Shown here: positions 1 to 64,000 of the stretch, piece by piece
Numbering within the stretch: the first letter of the stretch is position 1
Layout: each line of letters starts with the position of its first letter
NCBI RefSeq assembly: GCF_000385135.1
Contig: NZ_ARQM01000012.1
Location: 310,001-374,000 of the forward strand
Source: Promicromonospora sukumoe 327MFSha3.1
GTDB taxonomy: Bacteria > Actinomycetota > Actinomycetes > Actinomycetales > Cellulomonadaceae
DNA length: 64,000 bases
Direction of reading: 5' to 3'
Position numbers and translations under genes: made by a program
The notes under the pieces: model-generated
Told to the model about the DNA's origin: nothing
What the model saw: the letters and a program-made list of their open reading frames with translations, nothing else
Databases searched by the model: none

Positions 1-1226
1 ACATCGACGGGCTGTCGGGGCTGTTCGTGGTCCAGGCCGGGCACGGCCGCCGGGTGCTCGCCGAGGCGGCCGCCGCGCAGGCGGGCGAGCTGGCGTTCTT
101 CCCGCTGTGGTCGTTCGCGCACCCGCCGGCCATCGACCTGGCCGAACGGCTCGCCGGTCTGGCCCCGGGCGACCTGAACCGCGTGTTCTTCACGACCGGC
201 GGCTCCGAGGCCGTGGAGACGGCGTTCAAGCTGGCCAAGCAGTACTGGAGGCTGGAGGGCCGACCCGGCAAGTACAAGGTGATCTCGCGGAACATCGCCT
301 ACCACGGCACCACGCACGGCGCGCTGTCCCTGACGGGCCTGCCGGGCCTCAAGGCGCCGTTCGAGCCGCTGGTGCCGGGCGCGTTCAAGGTGCCGAACAC
401 CGACATCTACCGGGCGTCCGAGGACCTGCGCGACGACCCGAAGGCGTTCGGCCGGTGGGCCGCGGACCAGATCGAGGTGCTCATCGAGACGGAGGGCCCG
501 GACTCGGTGGCCGCCGTCTTCCTGGAGCCCGTGCAGAACGCGGGCGGCTGCTTCCCGCCCCCGCCGGGGTACTTCGAGCGGGTGCGCGAGATCTGCGACC
601 GGCACGACGTGCTGCTGGTCTCCGACGAGGTGATCTGCGCGTTCGGCAGGATCGGCTCGATCTTCGCGTGCGACGACTTCGGCTACGTGCCCGACATGAT
701 CACGTGCGCCAAGGGCATGGCGTCGGGCTACTCCCCGATCGGCGCCTGCCTGGTCTCGGACCGGGTGTTCGAGCCGTTCGCCCACGGCTCGACGACGTTC
801 GCGCACGGGTACACGTTCGGCGGGCATCCGGTGTCGGCGGCGGTAGCCATGGCGAACCTCGACCTCTTCGACGAGGAGGACCTGACCGGGCGGGTCAAGG
901 AGAACGCACCCGCGTTCCGGTCCACCCTGGAGCGGCTGTACGACCTGCCGATCGTGGGCGACGTGCGCGGCGCCGGGTACTTCTACGCGATCGAGCTCGT
1001 CCGCGACAAGGCCACCCGGGAGACGTTCTCGGGCGACGACGCCGAGCGGCTGCTGCGCGGGTTCCTCACCCCGGCGCTGTTCGAGGCAGGCCTGTACTGC
1101 CGCGCCGACGACCGCGGCGACCCGGTGGTGCAGCTCGCCCCGCCGCTGACGATCGGGCAGCCGGAGTTCGACGAGATCGAGCAGATCCTGCGCGGGGTGC
1201 TGAGCGAGGCGTGGACGCGGCTGTGA
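1..1226 (+). CDS. Class III aminotransferase, PLP-dependent (5' truncated by window edge)
   Basis: The frame is open from the first bases of the window (codons from base 3 read IDGLSGLFVVQAGHGRR), so the true start lies upstream and the GTG at 27 is internal. Class III aminotransferases move an amino group from an amine or omega-amino acid to pyruvate or 2-oxoglutarate using PLP in the cytosol. Visible family marks are the TTGGSEAVETAFKLAKQYW helix that binds the PLP phosphate, the DEVICAFGR motif whose Asp contacts the pyridine nitrogen, and the Schiff-base Lys in TCAKGMASGYSP (codon 711-713). The glycine-rich C-terminal half is complete to the stop. The family includes putrescine, beta-alanine and taurine pyruvate aminotransferases, and the substrate cannot be assigned from sequence. 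It converges on the aldo/keto reductase over a palindrome at 1265-1339. Confidence 0.9.
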   Translation, partial: IDGLSGLFVVQAGHGRRVLAEAAAAQAGELAFFPLWSFAHPPAIDLAERLAGLAPGDLNRVFFTTGGSEAVETAFKLAKQYWRLEGRPGKYKVISRNIAYHGTTHGALSLTGLPGLKAPFEPLVPGAFKVPNTDIYRASEDLRDDPKAFGRWAADQIEVLIETEGPDSVAAVFLEPVQNAGGCFPPPPGYFERVREICDRHDVLLVSDEVICAFGRIGSIFACDDFGYVPDMITCAKGMASGYSPIGACLVSDRVFEPFAHGSTTFAHGYTFGGHPVSAAVAMANLDLFDEEDLTGRVKENAPAFRSTLERLYDLPIVGDVRGAGYFYAIELVRDKATRETFSGDDAERLLRGFLTPALFEAGLYCRADDRGDPVVQLAPPLTIGQPEFDEIEQILRGVLSEAWTRL

Positions 1227-1264
1227 CGGGGCGTGGGGCGTGGTCGGCGCTCCGCCCGGGTCGG

Positions 1265-1339
1265 AGGTGCGCTTCTACCCAGTCATTGGGCCCGGAACTG
1301 GCGCGTTTTCGGGCTTAATCGCTGGGTAGAAGCGCACCT
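1265..1339. terminator. Long palindrome between convergent genes (copy 1 of a shared repeat)
   Basis: Perfect 18-bp arms AGGTGCGCTTCTACCCAG at 1265-1282 and its complement at 1322-1339 enclose an imperfect inner stem (ATTGGGCCCG against CGGGCTTAAT). It sits between the 3' ends of the aminotransferase and the aldo/keto reductase, the position expected of a bidirectional terminator, but has no U-tract. The outer arm recurs at 16501-16578. Confidence 0.6.
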
Positions 1340-1356
1340 TCCAGGTCAGCCCGGGG

Positions 1357-2388
1357 TCAGGCCGCCGCCGCGCGCTGTTCCGTCGGGCGGCGGCGCAGGG
1401 TCGCCTGCTGGATGGCCGGCGGGTCGTAGGCCATGTCGAGGCGGCTGACGTCCGTGCCGGGCGGGACGATCGCGTCGATCCGATCGAGGACCTCGTCGCT
1501 CAGGCTGACCTCGGCGCCGGCGAGCGCGCTGTCGAGGTGCTCCATGGTGCGCGGCCCGATGATCGCGGACGTGACGCCCGGGTGCGCGATCGCGAACGCC
1601 ATCGCGAGGTGGTTCAGCGGCATCCCGGCCTCCTCGGCGACGGGGATGAGCTGCTCGACGACGTCGAGCCGCCGCTCGTCCTGCAGGTGCTTGAACCCGT
1701 ACTGCGCCCGGTGGGCGTCGCTGGTGCGCCCCTTGCGGTACCTGCCGGTGAGCATGCCCCCGGCCAGCGGGCTCCACACCAGCGTGCCCATGCCGTACTG
1801 CTGGGCCACGGGCAGCACGTCGCGCTCGATGCCCCGGTTCAGGATCGAGTACGGCGGCTGCTCGGTGCGGAACCGCTCCAGGCCGCGCCGCTCGGCGACC
1901 CACTGCGCCTGGACGATGTCGGCGGCGGGCATGGTGGACGAGCCGATGGCGCGGACCTTGCCCGAGTTGATCAGGTAGGTCAGCGCAGCGAGCGTGTCCT
2001 CCACGTCGGTGTCCGGGTCGGGCCGGTGGATCTGGTAGAGGTCGATGTGGTCCGTGCCGAGGCGGCGCAGGGAGTTCTCGACCTCGGCGATGATCCAGCG
2101 CCGGGAGTTGCCGCGGTGGTTGGGGTCGTCGCTCATGGGCAGGTGCACCTTGGTGGCCAGCACGACGTCGTCGCGCCGGCCCTTCAGCGCCTTGCCCACG
2201 ATCTCCTCGGACTCGCCCCGCGAGTAGGCGTCGGCCGTGTCGATGAAGTTGATGCCCGCGTCGAGGGCCTTGTGGATGATCTTGACGGACTCGTCGTGGT
2301 CGGGGTTGCCGATCGCGCCGAACATCATCGCGCCGAGCGCGTAGGGGCTGACCTTGATGCCGGTCCGGCCGAGGCTGCGGTAGTGCAT
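1357..2388 (-). CDS. Aldo/keto reductase
   Basis: A 343-residue NAD(P)H-dependent oxidoreductase of the AKR superfamily, a soluble TIM barrel that reduces aldehydes or ketones. The catalytic tetrad can be read: Asp in FIDTADAYSRGESEE, the following Tyr, Lys in VLATKVHLPM and His in LYQIHRPDPD. The C-terminal cofactor segment SAIIGPRTMEHLDSAL is present. Length and N-terminus (MHYRSLGRTGIKVS) fit the YajO/Tas-like subgroup of about 320-350 residues. It is divergent from a TetR-family regulator, with a 14-bp-arm palindrome at 2453-2488 between them, so TetR control is likely. The substrate is unknown. Confidence 0.9.
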   Translation of the reverse strand: MHYRSLGRTGIKVSPYALGAMMFGAIGNPDHDESVKIIHKALDAGINFIDTADAYSRGESEEIVGKALKGRRDDVVLATKVHLPMSDDPNHRGNSRRWIIAEVENSLRRLGTDHIDLYQIHRPDPDTDVEDTLAALTYLINSGKVRAIGSSTMPAADIVQAQWVAERRGLERFRTEQPPYSILNRGIERDVLPVAQQYGMGTLVWSPLAGGMLTGRYRKGRTSDAHRAQYGFKHLQDERRLDVVEQLIPVAEEAGMPLNHLAMAFAIAHPGVTSAIIGPRTMEHLDSALAGAEVSLSDEVLDRIDAIVPPGTDVSRLDMAYDPPAIQQATLRRRPTEQRAAAA

Positions 2389-2452
2389 GGGGCCCTCCTG
2401 GGGTCGAGAGGTCTGGTGAGCGCACCGGCGATGCCATAGTCTGGAGCTAAGC

Positions 2453-2488
2453 GGAACGCTCTTCCAGAACTATATGGAAAGGCGTTCC
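2453..2488. promoter_or_regulatory. Palindromic operator between aldo/keto reductase and TetR gene
   Basis: The arms GGAACGCTCTTCCA (2453-2466) and TGGAAAGGCGTTCC (2475-2488) are complementary at 12 of 14 positions around an 8-bp AT-containing centre. It lies 24 bp upstream of the tetR GTG and 64 bp upstream of the reductase ATG, in a locally AT-richer stretch. TetR regulators commonly autoregulate and control a divergent gene through such a site. Confidence 0.65.
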
Positions 2489-2512
2489 GGTTAGCAACGG
2501 ATCGGGAGAGAA

Positions 2513-3085
2513 GTGACCCAGCACACAGAGCAGCGGCCGCTGCGCCGCGACGCGCAGCGCAACATCGACGCGCTGCTCGACGCCGCCAAGCAGGTCTTCG
2601 GCACGTCCGGCGTGGACGCGCCCGCCAAGGAGATCGCCGACCTCGCGGGTGTCGGCGTCGGCACGCTCTACCGGCACTTCCCCAAGCGGTCCGACCTGGT
2701 CAAGGCCGTGTTCCAGGCCGAGGTCGACGCCACCGCCGACGCCGCGCCCGCCCTGGCCGCCGAGCACGACCCCGTCGTCGCGCTGGAGAAGTGGCTCCAC
2801 CGGTACACCGAGTTCCTCGCGACCAAGCGCGGGCTCGCCTCCGCGCTGCACTCCGGCGACCCGACGTTCGACGCGCTGCCCGCCTACTTCATCGGCCGGC
2901 TCGGCCCCGCCGTCGGCTCCCTGCTCGACGCGGCCGCCGCGGCCGGCGCCATCCGCCCCGTGGCCAGCCCCAAGGACCTGCTCTACGCCGTGTCCAAGCT
3001 GTCGGTGACCATGAGCGACGAGGATCCCGAGCACGGCCGCCGCATGCTCGACCTGCTCGTCGACGGGCTGCGGTACCAGGCCTGA
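2513..3085 (+). CDS. TetR/AcrR family transcriptional regulator
   Basis: A 190-residue repressor-type protein. The N-terminal helix-turn-helix (about residues 14-60) is recognisable from RRDAQRNIDALLDAAKQVF, the recognition part IADLAGVGVGTLYRHF and the following PKRSDLVKAVF. The rest is an all-helical ligand-binding and dimerisation domain resembling the actinobacterial SbtR-like C-terminal type. The GTG start at 2513 follows CGGGAGAG with good spacing. It is divergent from the aldo/keto reductase and probably controls it and itself through the operator at 2453-2488. The ligand is unknown. Confidence 0.9.
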   Translation: MTQHTEQRPLRRDAQRNIDALLDAAKQVFGTSGVDAPAKEIADLAGVGVGTLYRHFPKRSDLVKAVFQAEVDATADAAPALAAEHDPVVALEKWLHRYTEFLATKRGLASALHSGDPTFDALPAYFIGRLGPAVGSLLDAAAAAGAIRPVASPKDLLYAVSKLSVTMSDEDPEHGRRMLDLLVDGLRYQA

Positions 3086-3152
3086 CCCCTCCCCTCCAGC
3101 ACGCACCGACGGTTCCGGACACCGGCGAGAGCCGTATAAGGTCGGCACCCAA

Positions 3153-3233
3153 TGGCGCGGGGCGCCGGGCACCTGTCCGGCTGAGATGCACCCGTGGAAC
3201 CTGATCTAGGTAGTGCTAGCGAAGGGAACGCCT
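3153..3233 (+). promoter_or_regulatory. TPP riboswitch (THI element)
   Basis: The conserved THI-box cores are present in order: GGCTGAGATGCACCCG, then GGAACCTGATCTAGGTAGTG, then CTAGCGAAGGGAACGC. P1 can form between GGCG near 3154 and CGCC near 3229. It ends two bases before the thiM ATG at 3235. The only good Shine-Dalgarno (AAGGGA, 3222-3227) is part of the conserved aptamer, so thiamine pyrophosphate binding would block translation directly. It controls thiM-thiE-thiD. Confidence 0.93.
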
Positions 3234-3234
3234 C

Positions 3235-4068
3235 ATGGGCTCAGTCCTGCCCGACGCCGTCGCGTCGGTCGTCACCGCGGTGCGCGACACCGCCCCACTG
3301 GTGCACTGCGTGACCAACGTCGTGGTCACGGGCTTCACCGCGAACATCCTGCTCGCCGCCGGCGCGGCACCGGCAATGGTCGCCGACCCCGAGGAGGCGC
3401 CCGTCATGGCCGGCGTCGCCGGCGGGCTGCTGATCAACCTCGGCACGATCGAGGGCGGCCAGGCCGACGGCATGCGGGCCGCCGTCGACGGCGCCACCGC
3501 CGCCGGTGTGCCCTGGGTGCTCGACCCCGTGGCCATCGGCGCGCTCCCGCTGCGCACCCGGCTCGCCGCCGAGCTGTTCGCCCGCGGCCCCGCCGTCGTG
3601 CGCGGCAACGGCTCCGAGATCCAGGCGCTCGCGGGCGGGGCCGGCGGCCGCGGCGTCGACTCCCTGGACACGCCCGACGGCGTGCGGGACGTCGCGCTCG
3701 GCCTGGCCCGGTCCTCCGGCGCCGTGATCGCCGTGAGCGGCGCGTCCGACCTGATCACCGACGGCGAGCGTGTCGTGCGCGTCCAGGCGGGCACCTCCCT
3801 GATGACGCGCGTGACCGGCGTCGGCTGCTCGCTCGGCGCGCTGGTCGCGGCGTGCGCCGCCGTCACCGAGGACCGCCTGCTCGCGGCCACGGCCGCGACG
3901 GCCTGGCTCTGCGTCGCCGCGGACCGCACGACGTCGGCCACGCCCGGCAGCTTCGCCGTCGAGCTGGTGGACCGCGTGTTCGACGTCGACGCCGAGGCGG
4001 TCGGGTTCGGGGCCGGCCTGCTGAACGAGCCTGCCGCCGGGGCCCAGCCTGCCCGGGCCCGCGCGTGA
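3235..4068 (+). CDS. thiM: Hydroxyethylthiazole kinase
   Basis: ThiM phosphorylates the thiazole alcohol 4-methyl-5-(2-hydroxyethyl)thiazole with ATP, salvaging the thiazole half of thiamine in the cytosol. The 277 residues match the family (about 260-275). Diagnostic segments are PLVHCVTNVVVTGFTANILL near the N-terminus, the GALPLRTRLAAELF substrate region, VRGNGSEIQAL, and the anion hole with its conserved Cys in TGVGCSLGALV. It is the first gene of a thiM-thiE-thiD operon directly behind a TPP riboswitch, and its stop overlaps the thiE GTG start, indicating translational coupling. There is no thiC or thiG nearby, so this locus is salvage plus condensation. Confidence 0.95.
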   Translation: MGSVLPDAVASVVTAVRDTAPLVHCVTNVVVTGFTANILLAAGAAPAMVADPEEAPVMAGVAGGLLINLGTIEGGQADGMRAAVDGATAAGVPWVLDPVAIGALPLRTRLAAELFARGPAVVRGNGSEIQALAGGAGGRGVDSLDTPDGVRDVALGLARSSGAVIAVSGASDLITDGERVVRVQAGTSLMTRVTGVGCSLGALVAACAAVTEDRLLAATAATAWLCVAADRTTSATPGSFAVELVDRVFDVDAEAVGFGAGLLNEPAAGAQPARARA

Positions 4069-4829
4069 GCGCCCGGATCCGTCTCGACCCGTCCGTCTAC
4101 CTCGTCACCGACACCCGGCAGTGCGGCGGCCCCGCCGGGGTCGTCGCCACGGTGGGCGCGGCGGTCGACGGCGGCGTCACCGCCGTCCAGCTCCGCGACC
4201 CGGCGGCGAGCACGCGCGAGCTCGTGGACCTCGGCCGCGCCCTGGTCACGCTGCTCCGGCCGCTCGGGGTGCCGCTGATCGTCGACGACCGGGTCGACGT
4301 CGCGCTCGCGATCGACGCCGACGGCGCCCACGTGGGCCAGCGCGACCTGGACCCCGTCTCGGCGCGCCGGCTGCTGGGCCCGGACCGGCACCTCGGGCTC
4401 AGCGTGAGCACGCCGGAGGAGGCGCGGGCGGTCGCGGACCTGCCGGCCGGCACGGTGGACCTGCTGGGCGTCGGGCCTGTGCGGCCCACCCTGACCAAGA
4501 CCGACGCCCGTGCGGCGATCGGCTTCGCACGGCTCGGCGTCGTCACGGCCGCCGCGCCGCTCCCCTGCGTGGCGATCGGCGGGCTGCGGGCCGCCGACGT
4601 CGCCGCGCTGCACGGGGCGGGGGCAGCCGGGAGCGCCGTGGTCTCCGCCGTCTGCGGCCGGCCCGACCCGGAAGCTGCGGCACGGGAGATCGCCCGGGCG
4701 TGGGCGGCTGTGCGCGGCGGGGCGGATGCGAGCGGCTCGAGTCAGGGCGGCTCGGGTCCGGGCGGCGACCCGACCGCCGAGCGCGCGCCGTCCGGCCGGC
4801 TCGGCGTGTCGGCGGGACCTGCGGCATGA
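4065..4829 (+). CDS. thiE: Thiamine-phosphate synthase
   Basis: ThiE condenses HMP pyrophosphate with thiazole phosphate to give thiamine monophosphate. The 254-residue protein starts at the GTG overlapping the thiM stop. Motifs of the TIM barrel are visible: YLVTDTRQC, GVTAVQLRDP, PLIVDDRVDVALAIDADGAH, VGQRDL, the phosphate loops GVGPVRPTLTKTDA and CVAIGGL, and AAGSAVVSAV. The last roughly 35 residues are a Gly/Ser/Ala-rich tail absent from most family members. The stop overlaps the thiD start by four bases (ATGA). Confidence 0.94.
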   Translation: MSARIRLDPSVYLVTDTRQCGGPAGVVATVGAAVDGGVTAVQLRDPAASTRELVDLGRALVTLLRPLGVPLIVDDRVDVALAIDADGAHVGQRDLDPVSARRLLGPDRHLGLSVSTPEEARAVADLPAGTVDLLGVGPVRPTLTKTDARAAIGFARLGVVTAAAPLPCVAIGGLRAADVAALHGAGAAGSAVVSAVCGRPDPEAAAREIARAWAAVRGGADASGSSQGGSGPGGDPTAERAPSGRLGVSAGPAA

Positions 4830-5752
4830 CCGGGTCGCACGCCGCGCCGTCCGCGGGAGCACGCACCAGGCTCACACCCGAAGCCGGACGACGCACCCGG
4901 CCGCCGGGGCACCCGGTCGTGGCGCTGACGATCGCCGGGTCGGACCCGTCCGGCGGCGCGGGGATCCAGGCCGACCTGAAGACCTTCGCGGCGCTCGGCG
5001 GCTACGGCTGCGCGGTGCTCACCGGGCTGACGGCGCAGTCGACCACCGGCGTGACGCAGGTGCACCCGGTGCCCGCCGACATGGTGCGCGCGCAGCTCGA
5101 CACGCTGTTCGCCGACGTCGCCGTGGACACGATCAAGATCGGCATGACCACGAACGCGGGCGTCGCGCGGGCGGTCGCCGCCGTCCTGCGCGACCTGCGG
5201 GCCGCCGGGCGGGCGCCGTTCGTGGTGCTCGACCCGGTGATGGTCGCGACGTCGGGCGACCGGCTGCTGGCACCCGACGCCGAGGCGGTGCTCCGCGACG
5301 AGCTGCTCCCCCTGGCCGACCTGGTCACGCCCAACCTGCCCGAGGCCGCCGTGCTGCTCGGCGTCGAACCGGCCCGCGACGGCCGTGCGGCGGCGGACCA
5401 GGCCCGGGCGCTGAGCGCGCTCGGGGAAGGGTTTGCGCTGGTCAAGGGCGGGCACCTCGACTCGGCGGAGTCGGTCGACCACCTCGCGGGTCCCGGCCTG
5501 GACGGCGCCGTCGCCCTGACCGCGCCCCGCGTGCCGACCCGGAACACCCACGGCACGGGCTGCACGCTGAGCTCGGCCTGCGCCGTCCTGCGGCCGGTGC
5601 ACGACGGCTGGGAGCCGGCGGTCCGCGCCGCCAAGGAGTACCTGACCGGGGCGCTGCGCGCCGCGGACGACCTCGTCGTCGGCGGAACGGGGACGGCGTC
5701 GGGTCCGTGGCGGGGCCACGGGCCGGTGCACCACGGCTTCGCGGCCCGCTGA
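4826..5752 (+). CDS. thiD: Hydroxymethylpyrimidine/phosphomethylpyrimidine kinase
   Basis: ThiD phosphorylates HMP and then HMP phosphate to HMP pyrophosphate, the pyrimidine donor for ThiE. The ribokinase-fold protein of 308 residues shows VALTIAGSDPSGGAGIQADL, CAVLTGLTAQSTTGV, FVVLDPVMVATSGDRLL, LVTPNLPEAAVLLG and the anion-hole motif NTHGTGCTLSSACA with the conserved Cys. The first roughly 30 residues form an extra Arg/Thr-rich leader before the fold begins. Alternative start codons exist, but the ATGA overlap with thiE supports 4826. It is the last gene of the riboswitch-controlled operon and ends on a 32-bp perfect palindrome. Confidence 0.95.
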   Translation: MTGSHAAPSAGARTRLTPEAGRRTRPPGHPVVALTIAGSDPSGGAGIQADLKTFAALGGYGCAVLTGLTAQSTTGVTQVHPVPADMVRAQLDTLFADVAVDTIKIGMTTNAGVARAVAAVLRDLRAAGRAPFVVLDPVMVATSGDRLLAPDAEAVLRDELLPLADLVTPNLPEAAVLLGVEPARDGRAAADQARALSALGEGFALVKGGHLDSAESVDHLAGPGLDGAVALTAPRVPTRNTHGTGCTLSSACAVLRPVHDGWEPAVRAAKEYLTGALRAADDLVVGGTGTASGPWRGHGPVHHGFAAR

Positions 5753-5771
5753 TCCCGGGACGGGACCGGGA

Positions 5772-5845
5772 GATCCCCTTTGAGGCCTAAGTTTCTTCGC
5801 TTTGAGTTGTCCGAAAGCGAAGAAACTTAGGCCTCAAAGGGGATC
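5772..5845. terminator. 32-bp perfect palindrome between thiD and dxr
   Basis: The arms 5772-5803 and 5814-5845 are exactly complementary over 32 bp (outer end GATCCCCTTTGAGGCC) with a 10-nt loop. It lies between convergent thiD and dxr, so it can end transcripts from both sides. Its AT content exceeds its surroundings. There is no U-tract after the stem in either direction. Confidence 0.7.
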
Positions 5846-5882
5846 GGCCCCAGCCGGACGATCAGCCGGACCAGCCCCCGCG

Positions 5883-7052
5883 TCAGACCGACTTCAGGAT
5901 CTCCGCCGCCCGCGCCCGCGCCCAGGCGTCCGCCTCCAGGACACCCTCGACCGAGCCCGCATCGCCCGCCCCGGCCGACGCGTGCGCCTCCACGACGGCG
6001 GCCACGGTGTCGACGATGTCGAGGAACCCGATCGTGCCGTCGTGGAACGCGTCCACGCACACCTCGTTCGCGGCGTTGTAGACCGCGGGGTGGGTGCCCC
6101 CGGCTTCTCCGACCTGGCGCGCCAGCCGCACGGCGGGGAACGCGTCGTCGTCCAGGGGCAGGAACTCCCAGCTCGCCGCCTGCGTCCAGTCGATGCCGAC
6201 GTCGACGTCGGGCAGCCGGTCCGGCCAGGACAGGCCGAGCGCGATCGGCACGAGCATCCGCGGCGGCCCGGCCTGCGCGATCGTAGAGCCGTCGACGAAC
6301 TCGACCATGGAGTGGATCATCTGCTGCGGGTGCACCACGACGTCGATGGCGCTGAACGGCAGGTCGAACAGGAGGTGCGCCTCGATCACCTCGAGCCCCT
6401 TGTTGACCAGCGTCGCCGAGTTGGTGGTGACCACGCGGCCCATCGCGAAGTTGGGGTGCCGCAGGGCCTGGGCGGGGGTCACGTCGCGCAGCTCGTCCCG
6501 CGAGCGCCCCCGGAACGGCCCGCCGCTCGCGGTCACCACGAGCTTGCGCACCTCGGACGACGCCCCCGAGCGGAGCGACTGCGCGATGGCCGAGTGCTCG
6601 GAGTCCACGGGCACGATCTGGCCCTCGCGCCGCACCGCGGCCTTGACCAGGGCGCCGCCCACCACGAGCGACTCCTTGTTCGCCAGCGCCAGGGTCGAGT
6701 CCGCGGCCAGCGCGGCCAGGGTGGGGCGCAGCCCGACCGAGCCGGTGATGCCGTTGAGCACCACGTCGCTGCCCCGGCCCGCCACCTCGGTGGCGGCGTC
6801 CGGCCCGGTGAGCACCTCGACGCCGTCCGCCCCCGCCTCGCGCAGGAGCGTGGTCAGCGCGGGGCCCGAGGCCGGGTCGGCGACCGCGACGGCGCGGACG
6901 CCGAGCGTGGCCGCCTGGCTCGCGAGCAGCGGCAGGTCCGAGCCGCCCGCGGACAGGGCGTCCACGCGGAACCGCTCGGGGTTGCGCCCGATGACGTCGA
7001 TGGCCTGCGTGCCGATGGAACCGGTGGAGCCCAGAAGGGTGACGCTTCGCAT
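5883..7052 (-). CDS. dxr: 1-deoxy-D-xylulose 5-phosphate reductoisomerase
   Basis: Dxr converts DXP to 2-C-methyl-D-erythritol 4-phosphate with NADPH and a divalent metal, the committed step of the MEP isoprenoid pathway. All 389 residues are in the usual range. The NADPH-binding GSTGSIGTQAIDVIGRNP starts at residue 9, followed by ALANKESLVVGG, the metal/substrate region PVDSEHSAIAQSL, the phosphate loop TASGGPFRGRSRDEL and HPNFAMG. In many actinobacteria dxr lies just beyond rlmN/cdsA and is followed by an M50 protease and ispG. Here it has the same strand as rlmN but is separated from it by a 13-kb accessory block, and thiamine genes lie downstream. Confidence 0.96.
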   Translation of the reverse strand: MRSVTLLGSTGSIGTQAIDVIGRNPERFRVDALSAGGSDLPLLASQAATLGVRAVAVADPASGPALTTLLREAGADGVEVLTGPDAATEVAGRGSDVVLNGITGSVGLRPTLAALAADSTLALANKESLVVGGALVKAAVRREGQIVPVDSEHSAIAQSLRSGASSEVRKLVVTASGGPFRGRSRDELRDVTPAQALRHPNFAMGRVVTTNSATLVNKGLEVIEAHLLFDLPFSAIDVVVHPQQMIHSMVEFVDGSTIAQAGPPRMLVPIALGLSWPDRLPDVDVGIDWTQAASWEFLPLDDDAFPAVRLARQVGEAGGTHPAVYNAANEVCVDAFHDGTIGFLDIVDTVAAVVEAHASAGAGDAGSVEGVLEADAWARARAAEILKSV

Positions 7053-7089
7053 GGGCCCATCCTGTCAGCCCGGCACGGCCCGGCCGACG

Positions 7090-8886
7090 TCAGCCCTCGC
7101 CCGACGGCTCCGACCGGCCGCGGCCGAACATCCGCCAGCCCCGCACCACGCCGCGCGGGTCGGGCACGGGGGCGTCGGCGGCCTCCCACCCGGCGTCGTC
7201 GTCGAGCGGGACCACGTGCAGGCCGAAGTCGGCCAGGATCACCGGGATGGCACGGATCGCCGCGCGGTCCTTCTCGCGGTCGGCCTCCGAGAGGTCGGCC
7301 CAGGGCCGCAGGTCCGGGTGCAGCCGGCGGGCGTCGTCGCGCTCGGGGCCGTAGGTCCAGCCCGCGGCGACCTTCTCGGCCATCCAGCGGTCGTGCTCGT
7401 CGACGGCGCGCGCGTCGACGACGGGTTCCGGGATCCGGCCGTGCTCGGCATTCCCGGCGGGCACCACGGTGCAGCCCATCTGGCGCAGGCGGTCCGGGAT
7501 CGCGCGGACCTGGGCGCGGTTGGCGGCCCGCAGGTCCTCCGACAGCTCGGACCACGAGACCATCGCGGGCGTGCTCTGCCAGGCCACGCCCTGCGCGCGC
7601 TGGTTGCGCAGGTAGGTCAGGTGCGCGGAGACGGCCATGAGGTCGTAGACGTCGTCGTGCACCAGGGCGCCGGGCGCCGTCGCCCGGCGCAGCAGCGTGC
7701 CGGGCTCCACGACGTCTAGGCGGCCCGCGAGGTCGTCGAGGATGGCGCCGTCGTGCGCGCCGAAGAGCCCGCCCAGCCCGGCGAGCCGGTTCAGCCGCAG
7801 CACGACGGCGCCCTCGCTCGCGCGCCAGAGGTCGCTGTCGCGCAGCGCCTCGCGGAGCGCGTCTCCGTCGTCGTCGTGGCACACGTAGACGCGCTGGGGC
7901 GTGCCGACCGACCGGACCTGCGCGAACGTGTCCACGGGGACCAGCCGGCACGCGGCGCGCACGGAGGGCCAGCGGGCGCGCAGCGCCGCGGCGGCCTCCC
8001 ACGCGCCCGGCCCGACCAGGGTCACGGTGAGCGGTTCGCCGCCGGATGCGATCTCGACGCTCCGCAGGCGCGCGAACGCCACGACCAGCGCCCGGCCGAA
8101 CGTCCCGTGCCCGACGACGGAGATGTGCGGCGCGGTGCCGCGCGCGACGATCCGGTCGCGCCGCACCAGGGACCGGGCCACGAGCTCGCCCAGCGTGAAG
8201 AAGTCGACACCCGGCTGGGGGTGGCTCAGGTGCCGCGCCTGGAGGGCGAGGGCGAGCTCCGGGTCGCTGACGTGGGCGTTCAGGCGCAGGCCCGGCAGGT
8301 CGGCGGCCCGGTCCGCGCGGCTGGCCACGGCGACGGTGAGCACGTTGACGCCGGGTTCGTCGTCCTCGGCCTCGCACGCGTACAGGACGGCGGCGCCCGC
8401 CACGCCGGCGTTGCGCAGCGAGGCGGCGTCGCCGGTCGCGGTGCGTACGACGACGGCGCCCCGGGCCGCGAGCGCCGCCGCGATGAGGTCGGCGGCGGGC
8501 GCGCGGCCCACGACGATCGCGTGCCCGCGCATGCGGCGGGTGCGCATGAGCACGAACTGGTCGGCGAACAGCGAGCGCACGGCCTCGAAGACGGCGTAGC
8601 CGGTGGCGACCGGGGCGAGGAACCGGGCGGCCTGGAGCTGCCAGGGCAGGTCGCCGCCCTGGTTCGTGGCCTCGGCGCCGAGCACGAAGAGCTGGACGGA
8701 GTAGTAGACGAGGTCCCAGGCGCTGGTGCCCCACTCGAAGTCGGGCGAGGTGCGGTAGAGCCAGAAGCCCCACAGGCCCAGGCCGAACGCGACGCCGAAC
8801 AGGGCGACGAAGCCGGCGCGGACCCAGGAGCGGCGCACGCGCAGCCGCCGGGGACCGTCGGGCGGGACGACCAGCTCCGGTGCCAT
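7090..8886 (-). CDS. Two-TM channel-like protein with two Rossmann folds and a C-terminal RyR domain
   Basis: A 598-residue membrane protein. Hydrophobic segments lie at about 21-43 and 86-108, with a shorter apolar stretch between them (about 57-72, WDLVYYSVQLFVLGAEATNQ), the layout of a 2TM pore module but without a TVGYG selectivity filter. Two Rossmann-like units follow: residues about 119-205 (HAIVVGRAPAADLIAAAL, TrkA-N-like) and about 253-330 (HISVVGHGTFGRALVVAF, with intact GxGxxG). The C-terminal part has a clear RyR domain, HDRWMAEKVAAGWTYGPERD then RRLHPDLRPWADLSEAD (about 493-560), preceded by a degenerate half-repeat (about 434-495). RyR-domain proteins are known in predicted nucleotide-centred conflict systems. 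It is divergent from a TIR protein across 154 bp. Domain calls are firm; channel activity and ligand are inference. Confidence 0.8.
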   Translation of the reverse strand: MAPELVVPPDGPRRLRVRRSWVRAGFVALFGVAFGLGLWGFWLYRTSPDFEWGTSAWDLVYYSVQLFVLGAEATNQGGDLPWQLQAARFLAPVATGYAVFEAVRSLFADQFVLMRTRRMRGHAIVVGRAPAADLIAAALAARGAVVVRTATGDAASLRNAGVAGAAVLYACEAEDDEPGVNVLTVAVASRADRAADLPGLRLNAHVSDPELALALQARHLSHPQPGVDFFTLGELVARSLVRRDRIVARGTAPHISVVGHGTFGRALVVAFARLRSVEIASGGEPLTVTLVGPGAWEAAAALRARWPSVRAACRLVPVDTFAQVRSVGTPQRVYVCHDDDGDALREALRDSDLWRASEGAVVLRLNRLAGLGGLFGAHDGAILDDLAGRLDVVEPGTLLRRATAPGALVHDDVYDLMAVSAHLTYLRNQRAQGVAWQSTPAMVSWSELSEDLRAANRAQVRAIPDRLRQMGCTVVPAGNAEHGRIPEPVVDARAVDEHDRWMAEKVAAGWTYGPERDDARRLHPDLRPWADLSEADREKDRAAIRAIPVILADFGLHVVPLDDDAGWEAADAPVPDPRGVVRGWRMFGRGRSEPSGEG

Positions 8887-9040
8887 CTTGGTGCCTTCCT
8901 CGTCGGGCGAACCAACCGTGCTTAACCGTGCATTTCACCACGAAGGTGACTAGCGTCATGGCCTGCGGCGACACTACACACCAGGGGATATGTTTCTCCC
9001 GGTCCGCAAACATTCGCCGAGGAAAGGCTGCGGGAGCAGG
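8887..9040. promoter_or_regulatory. Shared intergenic region of the divergent RyR and TIR genes
   Basis: This 154-bp region carries both divergent starts. It is less GC-rich than the flanking genes and holds a short direct repeat AACCGTGC-TT-AACCGTGC (about 8917-8934). The RyR gene has a GAGGAAGG Shine-Dalgarno eight bases before its ATG. No confident -35/-10 pair could be assigned. Co-regulation of the two genes is inferred from this layout only. Confidence 0.4.
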
Positions 9041-12000
9041 ATGACCGACCGGATTGTCCGCTCCCTGCTACCGACCAGCCGCGCCGGGCGGGTGGCCCGG
9101 AACAGCCGCGCGCACGCCACGCCGCCCTCCGGCGGGTACGACGCCTTCCTGTCCTACAGCCGGGACTCGGACGGCGACTTCGCGCCCGCGTTCCACGCGG
9201 AGCTCCTCGACTTCGACAAGCGCGACGACGTGCCGGACCTGAACGTCTTCCTGGACCGGACGGGTCTGGCGAACAACCCGAGCCTCTGGGACGCGATCGA
9301 GCGCAAGCTCGAACGGTCCGACTACCTGATCCTGTTCGCCTCGGAGGGCGCGGCGAGCTCGAAGTACGTGGCCAAGGAGGTCGCGTGGTGGCTCGACCAC
9401 CGCGGTCCCGAGACGCTGCTGGTCGCGCTGACCAGCGGCAAGATCGTCTGGGACCAGACGGCGAACGAGATCGACGCGATCAGCACCACGGCGCTGCCCG
9501 CGCCGCTGGTGGAGCGGATCGACCACGAGCCCAAGTGGACCGACCTGACGATGCTGCGCCAGCGCCGGTTCTGGCGGCACCACCCCGACCGGCCGGGCGT
9601 GCTCGCCGAGCTGGTGGCGCCGCTGCGCGGCCAGGACGTCAGCACCGAGGAGATCCTCAGCGCGCACATCGCCCGGCAGAGCTCGGCGGGCCTGCGCAAC
9701 CGCCTGGTGAACATGGCGCTGGCGGTCATGCTCGTCCTGTCGATCGGCGCGTTCGCGTACGCGCAGCGGGAGGCGGACCGCGCGAACGAGGCGGTGAACG
9801 CCAACGAGGCGCACCTGCTGGGCGCGACGTCGCACGTGGTGCACCAGGACGACCCCGCCACCGCGCAGCTGCTGGCGGTCGAGGCGGTGCGGCGGCTGCG
9901 GGACGGGCAGACCCGGACCGCGCTGTTCAACGCGGTCACGGCCAACGAGCCCGCGGACCCGTACCTGCTGCGCACCGTGGACGTCCCGGAGGAGACCGGG
10001 CTGGCCGACGTCGCACCGACCGCCGCCGGCGTCGTCGGCCGGACCGAGACCGGAGACCTCGTGCGCTGGAACCCCGACGACGGCGCGCCCGCCGTGCTGC
10101 GCGGCGACCGCACGCCCTTCGGCTCGGTCAGCGGGCCGGGGCGCACGGGACCCGTCGTGTCCGGCAGCGCCGACGGCGCCGTGGTCGCCGCCGTGGACGA
10201 TCTCGGCGTGACCCTGGGCCGGTTCGGGCCGCTGCCCGCCGACAGCACCAGCCGGCAGACGCACCTCGACCTGCCGGGCACGACGGCGGTCGCCGTCACG
10301 CCCGACGGCGACACCCTGGTCATCGCCTGGCACGACGCCACCAGCGACCGCAACCGGATCGGCACCATCAACCTGGCCGGCCGGGACCTCGCCGTCCTGG
10401 AGTCCGACGACGGCGCCGCGCGCCCCGCCGAGCAGCGCCTCGCGTTCCGCACCAAGGCCGAGACCGACCTCGGCGTCACATCGCTCGCCGTCGGCTCCAG
10501 CCGCACCCTCGCCGTGGCGGACGCCGACGCCGGGACCCTGGAGATCCGCAGCCTCGACACGCTGGAGCCGACCGGCGGCGGCCCCGTGGACCTGCCCGAC
10601 GGCGGCGTGCCCTCCCCGTCCCTGCGCGACTGGGCGACGCTGGCCTCCGACGGCGACACCACGACCGTGACCCTGCACCACTGGGCCGACGGCACCGCGC
10701 GCACCGCGGACTGCCCCGTGCCGCGCGCCTGGTCGGACCCCGAGGTGGTCGCGGTCGACGACGCCACGACCCGCGCCCTGGTCGCCACCGACAGCGGGCT
10801 GGTCGCGTGCGAGATCGGCGCCGACACCGACGTGCACCGCACCTGGCACCTGTCCGGCATCCGGGGGCCGGGGTCGCCCGTCCTGGTCGGGGTGGACCGG
10901 GTCGCGGCGGCGTCGGACGGCCGCATCGCGCTGTGGAGCACCGCCGGGACCGACGGGGACGTGCCCCTGCCGAGCGGGGCGGGCGCGGCGGCGACCGGTT
11001 CGGATCCCGGGCAGGGCGAGGACCCGGGCGCGGATCCCGGCGAGGACTCGGAGGTCGGCGGGCCGGCCCAGGCCGGCCCCACGGCCGTCCTGGCCACCTA
11101 CCGCGCCGAGCCCACGGGGCCGGCCAGCACGGCGGCGTCCTGGTCGGACGGCACCGTGCTGATCCACGGCCTCGGCACGGTGGACCTCCCGGCCGACAGC
11201 CCCGACGCCGGCCGGCCCCTGCTGCCGGTCTGGCTCGACGAGGACCGGCTCCTGCTGGTCACCCCCGACGGCGAGGCCTACCGGACCCAGGGCGGCACGA
11301 CCGCCGGCTACGAGGCCGGGTTCCGCGACCTCGTGGCACCGGGCCTGGACGGCGGCGACCCGGGCTGCGCCACGATCGTGAGCGCCCAGCGCACCCGCGA
11401 CGACCTGGTTCTGGTGGACACCTGCTCCGGGCTGCACGTGCTCGACGTCGGGCTGCAGGAGCGGGCGCTGTACGTGCCCGGCCCGCTCGGTACGACGCCG
11501 CGGCTCGGCTCGGCGTGGGCGGAGCCCGGGCGGGTGGCGGTCGCCGACGACGGCAGCCAGGTCGCCGTCGCACCCCGGGACTTCTCGCTGCGGGTCGCCG
11601 ACCTGACCGCGGCCGCCGCGGGCGCGCGGGACGTCTGGACCGTGCGGGGCAGCAGCGTGGACCAGGTGCACCTGATCGGCGCGCGGACCGGTGCGGACAT
11701 GACGCTGCCCGAGCGGCTCGTCACGCTCGGCCTCGACGCGAAGGTGCGGCTGCGCGCCGTCGCCGGGCCGGGCGACCCCGAGGACCTCGACCTGACCGGC
11801 ACCTACGGCGACGTGCTCGCGGTGCTGCCCGGGCCCGACCTCGTGGCCCGCAACCAGGGCGCCGCGCTGGCGTTCTTCGACATCGCGACCGGCCAGAAGG
11901 TCGGCGCGCTCGCGACCCGGCTCTACTCGCCCGGCGGCAAGGTCGCGCCCGGCGACGTGTACGCCGGCGACGGCCAGCTCCTCGTGGTCCAGGACCACGG

Positions 12001-12139
12001 CGTCACCACGGGCTGGACCTTCTCGGACGACCAGATGATCGCGCGGGCCTGCGCCATGGCGGGGCGGGAGCCGACCGCGGCGGACATGCCGGACGGCGTC
12101 TCCCTCACGGACACCCCCACCTGCCCGGAGAACCGCTGA
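9041..12139 (+). CDS. TIR domain-transmembrane-beta-propeller protein
   Basis: The TIR domain (about residues 32-165) starts GGYDAFLSYSRDSDGDF, continues VFLDRTGLANNPSLWDAIER and contains SSKYVAKEVAWWLDH, whose Glu (about E113) occupies the catalytic position of NAD-cleaving TIRs. A single TM helix follows (about 221-241, ALAVMLVLSIGAFAYAQ), then a charged helical linker of the type joining membrane anchors to WD40-like domains in bacterial STAND proteins (DPATAQLLAVEAVRRLRDGQ). Roughly 700 residues of blade-like beta repeats come next, interrupted by a Gly/Asp-rich linker near 10990-11070. I chose the ATG at 9041 because GGGAG lies just upstream; an in-frame ATG at 8990 would add 17 residues. 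The protein is 1032 residues. Bacterial TIR proteins act in anti-phage signalling or NAD depletion. The partner may be the divergent RyR protein. Confidence 0.82.
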   Translation: MTDRIVRSLLPTSRAGRVARNSRAHATPPSGGYDAFLSYSRDSDGDFAPAFHAELLDFDKRDDVPDLNVFLDRTGLANNPSLWDAIERKLERSDYLILFASEGAASSKYVAKEVAWWLDHRGPETLLVALTSGKIVWDQTANEIDAISTTALPAPLVERIDHEPKWTDLTMLRQRRFWRHHPDRPGVLAELVAPLRGQDVSTEEILSAHIARQSSAGLRNRLVNMALAVMLVLSIGAFAYAQREADRANEAVNANEAHLLGATSHVVHQDDPATAQLLAVEAVRRLRDGQTRTALFNAVTANEPADPYLLRTVDVPEETGLADVAPTAAGVVGRTETGDLVRWNPDDGAPAVLRGDRTPFGSVSGPGRTGPVVSGSADGAVVAAVDDLGVTLGRFGPLPADSTSRQTHLDLPGTTAVAVTPDGDTLVIAWHDATSDRNRIGTINLAGRDLAVLESDDGAARPAEQRLAFRTKAETDLGVTSLAVGSSRTLAVADADAGTLEIRSLDTLEPTGGGPVDLPDGGVPSPSLRDWATLASDGDTTTVTLHHWADGTARTADCPVPRAWSDPEVVAVDDATTRALVATDSGLVACEIGADTDVHRTWHLSGIRGPGSPVLVGVDRVAAASDGRIALWSTAGTDGDVPLPSGAGAAATGSDPGQGEDPGADPGEDSEVGGPAQAGPTAVLATYRAEPTGPASTAASWSDGTVLIHGLGTVDLPADSPDAGRPLLPVWLDEDRLLLVTPDGEAYRTQGGTTAGYEAGFRDLVAPGLDGGDPGCATIVSAQRTRDDLVLVDTCSGLHVLDVGLQERALYVPGPLGTTPRLGSAWAEPGRVAVADDGSQVAVAPRDFSLRVADLTAAAAGARDVWTVRGSSVDQVHLIGARTGADMTLPERLVTLGLDAKVRLRAVAGPGDPEDLDLTGTYGDVLAVLPGPDLVARNQGAALAFFDIATGQKVGALATRLYSPGGKVAPGDVYAGDGQLLVVQDHGVTTGWTFSDDQMIARACAMAGREPTAADMPDGVSLTDTPTCPENR

Positions 12140-12185
12140 GTGCCGGATCCTCGCCCCGGTCGGGCGAGGATCCGGCACTCAGCGG
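12133..12185. terminator. 24-bp perfect palindrome overlapping the TIR gene stop
   Basis: The arms 12133-12156 and 12162-12185 are exact complements (core GTGCCGGATCCTCGCCC) around a 5-nt loop. The left arm includes the last codon and TGA stop of the TIR gene; the right arm ends seven bases before the convergent gene's stop. It is a likely bidirectional terminator without a U-tract. Confidence 0.65.
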
Positions 12186-12191
12186 GTCAGG

Positions 12192-12896
12192 TCAGGACTC
12201 GAGGCGCTTGGCCTCGGTCTCGGCCTCGTCGGCCTCCGCGTCGCGGCCCTCCTTGCGCAGCGCGCTGGTCAGCGAGCGCATCGAGGCGGCGGCGTCGGAC
12301 TTGGCGAGGTCGGACGACGTCCCGCGCAGCTTGCTCCACAGGCCCATCGCCTCCTCGGCGACCTCGAGCACCTGCGAGCGCTCCTTGCCCCCGATGGTCG
12401 ACGTCGTGAACGTCTCCAGCGCGTGCTCCAGGGCGTTGCGCTGCTTGGCCGGGTCGTCGTCGTCCAGGCTCTTGAAGAGTCCGACGGCCTCGCCGACGAG
12501 CGCCGACGTCGACTTCTCCTGGTCCTTGGCCGCCGCCTGGCTGCCGAACGACAGCAGCGCCACGGCCAGCTTCGACACGGTGCTGCCGGCCTCGCCGGGC
12601 AGCTTCTCCGCGCCCGACGCGACCAGCTGGTGCAGCCGGGCCGCGGTCCGCGTCTCGATGTTGTCCGCGCGCTCCGGGTCCTCGTCCTGCTCCGGCGTCG
12701 CGGCCGGTGCCGGCGTCGCGGCCGGGGCCACGGCCCCCTCCGGCCCGGCGACCGGGGCCGGGCTCGCGGCCGGCTCCGGGTTCGTGTCGCCCTGGGCGAC
12801 GTCCGGCGTCGCCTCCGGCGCCAGCTGCGGCGTCGGCTCCCCTGCGGCGGTGGCCTGCGCCGCCTGTGCCTGCTCCGGCAGTGCGTCCGTGCTCAC
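12192..12896 (-). CDS. Uncharacterised Ala/Pro-rich acidic protein
   Basis: A 234-residue protein I cannot assign to a family. Residues about 1-85 are a disordered, Ala/Pro/Glu-rich tract with repeated PAP/ATP units. Residues about 90-234 form a predominantly helical, charged region (ARLHQLVASGAEKLPGEAG, LVGEAVGLFKSLDDDDPAKQ, LEVAEEAMGLWSKLRG, SLTSALRKEGRDAEADEAE). There is no signal peptide or TM segment, so it is probably cytoplasmic. The start has GGAGGAAAAA just upstream, a strong Shine-Dalgarno. It converges on the TIR gene and is divergent from the SNF2 ATPase. The coding signal is good, the function unknown. Confidence 0.75.
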   Translation of the reverse strand: MSTDALPEQAQAAQATAAGEPTPQLAPEATPDVAQGDTNPEPAASPAPVAGPEGAVAPAATPAPAATPEQDEDPERADNIETRTAARLHQLVASGAEKLPGEAGSTVSKLAVALLSFGSQAAAKDQEKSTSALVGEAVGLFKSLDDDDPAKQRNALEHALETFTTSTIGGKERSQVLEVAEEAMGLWSKLRGTSSDLAKSDAAASMRSLTSALRKEGRDAEADEAETEAKRLES

Positions 12897-13023
12897 TTTT
12901 TCCTCCTGTTAATGGTGCGACGAAACTACCAGAATGGGCATTCGGTCCGGTATGTAAGAAACGTCGGTCCACGACGCACGTCGAGGCCTCCGCGACGCCC
13001 CGCACGCAGTACCGTCGTCGGCC

Positions 13024-15180
13024 ATGACGACCTGGTCCCGCGGTGATGCCCGCGAGCTGCTCGAGGAGGCCGGAACCCGGCACGACCTGGGCTCCCGTAC
13101 CCTCAGCCAGCGCCGCGGCGCACCCGCCCGAGTGCGCGCCGCCTACCGCGCCGCCCGCGACGCACGCGTGCTGGACGAGCTCTCCGAGGTACCCCTCGAC
13201 CGTGTCCGCGAGGTGGGCGCGGGCGGCCTGCGCCTCGGCCCGCTCGAGCAGGCGGGGTACCGCACCGTCGGCCAGATCAGGGCGGCCGCCCCGGAGGAGC
13301 TCACGGCGATCGCGGGCGTCGGCGCCCGCACGGCGGAGGCCCTGCAGAAGGCTGCCCAGCAGGTCTTCAGCGCCGTGGACGCCGGCCTCGCCTTCCGGCT
13401 GGACCACTCCCCCGCCGACCCGCTCGCCACGCGCCTGGTGCGCGCGCTGCACGACCACCTGCACGTCAAGGCGTTCTTCGGCACCTGGCAGGACCGGCTC
13501 GACGTCGACGTGCGCGAGCTCGCCCGCCTGGCCGAGACGGGTGCCGTGCGGGCCACGTTCGTGCGGCGGTTCTTCGCGGGCCGCCGCCGCACCGACCGTG
13601 CCGACGCCGCGCTGACCGACCTGCGCACGCTGACCGACGACCTCGACGCCGTGGGCATCACCGACGCCCTGCGCACCCTGGACGAGGTGCTCACGAACAC
13701 GTCCGACGCCGACGTCTGGAGCGACTTCGAGGCGCGGGCCGCCGCCTACCTCACGGCGCTGGGCGACCTGGTCGACCTCGGCATCGACGTCGAGGCCGCC
13801 GAGGGCTACCTGCCCGAGGACGTCGTCGACGAGGTCGCGACGCAGGACCTGGACACCTCGCTGCTCAACGTCTCGCTGCGCTCCTACCAGGCGTTCGGCG
13901 CCAGGTACGCGCTGTCCCAGCGGCGCACGATCCTCGGCGACGAGATGGGCCTGGGCAAGACCGTCCAGGCCATCGCGGTGATGGCCCACCTCGCCGCGAA
14001 GGGGAGCACGCACTTCCTCGTGGTGTGCCCCGCGAGCGTCGCGGCCAACTGGGCCCGCGAGGTCGCGGCCCACTCGAAGCTGACCGTCCGCGTGCTGCAC
14101 GGCGACGACCGCGAGGCGGGCATCAAGGAGTGGGCGGCCGACGGCGGCGTCGGCGTCGCGACCTTCCCCCAGCTCGGGCACCTGCGGACGGGCGACCTGC
14201 CGCGCCCCGCCCTGCTCGTGGTCGACGAGGCGCACTACGTGAAGAACCCGGAGGCGCAGCGCTCCGAGCGGACGGCGGAATGGGCCCGCGTGGCCGAGCG
14301 CGTGCTGTTCATGTCGGGCACGCCCATGGAGAACACCGTGGACGAGTTCCGCAGCCTGGTGGGCTACCTCAAGCCTGAGGTCGCCGACGACATCGACCCG
14401 GCGGCGGGCCTCGCGGGTGCCTCCGCCTTCCGGCGGTCCGTCGCGACCGTCTACCTGCGCCGCAACCAGGAGGACGTGCTCACCGAGCTCCCCGAGCTGG
14501 TCCAGGTGGACGAGTGGGAGCGGTTCGGCAAGCACGACGGCGCCGCCTACCGCCAGGCGGTGCTGGGGCGCTCGTTCGCCGACATGCGCCGCGCCGCGTT
14601 CGTCGAGGCCCCCGAGCCGACGGCGAAGCTCGTCCGGCTCCGCGAGATCGTCGACGAGGCCGTGGAGAACAACCGCAAGGTCGTGGTCTTCTCCTACTTC
14701 CGCGACGTGATCGAGCGGGTGCTCGCCGAGCTCGGCCCGCTCGCCGTCGGGCCCATCACGGGGTCGGTGCCGTCCGCCCGCCGTCAGGAGCTGGTCGACG
14801 AGTTCACGCAGGCGAAGGAGCCCAAGGTGCTGGTCAGCCAGATCGAGGCTGGCGGGGTGGGGCTCAACATCCAGGCCGCCTCCGTGGTGATCCTGTGCGA
14901 GCCGCAGGTCAAGCCGACCGTCGAGGCGCAGGCCATCGCCCGCGCGCACCGGATGGGCCAGGTGCGCACCGTGCAGGTGCACCGCCTGCTCATCGAGGAG
15001 AGCGTGGACGAGCGGCTCCTGGAGATCCTCGGCACCAAGGCCGAGCTCTTCGCGGAGTACGCCGGACGCTCGACGGTGCCCACGGCGCCCGGGGCCGGCG
15101 CCGCCGAGGTCAGCGACAAGGAGCTGGCCAAGCGGATCGTCGACGAGGAGCGGGCGCGGCTGGAGGAGCCCGCGGCCTAG
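13024..15180 (+). CDS. SNF2-family DEAD/DEAH-like ATPase with N-terminal helix-hairpin-helix
   Basis: A 718-residue Swi2/Snf2 DNA translocase. A helix-hairpin-helix DNA-binding element is seen at about residues 75-115 (AGYRTVGQIRAAAPEELTAI, then AGVGARTAEALQKAAQ). The helicase core begins near residue 290: Walker A GDEMGLGKTVQAIAVMAHLA (about 305), DEAH box LLVVDEAHYVKNPEAQRSER (about 400), motif III FMSGTPMENTVDEF, and the C-terminal RecA lobe with VLVSQIEAGGVGLNIQAAS and motif VI AIARAHRMGQVRTVQVHRL. It probably moves along or remodels DNA; a partner nuclease or methylase is not seen, so a DISARM- or restriction-type system is not supported. It stands alone between a hypothetical gene and DUF418. 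Confidence 0.9.
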   Translation: MTTWSRGDARELLEEAGTRHDLGSRTLSQRRGAPARVRAAYRAARDARVLDELSEVPLDRVREVGAGGLRLGPLEQAGYRTVGQIRAAAPEELTAIAGVGARTAEALQKAAQQVFSAVDAGLAFRLDHSPADPLATRLVRALHDHLHVKAFFGTWQDRLDVDVRELARLAETGAVRATFVRRFFAGRRRTDRADAALTDLRTLTDDLDAVGITDALRTLDEVLTNTSDADVWSDFEARAAAYLTALGDLVDLGIDVEAAEGYLPEDVVDEVATQDLDTSLLNVSLRSYQAFGARYALSQRRTILGDEMGLGKTVQAIAVMAHLAAKGSTHFLVVCPASVAANWAREVAAHSKLTVRVLHGDDREAGIKEWAADGGVGVATFPQLGHLRTGDLPRPALLVVDEAHYVKNPEAQRSERTAEWARVAERVLFMSGTPMENTVDEFRSLVGYLKPEVADDIDPAAGLAGASAFRRSVATVYLRRNQEDVLTELPELVQVDEWERFGKHDGAAYRQAVLGRSFADMRRAAFVEAPEPTAKLVRLREIVDEAVENNRKVVVFSYFRDVIERVLAELGPLAVGPITGSVPSARRQELVDEFTQAKEPKVLVSQIEAGGVGLNIQAASVVILCEPQVKPTVEAQAIARAHRMGQVRTVQVHRLLIEESVDERLLEILGTKAELFAEYAGRSTVPTAPGAGAAEVSDKELAKRIVDEERARLEEPAA

Positions 15181-15223
15181 CGCTTTCCTCGCGGCGGAGC
15201 ACGTGGCCTGCTGAGATGGACCC

Positions 15224-16501
15224 ATGACGACCACCGCCCTCACCCGAGGACCCGTCCAGGCCGCCGAACGCTCCCCCGCCCCCGATCTGGCGCGCGGGTT
15301 CATGCTCCTGCTGATCGCGATCGCGAACACGCCGTTCTACCTGTGGGGCAGCGAGGTGGCCGGGATGTCGTCCCACCCCGTCGACGGCTCCGTGGTCGAC
15401 AAGGTGGCCGCATTCCTGATCATCGTCCTCGTGGACCTGCGGACCTACCCGATGTTCGCGTTCCTGTTCGGCTACGGGATGATGCAGCTCTACAACCGGC
15501 AGGTGTCGTCGGGCACGTCCGAGGAGGCCGGGCGGAAGCTCCTGCAGAAGCGCAACTGGCTGCTGCTCGCGTTCGGGTTCGTGCACGCGGCGCTGCTCTG
15601 GATGGGCGACGTGCTCGGCGCGTACGGTCTGGCCGGCCTGCTCATGGTGTGGCTCTTCTTCCAGGTCAAGGACCGTACGCTGCTCGTGTGGACGGGCGTG
15701 CTCTGCGGCCTGCTGGCGATCGGCACGGCGTTCGCCGTGGTGGGCGCGTGGTTCACCGCGCAGATCCCCGCCGACGACCCGGTCGCCCGGGAGATCGCCG
15801 CCGGCTTCGCATCGTCCACCGACGCGATGACGTCGACGTCGTACGTCGCCAGCATCGGTGAGCGCCTGCTGTTCTGGGCGGCTGGAACCGTCGGGCAGGG
15901 CGTGCTGATGCTCGTGGTCCCGATGATGCTCCTGCTCGCCTTCTGGGCGGGGCGCCGCCGCATCCTGGAGAACCCCGGCGAGCACCTGACGCTGCTGCGC
16001 CGCGTGGCGGTCGTGGGCCTCACGATCGGCTGCCTCGGCCCACTCCCGTCTGCGCTCGACCACGTCGGCGCGCTGGCCGTACCGGACCACGCGGCCTGGG
16101 TCTTCCTGCCCGTGCAGGTCCTGACCGGCTTCTTCGGCGGTCTCGGGTACGTCGCCCTGTTCGGCCTGATCGGTCACCGGGTCGCCCAGCGCCGCACCAG
16201 CGCGCCGTCGCGCAACCTGCTGGTCACGGACGGGCCGTTCGCCGGCGCCGTCCAGGCCGTCGGCAAGCGGTCGCTGACCTGTTACCTGCTGCAGTCCGTG
16301 CTGTGCGCGCCGGTTCTGGCCGCGTGGGGCCTCGGGCTCGGCCAGTACCTCAGCTCGTGGAGCATGCTGCTCTACGCCGTGCTGGTCTGGGGGCTCACGG
16401 TGGCGTTCGCCGTCTGGCAGGAGCAGACGGGCCGCCGCGGCCCGGCCGAGGTCGCGCTGCGCCGCCTCGTCTACGGGCGCCCCGTGGCGGCGGCCCGGTA
16501 G
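15224..16501 (+). CDS. DUF418 family integral membrane protein
   Basis: A 425-residue polytopic protein with about nine hydrophobic helices. The family signature is visible in PDLARGFMLLLIAIANTPFY near the N-terminus, then TYPMFAFLFGYGMMQLYNRQ, and the C-terminal block GKRSLTCYLLQSVLCAPVL followed by WEQTGRRGPAEVALRRLVYG-like sequence (here QEQTGRRGPAEVALRRLVYG). Members are related to acyltransferase-3-like membrane proteins such as YeiB, but no reaction is established. Start ATG 15224; the upstream spacer from the SNF2 gene is 43 bp, so the two may be co-transcribed. The stop overlaps the left arm of a terminator palindrome. Confidence 0.88.
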   Translation: MTTTALTRGPVQAAERSPAPDLARGFMLLLIAIANTPFYLWGSEVAGMSSHPVDGSVVDKVAAFLIIVLVDLRTYPMFAFLFGYGMMQLYNRQVSSGTSEEAGRKLLQKRNWLLLAFGFVHAALLWMGDVLGAYGLAGLLMVWLFFQVKDRTLLVWTGVLCGLLAIGTAFAVVGAWFTAQIPADDPVAREIAAGFASSTDAMTSTSYVASIGERLLFWAAGTVGQGVLMLVVPMMLLLAFWAGRRRILENPGEHLTLLRRVAVVGLTIGCLGPLPSALDHVGALAVPDHAAWVFLPVQVLTGFFGGLGYVALFGLIGHRVAQRRTSAPSRNLLVTDGPFAGAVQAVGKRSLTCYLLQSVLCAPVLAAWGLGLGQYLSSWSMLLYAVLVWGLTVAFAVWQEQTGRRGPAEVALRRLVYGRPVAAAR

Positions 16502-16578
16502 AGGTGCGCTTCTACCCAGTCATTCGGCCCGCAACCGACGTGGTTCCGGGCCGAATGACTGGGTAGAGGCGCACTCTC
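16501..16578. terminator. Long palindrome between convergent genes (copy 2 of a shared repeat)
   Basis: Arms of about 31 nt (16501-16531 and 16547-16578) pair almost perfectly. The core GTGCGCTTCTACCCAGTCAT is the same sequence as the palindrome at 1265-1339, including the inner bases. It begins in the DUF418 stop codon and ends in the stop codon of the convergent repeat protein, so it exactly fills the gap. Confidence 0.65.
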
Positions 16579-16849
16579 AGGCCGGGAACGAGTCCACGGC
16601 GTCGTCCACGCCGTCGCCGTCGGCGTCCACGGAGATGGTCCGCGTGCCGCCGGCGGTCTCCACGACGACGTCGGGCACGCCGTCCCCGTCGGTGTCGTAC
16701 AGCTCGACGTCGGGCACGCCGTCGCCGTCGTAGTCCTCGAACTGGGCGTCCACGACGCCGTCGCCGTCGGTGTCTGCGACCTCGACGTCCGTGACGCCGT
16801 CGCCGTCGAGGTCGAACTTGCCGGGCTTGTCGGCCAGGAACTCGGACAC
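16577..16849 (-). CDS. Small DxDGDG-repeat (thrombospondin type 3-like) acidic protein
   Basis: A 90-residue protein made almost entirely of five calcium-loop-like repeats: DLDGDGVTD, DTDGDGVVD, DYDGDGVPD, DTDGDGVPD and DADGDGVDD, spaced by short beta-prone segments. Such Asp-rich loops bind Ca2+ in thrombospondin type 3 and dockerin/EF-hand-like domains. There is no signal peptide: the N-terminus is MSEFLADKPGKF and the start has AAGGAGAAG six bases upstream. As read it is therefore cytoplasmic, or it leaves by a non-classical route. No enzyme domain is attached. Role unknown; calcium or other cation binding is inference. Confidence 0.75.
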   Translation of the reverse strand: MSEFLADKPGKFDLDGDGVTDVEVADTDGDGVVDAQFEDYDGDGVPDVELYDTDGDGVPDVVVETAGGTRTISVDADGDGVDDAVDSFPA

Positions 16850-16949
16850 GTGCTTCTCCTTGCTGATCGCTGTCTCAGGTCGTGCTCGGTGCTCCCCCGA
16901 TCATGCACCACGCGGGCCCCGATCCACCGCCGGTCGAGCCCGGATCACA

Positions 16950-16998
16950 CCGCTGGTCGAGCTTGTCGAGACCCTGGTCCCGACAAGCTCGACAGCGG
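16950..16998. repeat. Intergenic inverted repeat, copy of a dispersed 25-nt element
   Basis: Bases 16950-16974 (CCGCTGGTCGAGCTTGTCGA then GACCC) are the exact reverse complement of 37296-37320. A second, diverged inverted copy (CGACAAGCTCGACAGCGG) follows at about 16981-16998, making a hairpin upstream of the SH3b gene. The region 16850-17064 otherwise holds only the promoters of the two divergent flanking genes. Confidence 0.7.
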
Positions 16999-17064
16999 AC
17001 CCGCCGCCCGAAATTCCACCCGCTTCGCCTCGCGGGCGAAAAAGGTGGCGCTTACATTCAGGGC

Positions 17065-18351
17065 ATGGTGACCCAGGCCCGCACTCCCCGACGCCGCGCC
17101 GCCCTCCTGGCGGCGACCACCTGCGCTCTCCTGGTCGTCTCGGGCACGGCCGTCGCCGCCGTCGCGCCGAGCACCGGGTCCGGCCAGGACCTCGCCGCCC
17201 AGGCCTGGTCCGTCGACCTCGACGCCGTCGGCCCGGACGACGCCGGGGTGCGACATGCGGACGAGGGGCTCCGCATCGCCGTCCCGGATGCCCCGGCCGA
17301 CGCCGGAAGAGCTGGCGCCGACAGGCCCCGGGAGGCGGCGGGCCAGCTCGTCGCCGACCCGGTGGAGCTCGGTTCCCCTGCGACCGGCGTCGCCGCCGAG
17401 GTAGACGCCGCCACGCCCGACGGCACGTCCGTGCTCGTGGACGTGCGCGGCCGGCTCGCCGAGGAGGGCCCCGACTCGTGGACCGAGTGGGTTCCGGCGG
17501 GCGAGCGGCTCCCGGTCGCGTCCGCGACCCTCCAGGCGCGCGTCACGCTCGTGGGCGACAGCGACGTGACCCCGACCGTGCGAGAGGTGACGCTCACGCC
17601 CGAGGTGGAGCGGTCGCGGTCCCTGCAGGAGGTCGAGGTCCAGGCCAAGGCCGACGGGCGCAGCTACAAGGTCTTCGCGACCCGCGAGGGCCTGGTGGGC
17701 GGCACCACCGCCAACGGGCACGTCATCAAGAAGCGTGACCACTTCGTCGCCCTGCCGTCCCGGCGCGGGCTGGCGGCCAAGAACTCGGGCAGCTACTCGG
17801 TGCGGGTCTGCGCCGAGCGCACCGGCCGGTGCGCGTACGCGCCGGTGTGGGACGTCGGCCCCTGGAACACCAAGGACGACCACTGGAACGGGTCGAAGAA
17901 GCGCGAGTCGTGGGACGACCTGCCGCGGGGCCTGCCCCAGGCCCAGGCCGCCTACGAGGACGGCTACAACAAGGGGAAGGACGGGTTCGGCCGCAAGGTC
18001 GCGAACCCCGCGGGGATCGACCTGGGCGACGGCACCTTCTGGGACGGCCTCGGCCTGAAGGACAACGCCTGGACCACCGTGACCTACCTGTGGACCGGCA
18101 ACGGGCCGAAGGGCGTCGTGCGCACCAGCGGCCGGCCCCTGACGGTGCGGTCCGGCCCCGGCACGAACCACTCCGCCGTCGGGCAGGCCGGGCGGTTCAC
18201 CAACGTCGTGATCGAGTGCACCGCGAAGGGCAGCCGCGTGGACGGCTACTACGGCGTCAGCAACGTGTGGAACCGGATCGGGCCGGGCAACTGGATCTCG
18301 GACGCGTACGTCAACACGGGTTCCAGCGGCCCGGCTGCCAAGGCCTGCTGA
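17065..18351 (+). CDS. Secreted protein with C-terminal bacterial SH3 domain
   Basis: A 428-residue exported protein. The N-terminus MVTQARTPRRRAALLAATTC is a basic region leading into a hydrophobic core (ALLVVSGTAVAAVA), a Sec-type signal peptide, possibly Tat-like given the RRR. The middle (about 60-280) is not recognised; it contains beta-rich stretches such as TSVLVDVRGRL and TEWVPAGERLPVASATLQAR. The C-terminal about 75 residues are SH3b-like: SGRPLTVRSGPGTNHSAVGQ, then FTNVVIECTAKGSRVDGYYG and WNRIGPGNWISDAYV. SH3b domains bind peptidoglycan, so a wall-associated role is likely. A promoter may lie in the 17000-17060 region (GGCGCTTACATTC). Confidence 0.82.
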   Translation: MVTQARTPRRRAALLAATTCALLVVSGTAVAAVAPSTGSGQDLAAQAWSVDLDAVGPDDAGVRHADEGLRIAVPDAPADAGRAGADRPREAAGQLVADPVELGSPATGVAAEVDAATPDGTSVLVDVRGRLAEEGPDSWTEWVPAGERLPVASATLQARVTLVGDSDVTPTVREVTLTPEVERSRSLQEVEVQAKADGRSYKVFATREGLVGGTTANGHVIKKRDHFVALPSRRGLAAKNSGSYSVRVCAERTGRCAYAPVWDVGPWNTKDDHWNGSKKRESWDDLPRGLPQAQAAYEDGYNKGKDGFGRKVANPAGIDLGDGTFWDGLGLKDNAWTTVTYLWTGNGPKGVVRTSGRPLTVRSGPGTNHSAVGQAGRFTNVVIECTAKGSRVDGYYGVSNVWNRIGPGNWISDAYVNTGSSGPAAKAC

Positions 18352-18360
18352 CCCCACCCA

Positions 18361-18406
18361 CGTGTCAGACGTACAGATCACTCCCGTGACCTGTACGTCT
18401 GACACG
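18361..18406. terminator. Palindrome between SH3b gene and MFS gene (GTGTCAGACG family)
   Basis: Perfect 16-bp arms CGTGTCAGACGTACAG (18361-18376) and complement (18391-18406), with a further TCAC/GTGA pairing inside. It lies between two convergent genes, ten bases past one stop and six before the other. The outer arm GTGTCAGACG is shared with the palindrome at 55512-55553. Confidence 0.65.
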
Positions 18407-18411
18407 GAGGG

Positions 18412-19653
18412 TCAGGCGCGGCGGACCGCGCCGACCAGGCCCGCCGCCGCCACGCCGACCACCACGGCCGCCAGCAGCGGCAGCGCCGCCACGCCCGACC
18501 CGGCCACGACGGCGGAGGCGAGCGCTGCCCCGACGGCGATCCCGCCGTTGAACAGCACCGGGATCAGCGCCCCGGCGAACGAGCGGCGCTCCGGCCCGGC
18601 CAGGCGCAGGATCAGCGTCTGCGCGAACGGCGGCATGGCGCCCGACACCACGCCCCAGGCCACGACGACGGCGACCCCCACCACGGGGCCGGCGTCCGCG
18701 CCCAGCCCGAGCACGGCCAGCGCCGTCGCCGCCACGCTCACCACGAGCGCCGGGCCGCTGCGCTCCCCGAGCCGTCCGGCCAGCGCGACGCCGACGGCGG
18801 AGGCAAGCCCGAACACCAGGAGCAGGGTGCTCATCCCGCCCGGCAGCGCGTGTGCCGGGGCCTCCGCGAGCCGCGTGATGTACGTGTACGCGCCGTAGTG
18901 CCCGACCAGGACCAGGGCCACGAGGCCGGTCACGGTCAGCAGCCGGCCCATGCCTCCGGCCGCCGCGCGGGTGCCCCCCGCGGCCTGGTCCGCCGGGGTG
19001 CCGGGCGCGCCGTCGGGCACCGCGGCGCGGGCGACGACCAGGCGGACCGCGACCGCGGCGAGCAGCCCGAGGACCGCGAGGGCCCAGAAGGCGGCGCGCC
19101 AGCCGGTGGCGTCGGCCACGAGGCGCGCCAGCGGGGTGCCGACCACCATCCCGAGCGTCGCCCCACCGAGCACGACGGCGATGGCGCGACCGAGCAGCCG
19201 GTCGGGCACGAGGTCGGCGACGTGCGCGTTGGTCGTGGCCCACAGCAGGCCGACGGCGGCCGCGCCCAGCACCCGTGCGCCGACCGCCACCTGGAAGGTC
19301 GGGGCCAGGGCGGTGAGCGCCGAGGACAGCGCGAGGACGGCCAGGCCACCGGCGATCACGGCGCGGCGGTCCAGGCGGCGGGTGAGCCGGACGAGCGGGA
19401 AGCTCAGCACCACCACCACGGCCGCCCACACCGAGACGAGCAGCCCCGTGCTCGACTCCGCGACGCCGAGGCCTGTGCTCATCTGCTGGAGCACCGCCGT
19501 GGGCAGCATCTCGGCGGTGACCATGAACAGCGTCCCGGCGCCGAGCACGAGCAGGGAGGGCCACGGCAGGGTGCCGGGCTCGGGGCCGGCCGGGGCGGCC
19601 GGAACGGTATCGACGCTGGTGGGGGCGGCTGGTGCGGAGCCTGTCGTGTCCAT
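18412..19653 (-). CDS. MFS transporter (DHA1-like drug/metabolite exporter)
   Basis: A 413-residue major facilitator with about 12 hydrophobic helices. Helix 1 is SLLVLGAGTLFMVTAEMLPT and the family A-like loop LVRLTRRLDRRAVIAGGLAV lies between helices 2 and 3. The length, the charged loop and the absence of a substrate motif fit the sugar/drug efflux (AraJ/YdhP-like) group of DHA1. It would export a small molecule using the proton gradient. The ATG at 19653 is chosen; longer readings run through the divergent promoter. It shares a promoter region with a MerR regulator on the other strand, which probably activates it. Confidence 0.88.
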   Translation of the reverse strand: MDTTGSAPAAPTSVDTVPAAPAGPEPGTLPWPSLLVLGAGTLFMVTAEMLPTAVLQQMSTGLGVAESSTGLLVSVWAAVVVVLSFPLVRLTRRLDRRAVIAGGLAVLALSSALTALAPTFQVAVGARVLGAAAVGLLWATTNAHVADLVPDRLLGRAIAVVLGGATLGMVVGTPLARLVADATGWRAAFWALAVLGLLAAVAVRLVVARAAVPDGAPGTPADQAAGGTRAAAGGMGRLLTVTGLVALVLVGHYGAYTYITRLAEAPAHALPGGMSTLLLVFGLASAVGVALAGRLGERSGPALVVSVAATALAVLGLGADAGPVVGVAVVVAWGVVSGAMPPFAQTLILRLAGPERRSFAGALIPVLFNGGIAVGAALASAVVAGSGVAALPLLAAVVVGVAAAGLVGAVRRA

Positions 19654-19670
19654 GCTCGCCACGCTAAAGT

Positions 19671-19686
19671 TTGACACTGGTGTCAA
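19671..19686. promoter_or_regulatory. MerR-type palindromic operator in divergent promoter
   Basis: TTGACACTGGTGTCAA is a perfect 16-bp palindrome. Read toward the MFS gene, a TTGACA -35-like hexamer precedes it and an AT-rich TTTAGC follows about 18-19 bp later, the elongated spacer expected for MerR activation, with the operator inside the spacer. It also lies 28 bp upstream of the MerR start. Confidence 0.6.
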
Positions 19687-19713
19687 TGTCAAGGCCCTGC
19701 CCGGAGGTACGTC

Positions 19714-20109
19714 ATGAAGATCGGTGAGCTCGCCACGCGGACCGGTGTCACGACCCGGCTGATCAGGTACTACGAGCAGCAGGACCTGCTCGAGGCGGAC
19801 CGGGCGGCCAACGGCTACCGGACGTACACGGAGGAGCACGTGGAGCGGGTGTCCCGCGTTGCCGGCCTGGTCCAGGCGGGCATCCCGACCCGGCTGGTCA
19901 AGATCCTGATCGACGCCGAGGACGCTGCGAACCGCGAGGACCCGACCTGCCCGCGCGAGGTCGCCGAGCAGCTCGCCACCGAGCTGGTGGGCGTCCAGGC
20001 GCGCATCGACTGCCTGACCCGCAGCCGGGACTCGATCCGGAAGTTCCTGACGGCGACCCAGCACGAGGTGCTGCTGCGGGAGGAACGGGAGTCGGCGGCC
20101 GCCGTCTGA
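19714..20109 (+). CDS. MerR family transcriptional regulator
   Basis: A 131-residue regulator. The winged helix-turn-helix begins at residue 1 (MKIGELATRTGVTTRLIRYY, then EQQDLLEADRAANGYRTYTE), followed by the linker EHVERVSRVAGLVQAGIPTR and a dimerisation coiled coil to the end. It contains single Cys residues (about 80 and 103) but no clustered metal ligands, so it resembles the drug- or redox-responsive rather than metal-type members. The start has CCGGAGGT eight bases upstream. It is divergent from an MFS exporter with a perfect palindrome between, so the exporter is the likely target. Confidence 0.92.
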   Translation: MKIGELATRTGVTTRLIRYYEQQDLLEADRAANGYRTYTEEHVERVSRVAGLVQAGIPTRLVKILIDAEDAANREDPTCPREVAEQLATELVGVQARIDCLTRSRDSIRKFLTATQHEVLLREERESAAAV

Positions 20110-20130
20110 CGCTCCCCCGCTGTGCCGCTG

Positions 20131-20224
20131 TGCCGAAGTGGAACTGTGGCGAGATAGAACCGGGGCCGGAGTGCTGATCAGCGCTCCGGCCCCGCTTCTA
20201 TCTCGCCAGGGTTCTACCTCGGCA
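20131..20224. terminator. Long imperfect palindrome between MerR and DivIVA-domain genes
   Basis: Arms of about 42 nt (20131-20172 and 20183-20224) pair with roughly six mismatches; the best paired section is GGCGAGATAGAA and GGGGCCGGAG. It fills the gap between convergent genes and is the likely terminator for both. No U-tract is seen. Confidence 0.6.
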
Positions 20225-20229
20225 GGGGG

Positions 20230-20781
20230 TCACTCGACCCCGAGCAGGACCTCCACCGCACGGCTGAGGAACGCGTCGACGGAGGCCTCGTCGTAGGCCT
20301 CCGGGCCGCGGGCCCGGCCGAAGGTCGCCGACCGGATGTCCCCGGCCGTCAGCGGCTCCTGACGGTCGAAGTAGCCGATCAGCCGGTCGCACAGGTCGTC
20401 GACGTCGTCCTTGTCGTAGCCCTGCGAGCCGCGGTCGGCAGGGCCGAACTTCTCGCCGTCGGGCCGGCCCAGACGCCCGTACAGGGAACGGGCCCGCTCG
20501 GCGAGCGCGTTCATCCAGGCCTGCTGTCCGTGTGCCGCCGCGTACTCCGCGCGCTGCCGCGCGATGAACGCCGCCTCCAGGCGGTCGAGCGCCGCGTCTA
20601 CCTCGTGGGTGTTGTACCCGCCGCGGGTCAGGTCGAAGGTCGAGGCCTGGATGTCGGCACTCGTCAGCCGATCCGCGGTACGTCCCTCGTACGCCTGCCG
20701 GGCGTGCTCGAAGAACTCGTCGACCTCGTCCTTGTCGTACCCGGTGCGCATCGCGGGCACGCTGTTGAACATCCCACTCAC
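20230..20781 (-). CDS. DivIVA-domain protein
   Basis: A 183-residue protein with at least three copies of the short DivIVA-type motif. These are [20 protein letters not shown] at the N-terminus, [20 protein letters not shown] in the middle and [20 protein letters not shown] further on, each preceded or followed by a DI..STFxxxRG unit ([27 protein letters not shown]). This is the actinobacterial DivIVA-domain type rather than full DivIVA/Wag31, lacking the long coiled coil. Its start overlaps the rlmN stop by four bases, so it is translated with rlmN. A role in polar or septal positioning is possible but unproven. Confidence 0.85.
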
Positions 20782-21938
20782 TCGTCGTCCTCCTCAGCCG
20801 CCAGCTGCCCGCAGGCCCCGTCGATGTCGCTCCCGCGGGTGTCACGGATAGTGGTCGGGATCCCGTGACCGCGCAATCGTGCCACAAACTCGTCCTCGAC
20901 ATCCCGGTCGCTCGCGGTCCAGATGGAGCCGGGAGTCGGGTTGAGCGGGATGGGGTTGACGTGCACCCAGCCGCGCCCGCGGGAGTTGAGCTTCTCGCCC
21001 AGCAGGTCGGCCCGCCAGGCGTGGTCGTTCATGTCCTTGATGAGGGCGTACTCGATGGAGACGCGACGCCCGGTCACCTCGAAGTAGTTCCGCGCGGCGT
21101 CCAGCGTCTCGTCGACGCTCCAGCGGGTGTTGATCGGCACCAGCTCGGAGCGCAGGTCGTCGTCCGGCGCGTGCAGCGAGAGGGCGAGCGTCACCGGGAT
21201 GCCCTCCTTGGTGAGCTTCTGCATGGCCGGGACCAGGCCCACCGTGGAGACCGTGATGTTGCGCGCCGACATGCCGAGGCCCTCGGGCTGCGGCGCCACC
21301 AGCGTGCGGACCGTCTCGATCACGGCCTTGTAGTTGGCCAGCGGCTCGCCCATGCCCATGAAGACCAGGTTGTTCAGCCGGGTGACACCGCCGGGGATCT
21401 CGCCGTCGGCCAGCGAGCGGAAGGCCGCGCGCACCTGCTCCAGGATCTCCGCCGTGGACAGGTTGCGGGTCAGGCCGAGCTGGCCCGTGGCGCAGAACGG
21501 GCACGCCATGCCGCAGCCGGCCTGGCTCGAGACGCACAGCGTGGTGCGGTTCGGGTAGCGCATGAGCACCGACTCGACCTTGGCGTCGTCGAACAGGTGC
21601 CACAGCGTCTTGACCGTGGTGCCGCCGTCGGCCTCCAGCTTGCGCGTGGGGCGGATGAGCTGCGGGAACATCGTCGCAGCCAGCGCCTCGCGGGACTTCG
21701 CCGGGAGGTCCGTCATCTGCGCCGCGTCGCTGGTGTAGTGCGTGAAGTAGTGCGTGGCGAGCTGCTTGGCCCGGAAGGCCGGCTCCCCCGCCTCCACCAC
21801 GGACGCCACCCGCTCCTCGGGCGTCAGGTCGGCGAAGTGCTTCGGCGGCTTGCCGCGGCGCTTCGGCGCCATCTGGAGCGGGATCGCCGGGGTCTCGTCC
21901 GAAGGACGGACGGTCGGCTGGGCAAGGGGAGTTTTCAT
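20778..21938 (-). CDS. rlmN: Dual-specificity rRNA/tRNA adenine-C2 methyltransferase RlmN
   Basis: RlmN is a radical-SAM enzyme that methylates C2 of A2503 in 23S rRNA and A37 in some tRNAs. The 386-residue protein has the CxxxCxxC cluster ligands in [16 protein letters not shown] (Cys 142, 146, 149), the SAM-binding [12 protein letters not shown], and the conserved Cys in [13 protein letters not shown] near the C-terminus; the other catalytic Cys is expected in the C-terminal methyl-transfer loop. N-terminal region ([20 protein letters not shown]) matches the family. The start overlaps the cdsA stop by one base, placing it in the frr-cdsA-rlmN run. Confidence 0.95.
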
Positions 21939-22825
21939 CAGGCAACCACCGAGAGCACGAGATAGACGAAGGGCGCTGTGATGACCAGCGAGTCGAGGCG
22001 GTCCAGCACGCCCCCGTGCCCCGGGAGCAATGAGCCCATGTCCTTCAATTCTAGGTCACGCTTGAGGAGAGACTCGGCGAGATCGCCCACCGTGGCAGTG
22101 ATGGCGGTCATGACGCCGAGCGCGACCCCGAGGACCGGGCTCTCGCCCAGCCCGTAGACCGAACCGAGCACGCCCACGACCGTGGCCAGCACGATCGAGC
22201 CGGCGAGGCCCTCCCAGGACTTCTTGGGGCTCACCGTCGGGGCCAGCGGGTGCCGACCCAGCATGACGCCGGCGATGTAGCCGCCGGTGTCGTTGGCGAC
22301 CGCCAAGAGAATGAACAGCGCGACGCGGATCTCGCCGTCGTGCTGCGCGAGCATCAGCACCACGAACCCGGCCAGGAACGGCAGGTAGGACGCGGCGAAG
22401 ATCGCCGCCGCCGAGTCCCGCACGGCGCTGAGGCCGGAGCCGTCCAGCGCCCGCCACACCACGGTCGCGGCCACGGTCAGCACGAAGGCCACGAACAGCG
22501 CCTCCGGACCGCCCCGGTACGCGGAGACCACCATGCCCGCGGTGCCCACGAAGAGCGGGACCATGGGCAGCCGCAGGTCACGGCGCGCGAACGCCTGCCG
22601 CAGCTCCCACAGCCCCGCCCACAGCAGGAGCACCACGAACAGGACGAACGGTTCGGGTCGCCAGTACAGCGACGCGCCGACGACGCCGAGCAGGCCGACG
22701 CCCACGAGGATCGCTGCGGGCAGGTTGCGGCCCGCGCGCGACGTCTTCGCGGCGGGTACGGGTTCTGGGCTCACTGCGGTGTGCGCGTTGTCTCGCTCTG
22801 TTCTGTCTCGAGGCGGTGCGGGCAT
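21938..22825 (-). CDS. cdsA: Phosphatidate cytidylyltransferase
   Basis: CdsA makes CDP-diacylglycerol from phosphatidate and CTP at the membrane, feeding phospholipid synthesis. The 295-residue protein has a 30-residue polar leader and about eight TM helices. The signature near the C-terminus can be read: [20 protein letters not shown], then [20 protein letters not shown] and [14 protein letters not shown], which hold the metal-binding Asp residues. The stop shares a base with the rlmN start and the start overlaps the frr stop, so frr-cdsA-rlmN are translationally linked. Confidence 0.95.
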
Positions 22826-23385
22826 CAGACCTCGAGCAGCTCGCTCTCCTTGCTGGAGAGCAGCTGGTCGATCATGTCGACGTGGCTCTTGGTCAGCTTG
22901 TCCAGCTCCTTCTCCGCGCGCACGACCTCGTCCTCGCCGGCCTCGCCGTCCTTGACGATGCGGTCCAGCGTCTCCTTGGCCTTGCGGCGGATGTTGCGCA
23001 CCGAGACGCGCGAGTCCTCGGCCTTCGACTTGGCGAGCTTCACGTAGTCGCGGCGGCGCTCCTCCGTCAGGGAGGGCAGCACGATGCGGATGGCGTTGCC
23101 GTCGGTCGCCGGGTTCACGCCCAGGTCGGAGTCGCGCAGCGCCTTCTCGACGGCGGGCACGGAGCCCTTGTCGAAGGGGGCGACCAGCACGGTCCGCGCG
23201 TCGGGGATGTTGAACGACGCCAGCTGCTGCAGCGGCGTGGGCGCGCCGTAGTAGTCGACGGTGATCTTGCTGAACATCCCGGCGTTCGCGCGGCCGGTGC
23301 GGATGCCCGCGAAGTCCTCCTTGGCGACCTCGATCGCCTTCTCCATCTTTTCCTCGGCTTCGAGGAGGGTCTCGTCGATCACCAC
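22825..23385 (-). CDS. frr: Ribosome recycling factor
   Basis: RRF, with EF-G, splits the post-termination ribosome. At 186 residues it has the usual length (about 185). The three-helix bundle is evident: [20 protein letters not shown] and [20 protein letters not shown] at the N-terminus, [19 protein letters not shown] in the head domain and [20 protein letters not shown] at the C-terminus. It lies between pyrH and cdsA as in most actinobacteria, with a 104-bp spacer to pyrH. Confidence 0.97.
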
Positions 23386-23489
23386 TGCTCCTGTCGTTGG
23401 TCTACGGGTGGTGCCGGGGCCACTCTACGGACACTTTGCCCGGCTACCGAAAGGATCGCGAGTTCCCGGGCGGGCCCGGGTCCCGCGGT

Positions 23490-24245
23490 TCAGCGCGTCG
23501 TGATCAGCGTGCCGATCGGCTCGCCGGCCAGTGCGCGCGTGACGTTGCCCTCGCCCTCCATGCCGAAGACCCGCATCTGGACGTCGTTGTCGCGGCACAT
23601 GGCCAGCGCCGTGTCGTCCATGACGCCGAGCCGGTTCACGAGGGCGTCGGTGTAGGTCAGGTGGTCGAGCTTCTTCGCGTCGGGGTTGCGGCGCGGGTCG
23701 GAGTCGTACACGCCGTCGACCCCGTTCTTGCCCATGACGACCTGCTCGCAGCCGGTCTCCAGGGCACGCTGCACCGCGACGGTGTCGGTCGAGAAGTACG
23801 GCATGCCCGCACCCGCGCCGAAGATCACCACGCGGCCCTTCTCCAGGTGCCGGATCGCCCGAAGCGGGATGTACGGCTCGGCGACCTGGCCCATCGTGAT
23901 GGCGGTCTGCACGCGAGTCGTGACGCCTGCCTGCTCCAGGAAGTCCTGGAGGGCGAGGCAGTTCATGACCGTGCCGAGCATGCCCATGTAGTCCGCGCGG
24001 GCCCGGTCCATGCCGGCCACGCTCAGCTCGGCGCCGCGGAAGAAGTTCCCGCCGCCGACGACGATCGCGACCTGGATGCCGTCCCGGACGGCCACGCCGA
24101 TCTCCTTCGCCATGCGCCGGACCACGTCGGCGTCCAGCCCCACGCTGCCACCGCCGAACGCCTCGCCCGACAGCTTCAGGAGCACGCGCCGGGCCGGCTT
24201 GCCCTCCACGTCCACCGCGAAGTTCTGCGTCGCCTCGTCACTCAC
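23490..24245 (-). CDS. pyrH: UMP kinase
   Basis: PyrH phosphorylates UMP to UDP using ATP; it is a hexameric amino-acid-kinase-fold enzyme. The 251-residue reading starts at the GTG at 24245 ([14 protein letters not shown]), giving the core [20 protein letters not shown], the ATP/UMP loops [13 protein letters not shown] and [20 protein letters not shown], and the C-terminal [14 protein letters not shown]. Longer in-frame reading upstream is through the tsf terminator region and is not supported. It is separated from tsf by 282 bp that hold two strong hairpins, so it probably has its own promoter. Confidence 0.95.
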
Positions 24246-24421
24246 TGATCCGTCACCCTTCGATCGTCGATGCCGGGACACCGGCCCTTCCCGGAATACT
24301 GCGCCCGACTCGCGGGCGACGCACCTCTGCGCCAGGCAGGGCCTCCGGACCGGCCTCGAGACCCCTGGTGCGACCTGGAGCCCGCCCGGCTCTACGTCAC
24401 ACCGAAAGTATCGAAGCCGCA

Positions 24422-24516
24422 CCGCGCTCCGGCCGGAGCGCGGCGTGCGGTCCGGCTCCGACGGAACCGGCCGCGTACGCGTCGGCCCGGCCCGCGCCGA
24501 AGCGCGGGCCGGGCCG
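24422..24516 (-). terminator. Hairpins downstream of tsf
   Basis: Two stems lie between tsf and pyrH. A perfect 15-bp stem with a CGAA tetraloop (CGGCCCGGCCCGCGC, 24483-24497, with 24502-24516) lies 11 bases past the tsf stop and is a good terminator for the rpsB-tsf transcript. A second perfect palindrome (CCGCGCTCCGGCCGGAGCG then CGG, 24422-24443) lies further toward pyrH. The remaining 24246-24421 shows no gene. Confidence 0.65.
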
Positions 24517-24527
24517 AACGAGCTGCG

Positions 24528-25367
24528 TCAGGAACCGACGCGGAACCGCACGAACGCGGTGAGGGAGCCGTTCACGGAGGCGACGTGCTTGCCGACCGTG
24601 GTCTTCGGGTCCTTCGCCAGCGGCTGGTCGATCAGGACGACCTCCTTGAAGAAGCCGTTCAGGCGGCCCTCGACGATCTTGGGCAGCGCCGCCTCCGGCT
24701 TGCCCTCGTTCTTCGAGGTCTCCAGAGCGATCTCGCGCTCCTTCTCGACGACGTCCGCCGGGACGTCCTCACGCGTGAGGTACTTCGGGGCCATCGCGGC
24801 GACGTGCTGCGCGATGTCCTTGGCGACGGCCGCGCCCGCCTCGTCGGTGACCACGAGGACGCCGATCGACGGCGGCAGGTCCTTGGCCGTCTTGTGCAGG
24901 TAGGTCGTGACCTTCGGGCCCTCGACGCGCGCGACGCGGCGCAGGACGAGCTTCTCGCCCAGCGTGGCGCCCTGAGCGGCGATGAGCTCGGCGACCGTGC
25001 CCTCACCGGCGGGGGCGGCGGAGGCCGCGACCTCGTCGGCGGCACCGGCGGCAGCGGTGGCCTCCAGGACGGCCTCGGCCAGCGAGATGAACTTCTCGTT
25101 CTTGACGACGAAGTCGGTCTCGGCGTTCAGCTCGATCATGGTGGCGACCTGGCCGGCCGCGGTGTCCTCGACCTTGACGGCGACGAGACCCTCGGACGTG
25201 GCGTTGCCCTCGCGCTTGGCGGCGCGGGCCAGGCCCTTGGTCCGGATGATCTCGATGGCCTTGTCGGCGTCGCCGTCGGCCGCGTCCAGGGCCTTCTTGA
25301 CGTCGAGCATGCCGGCGCCGGTCCGCTCACGCAGCGCCTTGATGTCAGCGGCGGTGTAGTTCGCCAT
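24528..25367 (-). CDS. tsf: Elongation factor Ts
   Basis: EF-Ts exchanges GDP for GTP on EF-Tu. The 279-residue protein begins MANYTAADIKALRERTGAGM at the ATG 25367, the canonical N-terminus with the TDVPxM-like GAGMLDVKKALDAADGD, then EIIRTKGLARAAKREGNATS. The core motif NAETDFVVKNEKFISLAEAV and a C-terminal VGKHVASVNGSLTAFVRFRV are present. The longer in-frame extension upstream is Pro/Arg-rich shadow coding and is rejected. It follows rpsB by 106 bp in the usual rpsB-tsf operon. Confidence 0.97.
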   Translation of the reverse strand: MANYTAADIKALRERTGAGMLDVKKALDAADGDADKAIEIIRTKGLARAAKREGNATSEGLVAVKVEDTAAGQVATMIELNAETDFVVKNEKFISLAEAVLEATAAAGAADEVAASAAPAGEGTVAELIAAQGATLGEKLVLRRVARVEGPKVTTYLHKTAKDLPPSIGVLVVTDEAGAAVAKDIAQHVAAMAPKYLTREDVPADVVEKEREIALETSKNEGKPEAALPKIVEGRLNGFFKEVVLIDQPLAKDPKTTVGKHVASVNGSLTAFVRFRVGS

Positions 25368-25473
25368 TGTTCTGGTCCTCCGTGCAGTCGTGTTGTTCTT
25401 GGGAGGTCGTACGACCGTCAGGGACGGCGCGCCGGCCGGGTCCGCGCGTGACGCACCCGGCCGACGCAGCGCG

Positions 25474-26421
25474 TCACTTCTCGGTCTCGGCCTCGGGAGC
25501 AGCAGCCGGAGCGGCCTCGGCGGCCTCGGCGGCCTCCACGACCTCGGCCGGGGAGGCCGGGGTGGCTGCGGCGGCAGCCTCGGCGGCGGCCTCGTCGACG
25601 GTGCCCTCGGCGACGGCGGCCGGGGTCTCGACCGTGCCCTCGGTGGTGTCACCGGCGAGGAGCTCGCGCTCCCACTCGGCCAGCGGCTCGGCGGCGGCCT
25701 CGGCCTCGGTGCCGGTCTTGGCACCGCCCGAGTGGCGCTGCATGAGGCCCTCGGCGGCGGCGTCCGCGATCACACGGGTGAGCAGCGTGACGGAACGGAT
25801 CGCGTCGTCGTTGCCCGGGATCGCGTAGTCGACCATGTCGGGGTCGCAGTTGGTGTCGAGGATCGCCACGACGGGGATGCCCAGCTTGCGGGCCTCGTCC
25901 ACCGCGAGGTGCTCCTTGTTGGTGTCGACGATCCAGACGGCCGAGGGGACCTTGGCCATGTCACGGATACCGCCGAGGGTGCGCGCGAGCTTGTCCTTCT
26001 CGCGGCGCAGCACCAGGAGCTCCTTCTTCGTGAGGCCCGAGGCGGCCACGTCGTCGAAGTCGATCTCCTCGAGCTCCTTGAGGCGCTGGAGACGCTTGTG
26101 CACCGTGGTGAAGTTGGTGAGCATGCCACCGAGCCAGCGGTGGTTCACGTACGGCATCCCGACGCGGGCGGCCTGCTCGGCAACCGGCTCCTGGGCCTGC
26201 TTCTTGGTGCCGACGAAGAGGATGGAGCCGCCGTGGGCGACCGTCTCCTTGACGAAGTCGTAGGCGCTGTCGATGAAGTGCAGCGACTGCTGCAGGTCGA
26301 CGATGTAGATGCCGTTGCGCTCCGTGAAGATGAAGCGCTTCATCTTCGGGTTCCAACGGCGGGTCTGGTGTCCGAAGTGGACACCGCTCTCGAGGAGCTG
26401 GCGCATGGACACGACGGCCAT
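25474..26421 (-). CDS. rpsB: 30S ribosomal protein S2
   Basis: S2 binds the 30S head-body junction. The 315-residue protein starts [20 protein letters not shown] and shows [20 protein letters not shown]-like sequence (here [20 protein letters not shown]), [32 protein letters not shown] and [20 protein letters not shown]. The core ends near residue 240; the last roughly 70 residues are an Ala/Glu/Thr-rich acidic tail, longer than in E. coli S2 (241 residues) but common in actinobacteria. First gene of rpsB-tsf. Confidence 0.97.
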
Positions 26422-26939
26422 GACACGTCCTTTCGGTGCGGTCCGGGATCGACCCGGGGCTCCGCACGCATTTCAGGCGGCACAGGACACAAGGCCTGGG
26501 CCACGGTTCGGTTGGCGGCGCCTTCTCGTGAAGGTGCCCCTGGCGCCACGTCGTTCCCGACGCCGACCCTGGGGGCCGGACCACTGCCGGACGCGACTCG
26601 ATGTGGCGCGCGATGTCGACCGGAGATCTCCCTGTCAGGCAGAGGGCCAGCGGAGCTGGACGCCTGCCGGACTGGCAGCACATGCCGGTCGCGGGTTGAA
26701 GTCTACCCGACCGGCCCCCGCGGCGAGGACCTCGGCGACGGGCCCCCGTTGTGACGTCGCCCGCTCTGGCGCGGGCGGTCGCGCGGGGTTGTCCTGGCGG
26801 ACGTTCTCGCCCGCCGACCGACGCTCGTGACGGCGGCAGAAGGCAGCGAGCGCGACCACAGGGCGCCTCCGAGCCGGTTCGTGCACAGGCGGGTCCAGGA
26901 CCGCTCCCGCATGGCGGCCCGTCGAGTGATGCTCGCGGC
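26422..26939. other. 518-bp gene-free region between rpsB and the M23-like gene
   Basis: No coding frame is convincing here. It must carry the divergent promoters of rpsB and the M23-like gene. On the minus strand TAGACT (26700-26705) is a possible -10 for rpsB, which would give a leader of about 275 nt rich in GC hairpins; ribosomal-protein leaders often bind the protein for autoregulation. No known S2 leader motif could be verified by eye. Confidence 0.4.
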
Positions 26940-27668
26940 ATGACGAACTCTCGTAACCCCCGCTGGACCGGTGGTCGGGCCCCGGGCCGGCGCTTCCTAC
27001 CGCTCTTCGTTCTCGTAGCAATCCTTCTCGTCACCGTGGCGACGGCACCGCCCGCCGGGGCGCTACGGACGGGGCCCGACGTCGCGGTCCCGGCCGACGC
27101 CGCCGGGCCGTTCGCCCTGCGGGCCGCCGGTGTCGCGGGGGCGGGTGACGCGGGGGCGGGGGCCGCGAGGGCGGGTGTTGTAGGGCCGGGCGCGGCAAGT
27201 CCTGGTGTCGGATCCAGCCGCTCTGGGCCCGGATCCGGAGCGACCGGCTACGTGCCGCCCGTCGCGGGGGTGGACCCGCCCGCCGGGGTGGAGCGCCTGT
27301 TCGACCCGCCCGAGGAGGAGTGGGGCGCGGGACACCGCGGCGTCGACCTGACGGCCGCGGTGGGTTCGCCGGTGCTGTCCCCGGGTCCGGGGGTGGTCAC
27401 GTTCGCCGGGCAGGTCGCCCGCCGTGGGGTCGTGGTGGTCACCCATCCCGACGGCCTGCGCACGAGCCTGGAACCGGTGGCGGCGTCCGTGCCGGTCGGC
27501 ACGGCCGTGGCCGCGGGCACGGCGGTCGGCGTGGTCGAGGACGGCGCGACGCCGAACCACTGCACGCCCCGGTCCTGCGTGCACTGGGGCGTGCGGCGGG
27601 GCGAGCGGTACATCGACCCGCTGTCCCTGCTGGACCGGCCGCCGATCGTGCTGCTGCCGGACGGTTGA
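26940..27668 (+). CDS. Secreted M23-like (LytM) peptidase-domain protein, active site probably incomplete
   Basis: A 242-residue exported protein. The N-terminus RRFLPLFVLVAILLVTVATA is a signal peptide or anchor, followed by a Gly/Ala-rich low-complexity stretch (about 45-105). The LytM domain spans about 115-235: HRGVDLTAAVGSPVLSPGPG carries the first zinc ligands (HxxxD), GVVVVTHPDGLRTSLEPV the middle His region, and the last motif reads CVHWGVRRGERYIDP. Canonical M23 endopeptidases have HxH there; here the first His is Cys, so a peptidoglycan-binding or regulatory role is as likely as hydrolysis. It occupies the usual M23 slot between rpsB and xerC. Confidence 0.85.
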   Translation: MTNSRNPRWTGGRAPGRRFLPLFVLVAILLVTVATAPPAGALRTGPDVAVPADAAGPFALRAAGVAGAGDAGAGAARAGVVGPGAASPGVGSSRSGPGSGATGYVPPVAGVDPPAGVERLFDPPEEEWGAGHRGVDLTAAVGSPVLSPGPGVVTFAGQVARRGVVVVTHPDGLRTSLEPVAASVPVGTAVAAGTAVGVVEDGATPNHCTPRSCVHWGVRRGERYIDPLSLLDRPPIVLLPDG

Positions 27669-27710
27669 GGCGCGGGACGGTTGAGGACCGGCCGGTCGAG
27701 GAACGGCCGG

Positions 27711-28664
27711 TCAGGCGCGCGGGAACGCCTGGGCGTACACGCTGCGCAGCCGCTCGGCGTCCACGTGGGTGTAGCGCTGGGTGGTGGCGAGGTTGGCGTG
27801 GCCGAGGACCTCCTGCACCGCGCGCAGGTCGGAACCGCCCTGGAGCAGGTGCGTCGCGGCGGAGTGCCGCAGCGCGTGCGGGGCGACGTCGTCGACGCCG
27901 GCCTGGGCCGCGAGCCGGTGCACGGCCTCGCGCACCTGCCGCTGGCCCCAGCGCCCGCCACGCTCCCCCACCAGGAAGGCGTCACCGGTGGTGGCGGTCA
28001 TGAACGCCGGGCGGCCGTCGGTCAGCCAGGCGTCCACGGCCCGGGCGGCCGGGATGCCGAACGGGACCACCCGCTCCTTGCCGCCCTTGCCGAGCACCCG
28101 CACGAGCCGGTCGCGCGGGTCCACGTGCCCGACGTCGACCGAGACCAGCTCGCCCACGCGGATCCCCGCGCCGTACAGCAGCTCGGCGGCCACCCACGAG
28201 CGCAGCGCAGCGGGCCGGTCCGGCTCGTCAGCGGCGTCCGCGGCGGCCCGGGCGCCGTCGAGCAGCCGGCCGGCCGCGTCGACGTCGAGCACGGTCGGGA
28301 GGGTGCGCGGCACCTTGGGGCTCGCGAGGCGGGCCGAGGGGTCCACGGGCACGAGCCCGGTGCGGTGCGCCCAGCGCAGGAAGGCCCGGGCCGAGGCGCC
28401 ACGGCGCGCGAGCGTGGATCGCGCGAGCCCGCGCTCGGACTGGGACGCGAGCCACCCGCGCAGCAGCGTCAGGTCGATCTCGTCGAGGCTCGTGCTCCCG
28501 TGCCGCATCGCGTACCGCAGCAGGTCGGTCACGTCCGCCACGTAGGCACGCCGCGTGTGGGCGGAGTGCCCCCGCTGCGCGTGGAGGTAGCTGGCGAAAC
28601 GGGACACGGCGTCGGACAACTGCTCGGGCAGCCGAGGCAAGCCGGACAGGTCGGTAAGGTCCAC
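27711..28664 (-). CDS. xerC: Tyrosine recombinase XerC
   Basis: XerC with XerD resolves chromosome dimers at dif. The 317-residue protein has the N-terminal SAM-like DNA-binding domain (LSDAVSRFASYLHAQRGHSA, then HTRRAYVADVTDLLRY) and the catalytic domain with Arg in LLYGAGIRVGELVSVD, Lys in LVRVLGKGGKERVVPFG, the HxxR box HALRHSAATHLLQGG, His/Trp-region His in VQEVLGHANLATTQRYTHV and the nucleophile Tyr just after. The GTG at 28664 gives a standard length; the longer frame upstream is unsupported. The dprA-xerC-rpsB neighbourhood supports the name XerC over XerD. Confidence 0.92.
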   Translation of the reverse strand: MDLTDLSGLPRLPEQLSDAVSRFASYLHAQRGHSAHTRRAYVADVTDLLRYAMRHGSTSLDEIDLTLLRGWLASQSERGLARSTLARRGASARAFLRWAHRTGLVPVDPSARLASPKVPRTLPTVLDVDAAGRLLDGARAAADAADEPDRPAALRSWVAAELLYGAGIRVGELVSVDVGHVDPRDRLVRVLGKGGKERVVPFGIPAARAVDAWLTDGRPAFMTATTGDAFLVGERGGRWGQRQVREAVHRLAAQAGVDDVAPHALRHSAATHLLQGGSDLRAVQEVLGHANLATTQRYTHVDAERLRSVYAQAFPRA

Positions 28665-28812
28665 GTTTGCCAGTGTGCCGCGCGCCCGCCACCGGGTGAA
28701 GCAGGCGCGCCGCGATTCCCCGGGCAGACGGGAGCGGTGAGCGGGGCCGGCGCCGGGCCTCTGCCAGACTCGGGGCGGACGAGTGCAGCCGGACGAGCGC
28801 AGGAGGACCGCG

Positions 28813-29772
28813 ATGATGCGTGCCGTACAGATCACCGAGTTCGGTGGGCCCGAGATGCTCAGGCCCGCCGAGGTGCCGGAGCCGGCGGCGGGACCGGGGC
28901 AGGTGCTGATCGACGTCTCCCGCATCGGCGTCAACTACGCCGACACCCACCAGATCGAGAACTCGTACCAGACGCCGACCAGGCTGCCGTTCGTTCCCGG
29001 GAGCGAGGTCGTCGGGCGCACCGCGGACGGCCGCCGGGTCGCCGCGCTCCTGACCGGCGGGGGCGGGTACGCGGAGCGCGCCGTCGCCGACGCGGCCCTG
29101 ACCTTCCCCGTGCCCGACGAGGTCGACGACCTCACCGCGCTGTCGATGCTGGTACAGGGCACGACCGCCTGGATCCTGCTGCGCAAGAACGCCCACCTCG
29201 AGGCGGGCGAGTCCGTGGTCGTTCACGCGGCCGCCGGAGGGGTCGGCACGATCGCCGTGCAGCTCGCCAAGGCGTGGGGCGCCGGCCGGGTCGTCGCCAC
29301 CGCGAGCACCGACGACAAGCGCGCGCTGGCCCTCGGCCTCGGGGCCGACGTCGCCGTCGACTCCCGCGCCGCCGACATGACGACGACCCTGATCGAGGCC
29401 AACGGAGGCCGCGTCGACATCGTGCTCGACATGGTCGGCGGCACCACCACCGACCAGAGCGTGGCCGCGCTCGCACCGTTCGGCCGGCTGGTCTTCTACG
29501 GCATGGCCGGGCGTGAGCAGCCCAGGCCCGTCGAGCTGCGCAACCTGCTCGGCCACAGCAGCACCGTCGCGGGCATGTGGCTGCCGCACGTGTTCAAGCT
29601 GCCGGGCAACCTCTACGGCAGGGCGCTGTCCGAGCTGTTCGAGCTGGCCGGACGCGGCGAGATCCGCGTCGTCGCCGGCGGGGAGTACCCGCTGTCCGAC
29701 GCCCGCGGAGCGCACGAGGCCCTGCGCTCCCGGGGCACGGTCGGCAAGCTCGTCCTCGACCCGGCAGGCTGA
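28813..29772 (+). CDS. Zinc-type alcohol dehydrogenase-like / quinone oxidoreductase (MDR family)
   Basis: A 319-residue medium-chain dehydrogenase/reductase. The N-terminal GroES-like domain reads MMRAVQITEFGGPEMLRPAE and GPGQVLIDVSRIGVNYADTH. The Rossmann NADPH motif is VVVHAAAGGVGTIAVQLAKA, followed by GRVVATASTDDKRALALGLG. The zinc-ligand Cys and His residues of true alcohol dehydrogenases are absent, so it is of the Zn-free quinone oxidoreductase (QorA-like) type. The start ATG 28813 sits behind AGGAGGA. It is on the plus strand between minus-strand dprA and xerC, which are normally neighbours, so it looks inserted. Confidence 0.9.
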   Translation: MMRAVQITEFGGPEMLRPAEVPEPAAGPGQVLIDVSRIGVNYADTHQIENSYQTPTRLPFVPGSEVVGRTADGRRVAALLTGGGGYAERAVADAALTFPVPDEVDDLTALSMLVQGTTAWILLRKNAHLEAGESVVVHAAAGGVGTIAVQLAKAWGAGRVVATASTDDKRALALGLGADVAVDSRAADMTTTLIEANGGRVDIVLDMVGGTTTDQSVAALAPFGRLVFYGMAGREQPRPVELRNLLGHSSTVAGMWLPHVFKLPGNLYGRALSELFELAGRGEIRVVAGGEYPLSDARGAHEALRSRGTVGKLVLDPAG

Positions 29773-29877
29773 CCCGTCCGCAGCGGCTCCCGCCGGGTCA
29801 GCCCACCAGCCGCGCGGCCGGGGCCGAGCGCCCGGCCCCGCTCGGCCCCGCCCCAGGCCGCGGCCGGGCGCCCCACC

Positions 29878-31173
29878 TCACCGCCTCCGCCACCCGCCGT
29901 CCCGCTGCTCGGCCAGCCCCATCAGCTCCAGCAGGCCGAGCGCCCCCGTCGTGTCGGCGAGCGCCAGCCCGGCGGCCCGTGCGATGGAGCGCTCGTGCGC
30001 CGGCTTGCGCACGGGCAGTGCGTCGAGCACCGCCTTGCCGGCCGTGTCGAGGTCGTCGCCGGGGCGGACCTCGCCCTGGCGGCGCGGGGCGGTCTCGCCG
30101 AGGTCGCCGACCAGCTCGGCGGCCTCCGCGGCGTCGGTCACACAGACGGCCGCGCCCTGCCGGAGCAGCTCGTGGCAGCCGCTGGACGCCATCGACGTGA
30201 CCGGCCCGGGCACCGCACCGAGCGGGCGCAGGAGCCTTACGGCGTGGTTGGCCGTGGACAGCGCGCCGGAGCGCAGCGCCGCCTCGACCACCACCGTGCC
30301 CGCCGTGAAGGCGGCGATGAGCCGGTTGCGCTGGAGGAACCGCCGCTTGCCCGGCACCGAGCCGGGCGGCACCTCGCTCACCACGGCGCCCTGGTCGATC
30401 GCGCGCCGGAGCAGGTCCGTGTTGGCCGCCGGGTAGAGGCGGTCGACCCCGCCCGCGAGGAACGCCACGGTCCGCGCCCCCGAGACGAGCGCGCCGCGGT
30501 GCGCCTCCGCGTCGATCCCGTTGGCGCCGCCCGAGACCACCGTGAACCCGCGGTCGGCCAGCCCGCACGCGAGGTCCCGCGTGACCCGCACCCCGTAGGG
30601 GGTGCAGGCGCGCGAGCCGACCAGGGACACCGAGCGCTCCGCGAGCGCGGCCAGGTCCGCGTCGCCCCGTACCCACAGCGCGAGGGGCGCGGCCGCACCG
30701 AGGGAGTCGAGCGCCGTGGGCCAGCCCGGGTGGTCCGGGGTGAGGAACGTGCCGGCGTAGCGGTCGAGCACCGCGAGCTCCCCCTCGGGGTCCAGGCGCT
30801 CCAGTCGGGGCGCCCAGCGCCCGACCGCGGCCACGACGAGACCGGCGGCCCGGCCCCCGCCGGCCGCCGGACCCTCGGGGCCCGGATCGAGCAGGTGTCC
30901 GGGCGCGTCGGCCCGTCCGGGCGACCCGGCGAGTGCCTCCTGGACGGTGTCCGCGCCGCCGATCCTCCGCAGCGCCGCACCGGCGCGATCGGGGTCGCGG
31001 GCGGCGTCGAGCAGCCAGTCGAGGGCGTCGACGGGACCGAGGTGACCCACGAGGGCGCCCGCGACCAGGTCCCCCGGTTCGGCGATCCGGCTCCATGCGG
31101 CCCGGGCCAGCACCGGGTCGTCCCGGTCGAAGCGGAGGCCGGCGCGCGGCAGCTCGAAGAGCGGGTCAGTCAT
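29878..31173 (-). CDS. dprA: DNA-processing protein DprA
   Basis: DprA binds incoming single-stranded DNA and loads RecA in transformation. The 431-residue protein has the Rossmann-like core: SVSLVGSRACTPYGVRVTRD, LADRGFTVVSGGANGIDAEA and HRGALVSGARTVAFLAGGVD, then VSEVPPGSVPGKRRFLQRNR and LIAAFTAGTVVVEAALRSGA, typical of family residues contacting DNA. The C-terminal winged-helix (DTTGALGLLELMGLAEQRDG) is also present. The long N-terminal part (1-145) is typical of actinobacterial DprA. Its start overlaps the comM stop by eight bases, so it is translated with comM. Confidence 0.95.
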   Translation of the reverse strand: MTDPLFELPRAGLRFDRDDPVLARAAWSRIAEPGDLVAGALVGHLGPVDALDWLLDAARDPDRAGAALRRIGGADTVQEALAGSPGRADAPGHLLDPGPEGPAAGGGRAAGLVVAAVGRWAPRLERLDPEGELAVLDRYAGTFLTPDHPGWPTALDSLGAAAPLALWVRGDADLAALAERSVSLVGSRACTPYGVRVTRDLACGLADRGFTVVSGGANGIDAEAHRGALVSGARTVAFLAGGVDRLYPAANTDLLRRAIDQGAVVSEVPPGSVPGKRRFLQRNRLIAAFTAGTVVVEAALRSGALSTANHAVRLLRPLGAVPGPVTSMASSGCHELLRQGAAVCVTDAAEAAELVGDLGETAPRRQGEVRPGDDLDTAGKAVLDALPVRKPAHERSIARAAGLALADTTGALGLLELMGLAEQRDGGWRRR

Positions 31174-32713
31174 GCTCGCCTCCCGTGCGCAGCAGGAGGG
31201 CGTTGCCGACGTCGGACACCGTGGGCGCCGCGCGGCCGGCGAGGTCCGCGATGGACCAGGCGATCCGCAGCACCCGGTCGACGCCGCGCAGGCTGAGCGT
31301 CCCGGCGGTCATGGCCTTCTCGATCGGGGCGAGCAGCCCGGGGTGCGGCCGGAGCAGGTCGCGCAGGAACCGCCCGGGCATCTCCGCGTTGGTGGACCAG
31401 GGTGTCTCCGCCAGCCGGGCGCGAGCGGCCTGGCGGGCGGCGAGCACGCGTGCGGCCACCGCCGACGTCGGCTCGGACGTGCCCTCCATGCGCTCGACCC
31501 GGTCCACCGGCTGGACCTCGACCTGAACGTCCACGCGGTCCAGCAGCGGCCCGGAGAGCCGCGCGAAGTACCGGCGCCGGAGCGTCGGCGAGCAGCTGCA
31601 CTCGAGTCCCTTGCCGATGGCCAGCCCGCACGGACAGGGATTGGCCGCCATGACGAGCTGGAACCGGGCCGGGTAGCGCGCCGCGCCGCCCGACCGGTGG
31701 ATCACCAGCTCGCCCTGCTCCAGCGGCTGGCGCAGGGTCTCCAGCACCCGGGCGCCGAACTCCGGGGCCTCGTCCAGGAACAGGATCCCCCGGTGCGCCC
31801 GCGACACCGCCCCCGGCCGCGGGATGCCGGAGCCGCCGCCCACGACGGCCGCCTGGGTGGCCGTGTGGTGCGGGTCCTCGTACGGCGGGCGCCGGATCAG
31901 CCCGCCGCCGGGATCGAAGGTGCCGGCCACGGAGTGCACGGCCGTGACCTCGACGGCCTCGCGGTCGGTCAGGTCCGGGAGGATGCCCGGCAGTCGGGAG
32001 GCGAGCATCGTCTTGCCCGCCCCGGGCGGGCCGACCAGCAGCAGGTGGTGCCCGCCCGCGGCCGCCACCTCCAGGGCCGCGCGCGGCCGCTCCTGCCCCA
32101 CGACGTCGGCCAGGTCCCCCGGCAGCCGCGCGGAGAGCGCCGTGCGGGCCGGCCGCACCGCCACCACCTCGCGCACCAGCTCCGGCGGGCCGCCGTGCAG
32201 CGCCACCACCTCGGCCAGGCTCGCGGCGCCCACGACCCGGGCGCCGGGCACCAGCCGCGCCTCGTCGGCGTCGCCGGCAGCCACCACGACGTCCGGGAAG
32301 CCCGCCGCCACGGCGGCCGCCACGGTCGGCAGCACCCCGCGCACCGGCTGGATCCGCCCGTCGAGCCCCAGCTCGCCCAGGTGCACCACCCGGTCCAGGC
32401 CGGTCCGGCGCATCCCCGGGGACGACGGTCCGTCGGCGCCCGCGAGGATCGCCACCGCTATCGCCAGGTCGTACGCGCTGCCCTGCTTGCGCAGCGACGC
32501 GGGCGACAGGTTCACCGTGATCTTCTTGACGGGCCAGGGCAGCCCCGTGGAGGTCACCGCGGCCCGCACCCGGTCCCGCGACTCGCTCAGCGCTGCGTCC
32601 GGCAGCCCCACCAGCGTGAACCCCGGGACCGACGCCGCGAAGTGCGCCTGCACCTCCACCACGTGCCCCTGCATGCCGACGAGCGACACCGCCCGCGTGG
32701 TCGCGATCCCCAT
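31166..32713 (-). CDS. comM: YifB/ComM family Mg chelatase-like AAA+ ATPase
   Basis: ComM is a hexameric helicase that helps branch migration in natural transformation. The 515-residue protein starts MGIATTRAVSLVGMQGHVVE, the family's N-terminal Lon-like/ChlI domain (FTLVGLPDAALSESRDRVRA, PVKKITVNLSPASLRKQGSA). The AAA+ module has Walker A LLVGPPGAGKTMLASRLPGI, Walker B GILFLDEAPEFGARVLETLR and the zinc-like Cys motif PCPCGLAIGKGLECSCSP. The ATG at 32713 abuts yraN; yraN-comM-dprA is a conserved competence cluster. Confidence 0.94.
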   Translation of the reverse strand: MGIATTRAVSLVGMQGHVVEVQAHFAASVPGFTLVGLPDAALSESRDRVRAAVTSTGLPWPVKKITVNLSPASLRKQGSAYDLAIAVAILAGADGPSSPGMRRTGLDRVVHLGELGLDGRIQPVRGVLPTVAAAVAAGFPDVVVAAGDADEARLVPGARVVGAASLAEVVALHGGPPELVREVVAVRPARTALSARLPGDLADVVGQERPRAALEVAAAGGHHLLLVGPPGAGKTMLASRLPGILPDLTDREAVEVTAVHSVAGTFDPGGGLIRRPPYEDPHHTATQAAVVGGGSGIPRPGAVSRAHRGILFLDEAPEFGARVLETLRQPLEQGELVIHRSGGAARYPARFQLVMAANPCPCGLAIGKGLECSCSPTLRRRYFARLSGPLLDRVDVQVEVQPVDRVERMEGTSEPTSAVAARVLAARQAARARLAETPWSTNAEMPGRFLRDLLRPHPGLLAPIEKAMTAGTLSLRGVDRVLRIAWSIADLAGRAAPTVSDVGNALLLRTGGEHD

Positions 32714-33159
32714 CAGGCCACCGCCTCGAGGTGCTCGACGACGGCGGGTCCCTGCCGCTGGAGCGTCACCGCCACCACGTCGATGCGGATCGCGCCGAAC
32801 CAGGTCCGCACGTCGGGCAGCACCGCCACCGGACCGCCCGCCTCCGCGCCGCCGGCCTGCCCCTCCGCCTCCAGCCGCTCCGCCGCGAGGCGTTCCCGGA
32901 AGACGGTGAGCCACTGCCCCGTCAGCCGTTTGATCCGGGTCAGCTTGCGCGGTGTCACCGCCTCCGCGGGGTGCCCGAACCCCAGGCCCGACCGGGTCTT
33001 GACCTCCACCACCACGAGCACGTCGCCGTCGAGCGCGACGATGTCGAGCTCACCCTCGCTGCCGCGCCAGTTGGTGTCGAGCACCCGCCAGCCGCGCGCC
33101 TCCACGTGCCGCACCGCGACCCGCTCGCCGTACCGGCCTACGCCGTCCTTCTTCGCCAT
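32713..33159 (-). CDS. YraN/UPF0102 endonuclease-like protein
   Basis: A 148-residue protein of the YraN (UPF0102) family, with a restriction-endonuclease-like fold. Visible core: RYGERVAVRHVEARGWRVLD, then NWRGSEGELDIVALDGDVLV and VVEVKTRSGLGFGHPAEAVT, which contain the E-x(n)-D-x(n)-E-V-K nuclease motif. It may act in replication or recombination; function in actinobacteria is not established. I chose ATG 33159 because GGAGG lies eight bases upstream; a GTG at 33168 is also in frame. That Shine-Dalgarno is buried in a 14-bp hairpin (33166-33197). Confidence 0.92.
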   Translation of the reverse strand: MAKKDGVGRYGERVAVRHVEARGWRVLDTNWRGSEGELDIVALDGDVLVVVEVKTRSGLGFGHPAEAVTPRKLTRIKRLTGQWLTVFRERLAAERLEAEGQAGGAEAGGPVAVLPDVRTWFGAIRIDVVAVTLQRQGPAVVEHLEAVA

Positions 33160-33165
33160 CGCGTC

Positions 33166-33197
33166 CACCTCCGTGACCAGCCTTGGTCACGGAGGTG
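33166..33197 (-). promoter_or_regulatory. Hairpin covering the yraN ribosome-binding site
   Basis: CACCTCCGTGACCA (33166-33179) pairs perfectly with 33184-33197 around GCCT. On the minus strand the 3' arm contains the GGAGG of yraN, so in mRNA the site would be paired. It may be a terminator for the upstream DUF2469 transcript, a translational control on yraN-comM-dprA, or both. Confidence 0.55.
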
Positions 33198-33326
33198 CCC
33201 GCCGACGGCGTCCGCAGGGTCACCTGTGCACGGATCGACGATCCACAGGGTCGAGGTCGCACTCGAAGCCTTGGGGCCTCGTCACGAGGGTCTGCGCCGA
33301 CCCCCGAGCAATCTCGAGAAGATCGC

Positions 33327-33626
33327 TCAGAGCGCGAGCTCGGCCTTGGCCAGCTCCTCGACGTTCACGTCCTTGAACGTCACCACGCGCACCGACTTCA
33401 CGAACCGCGCCGAGCGGTACACGTCCCACACCCAGGCGTCCCCGAGCCGCAGCTCGAAGTACACCTCGCCCGCGGCGGACCGCACCTGGAGGTCGACCTG
33501 GTTGGCCAGGTAGAACCGGCGTTCGGTCTCCACCACATAGGCGAACAGGCCCACCACGTCGCGGTACTCGCGATAGAGCGCTAGCTCCATCTCCGTCTCG
33601 TAGTTCTCGAGGTCTTCAGCGCTCAC
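33327..33626 (-). CDS. DUF2469 family protein
   Basis: A 99-residue protein of the DUF2469 family, found only in actinobacteria and nearly always between rnhB and yraN. The sequence runs MSAEDLENYETEMELALYRE, YRDVVGLFAYVVETERRFYL, then QVDLQVRSAAGEVYFELRLG, matching the family from end to end. Function is unknown; cytoplasmic. Its start is 7 bp beyond the rnhB stop. Confidence 0.93.
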   Translation of the reverse strand: MSAEDLENYETEMELALYREYRDVVGLFAYVVETERRFYLANQVDLQVRSAAGEVYFELRLGDAWVWDVYRSARFVKSVRVVTFKDVNVEELAKAELAL

Positions 33627-33633
33627 AGCGACA

Positions 33634-34323
33634 TCATCCCACCGACGCCGCTGTTCCGGGCAGGTTCCAGGACCTGCGGTGCTGTGGCGTGGGCCCGTGC
33701 AGGCCCAGGGCGTCCATGTGCGCCTTCGCGCTGTAGCCCTTGTTCTGGTCCCACGCGTACTCGGGATGCCGCTGCGCGAGCTCGACCAGGATCGCGTCGC
33801 GCTCCACCTTGGCCAGCACGCTCGCCGCCGCCACGGAGGTGCAGGTCATGTCGGCCTTGATCAGCGTCCGCACCGCCGGCTCCGGCAGGTCGTCCTCCGG
33901 GGCGTCCGCCGCGGCGAACAGGTCGAGCGCCGGGGTGGACAGCCAGTTGTGCTTGCCGTCCAGCACCACGACGTCGACGTCGCCGCACACCTGCCGCACC
34001 TGCGCCAGGGCGCGGCGCCCGGCCAGGCGGAGCGCGGCGATGATTCCCACCTCGTCGATCTCGGCCGGTCCCGCGTGCCCCACGCCCCAGGCGACGGCCC
34101 AGCGCCGGACGGCGGGCGCGATGGTCTCGCGCGCGCCCGGCGTGAGCAGCTTGGAGTCGGCGACGCCCTTGGGCCCGGTGCGCGTCGTGGCGTCGACCAC
34201 CACGACGCCCACGCTGACCGGACCGGCCAGCGCCCCGCGCCCGACCTCGTCCATGCCCGCCACGAGGCGGGCGCCCGAGGCGAGGAGCGCCCTCTCCTGC
34301 CGCAGCGTGGGCACCTTGCGCAC
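33634..34323 (-). CDS. rnhB: Ribonuclease HII
   Basis: RNase HII cuts RNA in RNA/DNA hybrids and removes single ribonucleotides from DNA. The 229-residue protein has the metal-binding acidic residues in [20 protein letters not shown] (Asp-Glu), VVLDGKHNW (Asp) and [20 protein letters not shown] (Asp), plus the C-terminal [20 protein letters not shown]. The ATG at 34323 is followed by [20 protein letters not shown]. It directly follows lepB with 3 bp between, so they are co-transcribed. Confidence 0.95.
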
Positions 34324-34326
34324 CGC

Positions 34327-35145
34327 CTACTTCCCCGCGGGCGGGGCGTCCGGGACGCCGGCGAAGACGTCGCTCGGGTTGCTGTGCCAGTCCAGGCGGT
34401 CCAGGGGCCACACGGTCGCGAACGCGGTGCCCACGACGTTGTCGACGGGCACGAAGCCGCCGCCCGGCTTGCCGCGGTTGTAGCGCGAGTCCTGGGAGTT
34501 CTGGCGGTTGTCACCCATCACCCAGAGCATCCCGTCCGGCACGGTGACGTCGAACGGGTCCTGGCTCGGCACCGAACCGGGCTTGATGTACGTCTCGTCG
34601 AGCGGCGTGCCGTTGACCGACACGCGGCCCTCGGCGTCGCAGCAGACGACCTTGTCGCCGGGCAGGCCGATCAGGCGCTTGATGAGGTGGTCGCCGGTGT
34701 CCTGCGGCAGCAGGCCGACGGTCGTCAGGAACGACACGGCCGCGTCACCCACCGGGCCGCGCTCCGGCGGCACGTACGGCGGCAGCCAGTCGCCCGGGTC
34801 CACGAAGACGACGATGTCCCCGTGCTTGAGGTCGAACGGGCCGGGCGTCAGCCGCGACGCCATGACCCGGTCGCCCTCGGTCAGCGTGTCCTCCATGGAC
34901 GCGCTCGGGATGTAGAACGGCTGGACCAGCAGCGTCTTGATCAGCCACGACAGGACCAGCGCGCTGACCACGATGATCCCGATCTCCTTGAGCATCGCGA
35001 GGACGCCCGACTGCTGCCGGCGCGGCTCACGACCGTGCGCGGCGCCACCCTGCCGATGTGCCCCGCTGTTTCCCCACGGATCCTCTGAGCTCAACGGCGT
35101 CCCATCGATAGGGGTGGGCGGTGCCACCCGGTCGAAACTCGTCAC
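34327..35145 (-). CDS. lepB: Signal peptidase I
   Basis: LepB cleaves signal peptides from exported proteins at the membrane. The reading from GTG 35145 gives 272 residues. A cytoplasmic polar leader of about 50 residues precedes one TM helix (LKEIGIIVVSALVLSWLIK). The catalytic Ser lies in YIPSASMEDTLTEGDRVMAS and the catalytic Lys in HLIKRLIGLPGDKVVCCDAE; the C-terminal box MGDNRQNSQDSRYN is present. An ATG at 35202 would add 19 residues with a weaker family match. It lies between rplS and rnhB as usual in actinobacteria. Confidence 0.93.
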   Translation of the reverse strand: MTSFDRVAPPTPIDGTPLSSEDPWGNSGAHRQGGAAHGREPRRQQSGVLAMLKEIGIIVVSALVLSWLIKTLLVQPFYIPSASMEDTLTEGDRVMASRLTPGPFDLKHGDIVVFVDPGDWLPPYVPPERGPVGDAAVSFLTTVGLLPQDTGDHLIKRLIGLPGDKVVCCDAEGRVSVNGTPLDETYIKPGSVPSQDPFDVTVPDGMLWVMGDNRQNSQDSRYNRGKPGGGFVPVDNVVGTAFATVWPLDRLDWHSNPSDVFAGVPDAPPAGK

Positions 35146-35240
35146 GTGCCTAACTCTGTCACCTCTCAGGGCCCCCGGCGAAATAGTCGGGCGGTCGAAC
35201 ATCCAACCTGCCGGACATCCCCACGAACCCCTCCGGGAAC

Positions 35241-35285
35241 GACATCGGCCGCCACCCTCGGTGGACGAGGGCGGCGGCCGATGTC
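35241..35285 (-). terminator. Terminator hairpin downstream of rplS
   Basis: Twenty-base arms GACATCGGCCGCCACCCTCG (35241-35260) and 35266-35285 pair with one mismatch that becomes a G-U pair in the minus-strand RNA. It lies 28 bases beyond the rplS stop. This ends the rpsP/rimM-trmD-rplS transcripts before lepB. A few T's follow poorly. Confidence 0.7.
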
Positions 35286-35312
35286 AGTGGAGCGCCGGAG
35301 CGCTCAGAACGC

Positions 35313-35660
35313 TCAGTTCTCGCGCTTCTCGCGGATCTTCGCCTTCTTGCCGCGCAGCTCGCGCAGGTAGTACAGCTTGGCGCGACGGACGTCACCGCGG
35401 GTGACGACCTCGACCGACTCGATGGTCGGCGCGTGCAGCGGGAACTTGCGCTCCACGCCCACACCGAAGCTGACCTTGCGGACGGCGAAGGTCTCGCCGA
35501 TCCCGCCGCCGTGGCGGGAGATGACGACGCCCTGGAACGCCTGGACGCGGGAGCGGTTGCCCTCGACGACCTTGACGTTGACCTTGACGGTGTCACCGGC
35601 ACGGAAGGCCGGGATGTCGGACCGCAGCGAGGCTGCGCCGATGTTGTCGAGCTTCTGCAT
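35313..35660 (-). CDS. rplS: 50S ribosomal protein L19
   Basis: L19 sits at the 30S-50S interface near the aminoacyl-tRNA site. I use the ATG at 35660 ([19 protein letters not shown]), giving the usual 115 residues; an upstream in-frame ATG at 35681 would add seven residues. Motifs: [60 protein letters not shown] and [26 protein letters not shown] precedes the start. It is 241 bp downstream of trmD, so it may have its own promoter. Confidence 0.96.
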
Positions 35661-35901
35661 CGTTCTCTCCGGGCCTGCCACAGGTCAGGCGCGAATCTCG
35701 TGGGCCCCGCACCGGCCGGACGGCCGTCAGGGTCCCGAAAGGGTGTGGATGGTGGTGCGGCTTGACCCGGTCGGGGGCGGTTGCCCGCCCCGGTCGTCCC
35801 CTGTGGCAGAGACCTGACCGGCGACGCACCAACGGGTAATTCTGCCATACGAACGGGCAGGCCAACCATCGGAGCGGGTGTGACCCGCGACCGCACGGGC
35901 C

Positions 35902-36693
35902 TCAGGCCCGCACGAGCCGCCCGTCGCCGTCCGGCCCCGGCACCCAGCCCAGCTCCGCGAGCAGCGCCAGGTCGTGCTTGTCCAGGCCCGCCACGTCCAG
36001 GGCGGCGATCATGTCCGGCCGCCGCGCCGCCGTCCGCTCCAGCGCGCGGTCCCGGCGCCAGCGCTCGATCTTCGCGTGGTGCCCCGACAGCAGCACCTCG
36101 GGGATCTCCAGCTCGGCCCACGACGGTGGCTTGGTGTACACGGGGTACTCCAGCAGGCCCGCGGCGCCGTGCGACTCCTCGACCAGCGAGTCCGGGTTGC
36201 CGACCATGCCGGGGATGAGCCGGGCCACGGCCTCGATCATCACGAGCGACGCGACCTCGCCGCCGTTGAGCACGTAGTCGCCGATCGACAGCTCGTGCAC
36301 GGTGACCCCGGCGTCGCGGTAGTGCTCGGCGACGCGCGCGTCGATGCCCTCGTAGCGCCCGCACGCGAACACGAGCTGCTCCGCCGAGGCGAGGGCCTCG
36401 GCGTGCCGCTGCGTGAACACCTCGCCCGACGGCGTCGGCACGATCAGGTGCGCGCCCGCCGCGTCGCCGTCCAGCACGTCGTCGACCGCCAGCCCCCACA
36501 CGTCGGGGCGCATGACCATGCCGGCTCCCCCGCCGAACGGGGTGTCGTCGACGGTGCGGTGCCGGTCCGTGGTCCAGTCGCGCAGGTCGTGCACGCGGAG
36601 GTCGAGCAGGCCGCGCTGCCGCGCCTTGCCCACCAGCGACAGGTCGAGCACGGACAGGTAGTCCGGGAAGATCGAGATCACGTCGACGCGCAC
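35902..36693 (-). CDS. trmD: tRNA (guanine-N1)-methyltransferase TrmD
   Basis: TrmD methylates N1 of G37 in tRNAs with proline, leucine and arginine anticodons, preventing frameshifting. The SPOUT-fold protein reads [20 protein letters not shown] from the GTG at 36693, one base after the rimM stop, which is the usual N-terminus. Its 263 residues include [19 protein letters not shown], the AdoMet knot [40 protein letters not shown], and the C-terminal [15 protein letters not shown] longer reading from 36738 would overlap rimM by 44 bases and is less likely. Confidence 0.95.
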
Positions 36694-36694
36694 G

Positions 36695-37273
36695 TCAGGC
36701 GTCTCCCCGGTCGTCGTCGGCACGGTCGTCATCGGCACGGTCGACGACGGCGGCGTCGGCGTCGCGGGCCAGCAGCCCGCCGGGCGGGGTCAGCACCACG
36801 CGGCCGCCCGGGACGTCGACCACGGGCACGATCGCCAGGACGAACGGCACCAGCGTGCGGGTCGTGCCGCCGTCGGGCAGGTCCTCCTCGATCAGGAGCG
36901 CCTCGTGGGCGGGCTGGTACTCCAGGGTGACGACCTTGCCGACGACGGTGCCGTCCTCGAGCTCCACGCGCAGCCCCGCGAGCTCGTGCGGGTACCAGGC
37001 GTCCTCCTCGTCGGAGGCATCGGCCTCGACAACGAGCTCGGTGCCGCGCAGCTCCTCCGCGGCGTTCCGGTCGGCGACCTCGGCGAAGGTGACCAGCCAG
37101 CGGCCCTGGTGCTCACGCGCCCGGGTGACCGTCAGGGGTCCGGCGTCGGCGGGCACCGTCCCGAGCCGCTCGCCGATCGCGAGCCGGGACTCGGGGTCGT
37201 CCGTGCGCAGGTCGAGGGCGACCTCGCCCTTGAGCCCGTGCGCCTTGCCGACGCGGGCCACGGTCAGCTGCAT
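36695..37273 (-). CDS. rimM: Ribosome maturation factor RimM
   Basis: RimM assists 16S 3'-domain maturation with S19. The 192-residue protein starts [20 protein letters not shown], typical of the N-terminal barrel, continues [20 protein letters not shown] and the second barrel [20 protein letters not shown], and ends [13 protein letters not shown] followed by an unusual acidic tail made of repeated [15 protein letters not shown]. The tail's DNA is a short tandem repeat near 36710-36740. It is followed directly by trmD. Upstream lies a 134-bp gap with a terminator hairpin and a dispersed repeat. Confidence 0.93.
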
Positions 37274-37295
37274 GTCACTCCTCGAAGGTGAAGGT

Positions 37296-37341
37296 GGGTC
37301 TCGACAAGCTCGACCAGCGGATGGGGAGCTCGACCAGCGGA
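37296..37341. repeat. Dispersed 25-nt element with an adjacent direct repeat
   Basis: Bases 37296-37320 (GGGTCTCGACAAGCTCGACC then AGCGG) match the reverse complement of 16950-16974 exactly. The 3' half AGCTCGACCAGCGGA is repeated once more at 37327-37341 with a 20-nt period. Located in the rimM upstream gap. Confidence 0.75.
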
Positions 37342-37352
37342 GGGGAAATGAG

Positions 37353-37384
37353 CGAGGCCCGGTCCGCGTACGGACCGGGCCTCG
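37353..37384 (-). terminator. Hairpin between rpsP-khpA and rimM
   Basis: A perfect 14-bp stem CGAGGCCCGGTCCG (37353-37366) with its complement at 37371-37384, CGTA loop. It is 24 bases beyond the khpA stop on the minus strand. It should end or attenuate the rpsP-khpA transcript before rimM. Confidence 0.65.
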
Positions 37385-37407
37385 TCGTCGTGCTGGGTGC
37401 TGAAGGA

Positions 37408-37647
37408 TCAGCGCCGGTCGACGTCCACGACGTCGACCCGCACCGGGCCCTCGGTGGCGAGCGCACCGATCACGGTGCGCAGTGCGCGCGCCGTGCGACC
37501 ACCGCGGCCGATGACCCGGCCGAGGTCGTCAGGGTGCACACGGACCTCGAGCAGGTCACCACGGCGCAGCGTCTTCGCGGACACCCGGACGTCGTCCGGG
37601 TTGTCCACGATGCCGCGCACCAGGTGCTCGAGGGCCTCCGAGAGCAT
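37408..37647 (-). CDS. KH-domain RNA-binding protein KhpA
   Basis: A 79-residue single-KH protein (YlqC/KhpA type) that binds RNA and in other Gram-positives pairs with KhpB. The KH GxxG loop is RVIGRGGRTARALRTVIGAL; the N-terminus is [20 protein letters not shown]. Located immediately downstream of rpsP, as in most Gram-positive bacteria, with a one-base overlap (37647). Co-transcribed with rpsP. Confidence 0.92.
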   Translation of the reverse strand: MLSEALEHLVRGIVDNPDDVRVSAKTLRRGDLLEVRVHPDDLGRVIGRGGRTARALRTVIGALATEGPVRVDVVDVDRR

Positions 37648-38072
37648 CAGGCCTCGTCGCCCTCAGCGGCCTCGGCCGGAGCCTCGGCGGCAGCGGCGGC
37701 GGCCTTCTCGGCAGCCTTCGCCTTGGCCTTCTCGGCGTCGGCGCTCACGGCCTCGATCGCGGCGGCGGCGTCAGCCTTCTCGCCCTTGACCTTCAGGGTG
37801 CCCTCGGCACCCGGCAGGCCCTTGAACTTCTGCCAGTCACCGGTCACCTTGAGCAGAGCGGCGACCTGCTCGGTCGGCTGCGCGCCGACACCGAGCCAGT
37901 ACTGCGCGCGCTCCGACTTGATCTCGATGAGCGACGGCTCCTCGGTCGGGTGGTACTTGCCGATCTCCTCGATCGCACGGCCGTCGCGCTTGACGCGCGA
38001 GTCCATGACGACGACGCGGTAGTACGGGGCCCGGATCTTGCCGAGGCGCTTGAGACGAATCTTGACAGCCAC
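37647..38072 (-). CDS. rpsP: 30S ribosomal protein S16
   Basis: S16 is an assembly protein of the 30S body. The 141-residue protein starts [20 protein letters not shown] and has [20 protein letters not shown], then [20 protein letters not shown]. The standard core ends near residue 85; the remaining roughly 55 residues are an Ala/Glu/Lys-rich helical tail common in actinobacteria. It leads the rpsP-khpA-(rimM-trmD-rplS) cluster. Confidence 0.96.
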
Positions 38073-38249
38073 GAAGTGGTCTCTCCTGGTTCTGATGGGA
38101 TGGTCCCGAGCACCGCGACGTGGGGTGAAGCAGTGGGTGGGACCGGGACACGACCTGACCGGGTGAGAGGGGTCCGGGCATGCCGAGTACCTGCATATTG
38201 TGCCAGACGCCGAGAGGCCCCACCAACCGCGTGTGCGTCACACGGGCCG

Positions 38250-39371
38250 TCAGTGCGCGGTCGGGTAGACCACGCCGCGCAGCACCACCGCGGTGGGGTG
38301 CCGGAGCACCTCGATGTCCTCGCGCGGGTCGGCCGGGTAGACCACGAGGTCCGCGCTGGACCCCTCGACCACGGCACCGAAGCCCAGGTAGTCGCGGGCG
38401 CGCCAGGACGCCATGGCCACGACCTCCGCCGCGGGGATGCCGGCCGCGACCAGCTCGGCGCACTCGTCCGCGATGCGGCCGTGCGAGATGGTGCCGCCCG
38501 CGTCCGTGCCGACCAGCAGCTGCACCCCGGCGTCGTACAGGTCCCGGACCTGCTGGTAGCGGCGCGCGTACATGCCGCGCATCCGCTCCGCGTAGACCGG
38601 GTACTTGCCGTCGGCCTGGGCCGCGATGCTCTCGAACTGCCCCACCTGCAGCAGGGTCGGCGTGACGGCGATGCCGCGCCGGGCAGCCTCCGCCATGTGC
38701 TCCGCGGTCATGCCGGTGCCGTGCTCGATGCAGTCGACCCCCACCGCCAGCAGGGTGTCGATCGTCTCGGTCGCGAAGGCGTGCACGGTCACGCGGGCCG
38801 CCTCGGCGTGCGCCACGGCCACGGCCTCGCGGAGCACGTCCTCGGGCCACAGCTGCCGCAGGTCGCCGTCGGCCCCGAGCGTGCGGTCGATCCAGTCGCC
38901 CACGAGCTTGACCCAGCCGTCGCCGCGCCGGGCCTGCGTGCGCACCGCCTCGGGGAGCTGATCCGGGGAGTCGAGCTCCAGCCCGTAGTCGCGCAGGTAC
39001 CGCTTGGGCCGCGCCAGGTGCATGCCCGCCCGCAGCAGGTGCGGCAGGTCGGTGCGCCCGTGCACCCACACGGTGTCCAGCGGCGAGCCGGCGTCACGGA
39101 TCAGCAGCACGCCCGAGTCGCGGTCGGCCACGGCCTGCTTCTCGGCCTCCTCCGGGGAGACGGCGCCGTCGGCCGCGAGCCCGATGTGGCAGTGCACGTC
39201 GACCAGGCCGGGCAGCGCCCAGCCCTCCAGCACCCGCATGTTGGTGCCCTGGGCCGACGGCCGGGTGAGGCTGACCCGTCCGCCGCGGACCCACAGCTCC
39301 TCGGCCTCGCGGTCGTCACCGAGCAGGATGCGCCCGCGGATCACCGCGGTCGGACCTTCCAGCGCAGACAT
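38250..39371 (-). CDS. Amidohydrolase family protein
   Basis: A 373-residue metal-dependent hydrolase of the amidohydrolase superfamily (imidazolonepropionase/prolidase-like group). The metal-binding HxH-type site is in LPGLVDVHCHIGLAADGAVS, a further His in ARVTVHAFATETIDTLLAVG, and the catalytic Asp in LLVGTDAGGTISHGRIADEC. N-terminus MSALEGPTAVIRGRILLGDD forms the small beta domain. The substrate cannot be assigned. It is a single gene between rpsP and ffh with 177 bp upstream of rpsP and about 127 bp to ffh. Confidence 0.9.
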   Translation of the reverse strand: MSALEGPTAVIRGRILLGDDREAEELWVRGGRVSLTRPSAQGTNMRVLEGWALPGLVDVHCHIGLAADGAVSPEEAEKQAVADRDSGVLLIRDAGSPLDTVWVHGRTDLPHLLRAGMHLARPKRYLRDYGLELDSPDQLPEAVRTQARRGDGWVKLVGDWIDRTLGADGDLRQLWPEDVLREAVAVAHAEAARVTVHAFATETIDTLLAVGVDCIEHGTGMTAEHMAEAARRGIAVTPTLLQVGQFESIAAQADGKYPVYAERMRGMYARRYQQVRDLYDAGVQLLVGTDAGGTISHGRIADECAELVAAGIPAAEVVAMASWRARDYLGFGAVVEGSSADLVVYPADPREDIEVLRHPTAVVLRGVVYPTAH

Positions 39372-39498
39372 GCGGCTCCTTCGCTCTACCCGTCACCCTG
39401 TGGACCTGTCCCCTGCCGTGCCCCAGCCACCTGCCCGCCCCGGCGTCCTCGCCGGCCCCGCACCACCCGCGCAGGGTCCGGCTCACCGACCCGGGAAC

Positions 39499-41142
39499 TC
39501 ACCGACCCAGGAACTTCTCCAGGCCCGGGGGCAGCTCGATGCTGTTCAGGTCGGGTGCCTCGTCGCCCTGCTTGGGGCCGACGCCGAAGGCCGAGCCGGC
39601 GGGTGCCGCGGGCTTGGCGGGGCCGCCGCCGAGGGCGCGCTGCATGGCGTCCTTCTCCTGCTGCGCGCGCTTGGCCGGGTTACCGGACTTGCCCTTCTTG
39701 CCCTTCTTGGGGGGCTGCGTCTTGCCGCGCGACTTCTTGCCCATGCCCATGCCGGGGCCGCCGGGCATCGCGGGCATGCCGCCCGGGCCCATGCCGCCGC
39801 CCTTGGCCATCTGCCGCATCATCTTCTGGGCGTTGTCGAACCGCTCCAGGAGCTGGTTGATGGCCGTGGTCGTGGTGCCGGCACCCTTGGCGATGCGCGC
39901 GCGGCGTGAGCCGTTGATGATCTTGGGGTTGTCGCGCTCGGCCGGCGTCATCGAGTGGATGATCGCCTCGATGCGGCCCACCTCGCGCTCGTCGAACTGG
40001 TCGAGCTGGTCGCGCATCTGGGCCATGCCCGGCAGCATGCCGAGCATCTTCTTCATCGAGCCCATGTTCTTCAGCTGCTGCATCTGCACCAGGAAGTCCG
40101 CGAGCGTGAAGTCCTGGCCGCTGGCGAGCTTGCCCGCCATCTTCTCGGCCTGCTCGGCGTCGAAGGTCTTCTCGGCCTGCTCGATGAGGGTGAGCACGTC
40201 ACCCATGTCGAGGATGCGGCTCGCCATGCGGTCCGGGTGGAAGACCTCGAAGTCCGTCAGCTTCTCGCCCGTGGAAGCGAACATGATGGGTCGGCCGGTC
40301 ACCTTGGCGACCGACAGCGCGGCGCCACCGCGGGCGTCGCCGTCGAGCTTCGAGAGCACGACGCCGGTGAAGTCGACGCCGTCGGCGAAGGCCTTGGCGG
40401 TGTTCACCGCGTCCTGGCCGATCATCGCGTCGATGACGAACAGGACCTCGTCCGGGTTCACGGCGGCGCGGATGTCCGCGGCCTGCTGCATGAGCACCTG
40501 GTCGATGCCGAGGCGGCCGGCGGTGTCCACGATCACGACGTCGTGCTGGCGCTCCTTGGCGAACGCGACACCGTCGCGCGCCACGCCCACCGGGTCGCCG
40601 ATCAGCGGCGCGTCGGCCGCGGGATCGTCGGCCGCGGAGGTGTTGCCCGGGTGCGGCGCGAACACCGGCACGCCGGCGCGCTCGGCCACCACGGACAGCT
40701 GGGTCACGGCGTTGGGGCGCTGCAGGTCGGCGGCGACCAGCAGGGGCGTGTGGCCCTGGCCCTTCAGGGCGTGCGCGAGCTTGCCCGCCAGCGTGGTCTT
40801 ACCGGCACCCTGCAGACCCGCGAGCATGATGACCGTGGGCGGCGTCTTGGCCAGCGTCAGCGGGCGCGTGGCCCCGCCGAGGATGTCGACGAGCTCCTCG
40901 TTGACGATCTTGACGACCTGCTGGGCGGGGTTGAGCGCACCGGAGACCTCGGACGACAGCGCGCGCTCGCGCACCGCGCCGGTGAACTCGCGCACCACGG
41001 GCACCGCGACGTCGGCGTCGAGGAGGGCGCGGCGGATCTCCCGCACGGTCGCGTCGATGTCCGCCTCGGAGAGACGGCCCCGCGTGCGCAGGTTCTTGAA
41101 CGTCGAGGTAAGCCGGTCGGACAGGGAGTTGAACACGGACAC
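39499..41142 (-). CDS. ffh: Signal recognition particle protein Ffh
   Basis: Ffh binds signal peptides as they leave the ribosome and, with 4.5S RNA and FtsY, targets them to the translocon. The 547-residue protein has an N domain (MSVFNSLSDRLTSTFKNLRT), the G domain with Walker A MLAGLQGAGKTTLAGKLAHA, DTAGRLGIDQVLMQQAADIR, TKLDGDARGG-type motif (LSKLDGDARGGAALSVAKVT), and a Met-rich M domain (QLKNMGSMKKMLGMLPGMAQ, PAERDNPKIINGSRRARIAK). The C-terminal about 90 residues are a Gly/Met/Pro-rich tail (GMGPGGMPAMPGGPGMGMGK). The start is 29 bp beyond the glnD stop. Confidence 0.96.
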   Translation of the reverse strand: MSVFNSLSDRLTSTFKNLRTRGRLSEADIDATVREIRRALLDADVAVPVVREFTGAVRERALSSEVSGALNPAQQVVKIVNEELVDILGGATRPLTLAKTPPTVIMLAGLQGAGKTTLAGKLAHALKGQGHTPLLVAADLQRPNAVTQLSVVAERAGVPVFAPHPGNTSAADDPAADAPLIGDPVGVARDGVAFAKERQHDVVIVDTAGRLGIDQVLMQQAADIRAAVNPDEVLFVIDAMIGQDAVNTAKAFADGVDFTGVVLSKLDGDARGGAALSVAKVTGRPIMFASTGEKLTDFEVFHPDRMASRILDMGDVLTLIEQAEKTFDAEQAEKMAGKLASGQDFTLADFLVQMQQLKNMGSMKKMLGMLPGMAQMRDQLDQFDEREVGRIEAIIHSMTPAERDNPKIINGSRRARIAKGAGTTTTAINQLLERFDNAQKMMRQMAKGGGMGPGGMPAMPGGPGMGMGKKSRGKTQPPKKGKKGKSGNPAKRAQQEKDAMQRALGGGPAKPAAPAGSAFGVGPKQGDEAPDLNSIELPPGLEKFLGR

Positions 41143-41170
41143 AGCCTAATAGAGTCGGACGGTCACGGGT

Positions 41171-42976
41171 TCATCGGCGCAGCGCGAGACGCGCCCGCTC
41201 GGTCAGCCCGTCCACGAGCTGCGCGCGCCAGCCCGTCCACGCCTTGGGCCCCAGCGACGTGGTGTCCGCCTCGGTCAGCGAGCGGAGCACGTCGAGCAGG
41301 TCCCGCCGGTGGTCCACGGCCTCCAGCAGCGTGGCGAGCGTGTCCGGGTCGTCGGGGTCGGCCCGGGTGGCCAGGTCGGCGAGCGTGAGGTGGTGGCGCA
41401 CCAGCCGCGTGACGTCCTCGACCACGTCGGGCGCGAAGCCCGCGCGGTTCAGGATGCCGGGGACCAGGCGGGCGCCCTCGACGGAGTGGTCGGCGGCGCC
41501 GCGCACCTTGCCGATGTCGTGCAGCAGGGCGGAGAGCAGCAGCAGGTCGCCGGAGCCGTGCCCGGCGCCGTTCGGGGTGTCGGGGAGCCGGCGGCGCAGC
41601 CGGGAGGCCACGGCGGCCGTCTCGACGAGGTGCCGGTCCACCGTGTGCCGGTGGATGGCGGCACGCTGGGGCCGGTTGCGCACGTCGGCCCACTCGGGGA
41701 TCCACGAGGTGACGACGCCGGCGAGGTCGAGCGCCTCCCAGACCGGCACCTGGGCCGGCCCGGCCGAGAGCAGCGTGAGCAGGCTCTCGCGCGCGGCGGG
41801 CGGCCACGGCTCGGGCAGGGGCGGGGACTGCTCCAGGCTGCGGATGGTCACGGGCGAGAGCACGAGCCCGGTCCGGGCCGCGGTGGCCGCGGCCCGCAGG
41901 GGCAGCAGCGCGTCGGACGCCGGGCGGGTGCCGACGCCGAGCACGAGCTCGCCGTCGTGCTCCACGAGGCCATCGCCGACGGAGCGCAGGCGGGGCGGCG
42001 TGCGCCGGCCGCGGACCATGATCGGCTTGCCCACGCCCACGGGACGCGACAGGGCCTGCCGGGCGTGCCGGATCGTGGTGTCCAGCGCGTAGGAGATCAC
42101 GCGGCCCGACTCGGCGAGTCCGGCCAGGAGCTCGTCGCCGTCGTCGTACCCGGTGCGCTCGGCGACGTCCTCGAGATCGGCCAGCAGCAGACGGCTGGTG
42201 CGGCGCCGGGTGACCACCTGCAGGGTGTCGCGCACGTCGAGGAGGTGCGTGTAGGCGGCGTCGACCGCGCCGTGCGGGCGGTCGGTGAGCCAGGTGGCGG
42301 CCAGCGCGGAGAGCAGGATCGCGTCGCGCATGCCGCCGCGGGCCTCCTTGAGGTCCGGCTCGATGAGGTAGGCCAGCTCCCCCGCGCGCTGCGCGCGGTC
42401 GCGGGTGGAGGTGATGAGCTCGGGCAGGCGGCGCCGCGCGGCCGCGCGCCAGTCGGTCAGCACGGCCGAGGCCGCGCGGTGCACGACGACGGCGTCGCCG
42501 GCCACGGCCCGCACGCTGAGCCAGCCGATCACGGCCGGGAGGTCGCTGGCCGCGACCTGGCGGGACTGGCTCAGGGACCGCACGGCGTGGTCGAGGTCCA
42601 CGCCCGAGTCCCACAGCGGGTACCAGAGGCGTTCGGCCACCTGCCGCAGCTCGTCGGCGCCGTGGGTGCGCCCGTCGTGCACGAGCACGAGGTCGAGGTC
42701 GCTGAGCGGGCCGAGCTCCCCGCGGCCCAGGCTGCCGACGGCCGCCAGGGCGATGCCCGACGGGTCGACGTCCCTGGTCGCCTCCGCGAACAGGTCGCCG
42801 AGGCGTTCGGTCACCCGCTGCCCGACGGCGGACCGCCGGGCGAGGCCCGAACGGCCGGGTCCCGTGAGGTCGGTGGCGATCTTGAGGAGCTCGTCGCGGA
42901 GGCCCCGCACCCCGGCCGGGGGGTGCGGGGCCTCCGCCTGCTCCCGGGTGCCCTCGGGCACCGGGTCAGTTGTCAT
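41171..42976 (-). CDS. glnD: [Protein-PII] uridylyltransferase GlnD, short form without C-terminal ACT domains
   Basis: GlnD modifies the PII protein according to nitrogen status. This 601-residue protein has the nucleotidyltransferase domain with its metal-binding motif [20 protein letters not shown] (about 79-98), the GlnD-specific helical region ([20 protein letters not shown]), and an HD domain with [16 protein letters not shown] and [20 protein letters not shown]. It stops soon after the HD domain ([20 protein letters not shown]), only 28 bp before ffh, so the two C-terminal ACT domains that sense glutamine in E. coli GlnD (890 residues) are absent and cannot be encoded downstream. No frameshift is visible. 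It ends the amtB-glnK-glnD operon. Confidence 0.9.
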
Positions 42977-42998
42977 GCGTCGTCGAGAGCCCCCGGGA

Positions 42999-43379
<381 letters not shown>

Positions 43380-44678
43380 TCAGCGCACCTCGGTGATGGT
43401 GGAGCCGGAGTTCTCGTACGCCGTCTCGCCGTGGACCGCGAGGTCGATGCCGCTGACCTCGGCCTCCTCGGAGACGCGCCAGCCCAGGGTGGCCTTGAGC
43501 GCCAGGCCGATGATGTAGGTGAGCACGAAGCTGTAGACGACGGCGACCAGCGCGGCGACGATCTGGGTGAGCAGCTGCGTGACGCCGCCACCGTAGAAGA
43601 GGCCGTTGAGCGAGCCCTCGAAGTAGAAGGAGTCGTAGCGGCCGTTCGTGGCGAAGAAGCCGATCAGGATGGTGCCGACGAGGCCACCGACCAGGTGCAC
43701 GCCGACGACGTCGAGCGAGTCGTCGTAGCCGAACTTGTACTTGAGGCCCACCGCGAGCGAGCACAGGACACCGGCGACGAGGCCGATGACGATGGCGCCC
43801 CACGAGTCCACCGTGCCGGCGGCCGGGGTGATGGCGACCAGACCGGCCACGACACCGGAGGCGGCACCCAGCGAGGTGGCGGCGCCGTCACGGAACTTCT
43901 CGGTGACCATCCAGGCGAGCATCGCGACGCCGGTGGCGACCAGCGTGTTGACCCAGGCGCGGCCGGCGGTGCCGTCGGCGGCGAGCTCGGAGCCCGCGTT
44001 GAAGCCGAACCAGCCGAACCACAGGAGAGCGGCGCCCAGCATGACGAACGGCAGGTTGTGGGGACGCATGGCCTCGGTGCCGAAGCCCTTGCGCTTGCCG
44101 ATCACGAGGGCCAGGGCCAGGGCCGCGGCACCCGCGTTGATGTGGACCACGGTGCCACCGGCGAAGTCGATGGGCAGCGAGAGGGCCGAGGCGAGCCACC
44201 CGTCGGCGCCGAACATGCCGCCTCCCCAGACCCAGTGGGCCAGCGGGGCGTAGACGACGGTGACCCAGATGGCGCTGAAGACGATCCAGGTGCCGAACTT
44301 GACGCGGTCGGCGATCGCACCGGAGATGAGGGCCACCGTGATGATGGCGAACGTGGCCTGGAAGCCGGCGAAGACGAGGCCGGGGATGCCCATGGCCGTC
44401 GTCGGGCTGGCGGCGTTGTCGATCGTGAGGCCGATCAGGCCGGCCGGGTTGCCGATGAAGCCGGCGATGTCGGGGCCGAAGGCCAGGCCGTAGCCGTAGA
44501 CGACCCAGATGAGACCGGCGACGCCCATCGAGGCGAAGCTCATCATCATCATGTTGAGGACACTCTTGCCCCGCACCATGCCGCCGTAGAAGAACGCCAG
44601 ACCCGGCGTCATCAGCAGCACGAGCGAGGAGGCGGTGATCAGCCAGGCGGTGTTGCCCGTATCGAGCTCGAATTCCAT
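43380..44678 (-). CDS. amtB: Ammonium transporter Amt
   Basis: A 432-residue ammonium channel/transporter with 11 TM helices. It starts MEFELDTGNTAWLITASSLV at ATG 44678; the longer in-frame reading to 44726 lacks support. Visible family motifs are LMTPGLAFFYGGMVRGKSVL, the conserved DFAGGTVVHINAGAAALALA with the first of the twin pore His residues, and LLWFGWFGFNAGSELAADGT. The C-terminal PII-docking region is SEEAEVSGIDLAVHGETAYE. It heads the amtB-glnK-glnD operon, with palindromic sites upstream that could bind a nitrogen regulator. Confidence 0.95.
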   Translation of the reverse strand: MEFELDTGNTAWLITASSLVLLMTPGLAFFYGGMVRGKSVLNMMMMSFASMGVAGLIWVVYGYGLAFGPDIAGFIGNPAGLIGLTIDNAASPTTAMGIPGLVFAGFQATFAIITVALISGAIADRVKFGTWIVFSAIWVTVVYAPLAHWVWGGGMFGADGWLASALSLPIDFAGGTVVHINAGAAALALALVIGKRKGFGTEAMRPHNLPFVMLGAALLWFGWFGFNAGSELAADGTAGRAWVNTLVATGVAMLAWMVTEKFRDGAATSLGAASGVVAGLVAITPAAGTVDSWGAIVIGLVAGVLCSLAVGLKYKFGYDDSLDVVGVHLVGGLVGTILIGFFATNGRYDSFYFEGSLNGLFYGGGVTQLLTQIVAALVAVVYSFVLTYIIGLALKATLGWRVSEEAEVSGIDLAVHGETAYENSGSTITEVR

Positions 44679-44802
44679 CGCGGAAAATGCCTCTCTCCCC
44701 GGACCGGTCCTGGTGACTCGGCCCACCGCGACTACCGTCGCGGGCAGCCGTTACGCGGGGCCCGCATCGAGGTTACGGATGCGTGACGCAGCCGGGGAGC
44801 AT

Positions 44803-44900
44803 GTAAACGTCTTATTTCGAGTCCCGGTTGGGCGAATTTTCCGACCCAACCGTGATCGGCCGGTTATTTGCCTGCCATGCGCTCGTAACGTGACGCTTAC
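44803..44900 (-). promoter_or_regulatory. amtB upstream region with candidate nitrogen-regulator sites
   Basis: Three elements lie in this AT-richer stretch: GTAAACGTCTTATTTC (44803-44818), an inverted repeat CGGTTGGG / CCCAACCG (44825-44832 and 44845-44852) around an AT-rich centre, and GTAACGTGACGCTTAC (44885-44900). The GTAAC-N6-xxTAC layout resembles GlnR half-sites of actinobacteria. The assignment is tentative. The rest of 44679-44967 shows no gene. Confidence 0.4.
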
Positions 44901-44967
44901 ATGTACTTCTCACATGGTGGACGCCGACCATTGGCGTGCCATTAGAAAAGGCATTCCTGACCGGAGG

Positions 44968-46152
44968 TCAGCCCAGGATGCCGTCCACGAACTCCTCGAC
45001 GTCGAACGGCGCCAGGTCGTCCGGACCCTCGCCGAGGCCGATGAGCTTGACCGGCACGCCGAGCTCCCGCTGCACCTGCACGACGATGCCGCCCTTGGCG
45101 GTCCCGTCGAGCTTGGTCAGCACGATGCCGGTCACGCCGGCGACCTCTGCGAAGACCCGGGCCTGCGAGAGCCCGTTCTGGCCGGTGGTCGCGTCCAGCA
45201 CCAGCAGGACCTCGCTGGGCGCGGCGACCTTGCTGGAGACGCGCACGATCTTGCCGAGCTCGTCCATCAGGCCCGCCTTGTTCTGCAGGCGGCCCGCGGT
45301 GTCCACGAGCACGACGTCCGTCTTCTCGTCGCGCCCGCGCGCGACCGCCTCGAACGCGACCGACGCCGGGTCCGCGCCCTCGCGGTCCGAGCGCACCGTC
45401 TCGACGCCCACGCGGTTGCCCCAGGTGGTGAGCTGGTCCGCCGCCGCCGCGCGGAAGGTGTCGGCGGCCCCGAGCACCACGCTGCGGCCGTCGGCCACCA
45501 GCACGCGGGCCAGCTTGCCGACCGTCGTCGTCTTGCCCGTGCCGTTCACGCCCACCACGAGGGTGACCGCGGGCAGGTGCGTGCCGTCCTCGGCGGTGCG
45601 CGGGTCGGTGTGCAGGGTGCGGTCCAGCTCCGGCTGCAGCAGCGTCACGAGCTCGGCGCGCAGCAGGTCGCGCACGGCGGCGGGCTCGCGCACGCCCAGC
45701 ACGCGGACCTTGGTGCGCAGGGCGTCGAGCAGCTCCGTGGTGGGGCCGGCGCCGACGTCGGCCAGGAGGAGCTCCTCCTCGATCTCGTCCCAGTCGTCCT
45801 CCGTGAGGGAGTCCCGCGAGAGGACGGACAGCAGGCGGGCGCCCAGCGGCGAGCCCGACCGGGCCAGGCGGTCGCGCAGGCGCACCAGGCGACCGGCCGT
45901 GGGGGCGGGCCGCTCCAGCACGGGCGCGGCAGGCGCCGCGGGCTCTGCGGTGGCCGGCTCGGCCGTGGCGGGCTCGGCCGTGTCCGGCTCTGCCGTGGCG
46001 GACGGCGCCGTCGTCGTCCCGGCCGTCGACGAGGCGTCGCCCTGGTCCTCGGTGCGCCTCCGCCGGCGGGCCACGAGGACGCCGGCGAGGCCGCCACCGC
46101 CCGCGAGGACGACGACGGCGGAGATGATCTCGATCCAGGGAAGCTCGTTCAC
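44968..46152 (-). CDS. ftsY: Signal recognition particle receptor FtsY
   Basis: FtsY is the membrane receptor for the SRP. The 394-residue reading from the GTG 46152 begins VNELPWIEIISAVVVLAGGG, giving an N-terminal TM anchor typical of actinobacteria, then an acidic linker with TAEPATAEPATAEP repeats. The NG domain follows, with Walker A VVGVNGTGKTTTVGKLARVL, DTAGRLQNKAGLMDELGKIV, TKLDGTAKGGIVVQV and IGLGEGPDDLAPFDVEEFVD at the C-terminus. In most actinobacteria it directly neighbours smc; here a 4-kb iron-uptake operon intervenes. Confidence 0.95.
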   Translation of the reverse strand: MNELPWIEIISAVVVLAGGGGLAGVLVARRRRRTEDQGDASSTAGTTTAPSATAEPDTAEPATAEPATAEPAAPAAPVLERPAPTAGRLVRLRDRLARSGSPLGARLLSVLSRDSLTEDDWDEIEEELLLADVGAGPTTELLDALRTKVRVLGVREPAAVRDLLRAELVTLLQPELDRTLHTDPRTAEDGTHLPAVTLVVGVNGTGKTTTVGKLARVLVADGRSVVLGAADTFRAAAADQLTTWGNRVGVETVRSDREGADPASVAFEAVARGRDEKTDVVLVDTAGRLQNKAGLMDELGKIVRVSSKVAAPSEVLLVLDATTGQNGLSQARVFAEVAGVTGIVLTKLDGTAKGGIVVQVQRELGVPVKLIGLGEGPDDLAPFDVEEFVDGILG

Positions 46153-46224
46153 GCCCCAGATTCTTTCATCTCGCGGGGGCCGCCGTGGGAGCCGGCCCGG
46201 TGTCGGCTGCGTCACCGGACGGAG

Positions 46225-46238
46225 TTAGGGTCCCCTAA
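46225..46238 (+). promoter_or_regulatory. Iron-box-like palindrome upstream of the siderophore ABC operon
   Basis: TTAGGGTCCCCTAA is a perfect 14-bp palindrome with the TTAGG/CCTAA half-sites of DtxR/IdeR boxes (classic core TTAGGTTAGCCTAACCTAA). It lies 104 bp upstream of the binding-protein ATG, in the gap shared with ftsY. It would make the operon iron-repressed. Confidence 0.6.
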
Positions 46239-46342
46239 TCTCCGCGTGTATGGTGACCTCGCCGAGAGAGCCCGAGCGCGACGACCGCGCCGCCTCAGAC
46301 CCGCGGCCGTGCAGCATCCTTCCAAGAACCTGAGGAACAACC

Positions 46343-47389
46343 ATGCCCCGCGCAGTTTTCGCCTCCCTCGCCCTCGTGGTGGGCGCCGCCCTGCTCACCG
46401 GCTGCGGCGGCACCGCCGACGCCGGCACCGGCGACAACAAGTCCAACGTCGCCACCGGCCAGGAGGGGTTCGACGACGTCCGCGAGCTCGCGGCCCAGCT
46501 CGGCACCGACGCGGCGCCGGGCGAGTTCCCGCGCACCGTGCGCAACCTCGTGGCCAACGAGGAGGTGGGCGAGACCGAGATCCCCGCCAAGCCGGAGCGC
46601 GTGATCGTGCTCGACACCGGCGAGCTCGACAACATGGTCTCCCTGGGCATCGAGCCGATCGGCATCGCGCACCCGGCGGACGCCGAGATGGCGCCTGACT
46701 ACCTGGACGTCGGCGACGCCGTCGACCTGGGCGCCTACGACGCCCTGGACCTCGAGCAGATCAAGAACCTCGAGCCCGACCTGATCCTCGGCACGTCGCT
46801 GCGGATCGACGACGACGGCCTCAAGGCCAAGCTGCAGGACATCGCGCCGACCGTCCTGGCGCCGCGCCCCGGCGTGCTGTGGAAGGAGAACTTCCTGCTC
46901 AACGCCGCGGCCGTGGGCGAGGAGGAGCGCGCCCAGGAGCTGCTGGACGCCTACGAGGAGCGGGCCGGCGAGGTCGGCGCCGAGGTCGTGGAGGCGAACA
47001 ACGGCGAGGCCCCGACCGTCTCCATGCTGCGGTTCATGGCCGGGCAGATCCGCCTGTACGCCAACGACTCGTTCGTCGGCATCATCCTGGCCGACGCCGG
47101 GCTGCCCCGGCCCGAGACCGAGGACATCGCCGACCTCGCCGTCGAGATCTCCGCGGAGGAGATCACGCTGGCCGAGGGCGACTGGCTGCTCTGGGGCACC
47201 TACGGCGAGCCCGACGCCACGGAGCAGGCCGCCGTCGTCGACGGCCCGCTGTGGGACCAGGTCCCCGCGGTCGCGAACGGCGGCGTCGTCCGCGAGGTGG
47301 CCGACGACACGTGGTACCTGGGTCTGGGCGTGACCGGGGCCGGGCTCGTGCTCGACGACCTGGAGACCATCGCCGCCGACCAGCGGTGA
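46343..47389 (+). CDS. Iron-siderophore ABC transporter substrate-binding lipoprotein
   Basis: A 348-residue class III periplasmic-type binding protein. The N-terminus MPRAVFASLALVVGAALLTG, with Cys next (LTGC), is a lipoprotein signal with lipobox, so the mature protein is anchored outside the membrane. The two-lobe FepB/FhuD-type fold is shown by ETEIPAKPERVIVLDTGELD, the ILGTSLRIDDDGLKAKLQDI region, and a long connecting helix. It binds a ferric siderophore; the type cannot be told. The TGA overlaps the permease GTG. The gene sits behind an iron-box palindrome. Confidence 0.92.
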   Translation: MPRAVFASLALVVGAALLTGCGGTADAGTGDNKSNVATGQEGFDDVRELAAQLGTDAAPGEFPRTVRNLVANEEVGETEIPAKPERVIVLDTGELDNMVSLGIEPIGIAHPADAEMAPDYLDVGDAVDLGAYDALDLEQIKNLEPDLILGTSLRIDDDGLKAKLQDIAPTVLAPRPGVLWKENFLLNAAAVGEEERAQELLDAYEERAGEVGAEVVEANNGEAPTVSMLRFMAGQIRLYANDSFVGIILADAGLPRPETEDIADLAVEISAEEITLAEGDWLLWGTYGEPDATEQAAVVDGPLWDQVPAVANGGVVREVADDTWYLGLGVTGAGLVLDDLETIAADQR

Positions 47390-48405
47390 GCACGTCCCGG
47401 ACCACGGCGGTCAGCAGGACCGCGGGCACCGCGGTCCTGCTGACCGCGCTCGTGCTGCTCGTCGTCGCGGCGCTGGCCGGCATCACGGTCGGCGCCCGCG
47501 TCCTGTCGCCGGCCGAGACCGTCGCGGGGCTGCTGGGCCACGACGGCGTGGCCGCGACCGTCATCTGGGAGCTGCGGCTGCCCCGGACCCTGCTCGGCCT
47601 GCTCGTGGGCGTCGCCCTCGGCGTGGCCGGGGTGCTCGCGCAGGCGGTCACCCGCAACCCCCTGGCCGACCCGGGGCTGCTCGGGATCTCCGCCGGCGGC
47701 GCCGTCGCGGTGGTCGCGGGCAGCGTGTTCCTCGGCCTCGGCGCGGGCACGCCCCGCGTGCTGCTCGCCCTGGCGGGCGCGGCACTGGCGACCGCCGCCG
47801 TGTACCTGTTCGCGAGCCGGTCGCCCGAGGGCCTCACGCCCGTGAACATGACGCTGGCCGGGATGGCCATGACGGCCTTCCTCGGCGCCGCCGTCTCGGC
47901 GACGGTGCTGCTCAGCGCCTCGACCATGGACCAGTACCGGTTCTGGGTCGTGGGCGCGCTGAACCTGCCGGACCCCGCCGTCCTGCTGCCGGCCCTCGTG
48001 CCCGCCGTGGTCGGGGCGGTCCTGGCGGTGGTCGTCTCCGGGTCGCTCAACGCGCTCGCCCTCGGCGACGACACCGCCGCGGCGCTCGGCGTCCCCGTCG
48101 TCCGCACCCGCCTGCTGGCGGGCGTTGCCGTGGTGCTGCTGTCGGGCACGGCGGTGGCGCTGGCCGGACCGATCGCCTTCGTGGGCCTGGTCATCCCGCA
48201 CGCCGCCAGGGCCCTGGTCGGCACCGACGTGCGGCGCGTGCTCGCGCTCTCGGCGGTGCTGGGACCCCTGCTGCTGGTCACCGCCGACGTCGTCGGGCGG
48301 CTCGTCGCCCGCCCGGCAGAGGTCCAGGTCGGTGTGGTCACGGCGCTGCTCGGCACGCCCTTCTTCATCTGGCTGACCCGACGCGCGAAGGAGCGGGCCC
48401 GATGA
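47386..48405 (+). CDS. FecCD-family iron-siderophore ABC permease 1
   Basis: A 339-residue permease of the BtuC/FecCD type with about ten TM helices. Start GTG 47386 overlaps the binding-protein stop; the first 22 codons (STSRTTAVSRTAGTAVLLTA) span a 19-bp perfect hairpin in mRNA. Family motifs: LPRTLLGLLVGVALGVAGVL, AQAVTRNPLADPGLLGISAG and, near the C-terminus, GPIAFVGLVIPHAARALVGT. It forms a heterodimer with the next gene and couples to the ATPase at 49472. Confidence 0.93.
   Translation: MSTSRTTAVSRTAGTAVLLTALVLLVVAALAGITVGARVLSPAETVAGLLGHDGVAATVIWELRLPRTLLGLLVGVALGVAGVLAQAVTRNPLADPGLLGISAGGAVAVVAGSVFLGLGAGTPRVLLALAGAALATAAVYLFASRSPEGLTPVNMTLAGMAMTAFLGAAVSATVLLSASTMDQYRFWVVGALNLPDPAVLLPALVPAVVGAVLAVVVSGSLNALALGDDTAAALGVPVVRTRLLAGVAVVLLSGTAVALAGPIAFVGLVIPHAARALVGTDVRRVLALSAVLGPLLLVTADVVGRLVARPAEVQVGVVTALLGTPFFIWLTRRAKERAR
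47407..47447 (+). promoter_or_regulatory. 19-bp hairpin within the start region of permease 1
   Basis: GCGGTCAGCAGGACCGCGG (47407-47425) pairs perfectly with 47429-47447 around a 3-nt loop. It begins 21 bases past the GTG, inside coding sequence, right after the binding-protein stop. A structure here could damp transcription or translation of the permease relative to the binding protein. Confidence 0.5.
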
Positions 48406-49472
48406 CCGCCACCGGCACCCGCACCCGCACCCGGAGCGGCGCCGCGCGCCGGCTGCTCCCCCGCCCCCGCCCGCGCCCGCGGGTGGTCGCCGCCGTGCTC
48501 GGGGCCCTGGTGCTCGTGGCGCTCGTGTCCGCGCTGGCCCTGAGCCTGGGCGACCAGGCCACGGCACCCGCCGCCCTCTGGCAGGCGCTGCGCGGCCTCG
48601 GGCCGGAGAACACGGTCTACGCCGTGCACGAGGTCCGGCTCCCCCGCGTGGTCCTCGCCCTCGCCGTCGGCACCGCGTTCGGCGTGGCCGGAGGGCTGAG
48701 CCAGAGCGTCCTGCGCAACCCGCTGGCCAGCCCCGACGTCCTGGGCATCAGCGCGGGCGCGTCGGTCGCGGTCGTGGCCGTCATCGCCGTCGGCTCCCTG
48801 GGCGGCCCCGTGGGCATCGTGCCGATCCCGGTCGCCGCCCTCGCGGGTGGCCTCGCCGCGGCGGGCCTGATCGCGCTGCTCGGCCGCGACGGCGCCCTGC
48901 GAGGCCGCCGCATCCTCCTGGTCGGCATCGCCCTGTCCGCCGCGCTGACGGCCCTGACGCAGTTCCTGCTGACGCGCATCGACGTCTACGACGCGCAGCG
49001 CTCGGCGGCCTGGCTCACCGGCAGCCTCAACGCGCGCGGCTGGGTCGAGGCGACGCCCGTCCTGGTGGGCCTGGCCGTGCTGCTGCCCGCGGCGCTCGTG
49101 CTGGCCCGCACCAACCGGGCCCTGCTGTTCGAGGACGAGGTCGTGGCCGGCTGGGGCGTGCGCCCGGGCCGTGCCCGCGGCGTCCTGCTGGTGATCGCGG
49201 TGTGCCTCGCGGCGCTCGCCACGTCGGCCGCCGGACCCGTCGCGTTCGTCGCCCTGGTGGCCGGGCAGGTGGCCCGCCGGGTCGCCGGCGTCCCCGACAT
49301 CCCGCCCGTCCTGGCGGGGGCCGCCGGCGCGCTGCTCGTGCTGGTCGCGGACATCGTGGCGCGCACGGCGCTGCCCGTCCAGCTCCCCGTCGGCGTCCTG
49401 ACCGGCCTGGTCGGCGCGCCCTACCTGCTCTACCTGCTCCAGCGCCGCCGCTCGACGAGAGGGACCCCCTGA
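48402..49472 (+). CDS. FecCD-family iron-siderophore ABC permease 2
   Basis: A 356-residue second permease. After an Arg-rich start with TRTRTRSG and PRPRPRPR repeats it has about ten TM helices, LPRVVLALAVGTAFGVAGGL, SQSVLRNPLASPDVLGISAG, and GPVAFVALVAGQVARRVAGV near the C-terminus. It overlaps permease 1 by four bases (ATGA) and the ATPase by one base (49472), so all four genes are translated together. It partners permease 1 in the importer. Confidence 0.93.
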   Translation: MTATGTRTRTRSGAARRLLPRPRPRPRVVAAVLGALVLVALVSALALSLGDQATAPAALWQALRGLGPENTVYAVHEVRLPRVVLALAVGTAFGVAGGLSQSVLRNPLASPDVLGISAGASVAVVAVIAVGSLGGPVGIVPIPVAALAGGLAAAGLIALLGRDGALRGRRILLVGIALSAALTALTQFLLTRIDVYDAQRSAAWLTGSLNARGWVEATPVLVGLAVLLPAALVLARTNRALLFEDEVVAGWGVRPGRARGVLLVIAVCLAALATSAAGPVAFVALVAGQVARRVAGVPDIPPVLAGAAGALLVLVADIVARTALPVQLPVGVLTGLVGAPYLLYLLQRRRSTRGTP

Positions 49473-50281
49473 TGTCCACCACCGCCACGTCCGCGGCCCG
49501 CCTGCGGGCGGACGCCGTCACGCTGGGCTACGGCGACCGGACCGTCGTACGCGAGCTGTCGCTCGACGTCCCCGACCAGCAGGTCACCGTCATCGTGGGG
49601 CCCAACGCGTGCGGCAAGTCCACCCTGCTGCGCGGCCTCGCCCGCCTGATGCCTCCTGCGGGCGGCACGGTGCTGCTGGACGGCCGGGCGATCGCGGAGC
49701 AGCCCACCCGCGAGGTGGCGCGCGTCCTGGGCATGCTGCCCCAGTCCCCCGTGCCGCCCGAGGGGATCACCGTGCGGGACCTCGTGTCCCGCGGCCGCCA
49801 CCCGCACCAGAGCTGGTGGCACCAGTGGGGCGACGGCGACACCGAGGCCGTCGAGGAGGCGCTGCGCGCCACCGGCACCGCGGAGCTCGCGGCGCGCGAC
49901 GTCGACGAGCTGTCCGGCGGGCAGCGGCAGCGCGCCTGGATCGCGATGGCCGTGGCCCAGGAGACCGACCTGCTCCTGCTGGACGAGCCCACCACGTACC
50001 TCGACATGGCCCACCAGCTCGACGTCCTGGAGCTGGTCGCCACGCTCAACCGGGACCACGGCCGGACGGTGGTCATGGTGCTGCACGACCTCAACCTCGC
50101 GTGCCGGTATGCGCACCACATCGTGGCGATGCGCGACGGCGTGATCGTCGCGGAGGGGGCGCCCGGCGACGTCGTGACGCCCGAGCTGCTGCACGAGGTG
50201 TTCTCGGTCGAGGCGTCGGTCCTGACGGACCCGCGCACGGGTACGCCCGTGATCGTGCCCCACCGCACCGTGCAGGACTGA
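49472..50281 (+). CDS. ABC transporter ATP-binding protein (iron-siderophore)
   Basis: A 269-residue FecE/FhuC-type ATPase. Walker A VGPNACGKSTLLRGLARLMP, Q-loop MLPQSPVPPEGITVRDLVSR, signature DELSGGQRQRAWIAMAVAQE, Walker B LLLLDEPTTYLDMAHQLDVL and the switch His in VVMVLHDLNLACRYAHHIVA are complete. ATG 49472 overlaps the permease stop. It powers siderophore import and is the last gene of the operon. Confidence 0.95.
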   Translation: MSTTATSAARLRADAVTLGYGDRTVVRELSLDVPDQQVTVIVGPNACGKSTLLRGLARLMPPAGGTVLLDGRAIAEQPTREVARVLGMLPQSPVPPEGITVRDLVSRGRHPHQSWWHQWGDGDTEAVEEALRATGTAELAARDVDELSGGQRQRAWIAMAVAQETDLLLLDEPTTYLDMAHQLDVLELVATLNRDHGRTVVMVLHDLNLACRYAHHIVAMRDGVIVAEGAPGDVVTPELLHEVFSVEASVLTDPRTGTPVIVPHRTVQD

Positions 50282-50309
50282 GGGCCGTGGTCCCGGGCCC
50301 GGTGGCCGG

Positions 50310-50876
50310 CTAGCTCGCGGCCTGGGCCGGCCCCGCGTCCGCCGACGGCGGCTCCTGCGTGACCTTCTGCTGCGGCAGGTTCTGCGGCGTGGCCTTCTCC
50401 ACCGACCGCACCGGGCGGACCGCGCGGAGCTGGCCGGGCACGAAGTTGGCCGGCTTGAGCGGCACGGTGCCCAGCGGCACGTGCAGCGTCTTCTGCGCCT
50501 GGTCGCGCGCCCGGCCCAGGACGTCGGTCAGCTCCTCGGCGTCGACGTAGCCCGGCTTGGACTCGATCGTTGCGGCGAAGAACTCGGACATGCCCATGTC
50601 GACGGGCGAGGTGTCCGGCCGGACGACGCGCGGCTTGCCGACCCAGACGGACGGGGCCCCGACGGCGTGGGTGGCGACGGCGGACGCGCCGTGCCGCCGG
50701 CCGTCCCGGCGCCGCTGGTCGTCGCCGCGCAGGCGGGCCAGTCCGGACCGGAACCACTGGAGGAACGAGAACTCCTCGGTGGAGCTGCTCGAGGGCGCGT
50801 CCATCTGACTGGCGACGACGAAGACCCCAACGGCCAGCACCAGGCACACCACGAGCAGAATGACCGACCACCACAT
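50310..50876 (-). CDS. Uncharacterised single-TM protein
   Basis: A 188-residue protein starting MWWSVILLVVCLVLAVGVFV, a single N-terminal TM helix. The remainder is hydrophilic and Arg/Ser-rich at first (RRRDGRRHGASAVATHAVGA), then MSEFFAATIESKPGYVDAEE with a helical charged middle and a Pro/Gln-rich end. No family recognised. The in-frame reading from 51008 is unlikely because its first 44 residues are low-quality shadow sequence. It follows smc on the same strand, 170 bp away, and ends 28 bp from the iron operon's stop. Confidence 0.72.
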   Translation of the reverse strand: MWWSVILLVVCLVLAVGVFVVASQMDAPSSSSTEEFSFLQWFRSGLARLRGDDQRRRDGRRHGASAVATHAVGAPSVWVGKPRVVRPDTSPVDMGMSEFFAATIESKPGYVDAEELTDVLGRARDQAQKTLHVPLGTVPLKPANFVPGQLRAVRPVRSVEKATPQNLPQQKVTQEPPSADAGPAQAAS

Positions 50877-51046
50877 GGGCCCTATTGTGTCGTGTCCTGT
50901 CCCGTCCCGCCGCGCAGAAGCGTGCGACACGCCGCGAGCGGACGAGTCTTTCACCAGGCGAAATACCGCAGACCTGGGCGTTCCCGGCGGCGACGTGCGA
51001 AAAATCACCCTCTATGAGGGCGGTGACCGCTATGCAGCGGTGCCGG

Positions 51047-54000
51047 CTACGAGGCGGGCACGGCCTCGCGGTCGCCCATCCGCTGGCTGATCAGCGTCGT
51101 GACGCCGTCGCCCCGCATGGTGACGCCGTAGAGGGCGTCGGCCACCTCCATGGTGCGCTTCTGGTGGGTGATCACGATGAGCTGGCTGTCCTTCTGCAGC
51201 TCCTTGAAGATCTCGATGAGGCGGCCGAGGTTCACGTCGTCGAGCGCCGCCTCGACCTCGTCCATGATGTAGAACGGGCTGGGCCGCGCCTTGAAGATCG
51301 ACACGAGGAACGCGACGGCCGCGAGCGAGCGCTCGCCGCCGGAGAGCAGCGAGAGCCGCTTGACCTTCTTGCCCGCGGGCCGGGCCTCGACCTCGATGCC
51401 GGTCGTGAGCAGGTTGCCGGGATCGGTGAGCGTGAGCTTGCCCTCGCCGCCCGGGAAGAGCCGCGGGAAGATCTCGAGGAACTTGGCCGCCGTGTCCTGG
51501 AACGCCTCGGCGAACACCTGCTGCACGCGCTCGTCGATGTCGTCGACGATCTGGAGCAGGTCCTCGCGCGACTTCTTCAGGTCGGCGAGCTGGTCCACCA
51601 GGAACTGGTGTCGCTCCTCCAGCGCCGCGAACTCCTCCAGCGCGAGCGGGTTCACGGCGCCGATGCGCGACAGCGCACGCTCGGCCTTGGCCAGGCGGGC
51701 CTCCTGCTCCTCGCGCACGTACGGAACCATGCGGTCGGGCTTCGGCGGGCCCGGGACGTCCTCGACGGGGGCCTCGGCCGCCTCGTCCTCGGCCGCGGCC
51801 TCCTGGGGCTCGGCGCCGGCCGCAGCGACGATCACCGCGGTGGCCGCGGGGTCGTCGGGCCGGATCCCGGCCTCGTGCAGGGCGCGGGTGCGGGCGATCA
51901 GGGCGTCCTCGCGGGCCGCGGCGCCCCGGGGCAGCGTGGGGTCGCCCTCGTACCGGATCGGGTTGCCCTCCTCGTCGCGCTCGACCACCGCGCGTCGCTT
52001 GCGACCGCGCACCGCCACGTCGCCCTCGTAGACCGGGACGGGCTGGTGCGGGCCGAACTCCTCGACCAGCACCTCGGGGTCGGTGCCCAGCTCCTCGCTC
52101 GCGCGGGTCTGGAGCTGCTCCAGGCGCAGGAGCTGCTGCGCGCGGGCCACCTCGTCACGGTGCGCGACGTCGGTCAGCTCGCGCAGCTCGGCGGTCAGCG
52201 ACTCCACGCTGCCCCGCACGGCCACGAGCTGCTCGGACCCGGCGGCGCGTGCCTCCTCGGCAGCTGCCTTCTCCGCGGCGGCCCGGTCCAGCGAGCGCGC
52301 GATGGACTCCAGCGCCACCGCGACGGCCTGCTGCACCAGCACGGCGCGCGCCGCGTCCTTCTGGCGCAGCTCCTCGCGCTCCGCGGCGCGGGCGCGGGCC
52401 TCGCGCTCCTGCTCGGCGGCGGCCGCCAGGGCCTGGGCACGGCCGGACACGGCCCGCGCGCGCTCCTCGGCGGTGCGCAGCGCCAGCCGGGCCTCGGTCT
52501 CGCGGGCACGCGCGGCAGAGGCGGCAGCGGTGGCCTCGTCCCGCTCCGCCTGCAGCTCGTCGGCCGAGCCCTCGTCGTCGCTGGGCTCTTCCTCGGCGAT
52601 CGTCATGCGCTCGACGAGCGCCTCGAGCTCCATCTCGTCCTCGGCGCGACGGGACTGCGCCTGGTCCAGCGCGGCCCGGTGCCGGTCGGCCTCGGCGCGG
52701 GCGGCGCGCGCGGCGGCGCCCAGCGAGCCGAGCTGCTCGGCGGCGGCGGCGCGGGCGGCGTCGGCCTCCCCCAGGCGGGCGAGCGTGTCGTCGTAGCGTT
52801 CCTGGGCGGCGGCGCGCTCGGTCCGGGCGCGCTCCAGGTGGGCCGTGCCGTCCGTCTCGCGGGCGGCCGCCTCGTCGCGCGCGGCCTTGGCCTCGTCCAG
52901 CGCCGACTGCAGGTGCAGCACGCTGGGCGCGGCGGCCGAGCCGCCCCAGGCCCGGGTGGCACCCAGCAGGTCACCGGCGCGGGTCACGGCCACGACGGGC
53001 TGGTCGCGCACCAGCGCGCGGGCGCGGGCCAGGTCGTCCACGACCACGACGTCGTGCAGGATCGTCAGCAGGGCCGCCGACGCCGGGCCGGCCACCTGGA
53101 CCACGTCCGTGGCCCAGCGGGCCCCGGCGGGCAGGTCGACCTGCGGGCGGGTGGCGGTGGACGCCGTCCGCTCCGAGCCCACGACCAGGCTGGCCCGCCC
53201 GGCGTCCTCGTCGCGCAGCAGGCGCAGCGCGTCCACGGCCTCGTCGACGCCGGCCACGGCCACGGCGTCGGCCACGGGGCCGAGCGCGGCGGCGACCGCG
53301 TCCTCGAAGCCCGCCTCGATGCCGAGCAGCGCGGCCACCGAGCCCAGGACGCCCGCCTGGTCGGCGGCCAGCAGGGTGCCGGCGCCGTCCTTGCGGTCCA
53401 GGCTCAGCTCCAGCGCCTCGACCTTCGCGGCCGCGGCGCTGCGGTCGCGCTGCGCCGTGGTCACCTGCTCCTGCAGGTGCCGCACCTCGGCCTTGGCGAG
53501 CTCCAGCACCTCGGACGCCGCCTCGTGGGCCACGTCGAGCCCCTCCTCGCCGCCCTCGACGCCGCCGACCTCGGTCTCCAGCGCAGACAGGTCGCGCGAG
53601 GACTCCTCGACGCGCTGCTCGGCCTCCAGGAGCGCGTCGCGCAGGCGGTCCAGCTCGGACTGCGCGGCCTCGACGCGGCTGCGGCGGGCGGCGACCTGGC
53701 CCGCGAGGCGAGCCAACCCCTCGCGCCGGTCGGCCGCGGCGCGCAGCAGCGCGGCGTGCGACCGCTCGGCGGCCTGGGCGGCCGCCTCGGCCTCGGCCCG
53801 CACGTCGACGGCGGACTCGACGGTCTCGCGCGCGATGGCTACCTCGGTGGCCAGCTCCTCCTCGCTCGCACGCGAGCGGGCGGCCTGCGCCTCCAGGTCG
53901 TCGGGGTCCTGGCCCTGATGGGCGGGCTCCGCGGTGCCGAGCAGGCGGGCTCGCTCCCCCGCCAGGGACTGGAGGCTGCGCAGCCGCTCCCGGGTCTGCG

Positions 54001-54880
54001 ACAGCGCGAAGACGGTGTCGCCGGCCTGGCTGACCTGCTGCGACTCCGCCGACGTCGCCGCCTCGAGGCGGGCCAGCAGGCCGCGCGCCTCGGTCAGGGC
54101 CTCCTCGGTCTCTGCCTGCCGCTGCTTGAGCGAGCGCTCGTCCGCGCTCTCCTGCTCGAGCTGCGCGGTGAGCTGGGCCAGGTCGTCGGCGAGCAGGCGG
54201 GACTTCGCGTCGCGCAGGTCGCGCTGCACCGTCTGCGCCTTGCGGGCCGCCTCGGCCTGCCGGCCGAGCGGGCCGAGCTGGCGGCGCAGCTCCGCGGTCA
54301 GGTCGCCGAGGCGGGCCAGGTTGCCCTGCATCGCGTCGAGCTTGCGGAGCGCCTTCTCCTTGCGCTTGCGGTGCTTGAGGACGCCCGCGGCCTCCTCGAT
54401 GAAGCCGCGCCGCTCCTCCGGCGTCGCGCGCAGCACGGCGTCGAGCTGGCCCTGCCCCACCACGACGTGCATCTCGCGGCCGATGCCGGAGTCGCTCAGG
54501 AGCTCCTGGATGTCCAGCAGGCGGCAGCTGTTGCCGTTGATCGCGTACTCGGAACCGCCGCTGCGGAACAGCGTGCGGGAGATCGTGACCTCGGTGTAGT
54601 CGATCGGCAGTGCGCCGTCGGTGTTGTCGATCGTGAGCGCCACCTCGGCGCGGCCCAGGGGCGCGCGGCCGGACGTGCCGGCGAAGATGACGTCGTCCAT
54701 CTTGCCGCCGCGCAGCGACTTGGCGCCCTGCTCGCCCATGACCCAGGACAGCGCGTCGACCACGTTGGACTTGCCGGAGCCGTTCGGGCCCACCACGCAG
54801 GTGATGCCGGGCTCGAGCTCGAGGGTGGTCGCCGACGCGAAGGACTTGAAGCCCCGGAGCGTGAGCGTCTTGAGGTGCAC
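51047..54880 (-). CDS. smc: Chromosome segregation protein SMC
   Basis: SMC with ScpA/ScpB organises and separates the chromosome. The 1277-residue protein starts MHLKTLTLRGFKSFASATTL, with Walker A CVVGPNGSGKSNVVDALSWV. Two long coiled coils flank the hinge (about residues 505-660). The signature LSLLSGGERSLAAVAFLVSI and Walker B PFYIMDEVEAALDDVNLGRL lie near the C-terminus. An unusual stretch of about 120 residues (about 942-1063, DNA 51692-52057) that is not coiled coil lies in the C-terminal arm: it is Pro/Ala/Glu-rich with VYEGDVAVRGRKRRAVVERD. Start GTG 54880 is supported by the N-terminal ATPase. Confidence 0.96.
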   Translation of the reverse strand: MHLKTLTLRGFKSFASATTLELEPGITCVVGPNGSGKSNVVDALSWVMGEQGAKSLRGGKMDDVIFAGTSGRAPLGRAEVALTIDNTDGALPIDYTEVTISRTLFRSGGSEYAINGNSCRLLDIQELLSDSGIGREMHVVVGQGQLDAVLRATPEERRGFIEEAAGVLKHRKRKEKALRKLDAMQGNLARLGDLTAELRRQLGPLGRQAEAARKAQTVQRDLRDAKSRLLADDLAQLTAQLEQESADERSLKQRQAETEEALTEARGLLARLEAATSAESQQVSQAGDTVFALSQTRERLRSLQSLAGERARLLGTAEPAHQGQDPDDLEAQAARSRASEEELATEVAIARETVESAVDVRAEAEAAAQAAERSHAALLRAAADRREGLARLAGQVAARRSRVEAAQSELDRLRDALLEAEQRVEESSRDLSALETEVGGVEGGEEGLDVAHEAASEVLELAKAEVRHLQEQVTTAQRDRSAAAAKVEALELSLDRKDGAGTLLAADQAGVLGSVAALLGIEAGFEDAVAAALGPVADAVAVAGVDEAVDALRLLRDEDAGRASLVVGSERTASTATRPQVDLPAGARWATDVVQVAGPASAALLTILHDVVVVDDLARARALVRDQPVVAVTRAGDLLGATRAWGGSAAAPSVLHLQSALDEAKAARDEAAARETDGTAHLERARTERAAAQERYDDTLARLGEADAARAAAAEQLGSLGAAARAARAEADRHRAALDQAQSRRAEDEMELEALVERMTIAEEEPSDDEGSADELQAERDEATAAASAARARETEARLALRTAEERARAVSGRAQALAAAAEQEREARARAAEREELRQKDAARAVLVQQAVAVALESIARSLDRAAAEKAAAEEARAAGSEQLVAVRGSVESLTAELRELTDVAHRDEVARAQQLLRLEQLQTRASEELGTDPEVLVEEFGPHQPVPVYEGDVAVRGRKRRAVVERDEEGNPIRYEGDPTLPRGAAAREDALIARTRALHEAGIRPDDPAATAVIVAAAGAEPQEAAAEDEAAEAPVEDVPGPPKPDRMVPYVREEQEARLAKAERALSRIGAVNPLALEEFAALEERHQFLVDQLADLKKSREDLLQIVDDIDERVQQVFAEAFQDTAAKFLEIFPRLFPGGEGKLTLTDPGNLLTTGIEVEARPAGKKVKRLSLLSGGERSLAAVAFLVSIFKARPSPFYIMDEVEAALDDVNLGRLIEIFKELQKDSQLIVITHQKRTMEVADALYGVTMRGDGVTTLISQRMGDREAVPAS

Positions 54881-54933
54881 TCGGTGAGCCTAACGGTGAA
54901 GAGGGGCTGAACGTCGGACATACAGCAGGGATA

Positions 54934-54978
54934 CGCCGAAGCGGCACCCGGGTCCTTCGGCGGGGTGCCGCTTCGGCG
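54934..54978 (-). terminator. Hairpin downstream of ndk
   Basis: CGCCGAAGCGGCACCC (54934-54949) pairs perfectly with 54963-54978 around a 13-nt loop. It lies 22 bases past the ndk stop, between ndk and smc on the same strand, and is the likely ndk terminator. Confidence 0.65.
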
Positions 54979-54999
54979 GAACGTGCGGGGCGGGGCGGG

Positions 55000-55473
55000 T
55001 CAGCCCAGCTCGGGGAACCAGAGGGAGATCTCGCGGGCGGCCGACTCGGCGGAGTCCGAGCCGTGCACCAGGTTCTGCTGCACCTTGGTGCCCCAGTCGC
55101 GGCCCAGGTCACCGCGGATGGTGCCGGGGGCGGCGTCGGTCGGGTTGGTGGCGCCGGCCAGCGAGCGGAAGCCGGGGATGACGCCCTGGCCCTCGGCCAC
55201 GACGGCCAGGACCGGGCCCGACATCATGAACTCGACGAGGGGGGCGTAGAACGGCTTGCCCTCGTGCTCGGCGTAGTGGGCGGCCAACAGCTCGGTCGTG
55301 GCGTGCTTGAGCTCCACGGCCCGGAGGGTGTAGCCCTTGGTCTCGATGCGGCGCAGTACCTCTCCGGACAGGCCGCGGCGGACGCCGTCGGGCTTGACGA
55401 GGACGAGGGTGCGCTCGGCCACGGGCTGCGTCGAGGCCTCCGTGGGCAGGGTCTTCTCTGCGACGTCGGTCAT
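55000..55473 (-). CDS. ndk: Nucleoside diphosphate kinase
   Basis: Ndk transfers the terminal phosphate between nucleoside tri- and diphosphates through a phospho-His. The 157-residue protein has RTLVLVKPDGVRRGLSGEVL near the start, then FMMSGPVLAVVAEGQGVIPG and the catalytic His in VQQNLVHGSDSAESAAREIS. The core family is about 137-140 residues; the first 17 (MTDVAEKTLPTEASTQP) are extra, and a GTG at 55422 would give the standard start MAERTLVLVKPDG. It is usually next to folC-DUF4233; DUF4233 is next door here. Confidence 0.95.
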   Translation of the reverse strand: MTDVAEKTLPTEASTQPVAERTLVLVKPDGVRRGLSGEVLRRIETKGYTLRAVELKHATTELLAAHYAEHEGKPFYAPLVEFMMSGPVLAVVAEGQGVIPGFRSLAGATNPTDAAPGTIRGDLGRDWGTKVQQNLVHGSDSAESAAREISLWFPELG

Positions 55474-55511
55474 GGGCCCACCCTATCGGGGCAACGGGCC
55501 CTCCCCGAACG

Positions 55512-55553
55512 TGTCAGACGCTCAGGTCACCGGGGTGACCTGAGCGTCTGACA
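55512..55553. terminator. 20-bp perfect palindrome between DUF4233 and ndk
   Basis: TGTCAGACGCTCAGGTCACC (55512-55531) and its complement (55534-55553) form a near-continuous 42-bp palindrome with two central bases. It lies eight bases past the DUF4233 stop and 39 bases before ndk. It shares GTGTCAGACG with 18361-18406 and CAGGTCACC..GGTGAC with 61057-61096. Confidence 0.65.
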
Positions 55554-55560
55554 GGTTGGA

Positions 55561-57728
<2,168 letters not shown>

Positions 57729-58445
57729 TCAGGAGACGAGGTCGGCCGAGACGACGTCGATGAGCTGCGCGACGGCGTCGGGCAGGTGGTCGGCCGGGTT
57801 GCCGGTGTAACCGGCGTGCTCCCAGGCGACGAGCGCGGTGCGCAGCATGAGCAGGACGAGCATCGTGAGCAGCTCGGCGTCCGTGGTGAACGGGGCGACC
57901 GCGCGGCGGGCCTCGAAGAGCTCGGCGAGCCGGGCCTTGTGCCGGTCCATCCAGACCACGTGGCGCCGCAGCAGCGCGGGCTCCTGCTGCATCAGGTCCA
58001 TGGCCCGCATCACGCGGTCGTGGGCCTCGCCGGCCGGCGCGAGCAGGGCGGCGACCACCGCCTGGAGGTCGGACAGCAGCCGGCCCGTCGGGCCGCCGTC
58101 GACGAACGTGCGGATGACGTCCTCCGGCAGGCCGGTGTCCTCCGCGCCGAGCACGGCGTCGTCCTTCGACTCGAAGTAGTTGAAGAAGGTGCGGGGCGAG
58201 ACGTTCGCCTCGGCGCTGATCATCTCGACGGTCACGGCGTCGAGGCCGTGCTCCGCGACGAGGTTCTGCGCGGCGTCGATCAGGGCCGCGCGCCGCGCGC
58301 GCTTCTTGCGCTCGCGCAGGCCCTGCTCCGCGGGCGTGCCCTCCAGCGCGGCGACGAGCTCGCGCAGGTCCGGGCCGGACGCGGGGCCGGCGGACTCGGC
58401 GGGCTCAGCGGGCGCGACGTTCTCGCGCGAGGAGGTGGGGGCCAT
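57729..58445 (-). CDS. TetR/AcrR family transcriptional regulator
   Basis: A 238-residue regulator. A disordered Ala/Ser leader (about 1-40) precedes the helix-turn-helix: RRAALIDAAQNLVAEHGLDA and ISAEANVSPRTFFNYFESKD, DAVLGAED. The C-terminal ligand domain is helical, MRAMDLMQQEPALLRRHVVW among its segments. It probably represses the co-directional EmrB-type exporter 54 bp downstream. The promoter region 58446-58504 has an AT-rich TTTTTGC repeat pair, a possible operator. Confidence 0.92.
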   Translation of the reverse strand: MAPTSSRENVAPAEPAESAGPASGPDLRELVAALEGTPAEQGLRERKKRARRAALIDAAQNLVAEHGLDAVTVEMISAEANVSPRTFFNYFESKDDAVLGAEDTGLPEDVIRTFVDGGPTGRLLSDLQAVVAALLAPAGEAHDRVMRAMDLMQQEPALLRRHVVWMDRHKARLAELFEARRAVAPFTTDAELLTMLVLLMLRTALVAWEHAGYTGNPADHLPDAVAQLIDVVSADLVS

Positions 58446-58504
58446 GGGCCCAATTCTTGCACCCCGCGCAAAAATTCATCAACTGCAAAAAGATGAGACC
58501 GCGA
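58446..58504 (-). promoter_or_regulatory. Promoter region of the TetR-MFS operon
   Basis: This AT-richer gap between dhaM and tetR contains, on the minus strand, TTTTTGCAGTTGATGAATTT TTGC as a direct repeat of TTTTTGC (about 58468-58492), and a TTGC/GCAA inverted pairing nearer the start. A tandem or inverted operator for the TetR protein is likely; no clear -10 assigned. Confidence 0.4.
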
Positions 58505-59251
58505 TCACACCTCGCCGAAGCCGGCCTCGATCATCTCCGCGACGGTGCGCACGGCCTCCGCGGCGCCGTCGCCGGTGGCCTCGACCCGCAGCTCCCGGCC
58601 CTTCGTGGCGCCCAGGGCCATGAGCTGGAGCACGCTGGACGCGTCCACACCGTCGATGGTCACGCTCGCCCCCAGCTCGGCCACCTTGCGCGAGACCAGC
58701 GCCGCCGGGCGGGCGTGCAGGCCCAGCGGGTTGCGGACGGTCACGGTCCGCGAGCCCTCGGCCGGCGGGGCCGACGTCGCCTCGCCCGCCTCGGGCGACT
58801 GCGCCGCCCCGATCGCCGCGAACATCCCCACCGACGCGTTCGCCGACGCCAGCACCGCGTCGCGGTCCGCACCGCCGTGCGCCGTCACGGCCGCGGCGAC
58901 CGCGCCCTCGACGAACGGCGCGCGCGCGAGCACCGCGTGCTCGGCCAGGGTGTCGTCCAGCTCCAGCGCCGCCTCGACCGTCAGCACCGAGGACCCGAGG
59001 TCCCCGAGCACGACGACGCCGCCGCCGGCGACGGGCGCGCCGTCGGCGGCACCGGCCGCCTCGGCCAGGGTGGCCAGGACCTCCTCGAGGGTCTCCTGGA
59101 TCGCGTCGAGCGAGGTGCCGAGGCCGCCGTCGGGGCCTCCGCCCACACCGCGGACCAGCACGTCGGGCGCCATCTGTCCGGCGAGCTCCGCCGCCCCGCG
59201 GGCCAGCTCCGCGGAGTGCGAGACCAGGACGAGCGCGACCCGCGCCGTCAT
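58505..59251 (-). CDS. dhaM: PTS-dependent dihydroxyacetone kinase phosphotransferase subunit DhaM (EIIA-HPr fusion)
   Basis: DhaM passes phosphate from the PTS to DhaL. The 248-residue protein carries a mannose-type EIIA domain (phospho-His in ALVLVSHSAELARGAAELAG, His 12) and, after a short linker, an HPr domain with its phospho-His in NPLGLHARPAALVSRKVAEL (His 179). Fusion of EIIA with HPr is common in this subunit. Last gene of dhaK-dhaL-dhaM; its start overlaps dhaL's stop by four bases. No separate EI gene in the window. Confidence 0.93.
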   Translation of the reverse strand: MTARVALVLVSHSAELARGAAELAGQMAPDVLVRGVGGGPDGGLGTSLDAIQETLEEVLATLAEAAGAADGAPVAGGGVVVLGDLGSSVLTVEAALELDDTLAEHAVLARAPFVEGAVAAAVTAHGGADRDAVLASANASVGMFAAIGAAQSPEAGEATSAPPAEGSRTVTVRNPLGLHARPAALVSRKVAELGASVTIDGVDASSVLQLMALGATKGRELRVEATGDGAAEAVRTVAEMIEAGFGEV

Positions 59252-59931
59252 GCCGCGCCGCGGGGGTCAGCCGACGCCGGTCCGGACAGCGCGGCGGCCA
59301 GCGCCGCGCCCAGGACCAGGGCGGTGGACCGTGCGCCGGGGTCCTCGTGACCCGCGCTGCGCTCGCCGAGGTAGGACGCGCGACCCTTGGTAGCCACCAT
59401 CGGGATCGTCGCCGTCGCCGCCTTGTCGGCCGCCTCGGCCGCCGCGCGCAGCACGTCCACCTCGGAGCCGGCGTCGGCCGCCGCGGCCTCGGCGGCGTCG
59501 ACCGCCGCCTGCCACGCGTCGACCATCGTCTTCTCCCCCACCGTCGCCTTGCCGCGCGAGGACACGCCCTCCAGGGCGGCCTCCAGCACGGCGACGACGG
59601 CCGGCGGGTCGATCTGCGGGCGGCCCGAGACCTTCGCCGCGCGCAGGTACGCCGTGCCGTACAGCGGGCCGGACGCGCCGCCCACCGTGGACATCAGGGT
59701 CGTCGCAACCAGCTTGAGCACGTCACCGACGGTCCGCTCGTCCGCGCCGGCCGGCTGGGCCGCCGCGTCGTCGAGCCGGGCCACCACGGCCCGGAACCCG
59801 CGATCCATGTTCTCGCCGTGGTCGCCGTCGCCGATCTGCCGGTCGAGCTCGGTGAGCTCGTCCCTCGCGTCCGCGACGGCCACCGCCGTGCGGCGCACCC
59901 ATCGCTCCGCCCAGTCCGCGTCCAGCGTCAT
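59248..59931 (-). CDS. dhaL: Dihydroxyacetone kinase subunit DhaL
   Basis: DhaL holds ADP tightly as coenzyme and transfers phosphate to dihydroxyacetone on DhaK. The 227-residue protein has the metal/ADP-binding Asp motif LDRQIGDGDHGENMDRGFRA, STVGGASGPLYGTAYLRAAK, and GKATVGEKTMVDAWQAAVDA, then ATKGRASYLGERSAGHEDPG near the end. It starts 20 bp after the dhaK stop and overlaps dhaM. Confidence 0.94.
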   Translation of the reverse strand: MTLDADWAERWVRRTAVAVADARDELTELDRQIGDGDHGENMDRGFRAVVARLDDAAAQPAGADERTVGDVLKLVATTLMSTVGGASGPLYGTAYLRAAKVSGRPQIDPPAVVAVLEAALEGVSSRGKATVGEKTMVDAWQAAVDAAEAAAADAGSEVDVLRAAAEAADKAATATIPMVATKGRASYLGERSAGHEDPGARSTALVLGAALAAALSGPASADPRGAA

Positions 59932-59950
59932 GTCTCGGAACCTTCCTGTC

Positions 59951-60946
59951 TCACCACCGGAGTGCTGCAGTGTTCACCGGCGCGTCCCAGAGGGCTTCCA
60001 GCTCGTCGTCCAGCCGGAGGACGGTGACGGATGCCCCCTGCATCTCGAGGGACGTCACGTAGTTGCCCACCAGCGACCGGGAGACCGTGACGCCGCGCTC
60101 CTCGAGAAGGCGCCGCGCTCGACCATAGACCACGTAGAGCTCCGACAGAGGGGTGCCGCCCATACCGTTGACGAACAGCAACACTCGGTCGCCGCCGTCC
60201 AGCGCGAGATCGTCCGCGACCGGCGTCAGGAGCATCTCCGTGACCTGGTCGGCGCCGACGGCCGCCACGCGGTGGCGGCCCGGCTCGCCGTGGATCCCGA
60301 TGCCCACCTCGATCTCGTCCTCGCCCAGGTCGAAGCTGGGCCGGCCCACGTGCGGCACGGTCGGCGCGGCCAGCGCGACGCCCATGGTCCGCACGTTCGC
60401 GATCACCCGCTCGGCCACCCCCTGCACAGTTGCGAGGTCGGCACCCCGCGCGGCGGCGGCGCCCGCGATCTTCTCGACGGCGACCGTCCCGGCCACCCCG
60501 CGGCGGCCCGCCGTGTACAGGGAGTCCTCGACGGCGACGTCGTCGTTCACCAGCACCGAGGCGACCTCGGCGCCCTCGGCCTCGGCGAGCTCCACCGCGG
60601 TCTCGAAGTTGAGCACGTCGCCCGTGTAGTTCTTGACGATCGTGAGCACGCCCGCGCCGCCGTCGGCGGCCTGGATGGCGGGCTGGATCTGGTCCGGCGT
60701 CGGCGAGGTGAACACGGCGCCCGGGACGGCGGCGTCGAGCATGCCGTCCCCCACGAAACCCGCGTGCAGGGGCTCGTGCCCCGACCCGCCGCCGCTGACC
60801 AGCCCGACCTTTCCGGTGACCGCGCCCCCGGCGCGGCTGACGAAGACCGGTGAGGTACTGACCTGCACCAGGTCCGCGTGCGCGAGCGCGAAGCCGGCCA
60901 GGGAGTCGGCGACGGCGTCAGCGGGATCGTTCAGCAGCTTCTTCAC
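59951..60946 (-). CDS. dhaK: Dihydroxyacetone kinase subunit DhaK
   Basis: DhaK binds dihydroxyacetone through a hemiaminal to His. The 331-residue reading from the GTG 60946 starts VKKLLNDPADAVADSLAGFA, the usual family N-terminus, behind an AGGAGG at good spacing. Motifs: GLVSGGGSGHEPLHAGFVGD, IVKNYTGDVLNFETAVELAE and the substrate-binding His in IGIHGEPGRHRVA. The longer frame to 61102 runs through the folC terminator and is rejected. Forms dihydroxyacetone phosphate for glycolysis with phosphoenolpyruvate as the ultimate donor. Confidence 0.94.
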   Translation of the reverse strand: MKKLLNDPADAVADSLAGFALAHADLVQVSTSPVFVSRAGGAVTGKVGLVSGGGSGHEPLHAGFVGDGMLDAAVPGAVFTSPTPDQIQPAIQAADGGAGVLTIVKNYTGDVLNFETAVELAEAEGAEVASVLVNDDVAVEDSLYTAGRRGVAGTVAVEKIAGAAAARGADLATVQGVAERVIANVRTMGVALAAPTVPHVGRPSFDLGEDEIEVGIGIHGEPGRHRVAAVGADQVTEMLLTPVADDLALDGGDRVLLFVNGMGGTPLSELYVVYGRARRLLEERGVTVSRSLVGNYVTSLEMQGASVTVLRLDDELEALWDAPVNTAALRW

Positions 60947-61056
60947 GACGACCTCCTCGCGGGACTGTGCGGCCCGGCGACGGCGCCGGGCCCGCGAACA
61001 CGTCCCCTGGGGTTCATGTAACACCACGGCGGGCCGGGTCGTACAGAAACCCCGGG

Positions 61057-61096
61057 GTCGGGCGCACAGGTCACCCGGGTGACGTGTGCGCCCGAA
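61057..61096 (-). terminator. Palindrome downstream of folC
   Basis: TCGGGCGCACAGGTCACCC (61058-61076 approximately) pairs with GGGTGACGTGTGCGCCCGA to 61095 with one or two mismatches. It begins 27 bases past the folC stop on the same strand as dhaK. It shares the GGTCACC/GGTGAC centre with the palindrome at 55512-55553. Confidence 0.6.
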
Positions 61097-61123
61097 CCGC
61101 AACTCGGGGCGCCCTGGCCCAGC

Positions 61124-62467
61124 TCAGCTACGGCCCACCAGGATGCGCGCGTCCGCGACCGTCACCACGGAGCCCGTGACCAGCACCCCCGTGCCGGCGG
61201 CGGCGCCCGCCGTCTCGTCGGCCTCGGCCAGGTCCGCGGCGACCTGGAGCGCCTCGTCGAGGCGGTCGGCCACGTGCACGCGCTCCTCGCCGAAGACCTC
61301 GCGCGCCACCTCGGCGAGGTCCTCCGGGTCGGCGGACCGCTCCGAGGAGTTCCGGGTGACCACGATCTCGGCGATGCTCGGCTCCAGGACGGACAGGAAC
61401 CCCTCGGAGTCCTTGTCCGCCATCACGGCGACGACCGCGACGACGCGCTCCAGGTTGAACGACTCGCCGAGCGCGTCCACCAGGGCCTCGGCGCCGGCGG
61501 GGTTGTGCGCGACGTCGACCAGCACCGTGGGGCTGGAGCGCACCAGCTCGAGACGGCCGGGGACCTTGACGTCGGCGAACCCCGCCTCGACGATCTCGGC
61601 GCCGAGCGCGCGTCCGCCGCTGATCAGGGCCTCCGTGGCCGCGAGCGCCAGCAGCGCGTTGTGCGCCTGGTGGGCGCCGTGCAGCGGCAGGAAGATCTCG
61701 GTGTAGACGCCGGCGGGCGTGCGCAGGTCGAGGAGCTGGCCGCCGACGGCGATGCGGCGGTCCGCGACCTCCAGGTCGACGCCCTCGCGGATCAGGTGCG
61801 CGTTGACGGACTGTGCGCGGGCGAGGATCGGCTCGAGGGCGGCGTCGGGCTGCTCGGCGATGACGGCGACGGCGTCCTTCTTGATGATCCCCGACTTCTC
61901 GGTGGCGATCTCCTCGATCGTGGAGCCGAGCCAGCGCTCGTGGTCCATGGCGACGGGCGTGATGACGGCGACCTCGCCGTCCACGACGTTGGTGGAGTCC
62001 CACGTGCCGCCCATGCCGACCTCGATGACCGCGACGTCGACGGGGGCGTCGGCGAACGCGGCGAAGGCCATGACGGTGAGCACCTCGAAGAAGCTCAGGC
62101 GGGGTCCGCCCTGCTCCTCCGACTCGCGGTCGGCGACACCGATGTAGGGCGCGACGTCCTCGAAGACCTCGACGAAGCGCTCCGGGGTGAGGGGTTCGCC
62201 GTCGATAGCGATGCGCTCGGTGACGCTGGTCAGGTGCGGGGAGGTGAACCGTCCGGTGCGCAGGCCGTGCTCGCGCACCAGCCGCTCGACCATGCCGGCC
62301 GTGGAGGACTTGCCGTTGGTCCCCGTGATGTGGACGGTGCGGTAGGCGCGGTGCGGGTCGCCGAGGAGCTCGAGGACACGCTCGACGCGGGCCATGGTGG
62401 GGTCGATGTCGAATTCGGGGGCTCGTGCCGCGATCTCGCGACGTACTGCTTCAAAGGCTTCGTCCAC
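61124..62467 (-). CDS. folC: Folylpolyglutamate/dihydrofolate synthase
   Basis: FolC adds glutamate to dihydropteroate and to folates. The 447-residue reading from GTG 62467 starts VDEAFEAVRREIAARAPEFD, giving the ATP-binding P-loop RTVHITGTNGKSSTAGMVER and TSPHLTSVTERIAIDGEPLT, then FEVLTVMAFAAFADAPVDVA, EVGMGGTWDSTNVVDGEVAV and, in the C-terminal Mur-ligase domain, VLVDVAHNPAGAEALVDALG. The open frame continues on to the window edge, but that is antisense to the plus-strand gene at 62525 and is not part of folC. The start is 57 bp from that gene's start, so the two are divergent. Confidence 0.95.
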   Translation of the reverse strand: MDEAFEAVRREIAARAPEFDIDPTMARVERVLELLGDPHRAYRTVHITGTNGKSSTAGMVERLVREHGLRTGRFTSPHLTSVTERIAIDGEPLTPERFVEVFEDVAPYIGVADRESEEQGGPRLSFFEVLTVMAFAAFADAPVDVAVIEVGMGGTWDSTNVVDGEVAVITPVAMDHERWLGSTIEEIATEKSGIIKKDAVAVIAEQPDAALEPILARAQSVNAHLIREGVDLEVADRRIAVGGQLLDLRTPAGVYTEIFLPLHGAHQAHNALLALAATEALISGGRALGAEIVEAGFADVKVPGRLELVRSSPTVLVDVAHNPAGAEALVDALGESFNLERVVAVVAVMADKDSEGFLSVLEPSIAEIVVTRNSSERSADPEDLAEVAREVFGEERVHVADRLDEALQVAADLAEADETAGAAAGTGVLVTGSVVTVADARILVGRS

Positions 62468-62524
62468 GAGACGAGGATAGGGTTCCGGGATCAACGTTGC
62501 CGATCTCGTTCGGGGGCTCAGCAG

Positions 62525-64000
62525 GTGTCGGACGAGCAGGAGACGTCGGGCGTGACGGGTGGTCCCGCGGCCAGGTGGCTGGATCTGGAGCGGATCTTCA
62601 GCCAGGACCGGTACGACGGCGGGGGTCCGCCGTGGCCGGTGCCGATCGCGGCGGGTGTGGCGGAACCGACACCGGGTCTGCTGGAGGTCGCCGGCACGGT
62701 GCGACCGCACGTCGTGGTCACCGCCCCGCACGCGACCAACCACGAGCGCGAGGGCGCGGCCAAGCTCGCGGACCGGGGCACCGGCGGGCTCGCCCTCCTC
62801 CTGGCCGAGCTGACCGGTTGCACGGCCCTCGTGGCCGTTGGCACGCCCGGGGACGCGAACTACGACGAGGAGCACGCGCTCAAGGACCGGCTGGCCGAGC
62901 TGCGCCCGGCGGTCGTCGTCGACCTGCACGGCATGCGCAGCCGGCCGGAGTCCGACGTCGACCTCGGCACGGGCTCGGGTCTGGTCCCCGCGTCGGTGGT
63001 GGCCGCGCTGGACGACGGCGATCTCCGGGTCACCACGAACGCGGTCTTCTCCGCCATGCGTCCGACGACCGTCACCGCCTTCGCGCAGGCGCTGGGGACG
63101 GCCGCCGTCCAGGTGGAGGTCGGTGCCCACCTGAGGGTGCCGTCGGGCGCGCCAGAGGAGCTGACCCGGCTGGTCGCCGCCCTGGTCGCCGCGATCGAGT
63201 GCGCCGCAGCACCCGCGCGGACCCGGTACACGGCGGTGCCCGTGAAGATCCCGTCCGGCCTGCCGACTGTCGTCGTGCATCCGGACGTCCTGGCCGGGAT
63301 CCACGGACCCGTTCCGGTCACCGTCGCGACCGACGACCGCTCCACCGTGGCCTGGGCGTGGAGCGCCGCCGCTGATGGGGTACCGGAAGCTGCACGCGGC
63401 CTCCTGCCCGGAGAGATCGGCGCCAGCGGGGGGCTGAGCGACGCCATGACGGGCGCCACCGAGCTCTCGCTCCGGGTGCCGCCGATCGCACCGCTGCGAA
63501 CCAGCGCCGCGCTCGCCCGCGACATGCCGGCGGCCGACGAGGTGCAGGTGAACCCTGCCGACCTGGTCCCGGGCACCTACCTCCTGGTGCGGAACGGGGT
63601 CACGGCCTGGGTCCGTGCGGTGGCGCGCGGGCACGTCCGGCGGGGCACCGTCCGGCTCGCCTACCAGCTCCGCCTCCTCATCGCGGCGGACGGCGCGGCG
63701 GACGACTCCTCCGTCGCGCTCGTGGCAGCACTGCCCGAAGTGATCCGGAGCGGGGCGCAGGGCCCGTGGTCCAGGCGGTTCGGCGCGGCGGTCGACACCG
63801 TGCTGGAGCATCTCTGGCGTGCGCTGTTCCGCGCACCCGAGTTCTCCGCCCGCGTGGTCCAGGCGCACGCCGGTGACGACGGGGCACCGGTCGTCACCTT
63901 GCACCCGGCGGTGTTCGACCGCATCGGCATCGAGTCGGGTCAGCAGGTGCTCGTCCGCTGGGGCGGCCGGGAGGTCGCCGCGCTGGCCGTCGCCGACCAC
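62525..64000 (+). CDS. N-formylglutamate amidohydrolase-like protein, runs off the window end
   Basis: The GTG at 62525 opens a frame with no stop to the window end, at least 492 residues. The region PHVVVTAPHATNHEREGAA and LRPAVVVDLHGMRSRPESDV resemble the metal-binding core of the N-formylglutamate amidohydrolase (FGase) fold, with likely ligands at His 69 and in DLHG (133-136). Roughly residues 200-300 form a beta-rich part; the C-terminal half (GTYLLVRNGVTAWVRAVARG and HVRRGTVRLAYQLRLLIAAD, then HPAVFDRIGIESGQQVLVRW) is unlike the FGase fold and may be a second domain of unknown type. FGases deformylate N-formylglutamate in histidine breakdown, but no hut genes are near. The 3' end lies outside. 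Family assignment is moderate. Confidence 0.65.
   Translation, partial: MSDEQETSGVTGGPAARWLDLERIFSQDRYDGGGPPWPVPIAAGVAEPTPGLLEVAGTVRPHVVVTAPHATNHEREGAAKLADRGTGGLALLLAELTGCTALVAVGTPGDANYDEEHALKDRLAELRPAVVVDLHGMRSRPESDVDLGTGSGLVPASVVAALDDGDLRVTTNAVFSAMRPTTVTAFAQALGTAAVQVEVGAHLRVPSGAPEELTRLVAALVAAIECAAAPARTRYTAVPVKIPSGLPTVVVHPDVLAGIHGPVPVTVATDDRSTVAWAWSAAADGVPEAARGLLPGEIGASGGLSDAMTGATELSLRVPPIAPLRTSAALARDMPAADEVQVNPADLVPGTYLLVRNGVTAWVRAVARGHVRRGTVRLAYQLRLLIAADGAADDSSVALVAALPEVIRSGAQGPWSRRFGAAVDTVLEHLWRALFRAPEFSARVVQAHAGDDGAPVVTLHPAVFDRIGIESGQQVLVRWGGREVAALAVADH

What the first reader, a model, noticed from the sequence alone, without database searches (positions are those of the whole stretch)
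7090..12139. Divergent TIR-TM-propeller and RyR/double-Rossmann/2TM pair: candidate signal-gated membrane defence system
A TIR domain with a Glu in the NADase catalytic position (YVAKEVAWWL) is anchored by one TM helix to a large beta-propeller, and is divergent, across 154 bp, from a protein with a 2TM pore-like module, two Rossmann folds and a RyR domain. TIR enzymes make NAD-derived signals (cADPR types) or deplete NAD. Rossmann/RCK folds bind NAD-type nucleotides and RyR domains occur in predicted nucleotide-centred conflict systems. A scheme where the propeller senses a trigger, TIR makes or consumes a nucleotide, and the Rossmann/RyR part gates a channel would be a new kind of membrane-disrupting defence. 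The linkage is inferred from adjacency and domain logic only.
Basis: partly seen in the sequence, partly recalled or inferred. Interest (0 to 1): 0.85.

Follow-up and report, generated by a model that had tools for sequence, protein, structure and literature searches.

The report
TIR receptor paired with RyR-gated channel
Two divergent genes form a cassette that looks like a bacterial alarm circuit: a membrane receptor whose TIR enzyme probably turns NAD into a small signal, and a channel-like membrane protein with a ryanodine-receptor domain of the type shown to bind such signals; TIR and RyR genes also sit together in some other bacteria, but no activity has been measured.

Summary
In detail: window 9041-12139 (+) encodes TIR-TM-propeller (1032 aa); 7090-8886 (-) encodes two membrane segments, two Rossmann/RCK-like folds and a tandem RyR domain (598 aa), 154 bp apart. 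The genes belong together. In 13 Promicromonospora genomes both orthologues occur in the same 10 and are absent from the same 3; in one of those three (the only such site I read) the flanking genes are direct neighbours. In a first survey 13 of 28 RyR genes, index pair included, had TIR within 10 kb, against 0.29 expected. A second sample weakens this: 5 of 45 regions, 0 of 36 in one family. Partners vary, but TIR or TIR-like genes beside RyR recur, also on a Priestia and an Arcobacter plasmid. A phage RyR protein binds and cleaves the TIR products 2'/3'cADPR (PMC13232231); its four ligand residues are all present here (H498, W501, H523, D540). Best reading: an extracytoplasmic sensor activates TIR, a cADPR-type signal binds RyR, and an MthK-like pore without K+ filter responds. 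Chemistry, gating and phage defence are untested; AlphaFold models failed (pLDDT 40.5 and 35.5).

The parts
9041..12139 (+). TIR-TM-propeller protein P0001, 1032 aa (sensor and signal-making half)
9128..9640 (+). TIR domain, residues 30-200; catalytic-type Glu E113 at 9377-9379
   Evidence: Pfam TIR_2 E 1.3e-5, below cut-off; profile A4 hits solved TIR domains incl. TcpB, Roq1, SARM1
9704..9763 (+). single transmembrane helix, residues about 222-241; arginines on its N-terminal side suggest a cytoplasmic TIR
   Evidence: hydropathy; topology is inference
9941..12136 (+). beta-propeller-like C-terminal sensor region, residues 301-1032, probably extracytoplasmic
   Evidence: beta-rich in a low-confidence model; WD40 in the paralogue L053; fastest-changing part of the pair, omega about 0.25
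8887..9040 (.). 154-bp divergent intergenic region
7090..8886 (-). 2TM-RCK-RCK-RyR protein P0002, 598 aa (receptor and effector half)
8551..8832 (-). TM1 - pore-helix-like segment - TM2, residues 19-112; 'LFVLGAEA' stands where K+ channels have TVGYGD
   Evidence: colinear with MthK only together with the RCK part
8152..8529 (-). first Rossmann/RCK (TrkA_N-like) domain, residues 120-245
   Evidence: TrkA_N in homologues; profile hits TrkA and MthK
7687..8133 (-). second Rossmann/RCK-like domain, residues 252-400
   Evidence: only better part of the AlphaFold model, block means of pLDDT 53-84 for residues 251-360
7465..7638 (-). RyR repeat 1 (degenerate), residues 417-474
7201..7425 (-). RyR repeat 2, residues 488-562, with H498, W501, H523, D540 matching phage RyDEP H75, W78, H100, D117
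5883..7052 (-). dxr, left flank of the cassette
12192..12896 (-). right flank gene (234 aa, function not tested); directly beside dxr in genome G587, which lacks the pair

Best explanation
The pair is a two-component TIR-to-RyR signalling cassette. P0001 is a transmembrane TIR receptor: its C-terminal propeller, probably outside the membrane, senses a trigger and activates the cytoplasmic TIR domain, which converts NAD+ into an ADP-ribose-type signal (a cyclic ADPR isomer or a close product). P0002 is the receiver: its tandem RyR domain binds that signal in the pocket known from phage RyDEP and animal RyR R12, and through the RCK-like Rossmann domains opens or closes a tetrameric 2TM pore that lacks the K+ filter, changing ion flux and probably arresting or killing the cell. 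Shown here: gene structures, domains, conserved catalytic-type and ligand residues, inheritance as a unit, and recurrence of TIR-RyR neighbourhoods. Inferred: membrane topology, the chemical signal, gating, ion flux, and a role in phage defence.
For: (1) Genus test: both orthologues in the same 10 of 13 Promicromonospora genomes, both absent from the same 3. In G600 both are cut by runs of N; in G605 the P0001 match holds one in-frame TGA. In G587, one of the 3, dxr and the right-hand gene are direct neighbours. (2) Co-localisation: 13 of 28 RyR genes in 24 genomes (12 of 27 without the index pair) have TIR_2 within 10 kb, expected 0.285, at most 5 in 200,000 simulations. The one genome that adds, G269, also has an adjacent TIR-nSTAND gene. 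(3) Three more loci have a DUF4062-like NACHT-WD40 gene directly upstream of RyR (Pfam run on one N-terminus, E 2.7e-4, below cut-off); DUF4062 is reported as a TIR-like NADase (PMC13174449, abstract and passages). (4) Other phyla: Arcobacter plasmid TrkA_N - RyR - DUF4062 in a row; Priestia plasmid RyR 1.35 kb from TIR among defence-type genes. (5) RyDEP binds and cleaves 2'/3'cADPR (PMC13232231); P0002 has all four ligand residues. (6) TIR Glu invariant. (7) The TIR-neighbour label needs 9 changes on the best RyR tree, though many forks are weak. (8) One partner sensor is PknH_C, an extracellular-type domain. (9) Purifying selection: omega 0.10-0.12 for P0002, like dxr (0.09-0.13).
Against: The second sample gave TIR within 10 kb in only 5 of 45 regions, and 0 of 36 in family f106, whose RyR proteins look by eye like 2TM-RCK-RyR channels in at least four of six read. 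The 48% paralogue of P0002 occurs in 13 of 13 genus genomes (fragments in G600, one in-frame TGA in G603); no TIR was found around it in the two regions scanned (own genome and G607), so this channel type can exist without a linked TIR. TIR-less RyR domains keep the pocket too (f106: HWHD in 27 of 35 rows), and only 4 of 19 TIR-linked rows have all four residues, so the pocket does not prove a TIR-made ligand. On the RyR tree the well-supported branches alone do not exclude a single origin of TIR linkage (18 rows not counted there). No K+ filter, and no match of the TM part alone to a solved channel. Both AlphaFold models are unusable. The cassette lies in a housekeeping cluster (dxr ... rlmN-cdsA-frr-pyrH-tsf-rpsB, names by eye). 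Three plasmid records with P0001-like TIR showed no annotated RyR (one has no annotation).
Confidence: 0.5

Rival explanations
1. P0002 is the off-switch, not the effector: its RyR domain binds or hydrolyses the TIR product as phage RyDEP does, protecting the cell from leaky TIR activity, while the TIR itself harms infected cells by using up NAD+.
For: P0002 keeps the equivalents of the RyDEP catalytic pair H75/D117 (H498, D540), and RyDEP is a glycosidase (PMC13232231, abstract, passages and section 5). TIR plus antidote would also be inherited as a unit.
Against: Six of eight tested RyDEP homologues bound the signals, yet the homologues other than RyDEP did not cleave them (PMC13232231, section 5), so the residues do not imply catalysis. 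A sponge needs no pore-like TM pair and two RCK-like domains. In relatives RyR is joined to other effector-like parts: RelA_SpoT-SLOG, a weakly matched kinase, 4TM proteins.
Confidence: 0.17
2. A non-defence envelope or metabolic sensor: the propeller senses a cell-wall or extracellular cue and the RyR/RCK channel adjusts ion balance to NAD/ADP-ribose status; TIR activity is a regulatory messenger in normal physiology.
For: Stable place in a housekeeping cluster within the genus, purifying selection, and RyR-channel genes without TIR beside them: the genus-wide paralogue and family f106.
Against: The cassette is absent from 3 of 13 genus genomes and from the 14 other family members in the order sample (searches scored only the best 4-6 candidates a genome). 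Some relatives lie beside patatin, STAND, SLATT, restriction or Pycsar-type genes.
Confidence: 0.25
3. Chance or loose neighbours: both genes belong to conflict repertoires that cluster in genomes but do not work together.
For: TIR-free RyR loci are common, and defence genes cluster in general; the simulation does not correct for that.
Against: Same 10 of 13 genomes, with a two-gene empty site in G587; adjacent same-strand TIR and RyR genes in G565, G290, G343 and G397.
Confidence: 0.08

Closest known systems
Thoeris anti-phage systems (ThsB TIR + ThsA)
   Same: TIR protein beside a receiver protein; the logic of a NAD-derived signal activating an effector (start of abstract of PMC11204291 in the listing; abstract of PMC13232231).
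   Different: Receiver has a RyR domain instead of SLOG or Macro and a 2TM/RCK body instead of SIR2; the TIR is fused to a TM helix and a propeller. No Thoeris model fits either protein: best NCBIfam score 11.3 bits against a cut-off of 220, none in PADLOC.
RyDEP and phage RyR-domain sponges (PMC13232231)
   Same: Same Pfam family PF02026 and all four ligand residues.
   Different: Host protein, joined to membrane and RCK domains, beside a TIR; predicted to respond to the signal, not to remove it.
MthK-type RCK channels
   Same: 2TM followed by RCK; family profile colinear with MthK residues 22-203 (E 1.7e-6).
   Different: No TVGYG filter, RyR sensor at the C-terminus; the match is carried by the RCK part.
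Animal ryanodine receptors
   Same: Tandem RyR (R12) repeats in a membrane protein; profile hit to RyR2 at 3.7e-39 in four stretches, the last one weak.
   Different: No SPRY or RyR-type pore found; about 600 residues against about 5000.
DUF4062 NADases (Swarozyc; PMC13174449)
   Same: TIR-like NADases; a DUF4062 gene sits next to RyR in Arcobacter and DUF4062-like genes probably in three actinobacterial genomes.
   Different: Reported (abstract) to act by depleting NAD+; the text has no mention of RyR.

Membership tests
RyR domain family PF02026 | score above the curated cut-off | tested here: met
   P0002 56.1 bits against 27.4
RyR domain family PF02026 | cADPR/adenine-ligand residues H, W, H, D of RyDEP | tested here: met
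   H498, W501, H523, D540 align with H75, W78, H100, D117
RyR domain family PF02026 | binds an ADP-ribose-type ligand | not testable with these tools
   needs binding assay
Thoeris | TIR protein next to a receiver gene | tested here: met
   154 bp apart, inherited as a unit
Thoeris | TIR with catalytic Glu | tested here: met
   E113 invariant; TIR_2 26.1 bits is just below cut-off 28
Thoeris | ThsA-type receiver (SIR2-SLOG or TM-Macro; the latter recalled) | tested here: not met
   only RyR found in P0002 by Pfam
Thoeris | match to a published Thoeris protein model | tested here: not met
   best ThcB4 11.3 bits against cut-off 220; no Thoeris hit in PADLOC
Thoeris | phage protection through a TIR-made signal | not testable with these tools
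   experiment needed
RCK-gated 2TM K+ channels (MthK type) | RCK/TrkA_N domain after two TM helices | tested here: met
   by family profile and homologues; Pfam does not call it in P0002 itself
RCK-gated 2TM K+ channels (MthK type) | TVGYG selectivity filter | tested here: not met
   absent in the 12 aligned sequences
RCK-gated 2TM K+ channels (MthK type) | tetrameric conducting pore | not testable with these tools
   model confidence too low

The most novel reading that the evidence does not exclude
A bacterial transmembrane TIR receptor with an outward-facing propeller makes a cyclic ADP-ribose signal that directly gates a small ion channel through a ryanodine-receptor domain: a compact prokaryotic counterpart of cADPR-RyR calcium signalling, and a new class of TIR effector in which RyR is a modular signal receptor shared by channels, kinase-like proteins and RelA/SpoT-like enzymes.
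Probability: 0.4. Interest if true: 0.9.

Novelty: new variant of a known kind. Interest (0 to 1): 0.72.

Why it matters
If true, RyR domains are host receptors for TIR signals, which would explain why phages carry RyR-domain sponges and hydrolases: they would imitate the host's own receiver. It would add a gated-pore effector to TIR immunity and give a 600-residue system in which the old question whether cADPR acts directly on RyR domains can be tested. The survey also gives a list of loci (channels, kinase-like, RelA/SpoT-SLOG, unassigned) that carry RyR, some of them beside TIR or TIR-like NADases.

Tried and rejected
AlphaFold2 of P0002 (7 sequences, mean pLDDT 40.5) and P0001 (7 sequences, 35.5): too poor for fold search, so no fold search was run. 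PDB search with the P0001 TIR alone gave 0 hits; only a family profile hit TIR structures. PDB search with the TM part alone gave one irrelevant hit at E 4.8, so the MthK match must not be read as proof of a pore. The first gene caller picked wrong strands in GC-rich loci; I replaced it and use only for loci where it gave sensible genes.

Considered and dropped: 'mobile defence island' for the window itself (housekeeping surroundings). I expected the second sample to repeat the first; overall it did not (5 of 45), which is reported as evidence against. Regions L140, L141 and, until, L199 were fetched and not used.

Literature: ten searches used; one search listed 15 of 1,632 papers. The search for 'RyR domain' with 'TIR domain' found one paper, PMC13232231. 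Of it I saw the abstract, passages, section 5 and part of the references; of PMC13174449, PMC13142454 and PMC9503650 the abstract or passages only. These searches showed no held paper on a bacterial TIR gene paired with an RyR channel. Two papers likely to bear on this are not held: Yirmiya 2025 on TIR-based systems and an NAR 2015 paper on nucleotide-centred conflict systems (its content is recalled only). Novelty is therefore provisional.
Full report
What is there. The window lies in a Promicromonospora-type genome (close named relatives are Promicromonospora; G000:C12:310001-374000). Window 9041-12139 (+) encodes P0001, 1032 aa: TIR, one TM helix, long beta-rich C-terminal part. Window 7090-8886 (-) encodes P0002, 598 aa: two membrane segments around a pore-helix-like stretch, two Rossmann/RCK-like domains, tandem RyR repeats. 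The gap is 154 bp. Pfam gives RyR for P0002 well above its cut-off and TIR_2 for P0001 slightly below its cut-off. Neither protein fits a named defence model: the three NCBIfam hits of P0001 are far below cut-off, PADLOC gives one weak hit (E 0.034), and P0002 has none in either library.

Do the two genes belong together? Within the genus, 13 genomes were searched with each protein. A P0002 orthologue (85% identity or more) and a P0001 orthologue occur in the same 10, side by side by coordinates; both are missing in G587, G599 and G607, which keep only a 48% P0002 paralogue. In G600 both genes are cut by runs of N, and in G605 the P0001 match holds one in-frame TGA. In G587 dxr is followed directly by the gene that otherwise flanks the pair on the other side; in G604 and in five named congeners (L010 is probably G604 itself) the pair lies between them. 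A genome of another genus, G584, also has dxr next to that gene. I did not read the dxr site in G599 or G607. In the order sample (198 genomes) the 14 other family members had no match to either protein (only the best 4-6 candidates a genome were scored).

Do TIR and RyR belong together elsewhere? First survey: all RyR genes found with P0002 in 198 order and 396 phylum genomes (24 genomes, 28 genes). TIR_2 was then searched in those 24 genomes (38 places in 18 genomes, two of them below the family cut-off). 13 of 28 RyR genes, the index pair included, have TIR within 10 kb; from each genome's own TIR number 0.285 is expected, and 200,000 simulations never exceeded 5. A direct RyR family search of the phylum sample (20 of 396 genomes) added one genome, G269, whose RyR gene is next to a TIR-nSTAND gene. 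The P0001-type TIR-TM protein was found in 5 of 396 genomes, 4 of which have RyR, the index genome included (which scored two candidates a genome; hypergeometric P 2.3e-5). The simulation corrects neither for general clustering of defence genes nor for relatedness; some genomes share a genus.

Second survey, as a test: RyR in 335 class genomes (47 positive, 44 above cut-off). I fetched the 45 regions that held the 46 new matches; 12 of the 45 are shorter than 19 kb. They were scanned with a TIR profile built from the first set, which finds TIR in 14 of 28 first-set regions. In the new regions TIR occurs in 5 of 45: 0 of 36 in family f106 and 5 of 9 elsewhere, three of these five in a genus already seen in the first survey. 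No TIR counts exist for these genomes, so no expectation was calculated. Of the f106 RyR proteins I read those of six regions; by eye at least four are 2TM-RCK-RyR type. So RyR channels without a linked TIR are common. On a tree of 73 RyR domains the TIR-neighbour label needs 9 changes (10 if the DUF4062-like loci and G336 are counted in), which suggests that the partnership has formed or broken several times; but 15 of 70 inner branches are open, and in the group table, which leaves 18 rows out, the well-supported branches alone force only one change.

Architectures. RyR is joined to 2TM-TrkA_N (G211, G336, G565), to 4TM proteins by hydropathy (G290 and relatives), to a weak kinase match (G516), to RelA_SpoT-SLOG (G030) or to a part without Pfam match (G266); one of the 10 proteins scanned, L056, had no Pfam hit at all. 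TIR-TM partners carry WD40, PKD/PD40, BamB-like PQQ, Septum_form (below cut-off) or PknH_C domains after the TM helix (9 proteins scanned). In G336 the TIR-TM-WD40 start and the WD40 end beside RyR lie on different contigs, so that pair is probable, not shown. Three f28 genomes have a DUF4062-like NACHT-WD40 gene directly before an RyR gene; Pfam on one N-terminus gives DUF4062 at 21.5 bits, below its cut-off of 24.7.

Outside Actinomycetota. Five plasmid records match the L061 RyR query; I viewed four. Arcobacter: TrkA_N - RyR - DUF4062 in a row near restriction and SLATT genes. Priestia: an RyR gene 1.35 kb from a TIR gene, with Pycsar-effector, cyclase and SIR2 genes around. Methylobacterium: SIR2 but no TIR annotated in the part shown, which is cut at the record start. 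Sinorhizobium: no TIR annotated, and RyR below cut-off. The second Sinorhizobium record was not viewed. Of six plasmid records with a P0001-like TIR I viewed three; none shows an annotated RyR gene, and one of the three has no annotation at all.

Mechanism. PMC13232231 (abstract, passages, section 5 and part of the references seen; [quoted passage not shown] I aligned DyoEdafos gp78 with the bacterial proteins: the four letters are at those positions, and P0002 has H498, W501, H523, D540. In repeat 2, H and W of HxxW are both present in 66 of 72 rows; the other two positions vary among TIR-linked rows (HWHD 4 of 19), so ligands may differ; in f106 27 of 35 rows are HWHD without TIR nearby.

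The membrane half. A profile of about the first 240 residues of the family aligns with MthK residues 22-203 (E 1.7e-6) and with RCK domains of TrkA and KefC, but the TM part alone finds nothing relevant, and none of the 12 sequences has TVGYG. 11 of the 12 have an acidic residue at or just after the place of the filter; a cation pore is a guess from that. TIR inside and propeller outside is inferred from arginines before the TM helix and from the extracellular-type PknH_C domain of a relative.

Selection. Against two congeners, omega is 0.10-0.12 for P0002, 0.19-0.20 for TIR-TM, 0.24-0.26 for the propeller and 0.09-0.13 for dxr: both genes are kept functional, and the presumed sensor is the fastest-changing part of the pair.

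Judgement. That the two genes work together is well supported (about 0.85). The cADPR-type signal to RyR-gated pore is the best mechanism (about 0.5). Anti-phage defence is plausible but untested, and the housekeeping location speaks for caution. The logic is that of Thoeris with a new receiver; because Yirmiya 2025 could not be read, priority is open. I class it as a new variant of a known kind.

Noticed in passing
L052 8630-10324 (G000:C10 about 1279600-1281300): Core paralogue of P0002 (48% identity, same four pocket residues) after a pyk-like gene, found in 13 of 13 genus genomes; no TIR in the own-genome and G607 regions scanned.
   Followed up: partly
L053 8646-11498 (G000:C10 about 1434600-1437500): Second TIR-TM-WD40 protein (950 aa) in the same genome, beside a P-type-ATPase-like gene; the nearest RyR gene of this genome is about 153 kb away.
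   Followed up: partly
L054 10220-12700; L067 9478-11922; L069 4029-5882: RyR fused behind RelA_SpoT, TPR and prokaryotic TRPM-type SLOG domains (Pfam on L054 only; the others by eye, L069 cut by a contig end): possibly a nucleotide-controlled alarmone enzyme.
   Followed up: partly
L068, L072 4216-10214, L075: Two-gene unit: DUF4062-like NACHT-WD40 gene followed by a 581-aa RyR protein with an HD-like look by eye, in three f28 genomes.
   Followed up: partly
L081 6626-7660; L076 6217-7359: Patatin-like phospholipase genes (Pfam on L081; L076 by eye) between or near TIR-nSTAND-WD40-type and 4TM-RyR genes.
   Followed up: partly
L198 6001-8661 (G594): A STAND-NTPase-like gene (886 aa, by eye) next to dxr in another genus, the side where the cassette sits in Promicromonospora; the site may be a repeated insertion point.
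   Followed up: no
L274 9018-12741 (Arcobacter plasmid): Split version: TrkA_N protein, RyR protein, DUF4062 protein in a row among restriction and SLATT genes.
   Followed up: partly
L241, L242: Actinobacterial genes that by eye resemble phage RyDEP, possibly in prophages.
   Followed up: no
L079 14115-15932: Gene with a SIR2-like TGAG motif by eye near a TIR/RyR pair; Pfam found no family.
   Followed up: partly
window 16577-16849 (-): 90-aa protein made of DxDGDG-type repeats (calcium-binding look), about 88-89% identical in the congeners compared.
   Followed up: no
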